Below, piece after piece: positions 1 to 64,000 of a stretch of DNA of 64,000 nucleotides. The DNA comes from Paracoccus methylovorus. GTDB taxonomy: Bacteria > Pseudomonadota > Alphaproteobacteria > Rhodobacterales > Rhodobacteraceae. Below the pieces are notes generated by a model. It searched no databases, was not told where the DNA came from, and worked only from the letters and a program-made list of their open reading frames with translations. Position 1 is the stretch's first letter. The number at the start of each line of letters is the position of its first letter. The stretch covers positions 1,021,501 through 1,085,500 of the forward strand of contig NZ_CP070371.1 of assembly GCF_016919705.1 (NCBI RefSeq), written 5' to 3'. The translations under genes were made by a program, and so were the position numbers.

Positions 1-546
1 ATGCCGCCCGCGGCTGACCAGATGCAGCCCGCCTTGGGTCACCGGCATCTCGGCCAGACGTTCCAGCGGCAGCCCCATCGCCACCAGCCGCAGCATGCGC
101 AGGGTTATGCCATGGGTAACGATCAACGCCGGACCGGCCAGATCGTCCAGAAACGAACGCACTCTGACCTCAAGCCCGGAAAAATGCTCGCCACCCGGTG
201 CGCGGTCATACCAGTACAAACCGGTATCGCGGAATATCGCGGGATGGGCCGCACGCAGTTCTTCCCAAAGTTGACCACTGAAACTGCCGATATCGATCTC
301 GTGCAGGCGGTCATCAAAGGTGACGCCCTGTCCGGCAAAGACGATCTGCGCGGTTTGCCGGGCCCGGCCTGCAGTGCTGGCATAGTACGACATGCCTGTC
401 AGGTCGCGCACCAACCAAGCCTGCCGTCGGGCCTGTGCTACGCCAAGCGGGGTCAGCGGCGAATCCAGCCGGCCCTGCATCCGCCCTTCGGCGTTCCAGA
501 CTGTCTGACCGTGCCGCATCAGATAAAGATCCGGCCAATCCGCCAT
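1..546 (-). CDS. Histidine phosphatase family protein (3' end outside window)
   Basis: Translates from ATG at 546 as a phosphoglycerate-mutase-like protein with the phosphohistidine motif LMRHGQT near the N-terminus and the second histidine in IVTHGITLRML about 155 residues in. Members of this branch are small soluble phosphatases acting on phospho-sugars, nucleotides or cobalamin intermediates; the substrate cannot be read from the sequence. The reading frame is still open at base 1, so the C-terminus is missing. Its start overlaps the hemF stop (TGATG at 548-544), so the two genes are probably translationally coupled and co-transcribed. Family assignment is secure, exact function is not. 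Confidence 0.85.
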   Translation of the reverse strand, partial: MADWPDLYLMRHGQTVWNAEGRMQGRLDSPLTPLGVAQARRQAWLVRDLTGMSYYASTAGRARQTAQIVFAGQGVTFDDRLHEIDIGSFSGQLWEELRAAHPAIFRDTGLYWYDRAPGGEHFSGLEVRVRSFLDDLAGPALIVTHGITLRMLRLVAMGLPLERLAEMPVTQGGLHLVSRGRH

Positions 547-1406
547 CAGACCCATTTCGCCAGCGGCGGAAGACTCATCAGCACGGCCTCGGGATCATGG
601 CCGGTGGCTAGACCGAATTTGGTCCCACGGTCATAGACCAGATTGTATTCGGCATAGAGACCGCGATGGATAAGCTGGGCATCCTTTTCGACCTCTCCCC
701 ACGGTTGACCCATGTGTTTTTCGGTAAGCGGCAAGAAGGCGGGCAGGAAAGCTTCACCCACCGCCTTGGTAAAGGCGAAATCGGCGCGCCAATCGCCGCT
801 GTTCAGGTCGTCAAAAAAGATGCCGCCCACGCCACGCGCCCGGCCCCGATGCGGGACAAAGAAATACTCATCCGCCCAAGCCTTGAAACGGTCATAGTAA
901 TCCGCGCCATGCAGCCCGCAGGCCGTGCGGAGCGTTTCATGAAAATGCGCGGTGTCCTCGGCATATTCCAGGCAAGGGTTCAGGTCCGCGCCACCCCCGA
1001 ACCACCACGCGCCGGGGGTCCAGAACATGCGCGTGTTCATATGCACGGCAGGCGCATGCGGATTCTGCATATGCGCGACCAGGCTGATGCCGCTGGCCCA
1101 GAAACGCGGGTCGGCCTCGATCCCGGGCACGCCGCGCGCCGCCATGGATTGCCGGGCGGCGGCGGATAGTTCGCCGTGCACCGCCGACCAGTTCACGCCG
1201 ACTTTCTCAAAAACCCGCCCGCCGCGCATGACCGACATCAAACCGCCGCCGCCATCCTCGCCCCGCTTCGTTTCGCGGATATCAAACCGGCCGGGTGCAG
1301 CGCCGCCCGGGCCGCGATCCTCAAGCGCCTCGAAGGCGGTCACGATCCGATCACGCAATTCCCGAAACCAGACTGCGGCTTCTTGTCGCTCATCCTGCAT
1401 TTCCAT
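546..1406 (-). CDS. hemF: Oxygen-dependent coproporphyrinogen-III oxidase
   Basis: 286 residues, close to the usual HemF length. It carries the family blocks RETKRGEDGGGG, GVNWSAVHG, HMNTRMF, WWFGGGADLNP and GVGGIFFDDLN. HemF oxidatively decarboxylates coproporphyrinogen III to protoporphyrinogen IX in the cytoplasm, using O2, in haem (and in phototrophs chlorophyll) synthesis. The ATG at 1406 gives MEMQDERQEA. It is divergent from the lipoprotein gene at 1488 and overlaps the start of the downstream histidine phosphatase. Confidence 0.96.
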   Translation of the reverse strand: MEMQDERQEAAVWFRELRDRIVTAFEALEDRGPGGAAPGRFDIRETKRGEDGGGGLMSVMRGGRVFEKVGVNWSAVHGELSAAARQSMAARGVPGIEADPRFWASGISLVAHMQNPHAPAVHMNTRMFWTPGAWWFGGGADLNPCLEYAEDTAHFHETLRTACGLHGADYYDRFKAWADEYFFVPHRGRARGVGGIFFDDLNSGDWRADFAFTKAVGEAFLPAFLPLTEKHMGQPWGEVEKDAQLIHRGLYAEYNLVYDRGTKFGLATGHDPEAVLMSLPPLAKWV

Positions 1407-1487
1407 GGGTTTGCCTTTGCATTCGTGAATTGCCCCGCCCTTGGGACGGGCTTATGCTTTCAGCTGGAACAACTAGAGATACCGGTC

Positions 1488-1895
1488 ATGACCCGCAACA
1501 TCCTGCTTGCCCTGATGCCTGTTCTGGTTGTCGCCGCCTGCGGCACCCCGCAAGAACAATGTATCAGTCGCAATACCCGCGAATATCGCACCGTCTCGAA
1601 CCTGCTGACCGAGGTCGAGGCCAATCTGGCGCGGGGTTATGCCTGGGAAGAGCGCATGGTGATGCGCACGCAATGGGAAGATTGCCGCTTTGCCTGGGTG
1701 GACAAGGACGGCAATCGCCGGCTGGGTTATCGCCCTTGCCTGCGTGATGTTGCCGATACCGAAAGGTTCCGCGTGCCGATCGACCCCGCGGCCGAAACGC
1801 GCAAGCGCGACAACCTTTTGGCCCGCAAACAGGCGCTGGCCCCGGCCGCCCGATCTGCGGTCGAAGCCTGCAAGGCGGCGCATCCCGAGGATTAA
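1488..1895 (+). CDS. Small secreted lipoprotein of unknown function
   Basis: 135 residues from ATG at 1488. The N-terminus is a lipoprotein signal: MTRN, a hydrophobic stretch and the lipobox VVAAC with the cysteine near residue 18. The mature part is polar, has four further cysteines (two probable pairs) and no domain I recognise. I chose this start over upstream in-frame codons because it places the signal peptide at the N-terminus and avoids overlap with hemF. Small excluded lipoproteins of this type are common in Rhodobacterales. Function unknown. Confidence 0.75.
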   Translation: MTRNILLALMPVLVVAACGTPQEQCISRNTREYRTVSNLLTEVEANLARGYAWEERMVMRTQWEDCRFAWVDKDGNRRLGYRPCLRDVADTERFRVPIDPAAETRKRDNLLARKQALAPAARSAVEACKAAHPED

Positions 1896-1904
1896 GGCTG
1901 GCTT

Positions 1905-2714
1905 TCAGTAAACACCCGGCGCCCGCGGGTCGCCCAGGCTGCGGCCCCCATCGACCCGCAGGATCTGCCCCGTGACAAAGCTTGACGCCTCGCTGGCCAA
2001 AAACTGAACCGTTGCCGCCAGTTCATCCGCGCCGGCGATCCGGCCCAAGGGCGTGGCCGCCACCATGCGGTCGCGCAGGCCCGGATCCTCGCGCAGCTTC
2101 AGCTGCAGGTTGTTCGACATAATGCTGGCAAAGGCCACGCCGTTCACGCGAATCCGCTTGGGAGCCAGCGCCGAGGCCAACGAGCGCGTGGCCTGCGCCT
2201 GCGCCGCGCTGGCGATGGAATAGGCCAGCATCTGCGGCTGCGGCCAGTCGGCGGCCAGCGAAGCGACGTTGACGATCGCACCGTGCTGCAAGGCATTTTC
2301 GTCCGCCTCTTCAGCTTGGGCAATCATGCGCTTGGCAACCATCTGCGAAAGCCGCAGCCCTGAACTCATGTTCTGGCGCAGCATATCGCCCAGCAATTCG
2401 TCATTCACCGTCAGCGGGTCGCAACCCTGCACCATGCGATGCGCATTGACCAGAATATCGACCCGGTCGAAGGCGTCGATGGTGGCAGAAACCAGATTCG
2501 CCAGCGTCAGTTTCTGGCTCAGGTCACCAGAAAAGGCCCGCACGGCCCCCTCTCCCACAGCCTGCTCGCCCAATTCGGTCATCAGCGCCGCTTCGTCGCT
2601 GTCGGCGAACATGACATTGGCACCCGCCTCTTCGAAATGGCGGGCGATGGCCAGACCGATACCCCGTGCGGCGCCGGTGACGATGGCGGTCTTGCCCTGG
2701 ATGGACAGGCTCAT
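1905..2714 (-). CDS. Atypical short-chain dehydrogenase/reductase lacking the catalytic lysine
   Basis: 269 residues with a classical SDR Rossmann start (TGAARGIG at 13-20) and the SDR C-terminal GQILRVDGG. Two normally conserved active-site features are altered: NNAG reads NAHR (about 90-93), and the YxxxK motif reads Y165-SIA-S169, so the lysine is absent. Ser151-152 remains in a VASL context. It may therefore be a non-catalytic or mechanistically altered SDR. The start (ATG 2714) overlaps the stop of the upstream methyltransferase by ATGA, so the two are coupled. Family certain, activity doubtful. Confidence 0.85.
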   Translation of the reverse strand: MSLSIQGKTAIVTGAARGIGLAIARHFEEAGANVMFADSDEAALMTELGEQAVGEGAVRAFSGDLSQKLTLANLVSATIDAFDRVDILVNAHRMVQGCDPLTVNDELLGDMLRQNMSSGLRLSQMVAKRMIAQAEEADENALQHGAIVNVASLAADWPQPQMLAYSIASAAQAQATRSLASALAPKRIRVNGVAFASIMSNNLQLKLREDPGLRDRMVAATPLGRIAGADELAATVQFLASEASSFVTGQILRVDGGRSLGDPRAPGVY

Positions 2715-3730
2715 CTTCTTCTGCCTTTCGGCTGAGGGCGGCCGGCAGCAGGCCGCCGCGCACCCGAAGCTGTCAGGATCTTGAAGCGTGAATCGCCACC
2801 CAGTTCCGAGACTTCGGCAAAGCATTCCCGCAAGGCCTGCTCATAGGGAAGGTGGCGGTTGGCAACCATCCACAGCCGCCCCGCCCCGGTCAGAAGCCCT
2901 GCCGCTGCGCGGATGAAACCAGCCCCCAGCCGCGGATCGGCCGCGCGTCCTTCGTGAAAGGGCGGGTTCATGACGATACCGTTCACCGGCTCGGGCAGGT
3001 GGAAATCCCGCGCATCCGCCCAGTGAAAATGCGCGCGCAGGTCGCGGACGTTGCGCCGCGCACACTCCAGCGCCGTCGCATCGGCTTCGACCAGATGCAA
3101 CACCTCGACGCCGGGACGCTTGAGGATTTCGGCAGAAAGCCACCCCCAACCCGCGCCCAGATCGACGATCCGGGTGGGCAGCTTGTCCGGCAGCGCTGCC
3201 GCCAACGCCTGCGAAGCTGGGTCCGGCCCATCGGCCGAGAATACGCCCGGCCGCGTCACCATGCCCGGGGCGACCTCATGGTCGCGCGCCGCCCAGCCCT
3301 CGGGCAGCCAATCGGCAGGTGGAGGCGTGACGCGGAAAATCTTGCCATGGGCGCGGGACTGGATCTGATCGACGGCAGCCAGACCGCGCATCTCCTTTAT
3401 CACCGCATCCACGCCGTCGGTCTTTTGCCCATCGATCCAAAGCGAAGCTCCGGGCGTCAGTGATGCAGCAGCCTGGGCGATGCGCGCCCGCGCCTCTGCC
3501 CGGGCCCGGGGCAAGAACACCACGGCGCCGTCAAACTTGCCCTCGGCCTGGGTCACGGTGTCATAACCCCGCGCCTTCAATGCCTGATAATCGGGAAAAT
3601 AGCCCTGAACGATCTGCACTTGTGCAGGATCGAACGGGCCAAGATCGGTCGCAGCGCCTGCGCCGATCAGCAACATACGCCCTTCTGGCGGCGTGCCGCC
3701 AAAAATAAGTTCCAGCCGTGATCCAGCCAA
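2711..3730 (-). CDS. RsmC/RlmG-like class I rRNA guanine-N2 methyltransferase
   Basis: 339 residues with the two-domain RsmC layout. The N-terminal half (1-150) is a degenerate methyltransferase-like domain; the C-terminal half has the SAM-binding motif DLGAGWGWLS (190-199) and the N2-methyltransferase signature NPPF (255-258) followed by HEG. Characterised relatives (RsmC, RlmG) methylate a guanine N2 in 16S or 23S rRNA; which rRNA is the substrate is inference. It lies 3 bp downstream of clpS and is coupled by an ATGA overlap to the SDR. Confidence 0.85.
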   Translation of the reverse strand: MAGSRLELIFGGTPPEGRMLLIGAGAATDLGPFDPAQVQIVQGYFPDYQALKARGYDTVTQAEGKFDGAVVFLPRARAEARARIAQAAASLTPGASLWIDGQKTDGVDAVIKEMRGLAAVDQIQSRAHGKIFRVTPPPADWLPEGWAARDHEVAPGMVTRPGVFSADGPDPASQALAAALPDKLPTRIVDLGAGWGWLSAEILKRPGVEVLHLVEADATALECARRNVRDLRAHFHWADARDFHLPEPVNGIVMNPPFHEGRAADPRLGAGFIRAAAGLLTGAGRLWMVANRHLPYEQALRECFAEVSELGGDSRFKILTASGARRPAAGRPQPKGRRR

Positions 3731-3733
3731 TTT

Positions 3734-4051
3734 CTACTCTTTTTCCATGGTGCATTGCAGCGGATGCTGCTGGCGGCGCGCCAGTTCCATGACCTGCGCC
3801 ACCTTGGTTTCGGCAATTTCGTGCGAAAACACGCCGACGACGGCCAGTCCCCTGCGGTGGACCGTCAGCATGATCTCGATCGCCTGAGCGTGGTTCATAT
3901 TGAACAAACGCTCAAGCACATGCACGACGAATTCCATTGGAGTGAAATCGTCGTTCAGCAGCAACACCTTATACATCGGAGGCCGCTGCGTGCGGGGTCT
4001 GGTCTTGACCCCCAGTTCGACCTCTTCGCGGTCCCCGGGTCGGTTGGTCAT
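3734..4051 (-). CDS. clpS: ATP-dependent Clp protease adaptor
   Basis: 105 residues. A polar N-terminal tail is followed by the ClpS core: [19 protein letters not shown], then [12 protein letters not shown], ending in a short acidic tail. The NDD-T segment and the residues that bind N-end-rule side chains are present. ClpS delivers N-degron substrates to ClpAP. I start at ATG 4051 (MTNRPGD); an in-frame GTG 15 bp upstream is also possible because no strong ribosome-binding site precedes either. clpA is not downstream; the RsmC-like gene follows at 3 bp. Confidence 0.93.
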
Positions 4052-4297
4052 CTGCGGATTGGTCACAACGCTTGTAACAGGATATGGACGGTTCTGAGAC
4101 CGAATATAGAGCCTTTCCCCGCGCTTGATAAGCCCTGCCCCCTCGTTGATGCCCGAAAGCGTGGACAACCTGCGGCAGATTGCGCCGCAGGCCTGCAAAC
4201 TTGCGGTTCCCGAACGCCGGAATGCATGTTATTGTCATTTTATTAACGAAGGGTCTGCATAACGAATGGACCCTCAGAGGCAGAAGAGACCGGGACA

Positions 4298-5968
4298 GTG
4301 AGCAGATTCGCCAAAAACGTCCGTTTGGGACTGATGATTCTATTCGCTTGGGCGCTGCCCCTGGCGGTCGCCGCAGCCCCGTTTGCGGCCTTCGTCATGG
4401 ACGCACGATCCGGGCAGGAAATCTATGCGCAGAACGCGGACACGCGGCTTCATCCGGCCTCGCTGACCAAGATGATGACGCTTTACATGGCCTTTACCGC
4501 AATCGAACGCGGGCAGGTCCGTCTGGACAGCAAGTTCCTGGTGTCCAGTCACGCGGCCTCGCAACCACCATCGCGGCTGGGGCTAAAGCCGGGCCAGCGG
4601 ATCGAGCTGCGTTATCTGATCCGCGCGGCAGCGGTGAAATCCGCCAATGACGCGGCAACGGTGATCGGCGAGGGGCTGGCCGGATCCGAGCCAAAATTCG
4701 CCCAGCAGATGACCCAGATGGCCAAGGCGCTGGGGATGCGCAACACCAACTTCCGCAACGCAAACGGGCTCACGGCCGAAGGGCATTATTCCACGGCCCG
4801 CGACATGAGCACTCTTGGCCGCCGCCTGTTTTATGACTTCCCCCAGTATTATTCGATCTTCTCGCGCCGTTCGGCTGATGCCGGAGTTGCCACGGTTTCC
4901 AGCACCAACAAGCGTTTTCTCGACAGCTATGAAGGCGCGGATGGTATCAAGACCGGCTATACCCGCGCGGCAGGCTTCAACCTGACCGCCTCGGCCAAGC
5001 GCGGTTCCAAGCGGATCATCGCCACCGTTCTGGGCGGCACATCGACAGCGCATCGCAATCAGGTGATGGCCCAACTGCTGGATACCGGCTTCGGGAAGGC
5101 CCCCACCCGTGTGCGAGAGGTAAAACCAGCGCCACCGCAACTGGTGGCCGAAAAGAAAGTGGTGCGCCGCACCGTGCAGGTTGCGCGCGCAGAGCCTGCC
5201 CAGACAACATCCAATATTCAGCTTTCCGCTTCGGACCGACCCGTGGCGCGCGCCTCCACCGTCGCAGTGGTGACACCTGCCGCGATTTCGGCCGCAGTCT
5301 CGCGGGCACAGGCCGCCGCGGTGCCGGTCCCCGTCAGAAAAGGAGATACGCTTAGCGCCAGTGCCCGCCCGGCGCGCAAACCGGGCACTGGACAGCTTGC
5401 CAAGGCAGCGGTGGACCCAGAGTTGCTGGCGCATGCGGCCCGCCCCGAGGCACGTCCGGAAGAGGGTGACGCAGCAGAGACAATCTCTCCGCCGTTGAAT
5501 GCCGCCCGCCCGGCGCCTGCACCACGTGGCGACCGGGCAGCCAGCCTGCCCGCCCCCGCCGGCTCGCCCTCGCTTTTCATCCAGTCAACCGAACCGCAGC
5601 AGGAAAGCATGGCCTTGCTCAACGCCCCTGCTCCGGCGCAACGGTCTGAGACCATCATCCTCGCCTCGCTTGAGCCGGAAGACGAAGCCGCTCCCGAGAA
5701 TGTCGAGATCGTCGCGCGGGGATCGGGTTCGGGCGGGAAAAGCTGGGGGGTTTCGCTGGGATTGTTTCGGTCCCAGCGCGAGGCCGAGCAGATCCTGCTG
5801 AAAACCGCCCTTCAGGAAAGCGGCGCGCTTGGCAGTGCCCTGAGCCGCGTTGCCAATACCAAGCGCGGTTTCGAGGCGAACTTCGTCGGCATGAACCAGG
5901 AAACCGCTGAACTTGCCTGCGGCCGGATTTCGGCACGGCAGCAGACCTGCCGCATCATCGGTCCCTGA
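4298..5968 (+). CDS. D-alanyl-D-alanine carboxypeptidase (peptidase S11) with SPOR domain
   Basis: 556 residues. A signal peptide (about 1-26, cleaved after VAAA) is followed by an S11 serine peptidase with SLTK (S55-K58), SAN (S115-N117) and KTG (218-220). A long Ala/Pro-rich linker (about 290-470) leads to a C-terminal SPOR domain (about 478-556) of the sort that binds denuded septal peptidoglycan. The likely role is trimming the terminal D-Ala of stem peptides in the periplasm at the division site. It is monocistronic, reading away from clpS. It also serves as the host reference for the phage-encoded S11 domains at 22.5-26.0 kb. Confidence 0.93.
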   Translation: MSRFAKNVRLGLMILFAWALPLAVAAAPFAAFVMDARSGQEIYAQNADTRLHPASLTKMMTLYMAFTAIERGQVRLDSKFLVSSHAASQPPSRLGLKPGQRIELRYLIRAAAVKSANDAATVIGEGLAGSEPKFAQQMTQMAKALGMRNTNFRNANGLTAEGHYSTARDMSTLGRRLFYDFPQYYSIFSRRSADAGVATVSSTNKRFLDSYEGADGIKTGYTRAAGFNLTASAKRGSKRIIATVLGGTSTAHRNQVMAQLLDTGFGKAPTRVREVKPAPPQLVAEKKVVRRTVQVARAEPAQTTSNIQLSASDRPVARASTVAVVTPAAISAAVSRAQAAAVPVPVRKGDTLSASARPARKPGTGQLAKAAVDPELLAHAARPEARPEEGDAAETISPPLNAARPAPAPRGDRAASLPAPAGSPSLFIQSTEPQQESMALLNAPAPAQRSETIILASLEPEDEAAPENVEIVARGSGSGGKSWGVSLGLFRSQREAEQILLKTALQESGALGSALSRVANTKRGFEANFVGMNQETAELACGRISARQQTCRIIGP

Positions 5969-6147
5969 AGCGGTTCCCGACACCCATCGCCGTAGTCCGT
6001 CAGCAATGTCTTCGGCGTCATGCCATGCGACGTCATCCCCCATCACCTGGCGTGTAAACGGCAATCATTTGCCCGGCGGAACGCCGCATGCCGGTGCACC
6101 GTCTCAAGGTTCACCGGCATCACGCCACTATTCATTAGTCCGACACG

Positions 6148-6609
6148 CTAAAGCGGCCCCGGCCGCCGCTCCTCCGATAGCATGACGTTTGCTTCGACCT
6201 GTCCGACACCGGGCAGGGTCATAATGCGACGTCGCAGGATGCGCTCAAAATCAGCAATGTCGCGGGCATGGATACGTAGCCGATAGTCGAATTGGCCCAG
6301 CACATGTTGCACCGTCTGCACTTCGGGAATTGCAGTCACCGCGCGCTCGAAATCCTCCAGACTTACCCGGCCTTTTGCCGCCAGCCGGATGCCCAGAAAC
6401 ACCGTAACGCCAAAACCCAGTGCTGCTTCGTCCACCACCACGCGGCGGCCAGCGATGACGCCGGTTTCGGTCAGACGGCGGATGCGGCGCCAGGTGGCGG
6501 GCTGGGTCAGGCCAAGCCTTCGACCGATTTCAGCCGCACCCAGGGTCGCATCCCCTGCCAGGCACCGCAGAATAGCAAGATCTGTAGCATCCGGTGTCAG
6601 CGTAGTCAC
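6148..6609 (-). CDS. Lrp/AsnC-family transcriptional regulator (second of a pair)
   Basis: 153 residues with an N-terminal winged HTH (LGAAEIGRRLGLTQPATWRRIRRL) and a C-terminal RAM/effector domain containing VQTVQHVLGQFDYRLRIH. It starts at GTG 6609, which overlaps the preceding regulator's stop (GTGA), so the two are coupled. Lrp/AsnC proteins form dimers and octamers and respond to amino acids. Together with the partner gene this may form a mixed oligomer; ilvC, divergently transcribed, is a plausible target but no site is proven. Confidence 0.9.
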   Translation of the reverse strand: MTTLTPDATDLAILRCLAGDATLGAAEIGRRLGLTQPATWRRIRRLTETGVIAGRRVVVDEAALGFGVTVFLGIRLAAKGRVSLEDFERAVTAIPEVQTVQHVLGQFDYRLRIHARDIADFERILRRRIMTLPGVGQVEANVMLSEERRPGPL

Positions 6610-7061
6610 AACGGCAACTCCTGCAAATCTTTGATGGTCGAGATCAACATCAGCGCATCGCTGTCGGAAACATGCGGCAAAGTCAGGATGCTATCGCGAT
6701 AGACCTGTTGCCAATGCGCCATGTCGCGGGCAATCACCGACAGCCGCAAGTCCACCGAACCTAAAAAGGTCTGGATCTCGGTCACCTCTGGCACGTCTCT
6801 GGCTGCAGCGATGAACTCATCGAAGGCGCGCGGGTGGGTCTTGTCCAATGTGAACCGCAGACTGACCTGCACCTCATAGCCCAGCTTTCGCCAGTCGATC
6901 TTTGCCTCGATGGCGCGGATAATACCGGTTTGCTGCAAACGCTCCAGCCTGCGCCAGAGGCTTGCAGGCGTCACCCCAGCCCGCTCCGCCAGTTGCGCGT
7001 TAGTAATCTCGGGATCAGCCAAAAGCTGGCGCAGAATGCGGCGATCTGTGGCATCAGGCAT
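6606..7061 (-). CDS. Lrp/AsnC-family transcriptional regulator (first of a pair)
   Basis: 151 residues. N-terminal HTH (TNAQLAERAGVTPASLWRRLERL) followed by the ligand-binding RAM domain with EIQTFLGSVDLRLSVI. The ATG at 7061 is 127 bp from the ilvC start on the other strand, so the two units share one intergenic control region. The pair with the coupled downstream paralogue is typical of alphaproteobacterial Lrp doublets. The target is not shown by the sequence; control of branched-chain amino acid synthesis is inference from position. Confidence 0.9.
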   Translation of the reverse strand: MPDATDRRILRQLLADPEITNAQLAERAGVTPASLWRRLERLQQTGIIRAIEAKIDWRKLGYEVQVSLRFTLDKTHPRAFDEFIAAARDVPEVTEIQTFLGSVDLRLSVIARDMAHWQQVYRDSILTLPHVSDSDALMLISTIKDLQELPL

Positions 7062-7140
7062 GAATATCTCGATTTATTGCCAATTATGACATGATCTTTT
7101 CTAAAGTGCCAGAGATTCCGCGAAAATTGCACAGAACTGA

Positions 7141-8211
<1,071 letters not shown>

Positions 8212-8220
8212 GCGCGTCTC

Positions 8221-8256
8221 AAGGAAAGCCCCGCCATCGTGCGGGGCTTTTTCCTT
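8221..8256 (+). terminator. Rho-independent terminator of ilvC
   Basis: Starts 10 bp after the ilvC stop. AAAGCCCCGC (8225-8234) pairs with GCGGGGCTTT (8241-8250) around a 6-nt loop and runs into T8248-T8252. The outer AAGG/CCTT extends the stem. Confidence 0.9.
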
Positions 8257-8319
8257 GGCGACATGCACCACATCCTTTCATGAGGATACGCCCGCGAAAT
8301 CATCCGCGGGGGTGGCGGA

Positions 8320-11790
<3,471 letters not shown>

Positions 11791-11883
11791 GCGCCCAATC
11801 TACGGACGACCTGCCCATCTGTGCAATTGCTCCTCGGCGGAAAACCGCTAATCTTGAAACAAAAAGCAGCGAGGCGCGCGACA

Positions 11884-13401
11884 GTGACCAATGTTTTCCG
11901 GGCCGAGGGCCTGGGCAAGACCTATCCCGGCGTGCGCGCCAACGACGACATCTCTTTCGCGGTCGAGGCCGGCGAAATCCATGCCCTGTTGGGCGAGAAC
12001 GGCGCGGGCAAGTCAACGCTCGTCAAGACGATCTACGGTCTGGTGCGGCCGGACGAAGGGCGGATGTTCCTGCTGGGCGCCCCGCACGAGCCACAGGACC
12101 CGCGTGCGGCCCGGGCGGCCGGTGTGGCCATGGTGTTCCAGCATTTCTCGCTTTTCGATGCGATGACGGTTGCGGAAAACGTCGCGCTGGGAATGGAGAA
12201 TCCGCCGCCGCGCGCCGAACTGTCGCGCCGAATCGCCGAACTGTCCCAAGGTTATGGCCTGCCCCTGAACCCAGCCCGCCGCATCGCCACGCTTTCGGCA
12301 GGCGAGCGGCAGCGGGTCGAGATCCTGCGCTGCCTGCTGCAAAACCCCCGGTTGCTCATCATGGATGAGCCAACCTCGGTACTGACCCCGCAAGAGGCCG
12401 AGATCCTGTTCGCCACCCTGCGCCAACTGGCCAAGGGTGGCACGTCGATTCTGTATATCAGCCACAAGCTTGAGGAAATCCGCAGCCATTGCGACCGCGC
12501 CACCATCCTGCGTCAGGGCAAGGTTGTCGGCACGGTGCATCCCAACGCCCATTCCGCCCGTGAACTGGCGGCGATGATGGTAGGGGCCGAGATGCGGGTG
12601 GTGGATCGTTCGGGCCGTAAGCCGGGCGTCCCGGTGTTGGAGATCCGCGACCTTTCGACCCCACCGGGCGGCGAAAGCGTGGCGCTGAAGAACATCGCGC
12701 TGACGCTGCGCAGGGGCGAGATCCTCGGCATCGGCGGCGTCGCCGGAAACGGGCAGGAGGAATTGCTTTCCGCACTCTCGGGCGAGACGATGACAGCCCC
12801 CGGCACCATCGCACTGGAGGGCCTCGACCTGTCCGGGCTTGGTCCCGAGGCACGGCGCAAGGCCGGGCTTCTGGCCGCGCCCGAGGATCGGCTGGGTCAC
12901 GCCGCCGTGCCTGAATTCAGCCTGGCGGAAAACACGCTGCTGACCGCCGGCGCACGTCAGGGTCTGGTCCGCAGCGGCCTGATCGACCGCCGCGCGGCGA
13001 CCGCTTTCGCGCAGCAGGTGATCAAGGCCTTCGACGTGCGCACTCCCGGCCCGGATACGACTGCCGGCGCGTTGTCGGGCGGGAACCTGCAAAAATTCGT
13101 CATCGGCCGCGAGGTGCTGGGCCGGCCGCATGTGCTGGTGGTGAACCAGCCGACCTGGGGCGTCGATGCCGGCGCTGCGGCGGCGATCCGGCAGGCGTTG
13201 CTGGACCTTGCCGCGCAGGGAGCGGGGCTGATCGTCATCAGTCAGGACCTCGACGAACTGCTGGAACTGTCGGATCGGTTCTGCGCCCTGAACGAAGGGC
13301 GGCTTTCCAGCCCCCGCCCGACCGAGGGGCTGACGGTGGAAGAGATCGGACTGATGCTGGGCGGCGCGCATGGCATGGAGGTGGCGCATGTTCCGGCTTG
13401 A
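11884..13401 (+). CDS. ABC transporter ATP-binding protein, BMP/nucleoside type (double ATPase)
   Basis: 505 residues from GTG 11884 (VTNVFRAEGLGK), preceded by GCGAGG. It has two fused nucleotide-binding domains: Walker A GENGAGKST (N-half) and VAGNGQEE (degenerate, C-half); ABC signatures LSAGERQRVEIL and LSGGNLQKFVIGRE; Walker B LLIMDEPTS and VLVVNQPT. This layout is that of the purine/nucleoside importer ATPase partnered with BMP-family binding proteins. It overlaps the first permease by 14 bp. Substrate is inferred from family. Confidence 0.93.
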   Translation: MTNVFRAEGLGKTYPGVRANDDISFAVEAGEIHALLGENGAGKSTLVKTIYGLVRPDEGRMFLLGAPHEPQDPRAARAAGVAMVFQHFSLFDAMTVAENVALGMENPPPRAELSRRIAELSQGYGLPLNPARRIATLSAGERQRVEILRCLLQNPRLLIMDEPTSVLTPQEAEILFATLRQLAKGGTSILYISHKLEEIRSHCDRATILRQGKVVGTVHPNAHSARELAAMMVGAEMRVVDRSGRKPGVPVLEIRDLSTPPGGESVALKNIALTLRRGEILGIGGVAGNGQEELLSALSGETMTAPGTIALEGLDLSGLGPEARRKAGLLAAPEDRLGHAAVPEFSLAENTLLTAGARQGLVRSGLIDRRAATAFAQQVIKAFDVRTPGPDTTAGALSGGNLQKFVIGREVLGRPHVLVVNQPTWGVDAGAAAAIRQALLDLAAQGAGLIVISQDLDELLELSDRFCALNEGRLSSPRPTEGLTVEEIGLMLGGAHGMEVAHVPA

Positions 13402-14458
13402 ACCCCGCGCCTCGGCACCGCTGATCTGGCAGGTGGTCACACCGATCCTCGCCGTCCTTGCCACCATGATCGTCGGCGGCGGGCTTTTCGCCGTCATGGG
13501 CTTCGACCCGGTAGCCGCGATCCGCACCATCTTCTGGGACCCGCTTTTCGGACCCGCCGCCAGCTATTCCCGGCCGCAACTGCTAGTCAAGGCCGGCCCG
13601 CTGATCCTGATCGCCTCGGGTCTGGCGCTGGGCTTCCGGGCGGGCATCTGGAACATCGGTGCCGAAGGGCAGTACATCATCGGCGCGATCTGCGGTGCGG
13701 CGGTCGCGCTGGCCGCCTATCCCATGGACGCCTTCTGGATATTCCCGGCGATGATCCTTGCCGGCGCGGCGGGCGGCTGGGCATGGGGCATGGTCCCCGC
13801 GCTGCTGCGCAACTGGTTCGGGGCCTCGGAAATCCTCGTCTCGCTGATGCTGGTCTATGTCGCGCAGCGCATCGCCGCATGGATGGCCTTTGGCCCGATG
13901 AAGAACCCCGAGGGCTTCAATTTTCCCGGTTCGCGCAATCTTCAACAATACGAGCCCGCGTCGAACCCGGAACTTTTCGCCAATTCCGGCCTGCATTGGG
14001 GCGGCGTCGCCGCAATTCTGGCGCTGGCGGCGATCTGGTTCATCATGTCGCGGCATGTGCTGGGCTTTCACATCCGCACCGCTGGCGCAGCGCCCCGCGC
14101 CGCCCGCTTTGCCGGGGTCCGCCCGGAAAGGCTGGTGGCGTTCTGTCTTGGCGTCTCGGGCGCTTTGGCGGGGCTTGCGGGTCTGTTCGAGGTCGCAGGC
14201 CCGGCCGGCCAGATCACCGAAAGCTTTGGTTCCGGTTATGGCTTCACGGCGATCATCGTCGCCTTCCTCGGGCGGCTGCATCCGCTGGGCATCCTGCTGG
14301 CGGGGCTGTTGCTGGCGCTGACCTATATCGGAGGCGAGCTGGCGCAGATGATGCTGAACCTGCCGGCCGCGACGGTCCAGGTATTTCAAGGGATGCTGCT
14401 GTTCTTTCTGCTCGGCTTTGACGTGCTGACCCGCTATCGCATCCGGAGGCGCACATGA
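13388..14458 (+). CDS. ABC transporter permease (BMP/nucleoside type, first)
   Basis: 356 residues, start ATG 13388 within the end of the ATPase gene. It has about nine hydrophobic segments and the family block GFRAGIWNIGAEGQYIIGA (about residues 80-98), characteristic of branched-chain/nucleoside importer permeases. It forms the membrane channel with the next gene, to which it is coupled by ATGA. Confidence 0.92.
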   Translation: MFRLEPRASAPLIWQVVTPILAVLATMIVGGGLFAVMGFDPVAAIRTIFWDPLFGPAASYSRPQLLVKAGPLILIASGLALGFRAGIWNIGAEGQYIIGAICGAAVALAAYPMDAFWIFPAMILAGAAGGWAWGMVPALLRNWFGASEILVSLMLVYVAQRIAAWMAFGPMKNPEGFNFPGSRNLQQYEPASNPELFANSGLHWGGVAAILALAAIWFIMSRHVLGFHIRTAGAAPRAARFAGVRPERLVAFCLGVSGALAGLAGLFEVAGPAGQITESFGSGYGFTAIIVAFLGRLHPLGILLAGLLLALTYIGGELAQMMLNLPAATVQVFQGMLLFFLLGFDVLTRYRIRRRT

Positions 14459-15342
14459 TCGATCCGATGTCCGTATTCATCCTGCTGCTGGGCGCCGCCA
14501 CGCCAATCCTGTTCGCGGCACTTGGCGAATTGGTGGTCGAACGCGCGGGCGTGCTGAACCTGGGCGTCGAGGGCATGATGATCACCGGGGCACTGGCCGG
14601 CTTTGCCGCCGCCTATGCCACCGGCAGCCCCGCCGTGGGTTTCGCCGCCGCCGCCCTGGCCGGGGCAGCCGTGTCGATGAGCTTTGCCGTGTTGACGCAA
14701 TTCCTGCTTTCGAACCAGGTGGCTACGGGGCTGGCGCTGACGCTTTTCGGGCTGGGCCTGACCGCGATGTTCGGCAAGCCTTATGAAGGGTTAAAGGCAC
14801 CGGCCATGATGCCCGGCCCGTTGCGCCTCAACTGGATGATCTGGCTGGGGATCGCCTTGGTCCCGATCGTCTGGTGGTTTCTTGCCCGCACCCGTGCCGG
14901 GCTGATCCTGCGCGCCGTGGGTGAAAACCACGATGCCGCGCATGGTCTGGGCTATCCGGTCAGGTGGGTCCGCATCCTTGCCATCGGCTTCGGCGGCGCG
15001 CTGGCGGGAATGGGCGGGGCCTATATCTCAATCGCCACGGTGCTGCAATGGACCGAGGGGATGACCGCCGGCGCGGGCTGGATCGCATTGGCCATCGTGG
15101 TTTTCGCGCAATGGAACCCATGGGGCGTGCTGGCGGGCGCCTGGCTCTTTGGCGGCGTCACCGTATTGCAGTTGCGGCTGCAAGCGGCCGGCGTTGCGGT
15201 GCCGGTGCAACTGCTGTCCATGGCGCCCTATCTGGCCACCATCTTTGTGCTGGTGCTGATCTCGGCCCGCCAGAAATTTGGCCGCTCGGGGGGCGGCGCA
15301 GCGCCTGCCAGCCTCGGCCGGCCTTTCTATGCACTGAAATAA
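14455..15342 (+). CDS. ABC transporter permease (BMP/nucleoside type, second)
   Basis: 295 residues, mostly hydrophobic, with ALGELVVERAGVLNLGVEG near the N-terminus, the matching motif to that in the preceding permease. ATG 14455 overlaps the upstream stop (ATGA). The pair would make a heterodimeric channel served by the double ATPase. The binding-protein gene follows after 24 bp with its own ribosome-binding site (AAGGAG). Confidence 0.92.
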   Translation: MIDPMSVFILLLGAATPILFAALGELVVERAGVLNLGVEGMMITGALAGFAAAYATGSPAVGFAAAALAGAAVSMSFAVLTQFLLSNQVATGLALTLFGLGLTAMFGKPYEGLKAPAMMPGPLRLNWMIWLGIALVPIVWWFLARTRAGLILRAVGENHDAAHGLGYPVRWVRILAIGFGGALAGMGGAYISIATVLQWTEGMTAGAGWIALAIVVFAQWNPWGVLAGAWLFGGVTVLQLRLQAAGVAVPVQLLSMAPYLATIFVLVLISARQKFGRSGGGAAPASLGRPFYALK

Positions 15343-15366
15343 GACCCAACCCGCAAGGAGCATGAC

Positions 15367-16443
15367 ATGAAACGCAGAACCCTTCTTGGCAGCGCCGCGG
15401 CGCTCGTGGCCTGTTCGGCCCTGCCCGCCTTGGCGCAAGAGGAAAAACTGAAGGTGGGCTTCATCTACGTGGGCCCCGTGGGCGATGGCGGCTGGACCTA
15501 TCAGCACGATCTGGCCCGTCAGGCGGTAGAGCGGGAATACGGCGACCGCGTCGAGACCACCTATATCGAATCCGTGCCCGAAGGGGCGGATGCCGAACGC
15601 GCCCTGACCCAGTTGGCACTGGCTGGCAACAAGCTGATCTTTGCCACCAGCTTCGGCTTCATGGATGCGGTGATGAACACCGCCAAGAAGTTCCCCGACG
15701 TGAAGTTCGAGCACGCCACCGGCTATAAACGCGCCGACAACGTCGCCACCTATGATGCCCGGTTTTACGAAGGGCGCGCGGTGCTGGGCACCATCGCCGG
15801 CCGCATGACCAAATCGAACAAGATCGGCTATATCGGCGCTTTCCCGATCCCCGAGGTCGTGCAGGGCATCAACTCGGCCTATCTTCACGCCAAAAAGGTG
15901 AACCCGGATGTCGAGATGAAGGTGGTCTGGGCCTATACTTGGTTCGACCCCGCGAAAGAGGCCGATGCCGCCGCGGCCCTGATCGCCGAGGGCGTCGATG
16001 TCTTCATGCAGCACACCGATTCCACCGCGCCGCTGGCCAAGGCGCAGGAAGCCGGCGCCTATGGCTTTGGTCAGGCATCCGACATGGCGAATTTCAAACC
16101 GACGCCGCGTATCTCTTCGATCATCGACAACTGGGAACCCTATTACATCCGGCGCGTCGGCGAGGTGCTGGACGGCACATGGGAATCGCATGGCGTCTGG
16201 CTTGGGATCGGTGACGGAGAGGTCGTGATCGGCGAAATCACCGATGCGGTGCCGGCTGAGGTCAAGGCAGAGGCCGAGGCGTTGCGCGACAAGATCGCCT
16301 CTGGCGAGCACCACCCCTTTACTGGGCCGCTGAACAAGCAGGACGGCTCGGTCTGGCTGGCCGAGGGGCAAACGGCCACCGACGAGGAGCTGTCCTCGAT
16401 GAACTTCTATGTCGAGGGGATCACGGCGCCGATGCCGAAATAA
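15367..16443 (+). CDS. BMP-family ABC substrate-binding protein
   Basis: 358 residues. The leader MKRRTLLGSAAALVAC...ALPALAQ can be read either as a lipobox (LVAC) or as an ordinary signal peptidase site (ALA-Q). The mature protein has the BMP/PnrA signature KVGFIYVGPVGDGGWTYQHD and DANFxxG-type elements; close relatives bind purine nucleosides or bases. It is the last gene of the ATPase-permease-permease-binding-protein unit and is followed by a terminator. The binding protein being last, rather than first, is a common arrangement in this family. Confidence 0.92.
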   Translation: MKRRTLLGSAAALVACSALPALAQEEKLKVGFIYVGPVGDGGWTYQHDLARQAVEREYGDRVETTYIESVPEGADAERALTQLALAGNKLIFATSFGFMDAVMNTAKKFPDVKFEHATGYKRADNVATYDARFYEGRAVLGTIAGRMTKSNKIGYIGAFPIPEVVQGINSAYLHAKKVNPDVEMKVVWAYTWFDPAKEADAAAALIAEGVDVFMQHTDSTAPLAKAQEAGAYGFGQASDMANFKPTPRISSIIDNWEPYYIRRVGEVLDGTWESHGVWLGIGDGEVVIGEITDAVPAEVKAEAEALRDKIASGEHHPFTGPLNKQDGSVWLAEGQTATDEELSSMNFYVEGITAPMPK

Positions 16444-16458
16444 GCCGCAGGCCGACAA

Positions 16459-16484
16459 AAAACCGGGGCCTTGGCCCCGGTTTC
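16459..16484 (+). terminator. Terminator after the BMP transporter (bidirectional)
   Basis: AACCGGGGCC (16461-16470) pairs with GGCCCCGGTT (16473-16482) over a TT loop. T's flank on the + side and six A's on the other, so it can also stop leftward transcription from the dps side. Confidence 0.88.
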
Positions 16485-16599
16485 CTGTTCTAAGCAAAAA
16501 CCTGCAGCATTTCGGCAATTCGTTGAATCGCAACGGTGTTGCAGATGTTTTTACGCATTTCCCGGCGCAAAACCGGCATGCAGTTTTGCGGGAAGCGCG

Positions 16600-17073
16600 T
16601 TATTCCAGATGGCTTTCCAAGAACCACAGGTCCTTGTCCGCCGTGCGTGACGCGCCGGTGAACAGATCGGCCGTATCGGCATCGCCCGCCTCATCCGTCG
16701 CATCAATGGCGGCGCGGACCTTTTCACCATAATCGCGCATGCGTTCGCACACCGCCTTGATGTGATCCTCGGCCTTGGTCAGATCCGTGGGGTATTCCTG
16801 CAGCGTGCTGGTCTTGGCGACCTTCTCGACCGTGCCGACAGCAACGCCATCCAGCACCTGCACGCGCTCGGCCATCATGTCCACATGCTCATCCAGCCGC
16901 GCCTTGACCGTGTCGAAAAGCTCATGCACCGCGATGAAATTACGTCCCTTGACGTTCCAATGCGCCTGCTTGATCGCCGCCGACAATGCCAAGGCATCGG
17001 CCAGACGGGCATTCAGCTCAGCAATCGCGGTCTTGCGGGCATTGTCGCTAAGCCCTTTGACATTCACAGCCAT
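16600..17073 (-). CDS. dps: Dps-family DNA-protecting ferritin
   Basis: 157 residues, start ATG 17073 preceded by AAGGAGAG. The ferroxidase-site residues of Dps are visible in KQAHWNVKG (H38), IAVHELFD (H50, D54) and DEHVDMMAERV (D61, D65, E69). Dps forms dodecamers that oxidise and store iron and coat DNA during starvation and peroxide stress. Stands alone between the BMP terminator and the acpP terminator. No clear regulator box seen. Confidence 0.93.
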   Translation of the reverse strand: MAVNVKGLSDNARKTAIAELNARLADALALSAAIKQAHWNVKGRNFIAVHELFDTVKARLDEHVDMMAERVQVLDGVAVGTVEKVAKTSTLQEYPTDLTKAEDHIKAVCERMRDYGEKVRAAIDATDEAGDADTADLFTGASRTADKDLWFLESHLE

Positions 17074-17161
17074 GAAACTCTCCTTCTTCGGGTTCGCAGA
17101 GGAAACCAAGGCAGTGCCGCGGCGGTTCCCCACAACGCTGGGTCAAACTGCCGCAGGCAAA

Positions 17162-17198
17162 GAAAAAGGGCGGCGCTTTCGTTGGAAAGCACCGCCCC
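17162..17198 (-). terminator. Terminator downstream of acpP
   Basis: On the minus strand GGGGCGGTGCTTTC (17197-17184 side) pairs with GAAAGCGCCGCCC and runs into TTTTTCTTT (to 17162). One mismatch in a 13-bp stem. It closes the fabD-fabG-acpP direction of transcription. Confidence 0.88.
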
Positions 17199-17217
17199 GA
17201 AACCTCTCAGAGCAGGA

Positions 17218-17451
17218 TCAGACTGCGCCCTGGATGAATTTCACCGCATCGCCAAAGGTCTGGATCGTTTCGGCGGCGTCGTCCGGGATTTCGATACCGA
17301 ACTCTTCCTCGAACGCCATGACCAGCTCCACGGTATCCAGCGAATCGGCGCCAAGATCGTCGATGAACGAGGCGGTTTCCGTCACCTTCTCCTCATCGAC
17401 ACCCAGGTGCTCGACGACAATTTTCTTCACGCGATCAGCGATATCGCTCAT
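17218..17451 (-). CDS. acpP: Acyl carrier protein
   Basis: 77 residues, acidic, start ATG 17451 with GAGGAAGAG upstream. The phosphopantetheine serine is S37 in GADSLDT. It carries growing acyl chains for type II fatty-acid synthesis in the cytoplasm. It lies 136 bp downstream of fabG and ends at a strong terminator; fabF does not follow, unlike many relatives. Confidence 0.97.
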
Positions 17452-17587
17452 GTCTCTTCCTCGTTTTCGCGGGCAATCCGCCCAGATGTTCCAGCGATTG
17501 CCGGTCACAGCCCAGGGCGGTACCCCTGCAGCCTTGCTTGCCGGATATAGCACGCAGACGTGATCTTGCAACCCGCATAAACTGCGA

Positions 17588-18325
17588 TCAGATCATCGCC
17601 ATGCCGCCGTTGACATGCAGCGTGGCACCTGTGACATAGCCCGACTCCGGGCTGGCCAGATACAGCACAGCCGCGGCGATTTCCTGGGCTGAGCCCATGC
17701 GGCCCGCAGGAATCTGCGCCAGGATCCGCCCCTTCTGCTCTTCGTTCAGCTTGTCGGTCATCGCCGTCTCGATAAAGCCCGGGGCCACGCAGTTCACCGT
17801 GATACCGCGCGATGCGACTTCATAGGCCAGGCTTTTCGACATGCCGACCAGCCCTGCCTTGGCAGCGGCGTAATTGCCCTGTCCCGGATTTCCGGTGGTG
17901 CCGACGATCGAGCTGATATTGACGATCCGTCCCCAGCGCGCCTTCATCATGCCGCGCAGTACCCCCCGGCACAACCGGAAGCTTGACGTCAAATTGACCT
18001 CCAGCACCTGTGCCCATTCCTCGTCGGACATGCGCATGAACAGGTTGTCGCGCGTGATCCCGGCATTGTTGACCAGAATATCGACCGAACCCATGGCCTC
18101 GACCGCCGCCTTGGGCAAAGCCTCGACGGCTGCCGCATCGCCAAGATTCGCCGTCACCACATGGGCGCGCGCACCAAGCTTGTCGGCCAGTTCCCGCAGC
18201 GGCGCCTCGCGCGTGCCCGACAAAGCCACCGTGGCACCGGCCGCATGCAGAGCCTCGGCCACCGCCCCGCCGATCCCGCCAGATGCCCCGGTTACAAGGG
18301 CATTCCTGCCCGTCAGATCAAACAT
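17588..18325 (-). CDS. fabG: 3-oxoacyl-[acyl-carrier-protein] reductase
   Basis: 245 residues. SDR with TGASGGIG (12-19), NNAG (86-89), serine pair 138-139 and YAAAK (Y152, K156), all active-site residues intact. NADPH-dependent reduction of 3-oxoacyl-ACP. ATG 18325. Sits between fabD and acpP, which fixes the fatty-acid synthesis role over other SDR functions. Confidence 0.95.
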
Positions 18326-18364
18326 GCCAAAGCCCTTCTTTCGTGTCCAAATATCCCGGGGGAC

Positions 18365-18412
18365 GCCTCATCGGCCCGTCTTGGGGCCGGTGAGGCGGGG
18401 GGCAGCGCCCCC
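18365..18412. other. GC-rich inverted repeats between fabD and fabG
   Basis: GCCTCA (18365-18370) pairs with TGAGGC (18391-18396), with further CGGCCC/GGGGCCG pairing inside, and a second GGGGGC-AGC-GCCCCC-like hairpin follows. No T-run on either strand, so it is more likely an RNA-processing or pausing element within the fab unit than a terminator. Confidence 0.4.
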
Positions 18413-18421
18413 ACCGCCCTC

Positions 18422-19348
18422 TCAGCCCCTCAGCGCCGCAATATCCGCAGGGGCACCGACATTGCGCACCACGACGTCCTTGGCAATGCGCTTGATCATG
18501 CCCGACAAGGCCTTGCCGGCGCCGATCTCCCAGAACTCATCGACACCGGCCGCCGCCAGAAACTCCACCGATTCACGCCAGCGCACAGCGCCGGTCACCT
18601 GCTCGACCAATAGCCGCCGGATCGCGCCGGGCTCGGTCACCGGCTCGGCACGGACGTTGGCGACCAGCGGCACCGCCGGCGCAGAGATCTCCACCGCCGC
18701 CAGCGCCTCGGCCATCACCGCCGCCGCCGGCTGCATAAGCGCCGAATGGAACGGGGCCGAAACCGGCAGCATCAAAGCCCGCTTGGCGCCGCGCTCCTTG
18801 GCCAGCACCGCTGCGCGCTCAACCGCCGCCTTGTGACCCGAGATCACCACTTGCGCCGGATCATTGTCATTGGCGGCCTGACAGACCTCGCCATCGGCCG
18901 CATCGCGGGCGATCTGGTCCACCGCGGCGAAATCAAGCCCCAGAATCGCCGCCATCGCGCCTTGCCCCACGGGCACCGCCTCTTGCATGGCCTGGCCGCG
19001 CAGGCTCAAAAGCCGTGCGGTGTCGGACAGGCTCAGCGCGCCTGCGGCGCAAAGCGCCGAATATTCCCCCAACGAATGACCGGCGACGAAATCCGCGTCC
19101 CCGATGCCGAAACCTTCCGCTTCCAGCGCCCGCAGGGCAGCGATGGAGGTCGCCATCAGTGCCGGCTGGGCATTCCGGGTCAGGGTCAAGGTCTCGATAT
19201 CCCCGTTCCAGATCAGGTTGGACAGGCTTTCTCCCAGTGCCTCGTCCACCTCGGCAAAGACCTCGCGCGCCGCCGGATAAGCCTCGGCCAGCTCGCGCCC
19301 CATGCCGACGACCTGAGCGCCCTGCCCCGGAAATACGAATGCCCGCAT
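18422..19348 (-). CDS. fabD: Malonyl-CoA:ACP transacylase
   Basis: 308 residues. FPGQGAQVVGMG at the N-terminus, catalytic serine S92 in GHSLGEY, and the histidine in VSAPFHSALM near residue 200. It loads malonyl groups on ACP. Start ATG 19348 (MRAFVFPGQG) has GAAGGGG upstream; the frame is open further but that extension overlaps the sensor kinase gene and lacks family similarity. Begins the fabD-fabG-acpP series. Confidence 0.96.
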   Translation of the reverse strand: MRAFVFPGQGAQVVGMGRELAEAYPAAREVFAEVDEALGESLSNLIWNGDIETLTLTRNAQPALMATSIAALRALEAEGFGIGDADFVAGHSLGEYSALCAAGALSLSDTARLLSLRGQAMQEAVPVGQGAMAAILGLDFAAVDQIARDAADGEVCQAANDNDPAQVVISGHKAAVERAAVLAKERGAKRALMLPVSAPFHSALMQPAAAVMAEALAAVEISAPAVPLVANVRAEPVTEPGAIRRLLVEQVTGAVRWRESVEFLAAAGVDEFWEIGAGKALSGMIKRIAKDVVVRNVGAPADIAALRG

Positions 19349-19421
19349 CGCGGAATCCCCTTCTGTCTTATGTCTTTGTGACAGCCTTAGCTCGCGACGT
19401 TGCGTCCCGCAACCGCGCCGC

Positions 19422-20759
19422 TCAGCGTGGAATGACGATCTCGGCCCGCAATCCGCCCAGCCGTTCACCCTCTCCCAAGCGAAGCTGGCCGCCATGAGCG
19501 CGGGCGATGTCGGCGGCGATGGACAGGCCCAGACCCACGCCTTGCCCGCGGTTCTGGTTGCGCGCGGGGTCCAGTCGGGTAAAGGGCTTCAGCGCCTCTT
19601 CACGCTTGGCAGCCGGGATACCCGGACCGTCATCCTCGACCGAGATGCGGAAATAGCTGGGGCCCAATGCCGCCTCGACCTCGGCGCGGTCGCCATAGCG
19701 CACGGCGTTGCCGATCAGGTTCTCGACGGCGCGGCGCATGCTGTCACTGCGAAAAGTCGCCCGCCCTGTCTCGTCCCCCGCCACCGAGTGCAACATGACC
19801 CTCTGCCCGCCGCGTTGCGCATCCGCGACGATACCGCGCACGAAATCCAGCGCCGGCACCAGTTGGGGGGGCGCATCCTGCGCCGCATCGCGGGCATGAT
19901 CCAGAAAGGCATCGACCATCGTGCCCATCGCCGCCACATCGCTTTCCAGTGCTGCGATCTCCTCGCGCTCGGGCGGATAATCGGGGCTGAGCATCGACAG
20001 CCCCAGCCGCAGCCGGGTCAGGGGTGTCCTCAGGTCGTGACTGACGCCCGAAAGCATCTGCTTGCGCTGTTCGTTCTGACGCTCGATGCGGGCGCGCATC
20101 TCAAGAAAGGCGGTGCCGGCGCTGCGGATCTCGATCGCGCCGCCGGGGCGATAGGGAATGATCCGGCCCTTGCCATATTCCTCGGCCGCGCGCGCCAGCC
20201 GCCTGATCGGGCGCAACTGGTTGCGCAAAAAGATCGTCGCAATCGCCGTCATCAGCAGCGAGGTGCCGATCATTAGAACCAAAAGCTGGTGCGGGTTCGA
20301 GGCACTGACGCGAAGGCGCGGAAAATCCAGCCGATAATCGCCCCACCGCCCCTGCAGCGTCACCCGTACCTCGCGTCGCTGGCTCAGGTCGACGGCGCGG
20401 ACGGCCGGCACACGGTCGTGCAATTCGGAAATCACAAGGCGCCCCGACAGATCGAAAGGGGCACGCCAGTCGGCACCCGGATCGGCGGGCAGGGTCAGTT
20501 CCAATCCCAGTGGCCCGGCGACCTCGCGCGCCGATGCGCGCGCCGTCTCAATATCGGGGGCCGCCTCGATCCGCGCTGCGACCAGCGCAACCTCGCGCGC
20601 CATGCCCGAGGTCATCTGCCGCGTCACATCCTCGAAATGGCGTTGCAGGAACATGATGGTGACCACGACGGTCACCACCACGACCGGCAGGAACAGGATC
20701 AGCGCCGCCCGTCCGTAAAGCCCGCGCGGCATAACCCGTTTCAACCAGTCGAAATTCAT
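19422..20759 (-). CDS. EnvZ-type membrane sensor histidine kinase (orphan in this window)
   Basis: 445 residues. TM1 about 19-37, periplasmic sensor about 38-155, TM2 about 158-177, HAMP to about 230, H-box SHDLRTPLTRL with H241, N-box ENLIGNAVRYGD (about 346-357), G1 DDGPG (376-380), G2 GVGLGL (407-412). Start ATG 20759 preceded by AAGAGG. The architecture resembles EnvZ/OmpR-type kinases. No response regulator is adjacent: upstream is a divergent MBL hydrolase and downstream fabD. Its partner must lie elsewhere. Confidence 0.92.
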   Translation of the reverse strand: MNFDWLKRVMPRGLYGRAALILFLPVVVVTVVVTIMFLQRHFEDVTRQMTSGMAREVALVAARIEAAPDIETARASAREVAGPLGLELTLPADPGADWRAPFDLSGRLVISELHDRVPAVRAVDLSQRREVRVTLQGRWGDYRLDFPRLRVSASNPHQLLVLMIGTSLLMTAIATIFLRNQLRPIRRLARAAEEYGKGRIIPYRPGGAIEIRSAGTAFLEMRARIERQNEQRKQMLSGVSHDLRTPLTRLRLGLSMLSPDYPPEREEIAALESDVAAMGTMVDAFLDHARDAAQDAPPQLVPALDFVRGIVADAQRGGQRVMLHSVAGDETGRATFRSDSMRRAVENLIGNAVRYGDRAEVEAALGPSYFRISVEDDGPGIPAAKREEALKPFTRLDPARNQNRGQGVGLGLSIAADIARAHGGQLRLGEGERLGGLRAEIVIPR

Positions 20760-20816
20760 GCCTCTTGCCCCATCCGGCCCTTGGAAACCGGGCCTCATGA
20801 CGACTAGGTTAGCCTC

Positions 20817-21683
20817 ATGACAAGCGCCAAGAAAGCCCTGCGGATCATCACCGCCGACAATCCCTCGCCCTTTACCGGGCCGGGCACCAATACTTTCCTG
20901 CTGGGACACGAACAGGTCGCGGTAATCGACCCCGGCCCCGACCTTGCCGCGCATCGCCACGCGATTCTGGCCGCTGCGGGTCCCGGCCGCATCAGCCATA
21001 TTTTCGTGACGCATGCGCATCTGGATCATTCCGGCGGCGCCCTCGCGCTTTCGCTCGCGACAGGCGCCCCGGTTCTGGGCTTCGGACCGGCGGAATCGGG
21101 CCGCTCTGCGGTAATGGAGCGGCTGGCGCAGGAAGGCGCAATCGACGGTGGCGAGGGGCTGGACCGCGACTTTCTTCCCGATATTTCACTGGGCGACGGC
21201 GCGGTGGTCGAAACAGACGAGTGGCGGTTGAGTGCGTTGCATACGCCGGGCCATTTCGCCGGCCACCTGGCCTTTCTCCAGGACGAGACGATCTTTTGCG
21301 GCGATGTGGTGATGGGTTGGGCGTCGACCCTTATTTCACCGCCCGACGGCGATCTGGCGGATTATTTCCGCTCACTGGCGCGGCTTGATTCAGCCGGAGC
21401 GCAGGTGCTGCTGCCTGCGCATGGCGAAGCGGTGCGCGATCCCGCGGCGCGGCTGGCAGAACTGGCTGCGCATCGGCGCGAGCGCACGGTGCAGATCCTT
21501 GCCGCGCTTCGCGACGGCCCCGCCACCGCCGAGGCGCTTGCGCGGCGAATCTACCAGATCCCCGCGGCAATGATTCCTGCCGCCAAGCGCAATGTGCTGG
21601 CGCATCTGATCGCGCTCTCCGAGCTTGGCGCGGTCTCGACCCCCGCTCCGATCGTCTCGGATTCGGTCTTTTCCGCCCATTGA
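20817..21683 (+). CDS. MBL-fold metallo-hydrolase (LACTB2-like)
   Basis: 288 residues. Metal-binding motif THAHLDH (65-71), later ligand histidine in HTPGHFAGH, and aspartate in FCGDVVMGW, followed by a C-terminal winged-helix-like tail. Relatives include LACTB2-type nucleases and glyoxalase-II-like thioesterases; the sequence does not decide between them. Divergent from the sensor kinase with 57 bp between. Confidence 0.88.
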   Translation: MTSAKKALRIITADNPSPFTGPGTNTFLLGHEQVAVIDPGPDLAAHRHAILAAAGPGRISHIFVTHAHLDHSGGALALSLATGAPVLGFGPAESGRSAVMERLAQEGAIDGGEGLDRDFLPDISLGDGAVVETDEWRLSALHTPGHFAGHLAFLQDETIFCGDVVMGWASTLISPPDGDLADYFRSLARLDSAGAQVLLPAHGEAVRDPAARLAELAAHRRERTVQILAALRDGPATAEALARRIYQIPAAMIPAAKRNVLAHLIALSELGAVSTPAPIVSDSVFSAH

Positions 21684-21787
21684 GCGCGCCTGCGCACCTG
21701 AGCTGCGAGGATTTTCAAAATGGGTGAAAAAAAAGCGATAACCCCTCTGGACGACCCTGAACAGCGAGGCTATACACCGCCCCGTGT

Positions 21788-21862
21788 TCCGGCGTAGCTC
21801 AGCGGTAGAGCAGTTGACTGTTAATCAATTGGTCGTAGGTTCGATCCCTACCGCCGGAGCCA
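21788..21862 (+). tRNA. tRNA-Asn (anticodon GTT)
   Basis: TCCGGCG at 21788-21794 pairs with CGCCGGA at 21852-21858; discriminator G then genomically encoded CCA. D-arm TAGCTCAGCGGTAGAGC, anticodon stem TTGA/TCAA around CTGTTAA with GTT at 21820-21822, T-loop GTTCGATCC. All arms fold without mismatch. It marks the boundary between core genome and the prophage remnant. Confidence 0.97.
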
Positions 21863-21887
21863 AAAATCCTTAGATTTCAGCTACTTA

Positions 21888-21910
21888 ACGCACAACCGTT
21901 GGTTGTGCGT
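21888..21910. repeat. Perfect 10-bp hairpin just downstream of tRNA-Asn
   Basis: ACGCACAACC (21888-21897), loop GTT, GGTTGTGCGT (21901-21910). No T-run follows on the + strand, so it is not a typical terminator, though it could shape the tRNA 3' trailer. It ends 16 bp before the repeat pair at 21926. Confidence 0.6.
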
Positions 21911-21925
21911 CCGACCGTTGTAGCG

Positions 21926-21965
21926 TGCCACGCAAATTGGCAGAGTTTGCCACGCAAAATGTCAG
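21926..21965. repeat. Two imperfect 18-bp direct repeats spaced 22 bp
   Basis: TGCCACGCAAATTGGCAG (21926-21943) and TGCCACGCAAAATGTCAG (21948-21965) match at 16 of 18 positions with start-to-start distance 22 bp, two helical turns. This is the kind of array bound by Mu-type transposases at element ends. Interpretation as a prophage end is inference. Confidence 0.6.
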
Positions 21966-22048
21966 CACGACGTTTTCGTTAAACACCCCTTAAACACTCC
22001 GTTCAAAGCCGGCTGATGCCGACCGCCGTGGCGGCTCTCGCTGGAGGA

Positions 22049-22258
22049 TCAGCCGGCAATGCGGGCTTCAGTCTGAAGGGTGTGGCAGGCCTCGATCACA
22101 GCCAGGGCGCGGCGGGCGGATCCAAGCGCGTATTCCGTTCCTCCATGGGCAATGTTGCCGTGCCCGGCAGCAGCCTCGGCGGCTTCCTGAAGGCTGGCTG
22201 CCGCCTCATTCAAAAGCTCCGCAGCGCGGGTCAACGAGGCTTGGAAGATCTGGTCCAT
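22049..22258 (-). CDS. Small Ala-rich helical protein, unknown, at distal end of prophage
   Basis: 69 residues, start ATG 22258 with GGAG 7 nt upstream. Nearly all predicted helix, with AAASLQEAAEAAAG and a conserved-looking C-terminal part (ALAVIEACHTLQTEARI). No family recognised. It lies between two sets of 22-bp-spaced repeats, distal to the tail genes and in the same orientation. Confidence 0.55.
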   Translation of the reverse strand: MDQIFQASLTRAAELLNEAAASLQEAAEAAAGHGNIAHGGTEYALGSARRALAVIEACHTLQTEARIAG

Positions 22259-22385
22259 GTCGGTCTCCTGGTTGGTGTCAGACAGATGGAGCAGGTGCGC
22301 AGGTAGTGAAGTCCTGTGGCACGCGATCCGGGAAAAAATTGCCGCTGGCTATGACGGCCTCTTTTCATGACGCCTGTGGCGGCGG

Positions 22386-22422
22386 ACTAGCTTTGGCAGG
22401 ATGATGCACTAGCTTTGGCAAG
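22386..22422. repeat. Second pair of direct repeats, also spaced 22 bp
   Basis: ACTAGCTTTGGCAGG (22386-22400) and ACTAGCTTTGGCAAG (22408-22422), 14 of 15 identical, start-to-start 22 bp. Read on the opposite strand they begin TGCCA, as do the repeats at 21926, and point toward them. They sit between the last tail gene and the 69-residue gene; the rest of 22259-22458 shows no gene. Confidence 0.55.
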
Positions 22423-22458
22423 AAAATTTTTCGAGCCATCGCCTCAGATGTCCCTTGA

Positions 22459-23646
22459 TCAGAGCGACCGGTGCTCGAGACGAGGCGACGGCACAAGCAC
22501 CGGCCAGTCATGACCCTTAACTACGGCATCGATTATGGTCCGGAGATCGCTATATCGCGCGGTGGCGCTCTCGGCGCGGGAGACAGCCACAACCATCGTG
22601 TTTCCCGTCGGCACGGTCACCAGCAGAGCGGCGTTGTAGCATTTGCGTCCAAGTGTGCCAGACTTCCCGCCAAGAACATCAGCATTGGAAACCATGGGCA
22701 CGGTATGCCGAATGGTAATGTGGCGAGCCTTTTTGCCCTGCACTTCGACGACGTAACGGCGTCGGCGCCATGCTTTCATGATCTCCGGCTGCGCTGCCGC
22801 TGCAATCATGAGCGCCGAGATATCCTTCATTGTCGTGACCTGGCCAGCTGCGCCAAGCCCGGACGGATTCTTGAACCGCGAGTCGCTCATCCCCAAATCT
22901 TCCGCCACGCGATTCATCTCTTTCACAAACCGATCAACTGGTGAGCCGCCACCTTCGAGCAGACCACCGAAGACTCTCGCTATGAGCATGGAAGCATTAT
23001 TGCTCGACGGCATCAGCATGTACTTCAGTGCGTCACCGAAGGATAGAATGTCGCCATCCACGATGCGGCTTCCAGAACCACCGACCTCATCTTCAGCTTC
23101 GATTTTCAAAAGCTCACTCGTGCTGACCCCAGCAGAAGCAGCTACGCGCAAGGCAACTATCGCGGTAAGAACCTTGGTCAGCGAAGCCGGCGCGACCGGT
23201 GCCAGCGGGCGCCGTTTGAACAGAACCGTGTTGGGAAATCCGGGCATCGCACCCAAATGCACGCAAATGGCTGCGTATGCTCCAATCTCGGGTGGCGTGT
23301 AGGGCGTTGGCAACAGCATATCGCTGGTCACAGCTCGAACGATATCGGCACCATAAAACGTGACGTGCGCATCAGCTGGTCTGGAGACGACCTGCATGGA
23401 GACCTTGGCCGTCAAGGCGGAACCCGGTGCCCCGAATATGGCCGTTCGAAAGCTCGGGACCGAACCAATGCAATCTGCGCCGATTTGCTGCGCCTCGATC
23501 AGCCTGGTTCCAGCCTGATCGGAATACCAGTTCACCATCAATCTGACTGTGCTGGCATTCGAGCCGGAGATCGCACCACCCCATGCCGATGCTGCATAGG
23601 ATCGCCCGCAGAGAACCTCGAATGGCTGCCCGAAAACCTCTTTCAT
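22459..23646 (-). CDS. Phage distal tail protein with C-terminal serine DD-peptidase (S11-like) domain
   Basis: 395 residues from ATG 23646 (GAGG 9 nt upstream; a TTG two codons earlier is the alternative). The N-terminal 110 or so residues are a beta-rich tail-type module. From about 115 onward it is a penicillin-binding-protein/S11 fold: SLTK (155-158), SSN (214-216), DSRFKNPSGLG as in DD-carboxypeptidases, and KSGT (328-331) in place of KTG. It ends HDWPVLVPSPRL, matching the DWPVLIPQL end of the upstream neighbour, so the two C-terminal domains are paralogous. No signal peptide, consistent with virion assembly, not secretion. Last gene of the tail module. Confidence 0.85.
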   Translation of the reverse strand: MKEVFGQPFEVLCGRSYAASAWGGAISGSNASTVRLMVNWYSDQAGTRLIEAQQIGADCIGSVPSFRTAIFGAPGSALTAKVSMQVVSRPADAHVTFYGADIVRAVTSDMLLPTPYTPPEIGAYAAICVHLGAMPGFPNTVLFKRRPLAPVAPASLTKVLTAIVALRVAASAGVSTSELLKIEAEDEVGGSGSRIVDGDILSFGDALKYMLMPSSNNASMLIARVFGGLLEGGGSPVDRFVKEMNRVAEDLGMSDSRFKNPSGLGAAGQVTTMKDISALMIAAAAQPEIMKAWRRRRYVVEVQGKKARHITIRHTVPMVSNADVLGGKSGTLGRKCYNAALLVTVPTGNTMVVAVSRAESATARYSDLRTIIDAVVKGHDWPVLVPSPRLEHRSL

Positions 23647-23724
23647 CGTCAATTACCTCGCAGACCCGATCATGCCTTAACTCAGTGGTGTAAATTTGCG
23701 CAATACTTCAATCGATTGCGTGCG

Positions 23725-25950
23725 CTACTGTCGCAGTTGCGGGATCAGGACGGGCCAATCGACGCCGTCGGCGGCGGCGGTAAATACCGCATCCGCATCG
23801 GCGTAGCGTATGGAATCGGACGAGGCTCCGAAGCCGACATAATAGTACCGGCTGCCTCCGGGCGCGATCACCTGGCACAGCATGCAGTTCTGCGCCCCCG
23901 TAGTGGTGCCGGTTTTGCCCCAAGTCACGCGCGGGTCACCGTATTCGATAAAATCAACCGAATGCCCGATGGAGGTGATCCGCGCATTTGGGCCGCCGAT
24001 TTCCAGATCCCACGTTGGCTGCGACCAGATGCGCTGGAATTCAGGGTGTTCCTGATCGGCGATCTCGCAGAGCAATGCCAGATCCTCGGCGGTCGTCCAG
24101 ACACCGCCCCCCGGCCCATCCAGACCAGAAGCGTTGCCCCATGTGCTGGCGATCATCCCAACCCGTGCACTCTCGGCGTTCATCGCTGCGATGAAGCGGC
24201 TGTAGGCATCGCCCGTTGCAGCCTCGTGGTCGAGGATCATTTGCCCGATGGTGCGCGCCCATACAGTCGTGGTCACATTGCTGGACGGCAACCCCATATT
24301 CGCCATCGCTCCATCGACATCCAGCGTATCGCCCGCCGTCAGGTTGTTACCCGATCCGCTTGTGGCGTCGCCCGGCTGGCATTCGAAAACCGTGTCCATT
24401 GCATCAAGCTGCTTGAGCCAGCGCAACCCGGTGTAGGCTGTCACAAGCTTGGTCATCGAGCCGGGCCGCAGGACCTCGATGCCCGCTTTCGCCCAGATCA
24501 CTGCGCCGACCGTGCCCGCTACCGGTTTGGACCGGATCATGGCGGCGACAGAGGAGATCTCCGGCTCAACCCAAGAGGACCCGTCATTTGCTGCTGCACT
24601 CGTAAAGCTTTCCCGCAGCCAGGCGCGGATCAGATCGAGCTCACCATCGGCGGCCGCCCGATGCAGGCACAGAACCCGCCCCATGGTCTGACCCGCGCCA
24701 ACGGCCGACGGATGGCGCAGCAGGGTCGTTGTCGTCTGTGCGATTGTGGTCGGGCGGCTAAAGGTGTCGATCAGCACGCCGTTGCGCCAGAACTGGCTTT
24801 GCTTTTCGCCGGATCGCAGGATCAGCACGAAGTCAGCCCACTGTCCGATTGGGTGTGGCGCGGCAGCGATCATGCCGCCAGATCCCGCACCATCGACAAC
24901 GCCGGCGATGAAGACCTGCATCCAGCCGTCAGCCACGACAGGGACAGCCCCATTGAAACGCACATTGGCGGATATCTGCGTCCGCCCCGTAACCCCTACC
25001 AGGTGCTGCCAGATCATGGCCTTGTAGCCGGATGTATCCGTCCGTTGGCTCCAGGCCAGAACACAATCGGCCGTTTCAGGGATTAGCGGAACTGGCCTGT
25101 TCAGCTGATCGGTGCTGTCGATCGAGCGCAGGGTGAGCCTGCCGCTGGAAAGTGCGGCCTTTGGAGCCGTGCCGCTGACGACAAGGCCTGTCCCGCCGAG
25201 CATGTCGGTCACGGCCGAGGGAACACTGGAAACTGACGCAATGCCAAGGGCCTGCCTGTCAGTGAAGTCGTAGATGGCGCCGCCAGAACCGTCGAGGAAC
25301 AGGGCCGCCGGGTCACCGGCCGCGCGTTGCAGGGCGCTGTCGGCGCGCATGCCCTGCGCGGCGGTCGCGACAGCATCCGAGGCGAGAATTTCCGCCCAGC
25401 CCTCCCACTCGCCAGTGGAAGTTCGGTAGCGCCGGAACTCCCGCGAAGGTGTTCCAGAGGCGGTTTGCTGCGTGCGGCCAACCTGCCACGCCCTGCCGCC
25501 GCTGCCCTCAATATGCGTCAGGGCGATTTGCAGGTTGGCTACCGGGGTGCCGGTGGCATTATAACCACGATAGGATCCGCTCTCCGTGATTACGTCGAAG
25601 TTGCCGATCCCAAGGGCTTCGCGATCCATCTTCGCGGCAAGCTGCGCGGTGGTCAGGGCGGTCTGCGGCAAGGCTGCAAATCGGGACCAGCTTCCACTGC
25701 CGGCAGCGCCTGTCTTGCGATACTGCCCGCGCCACGCCTCATTCGGATCACCCCAGACAGTGCCTCTGCTGCCCTCTGGCCAGTCGAGATCGGCATAGAG
25801 TTCGGCCCGGGTCTCATAATTCGGCCCGGGTGCCTCAGCCGCCACCCAGGCGGCGAACATCGCCGCCGGAATGCGGCGTGTATTGCCCTGCCAGTTGACG
25901 ATCACATCGTCGATCAGAGGAGCAACAGGGAGATTTGCGGTCGCAGTCAT
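23725..25950 (-). CDS. Phage tail fibre/distal tail protein: lectin-like middle and C-terminal serine DD-peptidase domain
   Basis: 741 residues. The N-terminal 200 residues look like a fibre attachment region (MTATANLPVAPLIDDVIVNWQG, then a collar-like repeat region). Residues about 215-450 resemble a LamG/concanavalin-type carbohydrate-binding fold. About 465-741 is an S11-like DD-peptidase with SMTK (498-501), SSN (556-558), WGNASGLDG and KTG (679-681). ATG 25950 overlaps the stop of the J-like gene (ATGA). No signal peptide. Expected to sit at the tail tip; binding of a glycan and acting on peptidoglycan are inferences. I know of no described tail fibre with this domain. Confidence 0.87.
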   Translation of the reverse strand: MTATANLPVAPLIDDVIVNWQGNTRRIPAAMFAAWVAAEAPGPNYETRAELYADLDWPEGSRGTVWGDPNEAWRGQYRKTGAAGSGSWSRFAALPQTALTTAQLAAKMDREALGIGNFDVITESGSYRGYNATGTPVANLQIALTHIEGSGGRAWQVGRTQQTASGTPSREFRRYRTSTGEWEGWAEILASDAVATAAQGMRADSALQRAAGDPAALFLDGSGGAIYDFTDRQALGIASVSSVPSAVTDMLGGTGLVVSGTAPKAALSSGRLTLRSIDSTDQLNRPVPLIPETADCVLAWSQRTDTSGYKAMIWQHLVGVTGRTQISANVRFNGAVPVVADGWMQVFIAGVVDGAGSGGMIAAAPHPIGQWADFVLILRSGEKQSQFWRNGVLIDTFSRPTTIAQTTTTLLRHPSAVGAGQTMGRVLCLHRAAADGELDLIRAWLRESFTSAAANDGSSWVEPEISSVAAMIRSKPVAGTVGAVIWAKAGIEVLRPGSMTKLVTAYTGLRWLKQLDAMDTVFECQPGDATSGSGNNLTAGDTLDVDGAMANMGLPSSNVTTTVWARTIGQMILDHEAATGDAYSRFIAAMNAESARVGMIASTWGNASGLDGPGGGVWTTAEDLALLCEIADQEHPEFQRIWSQPTWDLEIGGPNARITSIGHSVDFIEYGDPRVTWGKTGTTTGAQNCMLCQVIAPGGSRYYYVGFGASSDSIRYADADAVFTAAADGVDWPVLIPQLRQ

Positions 25951-28900
25951 CAGATCACCTCAAGGATGAAGGGACCTGCCACCGGGCCGGGCAATCCATC
26001 GGAGGTCTGCGGTTCGAGCCACAGGTAATGGGTGCCCTGCGCAAGACAGGCCGGGGTTTCGAGAAAGACAGAGATGGCTTCGAGGCTGCCGTCGAAGGAT
26101 GCGCCGGCGGCGAGCGTGAAGGCGTTGTTGCCGGGGACGGCCTGCAGGCGGGTACTGCGAGGACCATTTCCGGCAACGCTGGGGCCGGAAACCTCCGTGC
26201 TGCCAGTCAGGCGCGGTGTCACGCCGCCAGCGGTGCGGCCAGACACAGTATAACCGATGCGATACCAGCGTCCGGCCTGCATGCTGATGGGCTGGGACAG
26301 ATCGCCCGATTCGCCGGGTGCATGCGTGGCGATGCCACCCGAGACCGACCAGCCCGACCCGGCGGTTTCGACCCAGGCATTGTTCTTGATGAGATTTTGC
26401 CGCGTGGTGTCGCCGACGGTGATGGAATGGGACTGCGACGGCGAAACCGCGACCGGCTTGCCGGACTTATCGGTCTCGCGGTCCAGTGTCGCGGACATTG
26501 ACCGATAGAGCTGCACCTGCGCGGTGCCGGCATCCGGGCCGGTGGCAAAAAGGATCAGCCCGCCGCCGAGCAGTGCGGTGACACTGACGCTGTCGGCATC
26601 GAGCGCATCGGGAGGGTTGAACTCCGCGCCCACCGTATAGGTAACGGTCGGGCCGTATGGTCCCGGCACATCGGCCGGTGAGACGGCGCGGGCGCGCATC
26701 TCGATCACCTGCCCCTGGATATATCCGGCAATCGTGCCGCCGCCGTTGGCGGCCGGGACGGAAAGCACGGTCCAGCTGGCCGCGCCCTGCAGGCGATGTT
26801 CAACCTGATACCGGGAAGTGCGGATGGCGCCGGAACCCGGCTCGAGCAGGTACTCAACGCGCCAGACGGTCAGGTTGATGCGCGATGTGGCGATCTGCGT
26901 CCAGCGCGGGGCTGAAGGCTCGATCAGGTCGGCTTCTATCACGGTCCCGACGCGGCTGGACCAGTCCGGGACCCTGGTGGCATCGGTGAGCGTGTCGATC
27001 TCGGGCGCGGCATCGACACAGCGCAGGATCGTGCACATGTCCTCGGTCGCCTCGGTCTGGGTGACGATGACGCGGGCGCTCTCCTGGCCGGCGATGCCGA
27101 AAAGGATCAGGTCGCCGGCCTCCGGCATCGGCCCGTCGCCGGAAAGTGTCAGGATATTCGTGGTGCCAGCTTCGGTGACGACATTCCTGACATCCGACGA
27201 GCCGATGGTGTCGGCTGCCGAAAAGCGGCGGAAGCGGACGCCGTAGGACTTGCCCGCAACCATGGTGACATCGTCATCGAGCAGCACCCGTGGGCCTGTC
27301 ACGTCCTTGACCCGCGCCGCCTTCTGCACCGTCGAGAGCACGTCATGGCTGATGACGATGGTGTCGCCGCGCGTGGCGACCCGGGCGGCGCCGTCCTGGG
27401 TGACCTCGTAGACGTCCGGGCGCAGCATGGCCTCGTACATGCGCCGGGTGGCCTCGCGGAAGATGATGTCGGGGTTGGTGATGCCCGGCAGGTCCAGCAT
27501 CTCGGTCAGGTCGATAGAGCCCTCATGCCCCGGCCATGGGATGACGCGCTGGTTTTCCTTGAAATCGTCGGTCTCGTCCTGGAAACGGACGATGAAGCCG
27601 TGCGGGCGTTCGGCATAGACGCGGCGGCAGGAGAAGTTCCAGCTGTTGCGCGGGCTGACATGGTCGACGATCAGCTCCGAGGGCCGGTCGATGACCACGC
27701 CCCATTTCAGGCCGTCATGGCGCGGGGTGGCACGGCCAGCGGCGGCGATTTCGGTCAGCACGTCGCGCAGGCTGGTGCCGGTCTGGTCGAGGACGCGGTT
27801 GTAGGCCAGCCCCTTCAGCCGGCAGAAATCGTGCCAGTCCTGAAGCTGCTGCAGGTCGATCCCGCCGTTCGGCACCGCCTTGGGGTTCGAGGGGTGCTGC
27901 AGCACCAGCCGATAGAGCGAGGCCGGGTTTGATGTGGCGCGCGTCACCCATGTCCCGGTCTCATGGTTCCAGTCCGGGCAGACCCGGCTGGCCAGCGCAG
28001 TAAAGTTGTCGAGCGCCCCGGACAGCTGATGCGTGGCCTTGACGCGCACCGAGACCAGCGTCAGCGGCCGGTCATAGGCGATGGGATATTCGGGACGGAT
28101 GGTCTGCAGCGCCGCCCAGGCGGTGCGTTGCTGGACCTTGCTGTCCTCGGTCTCGTCGGTGAGCATGGTCAGCCGGATGTCCCAGCGTCCGCGCGCCGGC
28201 AGCGCCCATGTGTGCTGGCGGTAGAACGCCTCCTGCCGTTTGGCCGAGATATTGAGGGTGGTGACCGTCTGCCAGTCCCCGCTGCCGGCGCGGCACTGCT
28301 CGACGCGGATCCGCACCGTGACCGTATGCCGGTTGCCGTCATCGGTGAACTGGATCAGCCCGGCCGGAAAGGCGAGGATGATCGAGGCGCTTTTGGCATC
28401 GCTGCCGGTGGTGCGGGTGATCGGGGTTTCCCGGGCCGGCTGACCGTTGATTACCTCACCCCGGTCATCACGCGGCAGCGGCCGCACCAGATCGACGCCC
28501 ACCGTCTCCTCGACGATCTGCTGCGGATAGAGGCTGCAGGGCAGATCATCGGCCAGTCCCCGGCGGATCTCGGTCTGCACTTCGTCGAATTCCGACAGCG
28601 GCGTGTCGCCGATGCGGAAATCGCTCAGGTTGAGCCGGCCCTCGCCGAACAGGAAGATGCAGCGGAGATACTGCCAGTCGCCGACGATCTCGGTGTAGGG
28701 TCGGGCCGCGAAGGGCGGCGCATAGCGCAGCGAGCCCAGCACGAAGGGCACCGCCCCGTCGGGATCGAGCCGGTTGCGCCAGCCGCTGATCGAATAGGTG
28801 TTGCGGACCTTCTCGGTGTCGGGCTTCACCGGTGGCACCAGGGCGTTGATCAGCAGGTTGCCGATCAGGTTGACACCCATACCGATCACGCCCATTGCCG

Positions 28901-29285
28901 CGCCGATGGCAGCGGTACTGGCGCCCCAGCCCAAGGCACCGGCAAGGGCCGGGGCAAAATAATAGGCGAGAGCGACAGCGGCGATGGCAACAACAACGGA
29001 AAGCACAGCCCGCAACGCACCCTTACCGGGCACCAGCCGGATCACCACCCGCGCACCCGGTTTCGGGCGCACCGCATGCCAGAGTGCGGGCGCGATGATG
29101 CTGGAACCAGCCGGGCTGACCAGTGCAACCCGGATGCGCTTCAGATCCTCCGCCGTCGCCCCCGGCAGCGCCTGACGCACGATCTGCGCCACCGTCAGCC
29201 CCTCGGACAGCACGATCTCGACGCGGCCGGCGCCGGGGTCGAACTGCGAGGCAGCAAGAACGGGTATCATACCCTTTTGCGTCAT
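25950..29285 (-). CDS. Phage tail tip / host-specificity protein, lambda J-like
   Basis: 1111 residues. A ubiquitin-like start (VEIVLSEGLTVAQIVRQALPG) is followed by a hydrophobic stretch (90-150) and the J-type core (YSISGWRNRLDPDGAVPFVLGSLR, then GEGRLNLSDFRIGDTPLSEFDE). Fibronectin-III-like repeats occur beyond about 790, including VEYLLEPGSGAI and LWLEPQTSDG near the end. J proteins close the tail and bind the host receptor. It is coupled to NlpC (ATGA at 29285-29282) and to the fibre gene. The frame is intact with no internal stops. Confidence 0.92.
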   Translation of the reverse strand: MTQKGMIPVLAASQFDPGAGRVEIVLSEGLTVAQIVRQALPGATAEDLKRIRVALVSPAGSSIIAPALWHAVRPKPGARVVIRLVPGKGALRAVLSVVVAIAAVALAYYFAPALAGALGWGASTAAIGAAMGVIGMGVNLIGNLLINALVPPVKPDTEKVRNTYSISGWRNRLDPDGAVPFVLGSLRYAPPFAARPYTEIVGDWQYLRCIFLFGEGRLNLSDFRIGDTPLSEFDEVQTEIRRGLADDLPCSLYPQQIVEETVGVDLVRPLPRDDRGEVINGQPARETPITRTTGSDAKSASIILAFPAGLIQFTDDGNRHTVTVRIRVEQCRAGSGDWQTVTTLNISAKRQEAFYRQHTWALPARGRWDIRLTMLTDETEDSKVQQRTAWAALQTIRPEYPIAYDRPLTLVSVRVKATHQLSGALDNFTALASRVCPDWNHETGTWVTRATSNPASLYRLVLQHPSNPKAVPNGGIDLQQLQDWHDFCRLKGLAYNRVLDQTGTSLRDVLTEIAAAGRATPRHDGLKWGVVIDRPSELIVDHVSPRNSWNFSCRRVYAERPHGFIVRFQDETDDFKENQRVIPWPGHEGSIDLTEMLDLPGITNPDIIFREATRRMYEAMLRPDVYEVTQDGAARVATRGDTIVISHDVLSTVQKAARVKDVTGPRVLLDDDVTMVAGKSYGVRFRRFSAADTIGSSDVRNVVTEAGTTNILTLSGDGPMPEAGDLILFGIAGQESARVIVTQTEATEDMCTILRCVDAAPEIDTLTDATRVPDWSSRVGTVIEADLIEPSAPRWTQIATSRINLTVWRVEYLLEPGSGAIRTSRYQVEHRLQGAASWTVLSVPAANGGGTIAGYIQGQVIEMRARAVSPADVPGPYGPTVTYTVGAEFNPPDALDADSVSVTALLGGGLILFATGPDAGTAQVQLYRSMSATLDRETDKSGKPVAVSPSQSHSITVGDTTRQNLIKNNAWVETAGSGWSVSGGIATHAPGESGDLSQPISMQAGRWYRIGYTVSGRTAGGVTPRLTGSTEVSGPSVAGNGPRSTRLQAVPGNNAFTLAAGASFDGSLEAISVFLETPACLAQGTHYLWLEPQTSDGLPGPVAGPFILEVI

Positions 29286-29728
29286 CGCCGGACCTCCGAG
29301 ACGATCTGAACCGGGTGTTCAACCGCCCGTGAAACGTGCCTGTAATGGCCCTCGAAACGGTGCATCCACGGGCCGGCGGCGTAGCTTTCCACCTTGGCGC
29401 AATCGTCCTCGCGCATGTGGATCATCAGCCCGTGGCGGATGGTGATGCCGACATGGGTGTTGAGCCGCCCGCGCCGGAACAGCGCGATGTCAAACGCCAC
29501 GGCCGGCCCGGCAACCGGGACCCAGAGCGGCGAAACCCGGTCGCGGTCGATCAGCGCCGCGACCTCGCCCAATTCCTCGGGCGAGGCGTAATCGCCAAGG
29601 TAGTCCAGCAGCGAGATGCCCAGTTCCTCGCGATAGATGATGCAGGCCAGCCCCCAGCAGTCGCAGCCCTCGCGCGACCTCCCGAAATCCTCGTAGGGGG
29701 TGCCGACGTAACGATCCGACCAGCTCAT
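29282..29728 (-). CDS. Phage tail NlpC/P60 cysteine peptidase
   Basis: 148 residues. GCDCWGLACIIYRE holds the catalytic cysteine (C24 in DCWGL), and H92 in NTHVGI is the second member of the triad, with H105 in MIHMRE a candidate third. Such proteins cleave peptidoglycan cross-links or stem peptides during DNA entry and sit just before the tip protein in siphophages. Coupled to both neighbours by ATGA overlaps. Confidence 0.92.
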   Translation of the reverse strand: MSWSDRYVGTPYEDFGRSREGCDCWGLACIIYREELGISLLDYLGDYASPEELGEVAALIDRDRVSPLWVPVAGPAVAFDIALFRRGRLNTHVGITIRHGLMIHMREDDCAKVESYAAGPWMHRFEGHYRHVSRAVEHPVQIVSEVRR

Positions 29729-30252
29729 AGGTGCAGCCCCGGAAACCGGTGCCGCGTCAGGCGGCCGGACGGGAACGGCTCCAGCTCGATCTCGTCGCGC
29801 GACAGCGACAGGACGATTTCGCCGGCGGTGATCTCGGCCGAGACGATCTGCAGGCCGGTGGCTTCCATCTCGACCTTGTTCGGGGACGAGGCCAGAACCA
29901 CGGCCATTGAGACCGTGGCCGGATCGGTGAAGGAGCGCACCAGCTCGACCATCCCGGCGTCGAGGTTTTCCAGCACCAGCGTGGCCTGTGCCGGCGCGTC
30001 CTCGGCTTCACCCGGCAGCACCACCGAGGCCACGACCCAGAGCCACGGATCCTCTGCATAGCGCGCGCCCTTCCAGGTCGAGAGCGTGCCGTAGATCTCG
30101 GGGTCCACGGAGATCCTGACGGCGTTATCGGTGGAAAGCCGGATCGGTGCCTCCAGCTCGGGATGCTCGATCAGGATCAGCGCCACCTCGATCTCGCCGG
30201 AATATTCTTCCTCATGCGCAAGGCGGGCATTCATCGACAAACGGCGGCTCAT
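29725..30252 (-). CDS. Phage tail protein, DUF1833-like
   Basis: 175 residues, starting MSRRLSMNARLAHEEEYSGEIEVALILIEHPEL; beta-rich with LVLENLDAGMVELVRSF and ending RHRFPGLHL. The composition and its position immediately before NlpC/P60 and J match the DUF1833/DUF2163-type minor tail proteins of siphophages and gene transfer agents. ATG 30252 overlaps the stop of the preceding frame. Confidence 0.8.
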   Translation of the reverse strand: MSRRLSMNARLAHEEEYSGEIEVALILIEHPELEAPIRLSTDNAVRISVDPEIYGTLSTWKGARYAEDPWLWVVASVVLPGEAEDAPAQATLVLENLDAGMVELVRSFTDPATVSMAVVLASSPNKVEMEATGLQIVSAEITAGEIVLSLSRDEIELEPFPSGRLTRHRFPGLHL

Positions 30253-30593
30253 GGCAGCACCCAGATTTGAAAGGATTTCAGAAATTTGACCTGATCGACG
30301 ACGGTCTCGGTCGGCAGCTGATCGCCCCAGGCGCAGAGCCAGCGCTCGCTGAGCAGCAGCGGCTCTTTGGTCTGGGCATTGACCAGCAGACCGACGCCGG
30401 CGGCATTGGTCAGCGCATCGAGCAGATCCAGCTCCATGACCTTGGCCACGCTGAAGGCGACGGCATGTTCCTCGGGTTCGACGTCCTCAAAACTGAAGGC
30501 CGGGCGCAGGCCCTTGTTGCGCAGGAACCGGCTCGCCTCTGGCGGCGGGCCGGGGTTGAAACTGTAGCCGGGACGGTCACGCGGATCGCTCAC
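30249..30593 (-). pseudogene. Chimeric frame: Mu gp30/F head-protein N-terminus joined to a tail-gene C-terminus
   Basis: 114 residues from GTG 30593 (GGGGGG upstream). The first half, RPGYSFNPGPPPEASRFLR then FSFEDVEPEEHAVAFSVAK, is the N-terminus of Mu-like F minor head proteins, which normally run to 400 or more residues. After LDLLDALTN it switches to an unrelated end, ERWLCAWGDQLPTE then VDQVKFLKSFQIWVLP, which I take to be the end of a tail gene that preceded DUF1833. An internal deletion that happened to stay in frame explains it. The downstream ATGA coupling is preserved, so this frame may now serve to start translation of the tail module. Confidence 0.72.
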
Positions 30594-30734
30594 CGCACAC
30601 CCCCCGGAAATCCGGCGCAGGGGCGGGACAGGCCGGCCAAGGGTGCCCATGGCTGCAAATGGCCGTGACCCCGTTTAAAAATGCCGGAAAACCGTTTAAA
30701 CGGCGAAGCTTGCCCGACATGCCCGGTGGCAGGT

Positions 30735-30947
30735 TCAGCCATCGCGCTGATCGCCCAAGACGCGGCCCTTGAACATGCCCTTCACCAGCGTCTGGACCGC
30801 CAGACCGGTGGGCATATGCGCCAGCGCCTCGGGCAGGCGCTGCAGCACATCCTCATAGCTGGAAGCGCCATCCATGACGGTGGCGATCGCCGCCTGCAAT
30901 TCGTCACCGAGTTCCTGCCAGTCCTCCAGCATGTCGCGCGGCAACCG
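30735..30947 (-). pseudogene. C-terminal fragment of a DUF935 (Mu gp29-like) portal protein
   Basis: Reads RDMLEDWQELGDELQAAI, ASSYEDVLQRLPEAL, VQTLVKGMFKGRVLGDQ to a TGA stop. This is the helical end typical of DUF935 portal proteins, which are normally about 500 residues. The similarity begins abruptly near 30947, where a terminase-like frame ends, indicating a deletion junction. The interval between here and 30593 contains only a short frame (ATG 30739, about 50 codons) of doubtful status. Confidence 0.7.
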
Positions 30948-31032
30948 GGAAGGCCGAACCCCAGATCCGGCAGCTGTCAGCATGGAAGGCGAATTCGTCC
31001 AGCAGCAAATGCCGCCAAAGCGCGCGCCGCAT
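30946..31032 (-). pseudogene. Walker B fragment of a Mu-like large terminase (gp28)
   Basis: In the minus-strand frame from 31032 the sequence reads LWRHLLLDEFAFHADSCR then IWGSAFP. LLLDEFAFH is the Walker B/catalytic glutamate block of Mu-like TerL proteins and the following residues fit that family. It is only 29 codons long, in a different frame from the portal fragment with which it abuts. TerL precedes the portal gene in Mu, so the order is preserved despite the deletion. Confidence 0.62.
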
Positions 31033-31106
31033 CGGGAACGGTCACACCCGGCACGGCGGCAGGCAGCGGAATCGGCCCGTCGGAGGGGCCGGTATAGCGA
31101 CCGCTG

Positions 31107-31265
31107 CTAATGGCCGCCCGTGGCCGCACGCACCTTCGCGAGGTGTTCAAGTGCATCCGGACCGCGAATCTCAGCCAGCATTTCAGATAGGAACGCCGCG
31201 CGCTTGCCCTCGGGCATATCGCCCAAGGCTGAGCGGGCGATTTCACGGAAGTCATAAGCGGGTTT
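31107..31265 (-). pseudogene. Unidentified coding-like frame at the upstream edge of the prophage scar
   Basis: Open frame from a stop at 31266-31268 to TAG at 31107, reading AYDFREIARSALGDMPEG, KRAAFLSEMLAEIRG, DALEHLAKVRAATGGH. Codon third positions are GC-rich and composition is protein-like. The only ATG is at 31217; the upstream part seems to have lost its start. No family recognised. A second short coding-like stretch (YTGPSDGPIPLPAAVPG, about 31020-31105) follows in another frame. Confidence 0.4.
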
Positions 31266-31309
31266 TCATGAAGAGTTCCTCCGGTGAAATATCTGCTGAT
31301 AGGGATGGC

Positions 31310-32533
31310 TCAGGCCACCCGACGTTGCCCCCATTGCGGGAAGGGATCGGGCAACTTCGCCCAGGCCTGCGGCGTGAAATCCAATACTTCGACCAAGGCG
31401 GCATCCAGCCGTGCGGTCAACGCCGCCTTGTCCATGCCCGCCCCGATAAAGACCAGTTCCTGCCGGCGGTCGCCCCAGGGCTCTTCCCAGTTCATGTCGA
31501 CTTCGGCGAGGCTGTCGGGATGGGTCGGCCAGCGCTCGCGCGGGACCGACGCCCACCAGCCGCCCAGGGGCGTGACGCTGGACATTGCCCCGGCAAGCGA
31601 GAACTCCACCGCCCAGTTCGGGCGGCTCGCGATCCAGAAATGCCCCTTGGCGCGGATCACGCCCGGCAGGTCGCCGTTCAGCAGATCGTGGATCTTCCTC
31701 GGGTGGAACGGGCGCCGCGCGCGATAGACGAAAGAGGAAATGCCGTATTCCTCGGTCTCGGGCACATGGTCCTCGAAGCCGTAAAGCTCCTTGGCCCACA
31801 TCGGATGCAGATGCGCCTTGTCGAAATCGAAGAGGCCGGTGTCGAAGATCGCCTCCGCCTCCACCCGGCTGAAATCGGTCTCGATCAGCTTCGCATCCGG
31901 GTTCAGGGCGCGGACGATCTTGCGCGCCTGATCCAGCCGCACCGGACCGGCTTCGGTCGCCTTGTTCAGCACAATGACATCGGCGAATTCCATCTGGTCG
32001 GTCAGCAGGTTCACCAGCGTGCGCTCATCCTGCTCGCCAAGGCTCTCGCCACGGTCGGCGATGAAGTCATGGCTGGAGAAATCACGGGTCAGGTTCACCG
32101 CATCGACCACGGTCACCATCGTATCCAGCCGCGACACATCCGAGAGGCTTTCGCCGTTGGAGTCGCGGAAATCGAAGGTGGCGGCCACCGGCAGCGGCTC
32201 GGCGATGCCAGTCGACTCGATCAGCAGATAGTCGAAGCGACCCTCTTCCGCGAGCCGTCGGACCTCGGTCAGCAGGTCGTCGCGCAGCGTGCAGCAGACG
32301 CAGCCGTTGGTCATTTCGACCAGCTTCTCCTCGGAACGCGACAGTTCGGCCCCGTCCCGCACCAGATCGGCGTCGATGTTCACCTCGGACATGTCGTTGA
32401 CGATGACCGCCACCCGGCGGCCTTCGCGGTTGTTCAGGATATGGTTCAGAAGCGTCGTCTTGCCCGCTCCGAGAAACCCCGAGAGGACGGTGACGGGCAG
32501 GCGCTTGTCGCGCGGTTGCTGACTGGCTGGCAT
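31310..32533 (-). CDS. COG0523/CobW-family GTPase (ZigA-like zinc metallochaperone)
   Basis: 407 residues. GTPase P-loop [10 protein letters not shown] (18-27), the COG0523 metal site C78-V-C80-C81 in TNGCVCC, NKATE G4-like motif, and a C-terminal CobW_C domain (about 290-400). Such GTPases insert or traffic metal under zinc starvation. A perfect TGTAAT-N3-ATTACA palindrome sits 15 bp upstream of the ATG, supporting Zur control. Ribosome-binding site GAGGATG. Single-gene unit; the prophage scar begins 45 bp downstream of its stop. Confidence 0.93.
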
Positions 32534-32547
32534 GGCATCCTCGAAAA

Positions 32548-32562
32548 TGTAATGTTATTACA
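32548..32562. promoter_or_regulatory. Zur-like operator upstream of the CobW-family gene
   Basis: TGTAATGTTATTACA, a perfect 6-bp inverted repeat around GTT, 15 bp from the CobW-family start. Alphaproteobacterial Zur boxes are AT-rich palindromes built on GTAAT/ATTAC-type halves, and COG0523 genes are standard Zur targets. Confidence 0.7.
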
Positions 32563-33006
32563 TCTCCTAATTAGCGAGAATCATGAACAGCCGCAATGCC
32601 GAAGTTTTCCCAGGTCTTTCCGCCGCCTAGATCGAGGGGGGCGATAATCTGGCACCGAAGCTCAACACTCCTGGTCTGATGGGGATAAGGCCTGTCACCT
32701 TGCCCACATTGACGATTATGCTGAAGAGATTGCCGCCCGCACTGCGACAGGTGGTACGTGCCGCCTTCGTCTCATCCTCAGAGCGTCCAAGTCGGCATTG
32801 GGCATTCTGGCCATGGGTAATCTTTTCCTGCAGGGGCCCAGCGAAATGGCACCGCTTGCAATACGCTAGAACTAAAAGTTATTGCGGCGCACCACCCGCC
32901 AGAGACCGAAGCGTTAAGAGAGCCTTGTGTTGGACAGCCCTGTGCTGGATATGGTCGGATCAAGTGTTGGTAACAAGTCTGTCAAGTTAGAGAAACGTGA
33001 TCGAGC
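32563..33006. other. Intergenic region with a possible gene remnant
   Basis: No complete gene. On the + strand about 32678-32869 a frame without a start codon reads DGDKACHLAHIDDYAEEI, AARTATGGTCRLRLIL, ALGILAMGNLFLQGPSE to a TAG; it looks coding-like but I cannot place it. The promoter of the RgpF-domain gene should lie in the AT-richer last 150 bp. Confidence 0.35.
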
Positions 33007-35394
33007 ATGGTCTCCGAGAATGATGTGTGGCGGCGCTATGCGTCCATGATTCCGGGGGTGCTTGCTGCACGACCCACCTTCCGGCCTGAGCACGGGAACG
33101 GCGAGGTCGTCGCGCAACCCGACTATTACACTGAACTGGCGCGCAGCGTTTCTGGTCTGGACCAGCTTCTGGATAGCCTACGGCTTTTTGACGGGCCAGA
33201 CCTTGCGGACCCGGAACTTGCTGGCATCTCTACTCATCTGCTGTGCGAACTGATGGCCTTGGGCGATCCCGTAGACCGGTTGGTGTCGAACTTCTCGGCT
33301 GCCTACTATCTGGAGCAGCACAGCGACATTGCGCGGGCGCAGATGAACCCGCTCGACCACTATCTGCGGTGGGGATACCTTGAAGGGTGGCGGCAAACCC
33401 TGTCCCCCCTTCGCCGCCGGCTGGCCCTTGGCGGCGGGCGTAAGCCGAATGTGGCGTCGGCGGTGGCCATACTGGCCGCAGATCCCGATGATGCCGACAC
33501 ATCCGAAGTGCTGGTTGCGCTCGCCGGGGCGCTGGACCGGGACGGGTTCAACGTGATCCTGTTGACCGAACGCAGCGGGGGTACGCGACCACAGTTGAAT
33601 CGCCTGCTGACCGCGACCCTGCCCCCCGAAGGGGCGAGTTGGATCCTTCGCTACCTTCTGAACCTCGAACTGGCGGCCATCGTCTGTCTCGACACGGACA
33701 CGGGGGAGTTTGCCGGTGTCCTGCGCCATGCGGATGTGGCGGTGCTAGATGTCCAGTCCGGCTTTCCGGATACGCGGCCGCTGTCCGAGCGGCATTTTGC
33801 GCAGGTGCCGCTGTTTGCCTGCTGCCATTTCGCCAGTGCCGATATCGCGGCCGCTTGGGAAAACCTATTCCGGGATCACGGCGTGGAACCCGGCGCCAGC
33901 AAGGTCTTTGAATACTTCGCCCTGCCACGCTGGTCCGAGACCCGCGAGGGCACGGGAGACTTGCAGGCAATGCTGGAGCGGCAGTTCGGGTCGGGGCAGC
34001 GCACACGCGCACTGGTTCTCTCCAGCGGCCGCACCGACACCGATGCGGGGTTTGGCCTGTTCCGTGCTTTGGCCGCCATTGCCGCGGGCAGGAAACTCCC
34101 GGTTGATTTCCTGTGGCTTGCCGATCATGGCGGTGCGTCAATTCCGCCCCTTACCTGGCCGGGCGTCTCCGGGCTCGCCGTCTGGCACCGGACCGCCTCG
34201 CTGCCGGGGCTCATCGAGGTTGCCGATTGTTATGTTGATCTCGGCCCTGCGGAACGCCCATCAAAGGAAGCGATTCTAGCCGTTGGCATGGGAGCCACCG
34301 CCATCTGCTTTGAGGGCAGCCGGACTCTGTCGGCGCGGGACGCGCATCCCCGCCTGGCCGGACAGTTCATCGCAGTCCCGGACGGTGATCTGAATCAGGT
34401 TCTGGCCGCAATCCCACGTCGGGCCGAGAGGGGGCGACGCGTGCGATCCCTCGGGGCCAGCGGTCTCGAAGGGTTCTGCGAAACCATCATGGACAGCGTG
34501 ACTGCAGCAATCAAAATGCAGCAAGCCCGTGACCTCGATACGCCGGGAAGGCTGCTGCAAGGCCCGCGACAGGCGGGGACTCCGACGGCCTGGTTGAGCA
34601 TGGGCGAGCTGAAGTCGCGGATCCGGACGTCAGCCCATCCTGCGCACACCGGGATCGAGATCCACGAAGCCCTCGCCAATGTCGACCTGACCAGCGCACC
34701 CTTCAGCATCCATTACCACGTCCACGACCCGGGGAACGACATCTGCGAGGACTTCCAAAGCCTAAGCACGGCCTTTCGTTTGGCCCGTGAGACAGTCTTC
34801 ACTGTCACCAGCCGCACAGGCGCCGAGCTCTTGGCGGCCTTGGCGGAAAAAAGCGAGGGTGTCTTTCGTATCGAGCAGGTTCCCAATCTGGGCCGGGATA
34901 TCCTGCCGTTCCTGCAGGTCCCGCGCGACGCCTTTCTGGCCGAGCCAGACATGTGGTGGTGCCATGTTCATCAGAAAAAATCACGCCACCTGATCAATGG
35001 CGACGATTGGCGCCAACGCCTGTTTCGGTCGCTGCTGGGTGGGGGAGCCGAAGGCACAGCGGGAGTCCGACTGGACAGGGCCGATCTGGGGCTCGTTGCG
35101 CCTGTCGACCGGTTCGGACGCCGTTGGAGACGTTCGCACCGGTTGCGGGACCGGATCGCCAGCCCACTAAACCAGCCGCTGCCCGATGAGCCGCTCATGT
35201 TCCCGGTGGGCAATATGTTCTTCTGCCGGGCTCGCCTCGCCACCGCGATGCTGGACCTGTTCGGCGCGCATTATCCCTGGCCCGAGGAGCCCATCCCCAT
35301 CGACGGGACCGAGTATCATCTGATCGAACGGCTTTGGCCGCTGGTTGCACAGCGTTCGGGGCTGCGGTCGGGGTTCTTTGGAAATCTGTCCTGA
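33007..35394 (+). CDS. RgpF (rhamnan synthesis F)-domain glycan biosynthesis protein
   Basis: 795 residues. Near 95-135 it carries the glycosyltransferase-associated repeat YYLEQHSDIARAQMNPLDHY then LRWGYLEGW. The middle (about 150-520) is GT-like without a motif I can name. The C-terminal 230 residues match the RgpF family: FSIHYHVHD, VPNLGRDILPFL, HVHQKKS and FPVGNMFFCRA. Proteins of this kind transfer or polymerise rhamnose-type sugars of surface polysaccharide. No membrane anchor. Start ATG 33007. First gene of the glycan group. Confidence 0.82.
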   Translation: MVSENDVWRRYASMIPGVLAARPTFRPEHGNGEVVAQPDYYTELARSVSGLDQLLDSLRLFDGPDLADPELAGISTHLLCELMALGDPVDRLVSNFSAAYYLEQHSDIARAQMNPLDHYLRWGYLEGWRQTLSPLRRRLALGGGRKPNVASAVAILAADPDDADTSEVLVALAGALDRDGFNVILLTERSGGTRPQLNRLLTATLPPEGASWILRYLLNLELAAIVCLDTDTGEFAGVLRHADVAVLDVQSGFPDTRPLSERHFAQVPLFACCHFASADIAAAWENLFRDHGVEPGASKVFEYFALPRWSETREGTGDLQAMLERQFGSGQRTRALVLSSGRTDTDAGFGLFRALAAIAAGRKLPVDFLWLADHGGASIPPLTWPGVSGLAVWHRTASLPGLIEVADCYVDLGPAERPSKEAILAVGMGATAICFEGSRTLSARDAHPRLAGQFIAVPDGDLNQVLAAIPRRAERGRRVRSLGASGLEGFCETIMDSVTAAIKMQQARDLDTPGRLLQGPRQAGTPTAWLSMGELKSRIRTSAHPAHTGIEIHEALANVDLTSAPFSIHYHVHDPGNDICEDFQSLSTAFRLARETVFTVTSRTGAELLAALAEKSEGVFRIEQVPNLGRDILPFLQVPRDAFLAEPDMWWCHVHQKKSRHLINGDDWRQRLFRSLLGGGAEGTAGVRLDRADLGLVAPVDRFGRRWRRSHRLRDRIASPLNQPLPDEPLMFPVGNMFFCRARLATAMLDLFGAHYPWPEEPIPIDGTEYHLIERLWPLVAQRSGLRSGFFGNLS

Positions 35395-35657
35395 GCACGG
35401 ACGAAACGGGATCGCCCGTCCGGGTCTTGCCCCCCGGGGAGTTGCCCGTATCCTTGCCGCTTACAATCGTTTTGGGATTGATCTGGCCAATCCCGTCGTG
35501 CCCCGTTCAAAGCTTGCGGCATGGGATTAGAGGGTGTTAAACGGCATCGTCCGCATCGCAAGGGGCACATATCATTTCCATTACCACCGTCGACCAGACC
35601 CTTTATCCGGACAGCAAAGGCGATACTCCTGCAGTCTGGACCGGCGTGCAGTGTCCG
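35395..35657 (+). other. Gap between glycan genes with a coding-like tail fragment
   Basis: A + strand frame ending TAG at 35530 reads GVARILAAYNRFGIDLANP then VVPRSKLAAWD, coding-like but without its own start, since its 5' part overlaps the end of the RgpF gene in another frame. It may be the tail of a deleted glycan gene. 35531-35657 shows nothing beyond an upstream region for the aminotransferase. Confidence 0.35.
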
Positions 35658-36800
35658 ATGCCGGCACCCCAAAAACCTGAGCGGCGCGTGATCACCCACG
35701 GCGCGCCGATGCTGCCGGACCCGATCCGGCTGGCCACCCTGATGCAAGAGGCGATCGCCGTAAGCTGGTTCTCGAATGGCGGTCAGTTGCACCAGCGTCT
35801 GGAAAGGGCCCTTGGCGACATGGCCGGAGACGGGGCCCTGGCGCTGGTTTCGTCGGGCACAATGGCGTTGATGCTGGCTTTGCGGCTAGGGGACCTGCCC
35901 GAGGGATCCGAGGTCATCACATCTCCGCTTAGCTTTGCCGCCACTGTGCAGGCCATCGCCTGGTGCGGTTTTCGACCGGTTTTCGCCGATGTCGAGCCCG
36001 CGACACTGACCCTTTGTCCGCGCGCTGTCGAAGCGGCCATCACGCCACGGACCGCTGCCATTCTGCCGGTGCATTTTCTGGGCGTGCCTTGCGATGTCGC
36101 CGGACTGGCGGATGTGGCGCGGCGACACGGGCTGTGGCTGGCCTATGATGCCGCGCATGCTTTCGGGGTAACGCTGGGCAATCAGCCCATTGCGGCATTC
36201 GGGGATGCGAGCGCCTTTTCTCTGCATGCGACCAAGGTGCTTCACACTGGCGAGGGGGGCTTTGTCGCGACCGGGGGCGACAAGGTTTTGGCCAAGCTGC
36301 GGCGGCTGAAGAACTTTGGGCTTGAGGGCGGGCGCATGACCGGGCTTGGCATCAACGGCAAGCTTTCCGAGGCGCAGGCGGCTATGGGGCTGGCACTGTT
36401 GCCGGACCTGCCTGCCGAGATCGCGGCCCGCCATGCCCTGCGCACACGCTATGACGCGGCGCTGGCTGGGCTTCCCGGAATTCGTCCGGGCCCGGGGCGG
36501 AAAGGGGCCAGCCCCGCGCTGACGACTTACGCCCTGCGAATGGCCCCGGGCTTGCGCGCCCGTCTGCACTTGGCACTGGCCGAAGAACGCGTGCTGGCGC
36601 GGGATCATTTTCCGCTGCTCTGCGGGTCGGGCTCCCCTTGGGCTGATGTGCCGATTGTGACCGCCGATGGTGCGCCGATCGCGCCGCGGGTCGGACCAGA
36701 GGTGCTGTGCCTGCCTTTCCATGGCCGAGTCGCAGACGAGGATGCCGACAGGATCTGCATGATCATCCGGCGTGTTGCATACGAGGAGGGACAGGCATGA
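35658..36800 (+). CDS. DegT/DnrJ/EryC1/StrS-family PLP aminotransferase
   Basis: 380 residues from ATG 35658; a GTG at 35646 is the alternative and neither has a clear ribosome-binding site. PLP-binding lysine in SLHATKVLHTGEGGF; SSGTMALMLAL and the aspartate in YDAAHAFG bind the cofactor. Family members aminate nucleotide-linked keto sugars or act as dehydratases. With the coupled NeuD-like acyltransferase (ATGA overlap) this suggests making an N-acylated amino sugar for the surface glycan. Confidence 0.9.
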   Translation: MPAPQKPERRVITHGAPMLPDPIRLATLMQEAIAVSWFSNGGQLHQRLERALGDMAGDGALALVSSGTMALMLALRLGDLPEGSEVITSPLSFAATVQAIAWCGFRPVFADVEPATLTLCPRAVEAAITPRTAAILPVHFLGVPCDVAGLADVARRHGLWLAYDAAHAFGVTLGNQPIAAFGDASAFSLHATKVLHTGEGGFVATGGDKVLAKLRRLKNFGLEGGRMTGLGINGKLSEAQAAMGLALLPDLPAEIAARHALRTRYDAALAGLPGIRPGPGRKGASPALTTYALRMAPGLRARLHLALAEERVLARDHFPLLCGSGSPWADVPIVTADGAPIAPRVGPEVLCLPFHGRVADEDADRICMIIRRVAYEEGQA

Positions 36801-37492
36801 AATCCACAACCGAATTTAATAAGATAACCGTTTTTGGCGCACGGGGCCACAGCCTGATGATCCTGCGCGGACTGCAGGAATATTGGCGGGGTCGGGTCAA
36901 GGTCCGCGCCCTGATCGACGATGTCGATAATGGCCATACCCATCCCGGCTTGGGAATCCCGGTGATTTCATCTGATCAACGGTTAAGCGACTATCCCGAT
37001 CTGCCGGTTCTGGTGACGCCGGGCAGCGGCAGTCTGCGCGCCCAGGTCATTGCCCGGCTGGCTGGCGAAGGCGCAACACTCGCAACCGCAATCTGCCCCG
37101 ATCAGGTACATGTCGATCCCGAAGTGACTTACGGATTTGGCAGCATTGTCACAGCCCATACCCGTCTCGGGCCAGCGGTTCGGATCGGCGATGGGGCTCA
37201 GGTTCTTGCCACCATGATCGCGCATGATGTCGAAATTGGTGCGTTCAGCAATCTGAATGTACATTCCAGCGTTCTGGGCCATGTAATCATTGGGCGCGAG
37301 GTGAATATCGCCCCCTATGCGGTGATAGGCAATGGCACGCGCGAACGTCCGCTGAGGATCGGTGACGGAGCGGTGATCGGTGTCGGCGCGGTCGTCGTTC
37401 GCGACGTGCCCGAAGGGGCGCGCATGGTTGGTAATCCGGCAATGAGCGTCGAACGTTGGAAAGCGCTCAACCGTCTGATTGACGGGACATGA
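36797..37492 (+). CDS. NeuD/PglD-like sugar O/N-acyltransferase
   Basis: 231 residues. N-terminal nucleotide-sugar-binding fold (TVFGARGHSLMILRGL) and a C-terminal left-handed beta-helix with hexapeptide repeats (IGAFSNLNVHSSVLGHVIIG, IGDGAVIGVGAVVVRDVPEG). Transfers an acyl group, usually acetyl, to an amino sugar. Start ATG 36797 overlaps the aminotransferase stop. Its 3' end overlaps that of the convergent glycosyltransferase by 26 bp. Confidence 0.9.
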   Translation: MKSTTEFNKITVFGARGHSLMILRGLQEYWRGRVKVRALIDDVDNGHTHPGLGIPVISSDQRLSDYPDLPVLVTPGSGSLRAQVIARLAGEGATLATAICPDQVHVDPEVTYGFGSIVTAHTRLGPAVRIGDGAQVLATMIAHDVEIGAFSNLNVHSSVLGHVIIGREVNIAPYAVIGNGTRERPLRIGDGAVIGVGAVVVRDVPEGARMVGNPAMSVERWKALNRLIDGT

Positions 37493-39032
37493 AACGCTCC
37501 ACCAAGGCATCGACATAGGGCGCGAAGGCGGTTTCGGCTTTGATATGGTGCCGTAGCGCGCGCCGACCTGCATTGCTCGCCGATGTTGCCATGCGTAGTG
37601 CCGCCGAGACAAAAGCCTCGATATCCCCGGACGCCACAAAATCACCGAACCCTTCGGTCATGCCAATGATACCGATATCCGCCACGTAACCGACAAATGG
37701 CGTGCCGACAGCCGCAGCATGGATTGCGGTCGTCGGGCCCGGATCCTGACGCGAGGTCAGCAGATAGACATCCGCCGCCCGATACCAGGCCAGGGAGTCC
37801 GCCACGAAACCCGGTAAGGTCAGGTCCAGCCCCTTGGCCAAAGCTTGATCCGCCAACTCGCGCGCCCACCCATCCAGCGCGCCCAACCAGATGAAACGCG
37901 CATCTGCATGAGCTTCGCGCAGCCGCGCGGCAGCTTCCAAAAACAGATCGAACCCTTTGCGCCGGTCTGCATGACCTGCGCCGATGAACACCGGCCCGTC
38001 TTGTTGCCGTCGCCACTTCTGCGTGCGACGGAAATCCCGCAACGACGTTTCTGGTAGGGTGACGCCAGGGCGCAGCACCTCCAGCGCACCAAAGCCATCT
38101 GCGAGTGCCGCGGCCATACGCGGCATGGAGGGGATCAGCCGCGCTCCGTTGGACTGTGCGGCCTTGAGATGAGGCACGAACCCTTGTTCGTGTATGTATT
38201 CCGCCATTTCATGGATCAGGACGAGGCAGGGATGCCCCGCGCCGGCAGCAACCGCCGCCATATCCGCTGCGGCGGCAGTGTTCACGATGACCGGGGTTTT
38301 TGCGGCAAGCCCTTCGGCCAACCCCTGCCGGTCCCAGCCTTCCGCGATCATCAGGGTGGGGCCCAGCCTGCGAAACCTGTCGATCAGCGGCCCGCCCCGG
38401 CCCAAGACGAAAACTGGCTGCCAGCCCTGCTCCACGAAAGCCGCTGCAAGGTCGAGGGTCAGGATCGGGACTCCGGCCTGTTGTGCATCATGAACGCAAA
38501 ACAAGACCGGCTGCGACAGACCTTTGGTTGCTGCCGCCATCGCAGTTCGAGACTGCTGCCTGTCACGAGGGTTAGGGGTGGGCAGGTATCCAAGACTTTG
38601 GCCGGTGGTTACAAAATGCCGGAACGGATGGCGCTGTTCCAGTGCGAGATAGCATCGCTGGTAGAAACCGGCGTCGAACCCGGCCGAGGGGCTGCGTAAC
38701 TCTGCATCCCCATGGCTAACGAAATGCAGCGCGGCCCGTGACCCAAGTTCGACCAGATCGGGATACCGGGCCAGGTAGAAGTCTGGGTCGATCAGAGGAT
38801 GAGGCTGGCGGGACTCGCCCCTATGCATTCGGGCCATAAAGTCGCCGACTGCAGTGGTCGCACCCTGTGCGCGCCAATCGGGATACCGGCCCTTGTAGAA
38901 CTGGGTCGAGAAATAGGGGCTCGGGTCCAGCCCCATGGCGTCACCCACCGCGACGAAATGCGCGGAGGTCGCATCATCCTTCAGGTCATAAACGGTCCGG
39001 TAGAAATCTGCATCGAACAGGCTGTCGTTCAT
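37467..39032 (-). CDS. Glycosyltransferase, GT4-like, with N-terminal sugar-transferase-associated repeats
   Basis: 521 residues from ATG 39032. The first 160 residues hold three copies of the motif found in the RgpF gene: FDADFYRTVYDL, IDPDFYLARYPDLVELG and FDAGFYQRCY. The remainder is GT-B: LFCVHDAQQAGVPILTLDLA at the start, then FIGAGHADRRKGFDLFLEAA, RFIWLGALDGW and QDPGPTTAIHAAAVGTPFVGY as the donor-binding C-domain. Likely adds a sugar to the surface glycan. Convergent with the acyltransferase. Confidence 0.87.
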   Translation of the reverse strand: MNDSLFDADFYRTVYDLKDDATSAHFVAVGDAMGLDPSPYFSTQFYKGRYPDWRAQGATTAVGDFMARMHRGESRQPHPLIDPDFYLARYPDLVELGSRAALHFVSHGDAELRSPSAGFDAGFYQRCYLALEQRHPFRHFVTTGQSLGYLPTPNPRDRQQSRTAMAAATKGLSQPVLFCVHDAQQAGVPILTLDLAAAFVEQGWQPVFVLGRGGPLIDRFRRLGPTLMIAEGWDRQGLAEGLAAKTPVIVNTAAAADMAAVAAGAGHPCLVLIHEMAEYIHEQGFVPHLKAAQSNGARLIPSMPRMAAALADGFGALEVLRPGVTLPETSLRDFRRTQKWRRQQDGPVFIGAGHADRRKGFDLFLEAAARLREAHADARFIWLGALDGWARELADQALAKGLDLTLPGFVADSLAWYRAADVYLLTSRQDPGPTTAIHAAAVGTPFVGYVADIGIIGMTEGFGDFVASGDIEAFVSAALRMATSASNAGRRALRHHIKAETAFAPYVDALVERFMSRQSDG

Positions 39033-39254
39033 TGGATTTTCCTGCCAGCAACGCTGCCCCGAATATCTTTTCTGGCGACGGGCAGTGCAATCCAGATTAT
39101 GTAGAGACCCCAAACCCGCATGCGCTTGGCATGCACAATGCTGGACGGAGACGTTCCTGAGAAAGCGGAAACGGTGTCGGCCACCTCCGGGTAAGTTGGC
39201 CGACCGGCCGCACTCACATCTCGGCATCGTTCAGCAAACAAACGATCAGTGCCG

Positions 39255-40043
39255 CTATTCCACCTGCGCCAGAATGGCCCGGGCCCGGATGCGTACAGGT
39301 TCGTCTACCATTGCCCCGTCCACCAAAACCGCACCCTCGCCCGAGGCAATTACGCGCCGCGCCCAGTCGACTTCACCCTCGCCAAGGGCAAAGGCGCGTT
39401 TCACCTCGGCGACCTGCTTGGGATGGATGCAGAGTTTTCCGGTCATACCCAGCGCGCGGGCATGCGCCGCGTCGTCATGGCTGATGATCAAGTCGTCGAG
39501 CTGCACTGTCACCCCGTCCATCGGCGCAGGGATCCCGGCAAGGCGCGAGGCCAGCACAAGTTCCGATCTTGCGGGCAACAATACCTCGCGCAGATGCGCA
39601 CAGGCCAGATCGGCGCAGAAATCGACCGAACCAAAGGCAAGCCGCACTACTCCGGGCGCTGTTGCAATACGCCGGGCATTCGCCAGACCGCGTGCGGTTT
39701 CAACCAGCGCAATGACCGGCAGGCGCAGCGCATCCGCCACCTGCGCCACGGTCTCCGGTTCCTCAGCCTTGGGCAGAATCACTGCCGCCGGGCGCAGCGT
39801 CATGGCAGCCGCGACATCGGCATCGTGCCACGGTGTGCCATAGGCGTTGATGCGGATAATTACCGGAAGCTGGGTGAAATCGGTGGCAAGCATAGTGCGG
39901 GCCTGATCCTTCGCATCCGCCGAAACGGCATCCTCAAGGTCAAGGATCAAGGCATCGGTGCCCGAAGCTGCAGCCTTGGCAAACCGTTCGGGCCGGTTTG
40001 CGGGAACGAACAGCGGTGCGCGAATAGCGGCGAGCTTCACCAC
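39255..40043 (-). CDS. HpcH/HpaI (CitE)-family CoA ester lyase, probable citramalyl-CoA lyase
   Basis: 262 residues from GTG 40043 (an adjacent GTG at 40040 gives an exact GTGA overlap with the hydratase and is equally possible). CitE-type motifs: LFVPANRPERF, LILDLEDAV with the metal-binding aspartates, IALVETARGLANA, GSVDFCADL and LCIHPKQV. Cleaves a 3-hydroxyacyl-CoA. Its coupling to a mesaconyl-C4-CoA-hydratase-like gene suggests citramalyl-CoA to acetyl-CoA plus pyruvate. Malyl-CoA or HMG-CoA-type substrates are not excluded. Confidence 0.85.
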   Translation of the reverse strand: MVKLAAIRAPLFVPANRPERFAKAAASGTDALILDLEDAVSADAKDQARTMLATDFTQLPVIIRINAYGTPWHDADVAAAMTLRPAAVILPKAEEPETVAQVADALRLPVIALVETARGLANARRIATAPGVVRLAFGSVDFCADLACAHLREVLLPARSELVLASRLAGIPAPMDGVTVQLDDLIISHDDAAHARALGMTGKLCIHPKQVAEVKRAFALGEGEVDWARRVIASGEGAVLVDGAMVDEPVRIRARAILAQVE

Positions 40044-40873
40044 GAAGCCCGTGCCTCCATCGCGACGGGGCCATCGATATAGGAGGTCCAGAGGCTGAGC
40101 CCGTCACCATCCTCGGCGGCGTTCAGCGTAAAGTCCGCGGTGTCGAAAAGCGGCGAAAGGCTGCGGAAATCAAACTTCGCCGGGCGTTTGCCACGGATCT
40201 TTTCGGCGAACTGCAAAAGCAGCGTGGCCTGCATCGGGCCATGGACGATCAGGCCGGGATAGCCTTCGTCTTCGCGGGCATAGGGGGCGTCGTAATGAAT
40301 GCGGTGCCCATTGAAGGTCAGCGCGGAATAGCGAAACAGCAGCGCCGCAGAGGGCACGACGGTCACCCGATGCGCACCATGCAAAGCGGGTTCAGGCGCC
40401 TTTTTCGTCCCACCACCGGGCGTATCTATGTCGCGATAGACAATATCCTGACGTTCGCTCAGCACGTGGCGTCCGCCGCTTTCTATCCGGTGATCGACGG
40501 TTACGAAACACAATGTGCCGCTGCGACCTTCCTTGATCGCCACGTCGCGGATCGTCGAGTGGCGTAGCACCGTCTCGCCCAAGCGGATATCGTCGTGGAA
40601 AGTCATGGCGCCGCCGGCCCACATTCGTCTGGGCAACGGCACGGGCGGCAGGAAACCGCCGCGTGCCGGATGGCCGTCCGGGCCAAGCTCGGAGGTAGGT
40701 GCCGCCGGGGGGGCAATGCACAGATGGATCATCGCCGGAGCGGCAGCGCCTTCATGCAAGTCACCCCGACGGTCAAAGGTGGCGTTGAAGCGTTCGACAA
40801 GCGCCGGGGTCACGATCTCGGCCTTGCTGTCCTGCCTCCCGATCCACTGGCGAAGATGGTCGATATCGATCAT
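40037..40873 (-). CDS. MaoC/FAS1-like enoyl-CoA hydratase, probable mesaconyl-C4-CoA (or itaconyl-CoA) hydratase
   Basis: 278 residues. Double-hotdog hydratase: N-terminal DIDHLRQWIGRQ and a C-terminal hot-dog with ALLFRYSALTFNGHRIHYD then GLIVHGPMQATLLLQ, the FNGHRIHYD block carrying the catalytic Asp/His pair. Meh of the 3-hydroxypropionate bicycle and RipB-type itaconyl-CoA hydratases share this layout, and both give citramalyl-CoA. The presence of an Mct-like gene in the same region favours Meh. Starts ATG 40873; coupled to the lyase gene. Confidence 0.8.
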   Translation of the reverse strand: MIDIDHLRQWIGRQDSKAEIVTPALVERFNATFDRRGDLHEGAAAPAMIHLCIAPPAAPTSELGPDGHPARGGFLPPVPLPRRMWAGGAMTFHDDIRLGETVLRHSTIRDVAIKEGRSGTLCFVTVDHRIESGGRHVLSERQDIVYRDIDTPGGGTKKAPEPALHGAHRVTVVPSAALLFRYSALTFNGHRIHYDAPYAREDEGYPGLIVHGPMQATLLLQFAEKIRGKRPAKFDFRSLSPLFDTADFTLNAAEDGDGLSLWTSYIDGPVAMEARASW

Positions 40874-40956
40874 GCGGTACCTTTTCTTTGATCAGCGCCG
40901 CGCCATAGACCCACGGCCATGGGATAGGGCAGCATGCATTTTTGAAAATAGTGCAT

Positions 40957-42126
40957 TCAGCGATGGTTCAGCAGATCGGGCCGCAGTCCATCCAAATTCG
41001 CCACACCTGAGAAGGTCATCACGCGAGTCAATTCCTCCGACAAAAGCTCGAAGGCGCGAGCGGCCCCTGCCTCTCCTGCAGCGCCCACGCCAAAGAGGGT
41101 TGCCTTGCCGATCATCACGCCTCTGGCCCCGAGTGCGATGGCCTTGGCGATATCAGCGCCGCGCATGATGCCACTGTCCAGCAGCACCGTGGTACGCGCC
41201 CCGACACGGTCGGCGATCTGCGGCAGGATACGAACTGGCGCGATTGCTGCGTCCAGATTGCGCCCGCCGTGATTGGACACGATAATGCCGTCCACCCCGG
41301 CATTGACCGCCGCCTCGGCATCATCGGGATGCATCACACCCTTCAGGATCAGGGGACCTTTCCACAGCCTGCGGATATCGCGGATGTCATCCCAGGATAC
41401 ATTGTCCGAAAACGGCAGGTTGAATTTGCCCACTGCCGCCTTGCCTACCGGGACGCGCAACGCCTCAGGATAGTTTTCCGCGACCATCGCACCGGTCTTC
41501 AGCCAGCGGCGGAAGACGACATGGTAAAGCCAGCGTGGGTGTTGCAGGATATCAAGGATGTTGCGGCGCTGCAGCCGGAACGGGATGCTGAAACCGTTGC
41601 GGGTGTTATAGGGGCGAAAAGGCGCGGTCGGCGTATCGACTGTGACAATCAGGGCTTCATAGCCCGCGCTTTGCGCCCGCAGGATCAATTCCCGCGTCAT
41701 GTCGCGTTGCGGCCAGACATAAAGTTGCAGCCACAGTCGGCCGTCCGAAACCTCGCGGATGCGCTCCATCGGGGTGATCGAACCAGTGGATAGCGCAAAG
41801 GGAATGCCCGCCTTGGCCGCCGCCTTGGCCGAGGCTATCTCGCCATCGTGCCACATCAGGCTGGCAAAGCCCGTCGGCGCGACAGCAAAGGGCGCCTTGC
41901 TGGCGTGACCGAAAAAATCGCAATCGATCGAGACTTGCGACACGTCACGAACCACGCGCGGCACAATGTTTATTTCGTCGAAGGCGGCCGAATTGTCGCG
42001 AAGCGCCAGATCGTCATCTGTGCCGCGCGCCACATATTCATAGATACCCCTCGGCAAATGACGCTTTGCCATTTCGCGCAAGTCGGAAAGCGCTAACGCC
42101 TTTCCGCGCAGCTTCTCCAGCTCCAT
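40957..42126 (-). CDS. FMN-dependent alpha-hydroxy-acid dehydrogenase/oxidase
   Basis: 389 residues of the lactate dehydrogenase/mandelate dehydrogenase/glycolate oxidase family. YEYVARGTDDD near the N-terminus, FAVAPTGFASLMWHDGE, the catalytic histidine and arginine in VSNHGGRNLD and the FMN-binding DSGIMRGADIAKAIALGA. Oxidises an L-2-hydroxy acid to a 2-oxo acid; which one is unknown, but 2-hydroxydicarboxylates fit the neighbours. ATG 42126 with GGAAGGGG. A copy of the shared operator lies 20-46 bp upstream. Leads the hydratase and lyase genes. Confidence 0.9.
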   Translation of the reverse strand: MELEKLRGKALALSDLREMAKRHLPRGIYEYVARGTDDDLALRDNSAAFDEINIVPRVVRDVSQVSIDCDFFGHASKAPFAVAPTGFASLMWHDGEIASAKAAAKAGIPFALSTGSITPMERIREVSDGRLWLQLYVWPQRDMTRELILRAQSAGYEALIVTVDTPTAPFRPYNTRNGFSIPFRLQRRNILDILQHPRWLYHVVFRRWLKTGAMVAENYPEALRVPVGKAAVGKFNLPFSDNVSWDDIRDIRRLWKGPLILKGVMHPDDAEAAVNAGVDGIIVSNHGGRNLDAAIAPVRILPQIADRVGARTTVLLDSGIMRGADIAKAIALGARGVMIGKATLFGVGAAGEAGAARAFELLSEELTRVMTFSGVANLDGLRPDLLNHR

Positions 42127-42145
42127 CGCTGTCCCCTTCCTGATG

Positions 42146-42172
42146 TATTCGTTAAATGAATTATTAATTCAA
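42146..42172 (+). promoter_or_regulatory. Shared 27-bp operator, site A (FMN dehydrogenase operon)
   Basis: TATTC-GTTAA-ATGAAT-TATTA-ATTCAA. Matches the TATTC-N5-ATGAAT-N5-ATTCAA consensus exactly. It reads on the strand opposite the gene it precedes and lies 20 bp from its start codon. Confidence 0.72.
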
Positions 42173-42223
42173 AAATACATGAGAGATCAAAACTGTCAAT
42201 CCGCGTTGCGTTCACGTGCGCCT

Positions 42224-43084
42224 TTAGTCGCTCGAATCGTCTTTATTTTTACGTCGTTTCACGGACCGGTGGGCGTCACCTTCGGCAACCGGGTCATTCA
42301 ATCCGGAATCTTCGGCCAAGCGAAGGGCAATCGCCCGCGCCGTGCGTTGCAGAGGAGGCAATACCTGCATCACGATATGATCCGGCTCGCCGGCGCTGCG
42401 CAGCATCAGGCTGCTGAGACCGGCGACAACTCGGTCGCCGACAAGCACCGGCACCGCGATTGCCCAGATTTGCGAATGATAAATCTCGCTCAGATAGGAC
42501 GGCTCGGCAGTGGCATAGCCCTGCTCGCGGATCTTGCCCAGCCGTTCATCAAGACCAACCAGCATCTCGGGGTTGCTGTCCCAGCGGCTGTCCGACCGTT
42601 TCAGCTCTGCAAGACGCAGGACCAGTTCCTCGCGTGGCAAATGGGCAAGATAGACAAGGCCGACACCCGTCGCCAGCACCGGAATGCGCGCGCCCAGCCG
42701 GCTGGAGATCGACATGCCGTGCTCTGAGCGGTTGGTATAGGCAATCGACATCGCCCCCTGCTCGTAAGTTGCAAGGTTCGATGGCCAGCCAATCTCGGTC
42801 CGCAGATCCTCGATCAACGGCGTGGCAAGCTGGACCAGCCGCGAGGTCGCAGCAAACCCCTTGCTCAGCGTCAGGGTCCGCGCCGTGACGCCGAACAGCG
42901 TGGACCGTTCAAGGCGATAAATATAGCCCGCCGAAACCAATGTTTCCAGAATGCGCACTACGGTCGGCTGCGGCAGTTTCACCTGCTTGGCAATGTCCAT
43001 CGTCGCGATGGGGCCATGCTCGCTGACGACACGAAGAATCTGCAGGCCACGGACGATTGCCCGAACAGGTTCAAATGATGCCAT
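42224..43084 (-). CDS. IclR-family transcriptional regulator
   Basis: 286 residues from ATG 43084 (GGAGAAGG upstream; a GTG one codon earlier is possible). N-terminal winged HTH (ATMDIAKQVKLPQPTVVRIL) and the C-terminal IclR effector domain (about 85-250). A highly basic tail, VKRRKNKDDSSD, ends the protein. It is the only intact regulator inside the catabolic region and the best candidate for binding the repeated operator. A 14-bp perfect inverted repeat lies 19 bp upstream of its start. Confidence 0.92.
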   Translation of the reverse strand: MASFEPVRAIVRGLQILRVVSEHGPIATMDIAKQVKLPQPTVVRILETLVSAGYIYRLERSTLFGVTARTLTLSKGFAATSRLVQLATPLIEDLRTEIGWPSNLATYEQGAMSIAYTNRSEHGMSISSRLGARIPVLATGVGLVYLAHLPREELVLRLAELKRSDSRWDSNPEMLVGLDERLGKIREQGYATAEPSYLSEIYHSQIWAIAVPVLVGDRVVAGLSSLMLRSAGEPDHIVMQVLPPLQRTARAIALRLAEDSGLNDPVAEGDAHRSVKRRKNKDDSSD

Positions 43085-43102
43085 CACACCTTCTCCATAA
43101 TA

Positions 43103-43140
43103 CGCTATATCCTGACCGACAGTATTGTCAGGATATAGCG
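43103..43140. promoter_or_regulatory. Long perfect inverted repeat upstream of the IclR gene
   Basis: CGCTATATCCTGAC (43103-43116), 10-bp spacer, GTCAGGATATAGCG (43127-43140): 14 of 14 bases complementary. It sits between the E1 gene's stop and the iclR start and could be an autoregulatory operator or an RNA hairpin ending E1 transcription. No T-run flanks it, so an operator is the better reading. Confidence 0.65.
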
Positions 43141-43193
43141 CAAGTCGTTCAACTGGTGAATGGCTAAGTCAAGTGACGAAATCCGACATCCTT

Positions 43194-45866
43194 CTATACG
43201 GTTAATGCAGCCGCCAGCAGTTCCGCCTGCTCGCGTTCGTGACGTTCAACCGACCCACCCGCCGTGACTGGCAGCGCCGGACGTGCAAACACTGCCTTGG
43301 ACGGCAGGGAAAGTCCCGCCTCTGCCAACGCGACGCTGACATAGGGCCAAGGCCCCTGATTTTGCGCCTCTTCCTGCAACCACACGACTTCCGAGTCTCG
43401 AAAATGGGCAAGGGCCGTCATGATTTCATCGACCGGCAGCGGATAAATCTGCTCGATCCGCATCAGAGCGATCGATTTTCCCTGTCCCATCTCTCGCCGG
43501 GCCTGCTCGGCGGCATGGAATATCTTGCCAGAACACAGCACCACGCGCCGGACCTGGGCCGGATCACCATATTCGGCGATGACAGGACGGAAAGCCGTGC
43601 CCTGCCCCATTTCATCCAGCGTCGATACCGCCGCTTTTGCGCGCAACAGAGATTTGGGCGCGATGACAAACAACGGTTTGCGCCACTCCGCGCGTATTTG
43701 GCGGCGCAGCAGGTGAAACAGATTGGCCGGTGTGCTGGGATTGGCGATAAGCATATTGCCCCCTGCGCAAAGCTGGGCCAGCCGTTCGATCCGGGCCGAC
43801 GAATGGTCTGGCCCCTGCCCCTCCAGCCCATGCGGCAAAAGGACAACGAGCCCAGAACGCAGATGCCATTTTGCCTCGGCCGAGGAGATATACTGATCGA
43901 CCACGACCTGCGCACCGTTCAGGAAATCTCCGAACTGCGCCTCCCACAGGGTAAGCTGGTTCGGGTCATGCAGGCTGTGACCATATTCATAGCCAAGAAC
44001 CGCATATTCCGACAGCGGACTGTTGATGATCTCGAACGCCCCCCGTCGACTGACATCCAAGGGCAGGTTGATCTGCCCCGTCTGGCTGTCATGCACGGCC
44101 ATGTGTCGCTGCGTAAAAGTTCCCCTAACCGCATCCTGCCCCGACAGACGCACGCGTGCGCCTTCATCGATCAGCGTTGCAAACGCCAGCGCCTCGGCGG
44201 TGGCAAAGGTGACGCCCTGCCCAGTGGTGAGGGTTTCCTGCCGCTGTTCGTAGAAGCGGCGCACCTTGGAGTTGACAGTCCAGGTTTCGGGAATGGCTGC
44301 GGTGGCCAACCCCACCTTGCGCAAATGCTCCACAGGAACGCCGGTCGGCACCGGTTCCAACAGATCGCCCTCACCCGCGGAACGCAGGGTGGCCCAGACC
44401 GGCGGCTGCACGGGTTCGTAATTAGGCGCCACCGCATCCGCCGTTTCGAATTCTGCCCGCAGCCGCGCGCGAAAGGTCTCAGAAACAGCCTCGATCCGGG
44501 GTTTGAGTGCCGGGAATCGTGTCAGCGCAAGTTTATGGAACTGGTCGCGCAGCGAGGGAAGCAGGTCGATCCTGCCCCACATGCCCGGCTGTGTAAAACG
44601 CGGTTCGTCCAGTTCATTGTGGCCATAGCGGCGATAACAGACCAGATCGACCAACACATCCTTGCCAAACCGCTGCCGCCACTCCAATGCCAACCTTGCG
44701 GCACGCATCACTGCAATCGGATCATCGCCATTGACATGCAGAACCGGGATACCTGCAGCCTTGCCCCCGTCGGTGCAATAGCGTGAACTGCGACCCTCGG
44801 AGGGCAGGGTGGTAAAACCGATCTGATTATTGACCACCAGATGCACCGCACCCCCGGATGTATAGCCGGCCAAGCCGCCCAGTTGCAGGATCTCTGCGGC
44901 CAAACCCTGCCCGGAAAATGCGGCGTCGGTGTGCATCAGCAGACACATGGCCGAACTCCGGTCGGCGCAATCACCGCCCGTCGCCCGCGCCAGCCCAAGC
45001 GCGACCGGGGCCACCACCAGAAGGTGTGATGGATGGGGCAGCAACATCAGGTCCATGGCGCCGCCATCGCCGTCAAGCCGCGCCCGGTAGCCAAGGTGAT
45101 AAGGCACGTCGCCGGTAAATTCGGCACCTTCGGAAAGATCGCGACCCATCAGTTCGGCAGCCAGGGTGGCGGGACTTTTGCCCAAAGCCACGGCAAGCAG
45201 TGCCAGCCTGCCCCTGTGCATTCCCCCGACCACCATGTGCCCGATACCCACGGCCGGGCAGGACTGCAGGATCTGACGCACAAAGACCAACGCGCCTTCC
45301 GCACCTTCGCTGCCAAAGCGCTTCTTGGTGGGGAATTTGACCCGCATGAAAGATTCGAACTCATCCGCCAGGACAACGGATTCCAATGCGTCGGCAAAGA
45401 TATCCTCGGACGGCTCTTCCAGCATGGTGGCTTCGAAGGCGGTGTGCCACCAGTCGCGCTCATCCTCGTCATCCAGATGCGCCACTTCCAGCGCGACAGG
45501 GCCGGAATAGATGTCACGAAAGCGGGATACAACCTCGCCTACCGTGAGGACGCAGGGTTTACCTCCCAGTACGATCTCTGTTTTTTGCCCGGCTATCTCG
45601 GCCAAAGCTTCGCGGACGCGGGCCAACTGCCGATCCTGCGGCACGGCGTCGGACAGCGGATCAAGGCGCGCTTCCAGATGGCCAAAGCGTCTGACGGTCG
45701 CCAGATAGCTTTCAACTTGCGCCCCCATGGTCGGCATCTGGGCGCGCGCGGGTTCCATTTCGGCAAAATATGCTGACCAATCGGCCGGAACGGACGTTCG
45801 ATCCTGCAAGTATCTGGTATAAAGATTAAGGTAATAGGCGTTGTCACCGCCAATCGAGATGGTCAT
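43194..45866 (-). CDS. 2-oxoglutarate dehydrogenase E1-like thiamine-diphosphate enzyme (orphan)
   Basis: 890 residues from ATG 45866 (GGAGAG upstream). SucA-type motifs in order: GGMHRGRLALL, GDVPYHLGYRARLDGDGG, LPHPSHLLVVAPV, HTDAAFSGQGLAAE, VVNNQIGFTT, YRRYGHNELDEPRFTQP and the C-terminal PYVSVALAEAG region. Housekeeping SucA is near 980-990 residues and sits with sucB; here no E2 or E3 gene is near. It may be a 2-oxoadipate-type (DHTKD1-like) E1 or one that borrows the housekeeping E2/E3. Substrate unknown. Confidence 0.87.
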   Translation of the reverse strand: MTISIGGDNAYYLNLYTRYLQDRTSVPADWSAYFAEMEPARAQMPTMGAQVESYLATVRRFGHLEARLDPLSDAVPQDRQLARVREALAEIAGQKTEIVLGGKPCVLTVGEVVSRFRDIYSGPVALEVAHLDDEDERDWWHTAFEATMLEEPSEDIFADALESVVLADEFESFMRVKFPTKKRFGSEGAEGALVFVRQILQSCPAVGIGHMVVGGMHRGRLALLAVALGKSPATLAAELMGRDLSEGAEFTGDVPYHLGYRARLDGDGGAMDLMLLPHPSHLLVVAPVALGLARATGGDCADRSSAMCLLMHTDAAFSGQGLAAEILQLGGLAGYTSGGAVHLVVNNQIGFTTLPSEGRSSRYCTDGGKAAGIPVLHVNGDDPIAVMRAARLALEWRQRFGKDVLVDLVCYRRYGHNELDEPRFTQPGMWGRIDLLPSLRDQFHKLALTRFPALKPRIEAVSETFRARLRAEFETADAVAPNYEPVQPPVWATLRSAGEGDLLEPVPTGVPVEHLRKVGLATAAIPETWTVNSKVRRFYEQRQETLTTGQGVTFATAEALAFATLIDEGARVRLSGQDAVRGTFTQRHMAVHDSQTGQINLPLDVSRRGAFEIINSPLSEYAVLGYEYGHSLHDPNQLTLWEAQFGDFLNGAQVVVDQYISSAEAKWHLRSGLVVLLPHGLEGQGPDHSSARIERLAQLCAGGNMLIANPSTPANLFHLLRRQIRAEWRKPLFVIAPKSLLRAKAAVSTLDEMGQGTAFRPVIAEYGDPAQVRRVVLCSGKIFHAAEQARREMGQGKSIALMRIEQIYPLPVDEIMTALAHFRDSEVVWLQEEAQNQGPWPYVSVALAEAGLSLPSKAVFARPALPVTAGGSVERHEREQAELLAAALTV

Positions 45867-45973
45867 CAGGCTACTCTCCGGCGCCTGCCCGCCGATCCGG
45901 CACGGGACCGGATACGACAGCATGACATCGCCTTATGTGGATGTGTCAGAGGGTGCATTGGCAGGGGCACCGC

Positions 45974-46621
45974 TTAGTCTTCACGCGGTGCAAGCCAGAC
46001 ATCTTTCATCTGCAAGCCCGCGCGAATCGCCGTTTCATAGGCGTCGTCCCGGGCCGAGATCTTGCGGGCAAGCGCCAGCACCTCGTCCACCCGCTCGCGT
46101 GGCACGGCAACCACACCGGTATCATCGCCAAAGATCAGATCGCCGGGCCGGATGATGACACCCGAGATGGAAATTGGCGCTTGCGTGCTTTCTACGCCCA
46201 CCCGCCCCTTGCCCGTCCGCATATAGGTGCCGCGGCTGAACATCGGATAATTCAGCGCCCGCGTACCGTCGATATCGCGGCAAACCCCGTCGATCACCGT
46301 GCCTGCAAATCGCTGAACGCTGCCAAACAGAGACAGGGTGTCACCCCAGACTGAAACATCGGTCCGGCCATCATTATCGATGGCAACCACCGCACCTTGC
46401 GGGATGTCGTCCATGAAATCGGCGAATCGGCCAAGCGCGGCCGGTGCCAAGGTATAGCGCGCGGTAAAGGCTGGGCCGCACATCCGGGTGCCGGGAACCT
46501 GTGTGCTCATTCCCTCCAATGTGCCGTGTATCCCGGCCAGATCCAGTGCATCCGATATGATCGCCGAGCTAAGTTCGGCGTATTCGTCCAATGTTTCCTG
46601 CGCGACCAGGTCCTGAACCAT
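45974..46621 (-). CDS. RraA-family protein, probable HMG/CHA-type aldolase or oxaloacetate decarboxylase
   Basis: 215 residues. RraA/HMG-aldolase fold with SSAIISDAL near the N-terminus, DNDGRTDVSVWGDTLS, and the pyruvate/metal-binding GVCRDIDG. Related enzymes split 4-hydroxy-4-methyl-2-oxoglutarate or 4-carboxy-4-hydroxy-2-oxoadipate into pyruvate units and decarboxylate oxaloacetate. The genomic setting supports a metabolic, not an RNase-inhibitor, role. Divergent from mct with operator site C between. Confidence 0.85.
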   Translation of the reverse strand: MVQDLVAQETLDEYAELSSAIISDALDLAGIHGTLEGMSTQVPGTRMCGPAFTARYTLAPAALGRFADFMDDIPQGAVVAIDNDGRTDVSVWGDTLSLFGSVQRFAGTVIDGVCRDIDGTRALNYPMFSRGTYMRTGKGRVGVESTQAPISISGVIIRPGDLIFGDDTGVVAVPRERVDEVLALARKISARDDAYETAIRAGLQMKDVWLAPRED

Positions 46622-46674
46622 AGTGTCCTCCCTCGATTCCCGGGGCCGTTGCGGCCCTGTCGGTTCTGCATAAT

Positions 46675-46701
46675 TATTCTCTTGATGAATATCAAATTCA
46701 A
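46675..46701 (+). promoter_or_regulatory. Shared 27-bp operator, site C (rraA/mct divergent promoters)
   Basis: TATTC-TCTTG-ATGAAT-ATCAA-ATTCAA; all conserved positions match. It lies 54 bp upstream of rraA and 113 bp upstream of mct. Confidence 0.72.
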
Positions 46702-46813
46702 TAATAATGTCCAGACGTCACTTACAGCGGCGATGCAGCCCGGTGACAAGCTGGCGTCGAAACCCCTTGGAGGAGGGGCCGAAGCACATGCAGCCTTAAG
46801 GGAGTGAAAAAGG

Positions 46814-48037
46814 GTGGTATCCTTTCCGGTTCTGACCGACATGCGCATCATCGAAGGCGCATCGTTTGTCGCCGCGCCATCCTGCGCGATGCATCTGGCC
46901 CAGTTGGGGGCCGAGGTGATCCGTATCGATCCGATCGGGGGCGGACCCGACTATTACCGCTGGCCACGATCATCCGGCGGCACGAGCTATTTCTGGGAGG
47001 GGATGAACAAGGGTAAAAAGTCAGTCGCTCTTGATCTCAAGAGGCCCGAGGGACGCGAACTGGCCATTGCGCTGATCACTGCGCCCGGCCCCGGAAGCGG
47101 CCTGTTTGTGACGAATTTTCCCGCAAACGGCTTTCTGGCCCACGAGCCGCTGGCGGCGCGGCGACCCGATCTGATCACACTGCGCGTCATGGGCCATGCC
47201 GATGGCCGGCCTGCGGTCGATTACACCATCAATCCAAAGGTCGGTTTTCCTTTGCTGACCGGCCCTGAAAGCCTTGAGGATCGGCCGGTCAACCATGTTC
47301 TACCCGCTTGGGACCTGCTGGCAGGCATGCATGCGGCATGCGCCCTGCTTGCGGCTGAACGGATGCGCCAGCAGACAGGCGAAGGGCAGGAACTGCGTCT
47401 GCCATTGTCCGATCTGGCGATGGCGACACTGGGTAATCTGGGCCAGATCGCCGAAGCGGTCGAAGGAGTTTCCCGCCCGCGCTATGGCAATGCGCTCTAT
47501 GGCGCTTTTGGCCGCGACTTCACGACAGCGGACGGCAAGAGGATCATGCTGGTCGGGCTGACTGCCGGGCAATGGCGTTCCATGCTCCGCTGCCTCAACA
47601 TCGGCCACGAGGTTGCGCGTATTGAGCATGAGTTGGATGTCTCGTTCGCTCATGACGAAGGCTTGCGGTTTCAGCATCGGCACAGTCTTTTTCCGGTGGT
47701 CGAGGCGGCCGTTGCCGCCCTGCCCTACGAAGCTTTGGCCGCGCGGCTCGAGGCCGAGGGTGTCTGTTGGTCACCCTATCGCAGCGTCACCGAAGCACTG
47801 GATCAGGATCCCGAACTTTCCGAGCGGAACCCGATCTTCGCCCCACTGACGCATCCCAGCGGTGCAACCTACCTGACACCCGGACTGCCGACCCAGTTCT
47901 GCTCGCTGCCGCGCGGACATCCTTCGCCTGCTCCCCGATTGGGACAGCATACCGGCGAAGTTCTTTCGACATTGCTTGGCCTGACGTCGGCTGAACTTGG
48001 CCATCTCCATGACCGCCGCATCGTCTTTCTCAACTGA
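46814..48037 (+). CDS. mct: Class III (CaiB/BaiF) CoA transferase, probable mesaconyl-CoA C1-C4 CoA transferase
   Basis: 407 residues from GTG 46814. It closely follows, from memory, Chloroflexus Mct (2-methylfumaryl-CoA isomerase): VEGxxFVAAP-type start (IIEGASFVAAP), RIDPIGGGPDYYRWP, MNKGKKSVALDL, LFVTNFPANG, VDYTINPKVGFPLLTGP, NHVLPAWD (putative catalytic D167) and RYGNALYGAFGRDF. That enzyme moves CoA within mesaconyl-CoA from C1 to C4. The length of about 400 residues also matches. First gene of mct-mcd-lyase under operator site C. Confidence 0.87.
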   Translation: MVSFPVLTDMRIIEGASFVAAPSCAMHLAQLGAEVIRIDPIGGGPDYYRWPRSSGGTSYFWEGMNKGKKSVALDLKRPEGRELAIALITAPGPGSGLFVTNFPANGFLAHEPLAARRPDLITLRVMGHADGRPAVDYTINPKVGFPLLTGPESLEDRPVNHVLPAWDLLAGMHAACALLAAERMRQQTGEGQELRLPLSDLAMATLGNLGQIAEAVEGVSRPRYGNALYGAFGRDFTTADGKRIMLVGLTAGQWRSMLRCLNIGHEVARIEHELDVSFAHDEGLRFQHRHSLFPVVEAAVAALPYEALAARLEAEGVCWSPYRSVTEALDQDPELSERNPIFAPLTHPSGATYLTPGLPTQFCSLPRGHPSPAPRLGQHTGEVLSTLLGLTSAELGHLHDRRIVFLN

Positions 48038-48053
48038 CGGAACCCTTAGACAT

Positions 48054-49700
48054 ATGTCCACCGACCTTACCCTTGATTATCCCGGCGCGGCGCAAGCTGC
48101 ACAGCGTTTCGCCAAGACTGCCGGACAAGCAGTTACCGGGCGGTTGGCGCCGGGGGGCGTGTTATCGGGGGAAAGCGCCGACCGCGAACAACGCCTGCTT
48201 CACGGGCTTGCCTGGATCGCCACCACTGCCGAGGCGATCATACAGGCGGCTGTCGCAGTGCCGTCGCAAGGAATAACGCCGGTGGACGAGCTTGTCCTTA
48301 AAATCGGGATGGGAGAATACCTCCACCAACTGACCTCCGGTATACCAATAAGCCAGAGCGAGATTATCCGCCCGGAAGAACTGGGACTGGCCGAGGAAGC
48401 CGCTCTGTGCCGCAGCGACCGGGCGGTGGCAGATCTGCTGGCACATGGCAACACGGCTCAGAACCGGGCCAAACTGGCCGAGGCGCTGTTGCAGGGGGCG
48501 ATGCCCACCCTGTCTGCCGGGGATGAGACACTGGATATGATCCGATCCGAATTCGCGCGCTTCACGGCCGCGCGGATCACCCCTCATGCGCATGGCTGGC
48601 ATCTGCAAGACACCCTGCTGCCGCAAGAGGTGTTGGACGAAATGGCAGCCTTGGGAACCTTTGGCATTTGTATCGCACCGGAATACGGCGGGCTGGGGCT
48701 GGGCAAGGTTGCCATGTGTATCGTGACTGAGGAACTCAGCAAAGGCTGGATCGCGGCCGGATCCATCGGCACCCGGTCGGAGATCGCAGGTGAGTTGATC
48801 TCGATCGCGGGCACCCCAGAGCAAAAGGCGCGCTGGCTGCCGCCCATCGCCTCGGGCGAGGTGTTGCCCGCCGCGGTCTTTACCGAGCCTGACACGGGAT
48901 CGGATCTGGCGCGGCTCAAGACCCGCGCCCTGCCCCAGCCGGACGGTTCGTGGCGAATACAGGGCAACAAGACCTGGATCACCCATGCCGCCCGGTCCGA
49001 CCTGATGACGGTGTTGGCCCGCACGGACCCGGATTCGACGGGACACCGGGGGCTGTCGATGCTGCTTTTGCCGAAAACCCGTGGGACAGAGGCCGAACCT
49101 TTCCCAGACCCTTGGCTTGAAGGCGGCGACATCCCCGTTTTGGGTTATCGCGGAATGCGGGAATACGAACTGGCCTTTACCGATGCGCCGGTTGGTCGTG
49201 ACAACCTGCTTGGGGGCACGGTGGGGGCCGGCTTCCGGCAGTTGATGGAAACATTCGAAGGCGCCCGTATCCAGACCGCGGCGCGTGCCCTGGGCGTTGG
49301 CTGGAGGGCCTGGGAACTGGGCATGACCTACGCGCAAGAGCGGCGCCAGTTCGGCCAGCCTTTGATCCGCTTTCCCCGGGTGGCCGACAAGCTGGTCATG
49401 ATGCTGGTCGAACTGGTCATGACCCGCGCATTGACCCATCGCGCCGCACGACAAAAGGATCTTGGTCAACGATGCGACATCGAGGCAGGGATGGCCAAGC
49501 TTTTGGCAGCCCGCGTCGCTTGGGCCAACGCTGATTCCGCGCTGCAGATCCACGGCGGCAACGGCTATGCGCTGGAATACGAAATCAGCAGGGTTCTTTG
49601 CGACGCCCGTATCCTGAGCATCTTCGAGGGCGCAGCCGAAATTCAGGCGCATGTCATCGTGCGCGGCCTTGTGGCGCGCCATGCGGGGGGTAAGCCATGA
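48054..49700 (+). CDS. mcd: (2S)-methylsuccinyl-CoA dehydrogenase-like acyl-CoA dehydrogenase
   Basis: 548 residues. Unlike ordinary acyl-CoA dehydrogenases (about 380) it has a 150-residue N-terminal extension with GEYLHQLTSGIPISQSEIIRP, a hallmark of Mcd of the ethylmalonyl-CoA pathway. The core has the FAD/substrate motifs FTEPDTGSDLA, NKTWITHAAR and IHGGNGYALEYEISR. Expected reaction: methylsuccinyl-CoA to mesaconyl-C1-CoA with electrons to ETF. It starts 17 bp after mct, whose substrate is that product. Whether this is the only mcd in the genome cannot be told. Confidence 0.88.
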   Translation: MSTDLTLDYPGAAQAAQRFAKTAGQAVTGRLAPGGVLSGESADREQRLLHGLAWIATTAEAIIQAAVAVPSQGITPVDELVLKIGMGEYLHQLTSGIPISQSEIIRPEELGLAEEAALCRSDRAVADLLAHGNTAQNRAKLAEALLQGAMPTLSAGDETLDMIRSEFARFTAARITPHAHGWHLQDTLLPQEVLDEMAALGTFGICIAPEYGGLGLGKVAMCIVTEELSKGWIAAGSIGTRSEIAGELISIAGTPEQKARWLPPIASGEVLPAAVFTEPDTGSDLARLKTRALPQPDGSWRIQGNKTWITHAARSDLMTVLARTDPDSTGHRGLSMLLLPKTRGTEAEPFPDPWLEGGDIPVLGYRGMREYELAFTDAPVGRDNLLGGTVGAGFRQLMETFEGARIQTAARALGVGWRAWELGMTYAQERRQFGQPLIRFPRVADKLVMMLVELVMTRALTHRAARQKDLGQRCDIEAGMAKLLAARVAWANADSALQIHGGNGYALEYEISRVLCDARILSIFEGAAEIQAHVIVRGLVARHAGGKP

Positions 49701-49749
49701 CCCCAGCCCCTCAAAAGCCATGCCCTTGTCCGCAAGAGGAGATCCAGAA

Positions 49750-50622
49750 ATGACCCCGACACAGCGTTTTCGCCAACTCTTGCAACGCGAAGGCCATACC
49801 GATGCCGCGCCGGTATTCGATCCGCTTTCGGCGCGGGTCGCGGAAATGCGCGGCTGGGAGGTAATGAAGATCTCGGGTTCATTTGGCAAACTCGCCAATC
49901 TTGCGGTGCCGGATGAGCTGCCCCTGACCAACATGTCCGATCTGGTGGATGTGGCGCACAGGATCAACCGGGTCTGCGACCTGCCGCTGGTGGTGGATGC
50001 CGATGACGGCGGCGGCAACGCGTTGACCGTGCGCCGGACCGTGCGCGAATTGGAGGCGGCAGGCGTCGCCGCGATCGAGATCGAGGACAACGCCATTCCT
50101 CAATGCATAGGCCATGCCGCGCGGCGTCATTCACTGATGCTGTCGCAGGACGAACAGGTGGGCAAGCTGCGTGCGGCGGTGGCCGCGCGTCGGAACCCTG
50201 ATACGGTGATCGTCGCCCGGACCTTCGCCCTGTCCGAGCTGCCACGCGATGAGGCTCTGGCCCGCATACGCGCCTATTCCGACACCGGAGCAGAGGCATT
50301 GATGATCGCTGAATTGCCCCGTGGCGCGCAAGATCTGGTCGAGGTGGCGCAGGCAACGCATCTGCCGCTTTTCGTGCTGGGGCTGCCCGAGCAATCTGCC
50401 AGAGATGCCAAGTTTATCCAGCAGGTGCGGCTCAAACTGCGGTTCCTTCCGCACATTCCGTTTCGGATGGCCCTGAAGGCACTGACCGAGGCCTATGACC
50501 ATCTGAAAAATCAAGCCCCGCACGATGCAATGCTTTCGCGCGAGGCCGACGGGGAAACCATCGCAGAACTGTCGCGGGTGACCGAACATGCCGACTGGCA
50601 AAAGCGGTTTCTGAACGCGTGA
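49750..50622 (+). CDS. Isocitrate lyase/PEP mutase-family protein, oxaloacetate decarboxylase-like
   Basis: 290 residues from ATG 49750 (GAGGAG upstream). ICL/PEPM barrel with the Mg-binding aspartates in VVDADDGGGNALTVRRTV and IEIEDNAIP, the latter resembling the IEDTxLP segment of the PA4872 oxaloacetate decarboxylase group. It lacks the KKCGH motif of isocitrate lyase. It might decarboxylate oxaloacetate or cleave a methylated malate (dimethylmalate lyase-like). Third gene of the mct-mcd unit. Confidence 0.82.
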   Translation: MTPTQRFRQLLQREGHTDAAPVFDPLSARVAEMRGWEVMKISGSFGKLANLAVPDELPLTNMSDLVDVAHRINRVCDLPLVVDADDGGGNALTVRRTVRELEAAGVAAIEIEDNAIPQCIGHAARRHSLMLSQDEQVGKLRAAVAARRNPDTVIVARTFALSELPRDEALARIRAYSDTGAEALMIAELPRGAQDLVEVAQATHLPLFVLGLPEQSARDAKFIQQVRLKLRFLPHIPFRMALKALTEAYDHLKNQAPHDAMLSREADGETIAELSRVTEHADWQKRFLNA

Positions 50623-50657
50623 CAAACGAAGGACACAGTGAATTATGAGAATAATAA

Positions 50658-50684
50658 TTGAAATCATAATTCATCTGTAGAATA
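50658..50684 (-). promoter_or_regulatory. Shared 27-bp operator, site D (TRAP operon 1)
   Basis: On the minus strand TATTC-TACAG-ATGAAT-TATGA-TTTCAA, one mismatch (T for A) to the consensus. 94 bp upstream of dctP and in the same relative orientation to its gene as sites A and B. Confidence 0.68.
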
Positions 50685-50777
50685 GTTTTGTTGAGCCGTG
50701 TGGAGGAGATGCGGTCTCGGCGAAACATCGAAACAACGATGCGCCACAAACGACCGGCGCTAAAGGGGGGAAGAAAA

Positions 50778-51755
50778 ATGCTTACACGTCGTCAGCTTGT
50801 CGGCGCGGTGATCGGCGCCGCGCTTTGCGTAACCGCGGCAACGGCCAATGCCCAGACCGTGATGAAATGGGCCCATATTTTCGAGGTTTCGGAGCCATTC
50901 CATACCGAGGCGGTATGGGCCGCCGAACAAATCGCCGAGCGCACCGAAGGCCGCTACAAGATCGAGGTCTATCCCGCTGCTCAACTTGGCAATGAGGTGA
51001 ACCTTGACGAAGGGTTGACGCTGGGCACCGTCGATATCGTGATCTTGGCGAACGGCCTGGCGGCCAAGAAATACCCGCCTATCGGTGTCACCTATTATCC
51101 GTTTACCTTCCGCGATCCGGCGCATCTGCTGGCTTACACGAAAAGCCCGGCCTACAAAAAGCTGACCGAGGGCTATGCCGAAAAGGCCGGCCACCACATC
51201 CTGGCCACCGCCTATTACGGCACCCGTCATACCACCGCCAACAAAGCCATCACCCAATGCGGAGATCTGGCCGGCATGAAGATGCGGGTGCCCAGCATTC
51301 CCGCCTATCTGGCGATGCCCGCCGCCTGCGGCGCCAACACCACGCCCATCCCCTTTGCCGAGCTTTATCTGGCGCTTCAGAACGGCACGGTGGAAGCGCA
51401 GGAAAACCCCCTGACCTCGATCGAGGCGAAAAAGCTGGACGAGGTGCAAAGCCACATCGCCCTGACCGGCCATATTGTCGACCAGTTGAACATCATCGTT
51501 TCGAAAAGCGCATGGAACGATCTTTCCGAGGATGATCGCGCAATCTTCGCTGAGGTCATGCAAGAGGCGGCAGCGCGCGCCTCGCAGAAAACCAGCGACC
51601 GCGAAGCCGAACTGCTTGAAATCTTTCGCAACAAGGGGCTGACCATTGACGAAGTCGATCGGGCCAGCTTTGAGAGCGCGGTCATCGAAAAAACCAAGTT
51701 CGAAGACCTAGGCTATGACAAGGCCGACTGGGACGCGATCCACGCCGTCCAATGA
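50778..51755 (+). CDS. TRAP transporter solute-binding protein (DctP family), operon 1
   Basis: 325 residues from ATG 50778 (GGGGGGAAG upstream). Signal peptide about 1-25 (cleaved after ANA), then the DctP fold: KWAHIFEVSEPFHTEAVWAA, MKMRVPSIPAYLAMP and the conserved arginine (MRVP) that binds a substrate carboxylate, and NGTVEAQENPLTSI. Binds an organic acid in the periplasm. First gene of P-Q-M-lactonase operon 1. Confidence 0.93.
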   Translation: MLTRRQLVGAVIGAALCVTAATANAQTVMKWAHIFEVSEPFHTEAVWAAEQIAERTEGRYKIEVYPAAQLGNEVNLDEGLTLGTVDIVILANGLAAKKYPPIGVTYYPFTFRDPAHLLAYTKSPAYKKLTEGYAEKAGHHILATAYYGTRHTTANKAITQCGDLAGMKMRVPSIPAYLAMPAACGANTTPIPFAELYLALQNGTVEAQENPLTSIEAKKLDEVQSHIALTGHIVDQLNIIVSKSAWNDLSEDDRAIFAEVMQEAAARASQKTSDREAELLEIFRNKGLTIDEVDRASFESAVIEKTKFEDLGYDKADWDAIHAVQ

Positions 51756-51824
51756 TCTCGGCGGGCCCGTGCACATGCGGGCCCTTTCCCTCTAGTAATG
51801 GTAATATCCAGCAGGAGCCTTGAT

Positions 51825-52412
51825 ATGGTATCCGCAACATCTTCCGCAACATCCGTTCCGGCCGGTTCCATCGACGAACTGGCCCAGGCATTCGAGGAAG
51901 ACGCACCCGAGGTCGATCTGGGCCGATACGGCATTGAGGACTGGATGGCGCTAGCCGTTTTCTGGGGCATTGTCGGATTGGTCTTCCTGCAATTCTTCAC
52001 GCGATACGCGCTCAACAACAGCGTGGCCTGGACCGAAGAGGTTGCGGTCGCCGCGCTGGTCGTCTTGGTGTTTCTTGGGTCGGCGATGTGCATTCGCCTG
52101 TCGCGTCATATTCAGGTGGATGTTCTTTACCATTATGTCCCGGCGTCGGTCGCCCGGTGGATATCGACCGGCGTGGACATCCTGCGTATCGCTGTTCTGG
52201 GATACTTCCTTTGGCTGATGTGGCGATACGTGTCGCTGGTGGCGGATGAGCGGATGGTTTCGGTCAACATCACCCGCCGCTGGATGCTGTATCCGGTGGT
52301 GGCCGCCTTTGGCTTCATGGTCCTGCGCTCGGCGCAGGTCGCGTGGCAGAACTGGCAGCGCGGCTATTCAGCGCTGGAACGGCCCGAAGCATTTGACGGG
52401 ATGGGGGACTGA
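51825..52412 (+). CDS. TRAP transporter small membrane subunit (DctQ family), operon 1
   Basis: 195 residues from ATG 51825 (AGGAG upstream; ATG 51798 is less well placed). A polar N-terminal 45 residues, then four transmembrane segments with FTRYALNNSVAWTEEVA, the DctQ signature, and SRHIQVDVLYHYVP. 69 bp after dctP and 2 bp before dctM. Confidence 0.92.
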   Translation: MVSATSSATSVPAGSIDELAQAFEEDAPEVDLGRYGIEDWMALAVFWGIVGLVFLQFFTRYALNNSVAWTEEVAVAALVVLVFLGSAMCIRLSRHIQVDVLYHYVPASVARWISTGVDILRIAVLGYFLWLMWRYVSLVADERMVSVNITRRWMLYPVVAAFGFMVLRSAQVAWQNWQRGYSALERPEAFDGMGD

Positions 52413-52414
52413 TC

Positions 52415-53821
52415 ATGTTTGTCCTTGTCGGAGGATTCCTGCTTTTGATGGTGTTGGGCTTGCCAGTCGCGCTGGCGATGGCGACATCGTCTCTCGCCTA
52501 TATCCTGATCTACAATGTCGCCCCCGACCTGATCGCAGCGCAGCGGATGGTCGCCGGGGTCGAAAGCTTTCCCTTGTTGGCCGTCCCGTTCTTCATCCTG
52601 GCGGGTAATCTGATGAACTGCGCGGGGATTACCGGGCGGATCTATAATTTCGCGCTGGCGCTGGTCGGCTGGATGAAAGGCGGGCTGGGACAGGTGAACA
52701 TCATCGGCTCGGTCGTGTTCTCGGGAATGTCGGGAACGGCGCTGGCAGATGCGGCCGGCATTGGCACCATCGAGATCAAGGCGATGAAGGATCACGGCTA
52801 TCCGGTCGAGGCCGCGGTCGGCGTCACGGCCGCCTCGGCGACGCTGGGGCCGATATTTCCGCCCTCACTGCCTTTCGTCATCTATGGGATGATGGCCAAC
52901 GTCTCGATCGGGGCGCTGTTCATGGCCGGCATTTTGCCCGGCATCGTCATGACGCTGCTGATGATGGGAACCGTAACCTATCTTGCCTGGCGCAACGGTT
53001 GGGGCGCGGATACGAAATTCGACTTGCGGCGTCTGGCCGAGGCAGGGCTGGAAGTGGTGGTGGTTTTCTGCTTTCCGCTGGCGGTCTATGTCCTGACCTC
53101 TATGGACGTTTCCACAAATATCGCCGTGCTCGGCTCTCTTGTCGTGCTTATCGCGCTGGATTGGCGGTTCGATTTTTCGGCAGTGATGGCGCTGATGACG
53201 CCGATGATCCTGATCGGCGGCATGACGCTGGGATGGTTCACCCCGACCGAGGCGGCGATGGCTGCCGTGTTGTGGTCGCTGTTTCTGGGCCTTGTGCGCT
53301 ATCGCAGCATGACCATGCGGATGCTGGCCAAGGCCAGCTTCGACACCATCGAGACTACCGCATCGGTGCTGTTCATCGTCACCGCCGCCTCGATATTCGC
53401 ATGGCTGCTGACGGTCAGTCAGGCCGCACATATGTTCTCGACGCTGATCCTTGGGCTGACGGACAACAAATGGGTCTTTCTGATTCTGGCCAATATCCTG
53501 ATGCTGATCATCGGCTGCTTCCTCGACACGATCGCCGCGATCACCATTCTTGTTCCCCTGATGCTGCCGATTGCCGCCGCCTATGGCATCGACCCGGTTC
53601 ATTTCGGGCTGATCATGGTGCTGAACCTGATGATCGGGCTGCTGCATCCGCCATTGGGAATGGTGCTGTTCGTCCTATCGCGGGTGGCAAAGCTATCGGT
53701 CGAGCGGACGACCATGGCGATCCTGCCTTGGCTGGTGCCGTTGCTGCTGGCGCTGCTGCTGATCACCTTCATCCCGCAGATCAGCCTGTGGCTACCGACC
53801 TATATCGGTCTGATGAACTAA
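52415..53821 (+). CDS. TRAP transporter large membrane subunit (DctM family), operon 1
   Basis: 468 residues, about 12 membrane spans, with FPLLAVPFFILAGNLMN, GSVVFSGMSGTALADAAGIG, TLGPIFPPSLPFVIYG and LNLMIGLLHPPLGMVLF, typical DctM/SiaM blocks. Na+- or proton-driven uptake with the P and Q subunits. Slightly longer than the operon 2 counterpart (432), with an extra cytoplasmic/periplasmic stretch in the middle. Confidence 0.93.
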   Translation: MFVLVGGFLLLMVLGLPVALAMATSSLAYILIYNVAPDLIAAQRMVAGVESFPLLAVPFFILAGNLMNCAGITGRIYNFALALVGWMKGGLGQVNIIGSVVFSGMSGTALADAAGIGTIEIKAMKDHGYPVEAAVGVTAASATLGPIFPPSLPFVIYGMMANVSIGALFMAGILPGIVMTLLMMGTVTYLAWRNGWGADTKFDLRRLAEAGLEVVVVFCFPLAVYVLTSMDVSTNIAVLGSLVVLIALDWRFDFSAVMALMTPMILIGGMTLGWFTPTEAAMAAVLWSLFLGLVRYRSMTMRMLAKASFDTIETTASVLFIVTAASIFAWLLTVSQAAHMFSTLILGLTDNKWVFLILANILMLIIGCFLDTIAAITILVPLMLPIAAAYGIDPVHFGLIMVLNLMIGLLHPPLGMVLFVLSRVAKLSVERTTMAILPWLVPLLLALLLITFIPQISLWLPTYIGLMN

Positions 53822-53907
53822 GCTGGAAATGCAGACCGCCAGATGAACCGCTAACAGGCGTCGCCGGGCAAGGCGGCGCTTTCAACCAACAGTCCGCAGG
53901 CAAACAT

Positions 53908-54825
53908 ATGTTTCCACTTCCCGATATCATCACGGCCGAGGCGTTTGCCGAAGTGCCGAAGGCGTTGCATTGGACGGGTGAGCCGACGCCCTGGCTGGAA
54001 GGCCGCCCTTGGGGTAAGCCCGGCTCCTTTCTCGAAGGGCCGGGTTTTGGCCGTGACGGATTTCTCTACTGCGTCGATATTCCCTATGGCCGCATTTTTC
54101 GTATCGCACCTGACGGCACGTTCGAGCTGTTCGTCCAATACGACGGAGAGCCGAACGGCCTGCGCATCCATCGCGACGGCCGGATCTTTGTTGCGGATCA
54201 TAAACGTGGGATCATGATCATCGACCCGATCAGCCGCATGGCCGAACCCTATGTGGAACAAGTCGAAGGCAAACGTCTGATCGGCCCCAACGATCTGGTC
54301 TTCACACCGAAAGGCGAGATCTATTTCACCGACATGGGAGATTCCGATCTGGACCGTCCCGACGGACGGCTTGTCCATATCGACACGCGAGGCAATGCTA
54401 GGATCGTGCTGGACAATCTGGCCGCACCGAACGGGCTGGCACTGAACGGTGCCGGAACGATGCTTTATCTGAACATGTTCCGCGAGAACGCCGTTTGGCA
54501 GATGCGCCTGCAACCCGACGGCGGTGTCAGTCGTGTCAGCCGGTTCCTGCAACTCTCGGGCGGACTTGGGCCGGATGGCCTGCTGACCGACAGCGCCGAC
54601 AATCTTTTGGTCGTCCATGGTGGCCTTGGTTGCGTCTGGGTTTTCAGCCCGCTTGGAGAGCCGTTGCAGCGCGTGGTTTCGCCCCGAGGCAAGATGACGA
54701 CGAATCTGGCCTTTGGCGTAACCGACCCGCATCAGATCTACATCACCGACTCGACCACCGGCACCATTCTGACTGCACGACTGCCCGTACCGGGTCGCCT
54801 GCCCTATTCGCACACAACGGAATGA
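53908..54825 (+). CDS. SMP-30/gluconolactonase-family lactonase, operon 1
   Basis: 305 residues from ATG 53908. Six-bladed propeller with the divalent-metal ligands in FLEGPGF (Glu), GPNDLVF (Asn) and GLGPDGL (Asp). Cytoplasmic by lack of a signal peptide. Hydrolyses a sugar-acid or other lactone imported or formed from the TRAP substrate. It faces its paralogue at 54886 tail to tail. Confidence 0.88.
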   Translation: MFPLPDIITAEAFAEVPKALHWTGEPTPWLEGRPWGKPGSFLEGPGFGRDGFLYCVDIPYGRIFRIAPDGTFELFVQYDGEPNGLRIHRDGRIFVADHKRGIMIIDPISRMAEPYVEQVEGKRLIGPNDLVFTPKGEIYFTDMGDSDLDRPDGRLVHIDTRGNARIVLDNLAAPNGLALNGAGTMLYLNMFRENAVWQMRLQPDGGVSRVSRFLQLSGGLGPDGLLTDSADNLLVVHGGLGCVWVFSPLGEPLQRVVSPRGKMTTNLAFGVTDPHQIYITDSTTGTILTARLPVPGRLPYSHTTE

Positions 54826-54830
54826 AAAGA

Positions 54831-54858
54831 GCCCGCCGCGGCCATGCTGTGGCGGGTT
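54831..54858. terminator. Probable shared terminator between the two lactonase genes
   Basis: CCCGCC (54832-54837) pairs with GGCGGG (54851-54856) with partial pairing of the inner bases around CCATG. It is preceded by AAAAGAG (giving a T-rich tract on the minus strand) and lies in the 60-bp gap between convergent genes. Confidence 0.55.
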
Positions 54859-54885
54859 CCATGACCATCGTTACGCTGCACAGGA

Positions 54886-55800
54886 TCAGAAGCCCGAGAA
54901 CATCGGCTTACCTGCATGCGGCATGTCGACCTTCAGGATCGCACCCTCTTCGCACTCGGTGATGAAGGCGGTTTTGCGACCAGGCCCGCCAAAGGCGACA
55001 TTGGTTGTCTGCCGCCCTTTGGGGCTGTCGACACGCAAGATCGGCTCTCCTTGAGGGTTGAACAGCCACAATGCCCCCATGCCGATCTGGCAGACGGCAA
55101 GGTTGCCGGCCTCGTCCATGCTGATGCCGTCCGGGCCGCCCCCACCGGTCATCTGGATAAAGTTGCCAACCTTGGCCACCGATCCGTCATCGGAAAAGGG
55201 GACACGCCAAATCGCATTGGCGCGGGTAACGGCAAGATAAAGCACCCTTTCGTCAAGTGACAGGACAAGGCCGTTGGGGCTAGGCACATTGTCCAACAGG
55301 CAGTCGACCTGCCCGCTGGCGCTGACACGGAACACCCGGCCGGTCGGATCATGCAGGCCCGTCAGGCCCTGATCGGTAAAATACAGGTCGCCGTTCTGCG
55401 CGAAATATAGATCGTTCACGCCTTTCAGCCGCTCGATCTGGAACCGCTCAAGGAAGGGCGTCACCTCGCCCGTATCAGGGTCAAGGATCATGATCCCATG
55501 CTTGTGGTCTGCCACGAATATGCGCCCGTCGCGATGGATGCGCAGTCCGTTCGGCCAGCCGTCATAATCGGCCACCACCTTGAAGTTTCCGTTGGGATCA
55601 ATGCGAAAAATCCGACCCCAGGGGATATCGACACAATAAAGGTTGCCTTCGCCATCGAACGAAGGGCCCTCCAGCACCGAATGATGCTGGCCCATGGCGG
55701 GCTGATGGCTGAACCATTCGCCGCCGCGTTCTTTTTTCCGCAGCTCGTCTGGCAGGCGGGCATAGACTTCGGCGGTGATCCGGGGGGGTGGTGCATACAT
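54886..55800 (-). CDS. SMP-30/gluconolactonase-family lactonase, operon 2
   Basis: 304 residues. Same fold and ligands as the operon 1 protein: VLEGPSF, GVNDLYF and GGPDGIS; both share VDIPWGRIFRI/VDIPYGRIFRI and the GLRIHRDGRIFVADHK block, so they are clear paralogues. ATG 55800; 22 bp after dctM of operon 2. Last gene of P-Q-M-lactonase operon 2. Confidence 0.88.
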   Translation of the reverse strand: MYAPPPRITAEVYARLPDELRKKERGGEWFSHQPAMGQHHSVLEGPSFDGEGNLYCVDIPWGRIFRIDPNGNFKVVADYDGWPNGLRIHRDGRIFVADHKHGIMILDPDTGEVTPFLERFQIERLKGVNDLYFAQNGDLYFTDQGLTGLHDPTGRVFRVSASGQVDCLLDNVPSPNGLVLSLDERVLYLAVTRANAIWRVPFSDDGSVAKVGNFIQMTGGGGPDGISMDEAGNLAVCQIGMGALWLFNPQGEPILRVDSPKGRQTTNVAFGGPGRKTAFITECEEGAILKVDMPHAGKPMFSGF

Positions 55801-55821
55801 ATTTCTTCCTTTCCGCCGCGG

Positions 55822-57120
55822 TCAGCGTAGCGTGTTCGGCAGCCACAGCACGATCTGCGGGAACGCGTAGATCAGAAAGGCAAAGCCGATGATGATGAAG
55901 CAATAGGGCAAGGACGACCAGGCGATCGTTGCCAGCTTGGTGTCAGGTGCGATCGACTGGATCGCAAAAAGGTTCAGTCCGACGGGCGGATGAATCTGGC
56001 CCAGCTCGATATACAGGATGATCAGAATCCCCAGCCATACACCGTCAAAGCCCATCGCCATCATCGGGCCATAGATCAGCGGCACCGTGACCAGCATCAT
56101 CGACAGCCCTTCCATGACCATGCCAAGGAAGATGTAGATCATCAGCAGGATGCAGAAGAACACGAAGGGACTAAGGTTCATGCCCTTGATAAAGGTCGCG
56201 ATCCCATCGCCAAAACCTGTGACGACAATCCCGTATTGCAGGATCTGCGCGCAGATGGTGATGAACATGATAACCGCACTGGATGCCACCGCGTTCGAGA
56301 ACGACACCTTAATCGCCTGCCAGCTCAGCCCGCCATAATACCACGCGATCAGTGCAGACAGCACCACACCCGCAGCCGACGCCTCGGTCGCGGTGAAGGC
56401 GCCGACATACATGCCGATGATGACACCGCCCACCAGCAGGATGATGGGCAGGGAATCGCGGATCAGGTTGCCACCGGTCTCGGACATCGCCTCGTCCTTG
56501 GATGGCACAAGGCTGGGATCCAGAACGGCGCGGATACCGATGTAGACGCAGAAGAACAGGGCGAGGACGACCCCCGGAACGATCCCTGCCATCAACAGGT
56601 CGATCACCGATTCATGGGTCATCGAGGCATAAACGATCATCGGGATGCTGGGCGGGATCAGGATGCCAAGGCTGCCACCCGCCGTCAGGGTGCCCATCGT
56701 CAGGCTGTCCTTGTAGCCGCGCTTGCGCATCTCGCCCACGGCGACCGAGCCGACCGTCATTGCGGTGGCAACCGATGAACCGCTGACCGCCGAAAACACT
56801 GCACAGCCGGCGATATTGGTCTGCGCCAGCCCACCTGGAATATGGCGGAACACCCGCGACAGGCCGGAATAGAACCGCGCGGCCACGCCACCCTGCAAGA
56901 TGATCTCGCCCATCAGGATGAACAGGGGGATTGCGACCAGCGTAAAGTTGGTCGCGTTGTTCCAGACGATGTCGCCGATCGACTGCCAAAGCGAGGTTCC
57001 GAACATCATGGTGATGCCCGCCAACCCGGCAAGACCCATGGCGACGCCGATGTATACGCCCCCCGCCAGGCAGCCTATCAGCACACAGGAGTAAAGGATG
57101 ACCAGTTCAGTCCACGACAT
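55822..57120 (-). CDS. TRAP transporter large membrane subunit (DctM family), operon 2
   Basis: 432 residues, about 12 spans, with FTLVAIPLFILMGEIIL, VFSAVSGSSVATAMTVG, LGILIPPSIPMIVYA and GQIHPPVGLNLF. The start (ATG 57120) overlaps the dctQ end by 14 bp. Cooperates with DctQ and DctP of operon 2. Confidence 0.93.
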   Translation of the reverse strand: MSWTELVILYSCVLIGCLAGGVYIGVAMGLAGLAGITMMFGTSLWQSIGDIVWNNATNFTLVAIPLFILMGEIILQGGVAARFYSGLSRVFRHIPGGLAQTNIAGCAVFSAVSGSSVATAMTVGSVAVGEMRKRGYKDSLTMGTLTAGGSLGILIPPSIPMIVYASMTHESVIDLLMAGIVPGVVLALFFCVYIGIRAVLDPSLVPSKDEAMSETGGNLIRDSLPIILLVGGVIIGMYVGAFTATEASAAGVVLSALIAWYYGGLSWQAIKVSFSNAVASSAVIMFITICAQILQYGIVVTGFGDGIATFIKGMNLSPFVFFCILLMIYIFLGMVMEGLSMMLVTVPLIYGPMMAMGFDGVWLGILIILYIELGQIHPPVGLNLFAIQSIAPDTKLATIAWSSLPYCFIIIGFAFLIYAFPQIVLWLPNTLR

Positions 57121-57616
57121 TCTCTTCCTCCATGAGCATGCTCGTATTGCCCTGCCACAGCTCGCGCGACAGCGTGATGCCGCGCGCCAGCATCGCCACC
57201 GACAAAAGAGCCAGCGCCGGGGCCAGGATGGCTTGCGGATACATCAGAGGGGTTGCGGAATACCCCTCGGATACGGATCCGAACTCGACACTGGTGCGAA
57301 ACAGCGACCAGACCTGCACTGTCAGCACGAGGCAGAATGCCGCCGAAATAAGCCCGACCAGCAGTTCAAATACCGCCCGTATGCGCAGCGGCATCAATGC
57401 AAGTCCCGCACCGATGCGCAGGAACCGCCCCCGCATCAGCGCGGGCACGAACGCCAGCACAGTCGCAATGGCGAACATATAGCCCGAGAACTCTTCGGAT
57501 ATCTTGGTCGAGGTCGAGAAAGCATATCTCATGAAAACCTCGACATTCATCAACACCACCATCAGCGCAACAAGGATGGATGACAGTGCGATTAATGTTT
57601 TTTCTGCGAATGACAT
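57107..57616 (-). CDS. TRAP transporter small membrane subunit (DctQ family), operon 2
   Basis: 169 residues, four membrane spans, with MRYAFSTSTKISEEFSGYMF as the DctQ signature. ATG 57616. Sixty-two bp after dctP. The 50-residue N-terminal extension seen in the operon 1 DctQ is absent. Confidence 0.92.
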   Translation of the reverse strand: MSFAEKTLIALSSILVALMVVLMNVEVFMRYAFSTSTKISEEFSGYMFAIATVLAFVPALMRGRFLRIGAGLALMPLRIRAVFELLVGLISAAFCLVLTVQVWSLFRTSVEFGSVSEGYSATPLMYPQAILAPALALLSVAMLARGITLSRELWQGNTSMLMEEENVVD

Positions 57617-57678
57617 TTTGAACCCGCATTTATGTATCGCATGGGCCGGGGGCGGACCCCTGCCTTATGGCGACGTTG

Positions 57679-58674
57679 CTAGTTGCAGCCTTCGCGCAGG
57701 CCGGTAAGGATCTGGGCTGCTACATCGCCGTTGGCTTGCGCCCAGGCGTCGGCGATGCCCATCGTTTGCTCGCGCAGCGTTGCCGCATCCTCAGCACTCG
57801 GTTCGGTCAGGATCATGCCGTCGGCCGTCAACTGTTCGCGCGCATGCTCATCAAGCTTGGCGACTTCTTCCCGGAACTTGACCTCCCAACGGGCGGCCGC
57901 CTCCAGAAAGGCTGCGCGCACATCCTCGGGCAATTCGGCCAACGCGTCATTGTTGACCGAGATAACCTCATGCGACAGCGTGATGTTGAACATATAGGCG
58001 TTTTTCAGGATTTGCGTCCAATGCCAGTTGTTGGCGTTGATCGCCGCCGTGATTGCGCCGTCCACCGTGCCCAGTTGCAGTGCCTGCGTCAGTTCGACGG
58101 TGGCAATGGACACGCTGCTTGCGCCAAAGCTGTCCAGCGTCTCGACCTGCTCGCGGTTCCATGTGCGGATTTTCTTGCCCTGCAAGTCGTCCAGCGTGTG
58201 GATTGGGGGAACGGACCAGATCTGCTGACCGGGCATGATCCAGTGAATGATGGGCGTGGAACGGAACTTCTCGGAAATCGCCTCGTCCATCATCGGCCTT
58301 ACCTTGGGCAGGGCGGTATCGAAGAATTTCTGCGGGTCGGTGCAGACAAAAGGCATCGCCATCGCCCCCACGACAGGCAGATCGCTTGCGATGAACCCGG
58401 TGGGCGAGTGGCCGATCTCGATCTGGTGGCGGCTTAACGCGCGATAGACATCCACGCCCTTGTAGGGCATTTCGCTGCCTGAAAAGACACGGATGTTCAG
58501 TCGGCCGTCGGTGGATTTGCTGACATCTTCTGCAAACCCCCGTGCCCATGCAGTCTGATTGCCGGCCACGTCATAGATCGTGAACATCTTCCATTCGAAT
58601 TCGGCAGCCGTGACGACCGACCCTCCGGCACAGACGATTGCCCCCGCGATTATTCGAAACATTGACTTGCGCAT
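57679..58674 (-). CDS. TRAP transporter solute-binding protein (DctP family), operon 2
   Basis: 331 residues from ATG 58674 (GGGAGGAA upstream). Signal peptide about 1-26 (cleaved after VTAA), then WKMFTIYDVAGNQTAWARGF, GKKIRTWNREQVETL and TVDGAITAAINANNW. The usual MRVP arginine corresponds to KIRTW here, suggesting a ligand differing from operon 1's. Operator site B is 153 bp upstream. No gene lies between this start and the GntR remnant; 58675-59037 is a regulatory region. Confidence 0.92.
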   Translation of the reverse strand: MRKSMFRIIAGAIVCAGGSVVTAAEFEWKMFTIYDVAGNQTAWARGFAEDVSKSTDGRLNIRVFSGSEMPYKGVDVYRALSRHQIEIGHSPTGFIASDLPVVGAMAMPFVCTDPQKFFDTALPKVRPMMDEAISEKFRSTPIIHWIMPGQQIWSVPPIHTLDDLQGKKIRTWNREQVETLDSFGASSVSIATVELTQALQLGTVDGAITAAINANNWHWTQILKNAYMFNITLSHEVISVNNDALAELPEDVRAAFLEAAARWEVKFREEVAKLDEHAREQLTADGMILTEPSAEDAATLREQTMGIADAWAQANGDVAAQILTGLREGCN

Positions 58675-58826
58675 CGGTTTTTCCTCCCTCTCCGATTGAC
58701 ATATTTCCCTGCGACAACGTTTACCGTGCGGCCTCCTCCCCAAGGCAGACGGCAATATCCGGGCAAGCCCGCCCTTTCACGGACGAGCAGCCGGCTTTGG
58801 AACGGCAACTTCAGAGTTGCTGATTG

Positions 58827-58853
58827 TATTCATTAAATGAATATACTATTCAA
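58827..58853 (+). promoter_or_regulatory. Shared 27-bp operator, site B (TRAP operon 2)
   Basis: TATTC-ATTAA-ATGAAT-ATACT-ATTCAA, exact match to the consensus. With site A it also shares the preceding TG and following A, giving 25 of 31 identical positions over TG through the base after ATTCAAA. Confidence 0.72.
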
Positions 58854-59037
58854 ATTACTCTGCGGTGGAATCGTAGTCAAGCCGGTTCTGGAACGATTTT
58901 GTTAGAGGCTCTGCCTTCTGACGGGACCGCAGCAGGTTTAGCGGCAAACGGCGGCACGGATATTCAGCCGGGTCCCTGAGGTACGGAGGTTTCTGCGCAA
59001 ACCGGCAACAGACAGGTTTGTTCTAGTTTGCATGCCA

Positions 59038-59046
59038 TTGTATACA
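59038..59046. promoter_or_regulatory. GntR/FadR-type palindrome in front of the broken GntR gene
   Basis: TTGTATACA, with GTATAC as a perfect palindrome, fits the (N)yGT-N-AC pattern of FadR-subfamily sites. It is 24 bp before the first recognisable GntR codons, the usual place for an autoregulatory site. Confidence 0.4.
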
Positions 59047-59060
59047 TCTCGATACGATAA

Positions 59061-59480
59061 TTGCCCGTAATGCGCTTGCGCGAGGTCGAGATCTCTGCCC
59101 GCCGTGGCATGTTGCGCACCCTGTCCGCAAAGCGATCCGACAGCTTGAAGCCGATGGCCTTGTCGTTCGCATCCCACGACAAGGCGCGACAATCCGCACT
59201 CTGGACTACCCCGAGATCATGGAACTTTACGAAAGGCGCGCCATGGTCGAGGGAACGGCGGCAAGACTTGCCTCTCGTGCAGCCTCGGCTGTCGAGTTGA
59301 AGGCGCTTGAAGCGCTGAACGACGAATTCGGGGGTGCCGCCGACAAACGCGAGGGAGCAACGCTGAACCGGCAGTTCTATATGATGCTGCTGAATGCTGC
59401 GAAGAACCGGTTTCTTGTCAGTTCGGTCAACAGCCTTCAAAAAACCATGCTGATCCTTGGCCCCACGACGCTGATGGAGC
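59061..59480 (+). pseudogene. Frameshifted GntR (FadR subfamily) regulator
   Basis: Pieces of one GntR protein appear in two frames. From 59070 MRLREVEISARRGMLRT covers the start of the HTH; from about 59119 a different frame gives PVRKAIRQLEADGLVVRIPR then QGATIRTLDYPEIMELYERR, the recognition helix, wing and start of the FCD domain. One extra C in the CCC run at 59119-59121 would join them. The N-terminus before 59070 is also disrupted (TAA at 59058-59060 in frame). The FCD part continues to about 59480 and then becomes aldehyde dehydrogenase. Not expected to be a working regulator. Confidence 0.72.
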
Positions 59481-60730
59481 GTTCAAGGGTGCCCGAGGCG
59501 CGCCTGAATGGCGAGCGCAGGCGCACCACCGGGCAGTTGCGGCTGTTCGCCCAAACGATCCTTGAAGGCGATTATCTGGATCGGCGGCACGACAAGGCGC
59601 TGCCGGACCGCCAGCCGTTGCCGCGCCCGGACCTGCGGCTGATGCAGCGCCCGGTCGGACCGGTCGCGGTCTTCGGCGCCTCGAACTTCCCGCTGGCCTT
59701 CTCGGTCGCGGCCGGCGACACGGCATCGGCGCTGGCGGCGGGCTGTCCGGTCGTGGTCAAGGGCCATTCCGCCCATCCCGGCACCAGCGAGATCGTGGCC
59801 GAAGCTGTGCTGGCCGCCATCCGCTCCTGCGGCATCCATCCTGGTGTCTTCTCGCTGGTGCAGGGCGGCAAGCGCGACGTCGGCACGGCGCTGGTCCAGC
59901 ATCCGCTGATCAAGGCGGTCGGCTTCACCGGCAGCCTCGGCGGTGGCAGGGCGCTGTTCGATCTGTGCGCGCAGCGCCCCGAGCCGATCCCGTTCTTCGG
60001 CGAGCTGGGCTCGGTCAACCCGATGTTCGTTCTGCCCGAGGCGCTGGCGGCGCGCGGCGCCGAGATCGGCAAGGGCTGGGCCGCCTCGATGACCGGCAGC
60101 GCCGGCCAGCTTTGCACCAATCCCGGCATCGCCGTCGTTCCCGAGGGTGCCGAGGGCGACGCCCTTGTCGCCGCCACCGCCGGGGCGCTGGCCGCCATCG
60201 GGCCGCAGATGATGCTGACGGTGGGCATGGCCGATGCCTATCGCGCGGGCAAGGCGCGGCTGGACGACAGCAACTCGGTGCGGCCCGTCCATGCCACCGA
60301 CAGCAGCGGGCGCGAGGTCGGTCCGAACCTCTACGAGGTCTCCTCGGCCGCCTTCCTGTCGGATCACGGGCTGGCGGAAGAAGTCTTCGGCCCGCTTGGC
60401 CTTGTGGTGCGGGTGCCCTCGGCCGAGGCGATGCCGGATCTGGCGCGCGGTTTCGCGGGGCAATTGACCGCCACGCTGCATATGGATGCGGGCGATGCCG
60501 CACTGGCGGCGCGGCTGATGCCGGTGCTTGAACGCAAGGCGGGGCGGATCCTGGTCAACGGCTATCCCACCGGCGTCGAGGTCTGTGATGCCATGGTCCA
60601 TGGTGGACCCTATCCGGCCTCGACCAATTTCGGCGCTACCTCGGTCGGCACGATGGCGATCCGCCGGTTCCTGCGTCCGGTCTGCTATCAGAACCTTCCC
60701 GCAGAACTGCTGCCTGCCGATCTTGGCTAG
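59219..60730 (+). pseudogene. In-frame fusion: GntR FCD fragment plus N-truncated 2-oxoglutarate-semialdehyde (2,5-dioxovalerate) dehydrogenase
   Basis: 503-residue open frame. Residues 1-87 are a GntR FCD domain (YERRAMVEGTAARLA, NRQFYMMLLNAAKNRFL). From 88 the sequence is KGSADH-type ALDH: ARLNGERRRTTGQLRLFA, VAVFGASNFPLAFSVA with N156, GELGSVNP (E262) and the catalytic cysteine C299 in GQLCTNPG, running to the natural C-terminus. About 70-80 N-terminal ALDH residues are missing. Catalytic and most NAD-binding parts remain, so activity is uncertain. The ALDH half is notably GC-richer than the GntR half. Confidence 0.8.
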
Positions 60731-60768
60731 CAGGATATAGGCGGGTGCAATGCGCCCGCCCATTGTGA

Positions 60769-60840
60769 TCAATACGGACTGTCCGGGAAATAGAACTCCT
60801 CGGTCTTGTTCTTGGTGATCAGCGCGCAGCCGTGACAAGA
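60769..60840 (-). pseudogene. Probable C-terminal remnant of a sugar ABC solute-binding protein
   Basis: The minus-strand frame ends CALITKNKTEEFYFPDSPY and stop. Endings of the form ITKDNVxEFY...DSxY are seen in ribose/xylose-type periplasmic binding proteins. Similarity vanishes upstream of about 60840. Short, so tentative. Confidence 0.4.
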
Positions 60841-60918
60841 TCCACTGCTTTCCTTCGATAGGGCACCTTCATCCCCGATTTTGCGGACCTGGCACTGCAC
60901 CTGGCGCTGGTCGAGGCC

Positions 60919-61035
60919 TACCGCAGGACGAACTGGAAATCCTATAACCAAGCGCTCAAGCTTCGCGGCTCCCTGCTGATCTGGCTGAACAAGGACATGG
61001 TATGGCGCGCTCTCAAGGCCGGTCGCCCCGGACGC
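60919..61035 (+). mobile_element. Fragment of an IS5-type transposase (N-terminal region)
   Basis: Reads YRRTNWKSYNQALKLRGSL then LIWLNKDMVWRALKAGRPGR, matching the start of IS5-group transposases (TNWxxYNxALxxRGSLxIW). No start codon in place, no DDE core and no inverted repeats identified, so it is a relic. It lies between the solute-binding-protein remnant and the ureohydrolase gene; the rest of 60731-61041 shows no other gene. Confidence 0.6.
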
Positions 61036-61041
61036 TCTCTG

Positions 61042-62016
61042 TCACGCTGCCCTGTTTCGCCGCACCTGATCCGCCAGGATACAGAGGAGTTCGAACATGA
61101 CCGTGGCTCCTACCAAGGCTGTCATGCCGCCGATATCGAATGGCGGCGCCACCTCGACCACATCGGCTCCGACAATGTTGACGCCATGGAGCTGACGCAG
61201 CATCTGCTGGGCCTCACGGGTCGTGAGCCCGCCGATCTCCGGCGTTCCGGTGCCGGGCGCCATTGAGGGATCAATCGAATCGACATCGAAAGTGACATAG
61301 GTTTCCTGCTTGCCGACGATATCGAGTACCTCCGCCATCACATCGTCCACGCCGCGGCGTGCGAATTCCTCCATGTAGATGATCCGCACCCCCTGGGCCT
61401 TCGCCCAGTCATGCTCTCCGGTCTCGTAGACAGAGCCACGGATGCCGATCTGCACGATGCGCGCAGGATCCAGGATGCCTTCTTCGATGGCACGGCGGAA
61501 AGGAGTGCCATGCGTGTAACGGTTGCCGCCGAAATAGCTGTCATTCGTGTCGGAATGCGCGTCGAAATGGATCATGCCAAGCGGCCTGACACCCGCGCGC
61601 CCGCTCTTATTGACCGCGCGCAGAACCGGCAGCGTCGTCAGATGGTCGCCCCCGATGGACAGAGGCAGAGCGCCCGTCGCGACGATCCGTGACATGCCCT
61701 CTTCGATGCGGGAGATCCCGTCGAGCAGATCGATGGGGTTCACGGGCAGATCGCCCACATCGGCAATATTGGCGATCTGGTAGGGTGCGATTCCAGAAAC
61801 GTGGTGGGCACTGCGCATCAGGCTTGACTGGTTTCTCACCTCACGTGGCCCATGGCGCGCGCCGGCCCGATTGGTGGTGCCGCCATCCCAGGGAATGCCG
61901 ACCAATGCGATATCGAGCCCCTCAGCGGAATCCACCGCGGGGAGACGCATGAAGGTGGAGCGGCCGGCGAAGCGCGGAACCGCAGCGGCGTTCACGGGTT
62001 GATGATAGCTTGTCAT
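61042..62016 (-). CDS. Agmatinase/ureohydrolase-family protein
   Basis: 324 residues. Manganese ligands: GGDH, HFDAHSDTND and TFDVDSIDPSMAPGTGTPE. These are the arginase/agmatinase/guanidinobutyrase signature. It removes urea from a guanidino compound; agmatine, guanidinobutyrate and guanidinopropionate are all possible. ATG 62016, 10 bp after the creatininase-family gene, so probably one operon with the SDRs upstream. It is not a signal-peptide protein. Confidence 0.9.
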   Translation of the reverse strand: MTSYHQPVNAAAVPRFAGRSTFMRLPAVDSAEGLDIALVGIPWDGGTTNRAGARHGPREVRNQSSLMRSAHHVSGIAPYQIANIADVGDLPVNPIDLLDGISRIEEGMSRIVATGALPLSIGGDHLTTLPVLRAVNKSGRAGVRPLGMIHFDAHSDTNDSYFGGNRYTHGTPFRRAIEEGILDPARIVQIGIRGSVYETGEHDWAKAQGVRIIYMEEFARRGVDDVMAEVLDIVGKQETYVTFDVDSIDPSMAPGTGTPEIGGLTTREAQQMLRQLHGVNIVGADVVEVAPPFDIGGMTALVGATVMFELLCILADQVRRNRAA

Positions 62017-62026
62017 GATCGGTTCC

Positions 62027-62797
62027 TCAGTTGAATTCGCGTGCGACCGCTTCGACGATCCCGGCAGTGCAGTCGGACAGCAGCCATTCGCCCTTCTCGG
62101 CAGAGGAGCCCTCCGTCAGCGAAAGCACGCCCGATGGTGGCACCTCTTCGCAGGGGCGAGGATAGCGGTCATAAGGAAGGAATGCGGCGGGGCCGTCATG
62201 CATGGCTTTTTCCAGGTCAACCAGCTCCGGACGCAATGCCATCATCATCGAGGTCTCGATGACCGAGGCATGTTCGAGCTCGATGCCCGGGTATCCATCA
62301 GGGAAAATGCGCGCAAGCGTCTCGGGCCTCACAAGGTCCCAGTGGTCGACACGCAGGATTACCAGACCATCGGCCCGATCCCGGCCTATCCGGTCAAGCG
62401 CCAGTTCAATGCCCTCAATGGTCGGGCCGATGTTCTCATAATGACCATTCACGGTGACAATCTTGCGCACCTTCTGCCGGAAGAGCTCGCAAATGACGTC
62501 GCGCACCACCAGTGAGAAGGTGCCCGCGGTCAGATTGAGTGTCCCCGGAAAGCCGGGGCCGCCGCCCGACTTGGGCTGAGAGCGGTTGCCATAGGCCAGG
62601 GTTGGCAGAACCAAACCGCCGGTCAGCGCCGCAGCGCGTGCGGCCACCGCGGTGGGGAGCTCCACATCGACGTTGATTGCCATATGGCGTCCATGTTGCT
62701 CTGTCGCGCCCAGGGGCAGGAAGATCGGCGCGCCGGCCGAAATTCTGGCCTCTAGCTCCGGCCATGCGTGTTCGGAATAAAAAACGCTGCTTGTCAT
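62027..62797 (-). CDS. Creatininase-family amidohydrolase
   Basis: 256 residues. LPLGATEQHGRHMAINVDVELP supplies the Glu/His/Asp metal ligands, and NGHYENIGPTIEG replaces the usual NGHGGN block. Members hydrolyse creatinine, other cyclic amides, or formamides in cofactor and inositol pathways. Adjacent ureohydrolase makes guanidino-compound turnover plausible but creatinase is not seen in the window. ATG 62797, 11 bp after the SDR. Confidence 0.87.
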   Translation of the reverse strand: MTSSVFYSEHAWPELEARISAGAPIFLPLGATEQHGRHMAINVDVELPTAVAARAAALTGGLVLPTLAYGNRSQPKSGGGPGFPGTLNLTAGTFSLVVRDVICELFRQKVRKIVTVNGHYENIGPTIEGIELALDRIGRDRADGLVILRVDHWDLVRPETLARIFPDGYPGIELEHASVIETSMMMALRPELVDLEKAMHDGPAAFLPYDRYPRPCEEVPPSGVLSLTEGSSAEKGEWLLSDCTAGIVEAVAREFN

Positions 62798-62807
62798 ATC
62801 AAATCCA

Positions 62808-63512
62808 TCAGTTCATCGCCGCGCCGCCATTGGCGCCGAGGCATTGTCCGGTAAAGAGCGTGGAGCCGGGCCCGGCCAGGAAGACGACCGCATTCGCGAC
62901 CTCGGCGGGCTGCCCGATACGACCGAGCGGATTGGCGGTCTCCTCCGCCTTTGCACGCGCGTCGAGCTGATCAAAGCCCAGCAATGGCGTGTCCGTGGGT
63001 CCGGGGGCGACCGCATTGACCAGGATACGCGGCGCAAGCTCGCGGGCCCAGGAGCGGGTCGCCCCGATCATTGCGGCCTTGGTCGCAACATAGACCGATG
63101 CGTTGGCACGCCCCAGAAGCGCCAGCTCGGAGACGATATTGATGATACGGCCGCCCTCAGGCAGATGTGGCGTGGCCTCACGCGCAACCAGCATTGCGCC
63201 CCGGACATTCACCGCGAACATACGGTCAATATGCGCGGCATTGAGCTCCACAAGCGGTCTCTCCTCGAGGATCCCGGCATTGTTTACCAGGATATCGATC
63301 TTGCCCATGATCCGTGCGGCCTCGGCTACGGCGGCGATAACCTGCGCCTCGTCCGAGAGATCGCATGCGAGCACCCTGAAGTCGGTAGACTGCGGTCGGA
63401 GATCCAGTCCTACGACCTCCGCGCCCGCGTTGCGAAGGGCGGTCGCACAGGCCAGTCCGATGCCGCTCGCGGCCCCGGTAACCAGCGCGCGTTTCCCTGA
63501 AAGCGAATTCAC
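62808..63512 (-). CDS. Short-chain dehydrogenase/reductase
   Basis: 234 residues from GTG 63512, which overlaps the upstream stop by GTGA (a TTG one codon earlier is less likely). TGAASGIG, NNAG, S-x11-Y with YVATK, and GQCLGANGG at the end; all catalytic residues present. Substrate unknown. Part of the SDR-SDR-creatininase-ureohydrolase run. Confidence 0.9.
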   Translation of the reverse strand: MNSLSGKRALVTGAASGIGLACATALRNAGAEVVGLDLRPQSTDFRVLACDLSDEAQVIAAVAEAARIMGKIDILVNNAGILEERPLVELNAAHIDRMFAVNVRGAMLVAREATPHLPEGGRIINIVSELALLGRANASVYVATKAAMIGATRSWARELAPRILVNAVAPGPTDTPLLGFDQLDARAKAEETANPLGRIGQPAEVANAVVFLAGPGSTLFTGQCLGANGGAAMN

Positions 63513-64000
63513 CAAGGCACCTCTCCTCTGTCGACGCCAAGAGATTGACCCGTGATGTTTGCGGCCAGGTCCGAGGCGAAGAACAAATAGCTGGCAGCCA
63601 TGTCCTGTGGCTCCATAAGCCCCGGCAAAGCCTGGCCCGCCACGATCTCATCAAGGAGCTCCTCCTCATTCCTCCCCGCCTGAGCGGCAACGCGCCCGAG
63701 CGACCTCATCGAGGCCTCTGTTCGGACCCAGCCCGGGCAGATGGCGTTGACCCTTATGCCCCGTGGCCCCAGTTCCCGCGCCCAGGTCTTCGTGAGGCCG
63801 ATAATCGCGTGCTTGGAGGCGACATAGGCGCCGAAGCCCGGCTCGGCGACCCTGCCCCAGATTGATGCGGTATTGATGATCGCACTGCCCGGCCTCATGC
63901 GGTCAAGGGCCAGGGAGGTGACAATCGAGGTTCCGGTCACATTGATGTCCACCACACGGCGGAAGGCATTGCTGACCTCGTCTGTGGCGTCCGTAACCGG
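63509..64000 (-). CDS. Short-chain dehydrogenase/reductase (5' end outside window)
   Basis: The open frame reaches base 64000 without a start; the visible 163 residues begin PVTDATDEVSNAFRRVVDIN and hold the serine (NTASIWG), YVASK and the C-terminal GQSLGVDRG of an SDR. The cofactor-binding N-terminus lies beyond the window. An internal ATG-like codon near 63955 falls in the middle of the fold and is not the start. Confidence 0.88.
   Translation of the reverse strand, partial: PVTDATDEVSNAFRRVVDINVTGTSIVTSLALDRMRPGSAIINTASIWGRVAEPGFGAYVASKHAIIGLTKTWARELGPRGIRVNAICPGWVRTEASMRSLGRVAAQAGRNEEELLDEIVAGQALPGLMEPQDMAASYLFFASDLAANITGQSLGVDRGEVPW

What the first reader, a model, noticed from the sequence alone, without database searches (positions are those of the whole stretch)
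22459..25950. Two adjacent phage tail proteins carry penicillin-binding-protein-like DD-peptidase domains
Both distal tail genes end in a domain with the complete serine DD-peptidase triad of motifs: SMTK-498/SSN-556/KTG-679 in the 741-residue protein and SLTK-155/SSN-214/KSG-328 in the 395-residue one. Both also keep the NASGLDG/NPSGLG block of S11 carboxypeptidases and end in DWPVL(I/V)P. Neither has a signal peptide and both follow a J-like tip protein, so they look like virion components. Phage tails commonly carry NlpC/P60, lysozyme or M23 domains; a transpeptidase/carboxypeptidase fold on a receptor-binding protein is, as far as I know, not described. It might act on stem peptides at the cell surface, or use the PBP fold to bind D-Ala-D-Ala as a receptor.
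Basis: partly seen in the sequence, partly recalled or inferred. Interest (0 to 1): 0.82.

Follow-up and report, generated by a model that had tools for sequence, protein, structure and literature searches.

The report
Cell-wall enzyme domains on phage tail fibres
Two adjacent tail-fibre genes in a broken prophage end in an enzyme domain of the penicillin-binding-protein kind; relatives on the tails of other phages form a lineage of their own, and some of them carry the two halves of the domain in swapped order.

Summary

They are tail genes: they follow a lambda-J-like tip protein at the end of an RC1-like tail module in a deleted prophage. A's N-terminal anchor recurs in 7 of 124 other genomes of the genus with other C-termini, two of them beta-helix/pectate-lyase-like, so S11 sits in a swappable tail-fibre enzyme slot.

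It is not unique. 70 S11 domains from such proteins, plus one phage-like sequence, separate from 220 other S11 domains (support 0.993). A subclade of 41 is circularly permuted: the KTG half precedes the SxxK half.

Conserved catalytic residues and dN/dS of 0.05-0.16 favour a working DD-peptidase over a binding-only domain. Substrate and presence in virions are untested. Single phage genes already bore the label DD-carboxypeptidase; ten literature searches showed no description of a tail family.

The parts
23725..25950 (-). A: 741-aa tail fibre / receptor-binding protein with C-terminal S11 domain
   Evidence: ORF; PF00768 7.1e-12 and PHROG 29482 2.4e-18
25639..25950 (-). A residues 1-104: tail anchor shared with phage RC1 and 7 other genomes of the genus
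24616..25614 (-). A residues about 113-445: pyocin-knob-like and LamG/ConA-like stretches (named by eye; no Pfam or PDB support)
23746..24564 (-). A residues 463-735: S11 DD-peptidase domain, Ser498/Lys501, SSN556-558, KTG679-681, Arg715
22459..23652 (-). B: 397-aa protein (395 from the ATG at 23646); N-terminal part jelly-roll-like by eye, then S11 domain; possibly truncated
22489..23292 (-). B residues 121-388: S11 domain, Ser157/Lys160, SSN216-218, KSG330-332, Arg366 (397 numbering)
25950..29285 (-). J-like tail tip protein, 1111 aa
   Evidence: PHROG 31 7.4e-122; NCBIfam TipJ above cut-off
29282..29728 (-). NlpC/P60 tail peptidase, 148 aa
   Evidence: PF00877 8.3e-9, PHROG 329
29725..30252 (-). 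minor tail protein, 175 aa
   Evidence: PHROG 396 2.1e-20
30249..30650 (-). tail-module ORF, 133 aa; C-terminal part similar to the RC1 region before the minor tail gene
   Evidence: PHROG 220 1.2e-8; tblastn
30738..30947 (-). fragment of a portal gene: prophage deletion scar
   Evidence: PHROG 113 portal 4.5e-5
21788..21862 (+). tRNA-Asn beside the remnant; no duplicated att repeat of 12 or more bases found in the window

Best explanation
A is a tail fibre / receptor-binding protein of an RC1-like phage. Its N-terminal anchor plugs it into the tail beside the J tip, middle domains reach out and bind, and the C-terminal serine DD-peptidase domain works at the tip. B is a second, shorter protein of the same slot, possibly truncated. 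The domain most likely acylates on Ser498 (A) or Ser157 (B) and cuts bonds next to D-amino acids in peptidoglycan stem peptides or cross-links as the fibre engages the envelope, so that a cell-wall peptidase sits on the receptor-binding protein itself. Shown: motifs, fold (A), gene position, modular anchor, purifying selection in relatives, separate clade. Inferred: presence in the virion, catalysis, substrate, role in entry.
Against: No proteomic or enzymatic evidence. NCBIfam matches lie far below the curated cut-offs (58.6 of 294 bits), so no specificity can be named; A's best is VanY-D (34.8 of 625). Peptidoglycan lies under the outer membrane, while the same slot elsewhere holds polysaccharide-type enzymes, which fits an outer-surface substrate as well. 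Seven of 71 tail domains depart from the triad. The NlpC/P60 protein of the module already provides a wall peptidase. The window's prophage is defective, so its own copies need not function now; dN/dS was measured on relatives only.
Confidence: 0.5

Rival explanations
1. The domain is an outer-surface serine hydrolase, not a peptidoglycan peptidase: it removes D-alanyl or other acyl groups from surface glycopolymers, as the SxxK enzyme DltE removes D-Ala from lipoteichoic acid, and so trims the receptor like a depolymerase.
For: The same anchor carries beta-helix/pectate-lyase-like domains in two other genomes, and a GH5 protein follows it in a third. DltE, annotated as a DD-carboxypeptidase, is a D-Ala-LTA esterase (PMC10241514, abstract and passages).
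Against: The tail domains keep SxN and K[ST]G and the carboxylate-type arginine in most cases, whereas DltE has altered second and third motifs and a Tyr in place of the arginine.
Confidence: 0.22
2. Binding only: the fold is used to recognise D-Ala-D-Ala or another wall motif as receptor, with no need for catalysis.
For: Fibre-tip position; seven of 71 domains lack a canonical second or third motif.
Against: Ser and Lys of SxxK are kept in 71 of 71 domains and the full triad in 64 of 71, which binding alone would not require.
Confidence: 0.1
3. Not a virion component: a lysogeny or lysis gene that happens to lie behind the tail genes and acts on the host wall from inside.
For: Some viral contigs carry small S11 proteins with signal-like N-termini (L170-L195); some permuted relatives begin like lipoproteins (P0084, P0087); the UHP46 gene is not beside obvious tail genes.
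Against: A has a fibre anchor and no signal peptide by eye; relatives are fused to tail-collar (PF12571), BppU_N and collagen domains; the tail clade excludes both other S11 genes of this genome and the three secreted viral S11 tested.
Confidence: 0.1

Closest known systems
Peptidase family S11 (PF00768: PBP5/PBP6, PBP7, Streptomyces K15 DD-transpeptidase)
   Same: Fold, SxxK/SxN/K[ST]G, carboxylate-type Arg
   Different: On a tail fibre, no signal peptide by eye, separate clade, mostly Thr after K[ST]G (25 of 29 linear tail proteins against 9 of 134 others), one branch circularly permuted
Erythrobacter phage R6L gp77 and ZS04_37
   Same: S11 domain in a tail-module protein; BFVD's best match to A's model is a 755-aa protein, the length of gp77
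   Different: S11 in the middle of the protein; anchor not matched to A's; only annotated in the passages read, not studied
Rhodobacter phage RC1 fibre RHWG_00002
   Same: Same anchor after the same J-type protein
   Different: 477 aa, tail-fibre PHROG matches in place of an S11 match
Tail-associated wall hydrolases (NlpC/P60, lysozyme, M23)
   Same: Wall-type enzyme in a tail module
   Different: Serine acyl-enzyme fold, placed at the receptor-binding fibre; activity untested
DltE, D-Ala-lipoteichoic-acid esterase (PMC10241514)
   Same: SxxK beta-lactamase-type fold, annotated as DD-carboxypeptidase
   Different: R61-like, altered motifs 2 and 3, lost arginine, cell-bound

Membership tests
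Peptidase S11 (PF00768) | Profile match above Pfam's gathering score | tested here: met
   45.7 and 71.5 bits, cut-off 27.6
Peptidase S11 (PF00768) | SxxK, SxN and K[ST]G motifs in order | tested here: met
Peptidase S11 (PF00768) | DD-peptidase fold | tested here: met
Peptidase S11 (PF00768) | DD-peptidase activity and penicillin acylation | not testable with these tools
   needs protein
PBP7-type DD-endopeptidase (NF008668) | Curated score cut-off | tested here: not met
   B 58.6 of 294 bits; A not listed
VanY-D (NF000471) | Curated score cut-off | tested here: not met
   B 49.6, A 34.8 of 625 bits
Tail fibre / receptor-binding protein | Virion-anchor domain and gene behind the tail tip gene | tested here: met
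   A. B has the position but no recognised anchor
Tail fibre / receptor-binding protein | Presence in the virion, receptor binding | not testable with these tools
   no proteomics in the R6L passages read
Virion-associated lysin | Wall-cleaving activity in the virion | not testable with these tools
   inferred only
DltE-like D-Ala esterase | Altered motifs 2 and 3 and loss of the carboxylate-binding Arg | tested here: not met
   A and B keep all three motifs and the Arg
Circularly permuted S11 (relatives, not A or B) | KTG half precedes SxxK half in one compact domain | tested here: met

The most novel reading that the evidence does not exclude
Tailed phages of Gram-negative and Gram-positive bacteria share a virus-specific lineage of receptor-binding-protein DD-peptidases, separate from bacterial S11 enzymes and including a naturally circularly permuted penicillin-binding-protein fold. 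Such phages would process the cell wall or receptor with a penicillin-type acyl-enzyme during adsorption, and might be inhibited by beta-lactams.
Probability: 0.5. Interest if true: 0.87.

Novelty: new variant of a known kind. Interest (0 to 1): 0.76.

Why it matters
It would add an acyl-enzyme DD-peptidase, the target class of penicillin, to the catalogue of tail-fibre enzymes, with a simple pharmacological test (bocillin or beta-lactam binding by virions). The permuted branch is a natural experiment on the PBP fold: the halves are swapped and the active site kept. It also shows that 'D-Ala-D-Ala carboxypeptidase' labels in phage genomes cover at least two kinds of gene, tail-fibre modules and small secreted-looking proteins.

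Tried and rejected
Host carboxypeptidase with a missed signal peptide: rejected by anchor, position and tree. 'Phage' records that look like host DNA, Acinetobacter MD-2021a (housekeeping neighbours) and E. coli 813R9 (host genes beyond an integrase), were not counted as tail evidence. Five unannotated faecal 'Bacteriophage sp.' records and Enterococcus Efs 1-1-1 were fetched (L143, L146-L150; linear S11) but not counted, for want of verified context; most of the 42 and 15 phage records hit were not opened. A viral scan with P0068 found nothing; one with P0073 gave two loci matching only residues 176-242, outside the S11 domain. Searches of 394 family and 385 class genomes (E <= 1e-14 and 1e-16) found one A-like domain outside the window's genome, in G166: rare in this clade. 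iqtree timed out; its unfinished tree showed the same split, without support values. In some searches the row meant for the genome's second other S11 gene was a wrong-strand ORF and dropped out; one search repeats the tree with both genes. A's middle domains: no convincing PDB relative; pyocin-knob and LamG are my names by eye. Permuted C-half hits end before the arginine in 26 of 42 cases and show R in the other 16; in alignment A4 that column is R in 90% or more of 31 rows. Ten literature searches listed no paper on S11 domains in tail fibres or on a permuted PBP in phages; the library lacks most subscription journals. PMC5114367 (passages) concerns a metallo-beta-lactamase-domain protein, unrelated. 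Permutation was not checked with a non-sequential structural aligner.

Limits of the tree: the tail set was gathered by similarity to A, B and L034, and P0002-P0004 were put in it for closeness to B, so part of the clade is seeded by the search; 'other' is a default label, not checked row by row. Several rows are near-duplicates (P0065/A, P0076/L034, probably P0086/L160, L163-L169, P0071-P0073). The intruder P0016 resembles the viral protein of L033 by eye.

Full report

Surroundings. Upstream of A lie a J-like tip protein, NlpC/P60, a minor tail protein and one more tail-module ORF, in the order of Rhodobacter phage RC1: J 57%, NlpC/P60 66%, minor tail 60% and A's anchor 46% identical. Beyond 30650 there is decayed sequence, one piece matching a portal protein (E 4.5e-5), then a CobW gene. 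Ten larger ORFs further right gave no tail, head or replication PHROG. On the other side are a tRNA-Asn and genes such as acyl carrier protein, a short-chain dehydrogenase and an acyltransferase. This is the tail end of a deleted prophage. The J sequence has one match in the genome, itself. The genome has four S11 matches: A, B and two others.

The slot is modular. Of 125 genomes of the genus searched with A, 8 match at E <= 1e-12: its own and seven that share only the N-terminal 100-240 residues. J-like sequence precedes the anchor in six of those seven: full length in L131, L132, L134 and L135, in pieces in L136, only the C-terminal end in L130; L133 cannot be examined because its contig begins inside the anchor. 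Six of the seven proteins are long (753-947 aa; L133 cut by its contig end) and one is short (148 aa, L130). None of the six long ones matches S11. Two have right-handed beta-helix/pectate-lyase-like domains, two match tail-fibre PHROG 4201, and the gene after the anchor protein in L133 has a GH5 domain. A's S11 domain therefore takes a position used elsewhere by polysaccharide-type enzymes.

The domain recurs on tails. Homology searches gave P0071-P0073 with a phage tail-collar domain (PF12571) plus S11, P0070 with two S11 domains, and P0066 and P0068, both named Paracoccus denitrificans and on a contig of the same length. Annotated phages: R6L gp77 and ZS04_37 in tail modules; Mwe-JY26 behind tape measure, NlpC/P60 and two hypothetical proteins; Tedan among hypothetical proteins. 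Viral contigs: L163-L169 carry S11 at the C-terminus of 734-1136-residue proteins. In L165 the gene lies between tape measure and NlpC/P60 plus a J-like protein; in L168 it is the third gene after a baseplate wedge gene has ended (two genes between). G166 has S11 inside a 1726-residue protein with tail-fibre-like repeats by eye.

Clade. A FastTree of half-domain columns from 291 proteins places 29 linear tail and 41 permuted domains, plus P0016, apart from the other 220, among them both other S11 genes of the window's genome (SH-like 0.993); the permuted set is one clade (0.908). With 290 proteins the same split had 0.993; on the SxxK half alone 0.899 with two intruders, on the KTG half alone 0.904 with one; the permuted clade had 0.914, and 0.998 on the KTG half, while on the SxxK half the best permuted clade held 37 of 41. 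A first tree of 204 proteins gave 0.961. The residue after K[ST]G is T in 25 of 29 linear tail, 30 of 41 permuted and 9 of 134 other proteins. The search seeding and near-duplicate rows named under Tried and rejected weaken this.

Enzyme or binder. Ser and Lys of SxxK are kept in 71 of 71 domains (29 linear proteins with 30 domains, 41 permuted) and the full triad in 64 of 71; the exceptions are Tedan, Microcystis, G166, the first P0070 domain, P0106, L161 and L162. K15's residue 248 (an R248L mutant is in the PDB as 1esi) aligns with B Arg366 by phmmer and with A Arg715 by the domain alignment; 28 of 30 linear domains keep the Arg. That such an Arg binds the substrate carboxylate is stated for R61's Arg285 in PMC10241514 (passages) and recalled for S11. 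dN/dS over the S11 part is 0.051-0.155 in the 21 pairs of L163-L169, 0.066 for L152/L153 and 0.057 for R6L/ZS04. These favour a working DD-peptidase. Whether it clips peptidoglycan on entry or trims a surface polymer cannot be decided from sequence; the outer membrane makes the second a serious rival.

Literature. PMC5463345 (passages) lists R6L gp77 as DD-carboxypeptidase in a table; 'mass spectrometry', 'proteom' and 'SDS-PAGE' do not occur in its main text. PMC13227992 (passages) calls a phage DD-carboxypeptidase a wall-degrading enzyme; the passages do not place it on the tail. PMC5219037 (passages) reports that a phage enzyme predicted as DD-carboxypeptidase (VanY, M15) was an L-Ala-D-Glu endopeptidase, a warning about names. 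PMC11267873 (one passage) concerns a host gene. PMC12185513: 'carboxypeptidase' does not occur. PMC10241514 (abstract and passages) describes DltE. PMC5114367 (passages) concerns a metallo-beta-lactamase-domain protein. Other papers: search listings only.

Verdict. What it cuts, and whether it is in virions, is open.

Noticed in passing
L034:6333-8252, L038:6018-8246, L029:8927-10246, P0005, P0076-P0106, L152-L162: Circularly permuted S11 domains, most at the C-terminus of proteins of which several lie in tail modules of Gram-positive-type phages.
   Followed up: yes
L170-L195 (viral contigs): Small S11-like proteins (about 230-300 aa) with signal-like N-termini (by eye), many matching only the KTG half of my HMMs; a second kind of phage S11 gene.
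   Followed up: partly
L160:7503-9299; P0085, P0086, P0089: Permuted S11 with about 200 residues between the two halves; in L160 a sub-threshold CBM_4_9 match lies there.
   Followed up: no
P0084, P0087: Permuted S11 proteins whose N-termini look like lipoprotein signals (by eye), so perhaps cell-surface rather than virion proteins.
   Followed up: no
P0070: A 1202-aa protein with two S11 domains, the first with KGG in place of KTG; a one-gene parallel to the A-B pair.
   Followed up: partly
window 4298-5968 (+): One of the genome's two other S11 genes lies in the same window about 18 kb from B; it groups with bacterial S11, not with A and B.
   Followed up: yes
window 33007-35394 (+), 37467-39227 (-): A rhamnan-synthesis RgpF-like protein and a glycosyltransferase lie near the prophage remnant, so surface-polysaccharide genes are close by.
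   Followed up: no
L144, L145: Two records filed as phages (Acinetobacter MD-2021a, E. coli 813R9) hold host chromosomal genes around their S11 hit.
   Followed up: partly
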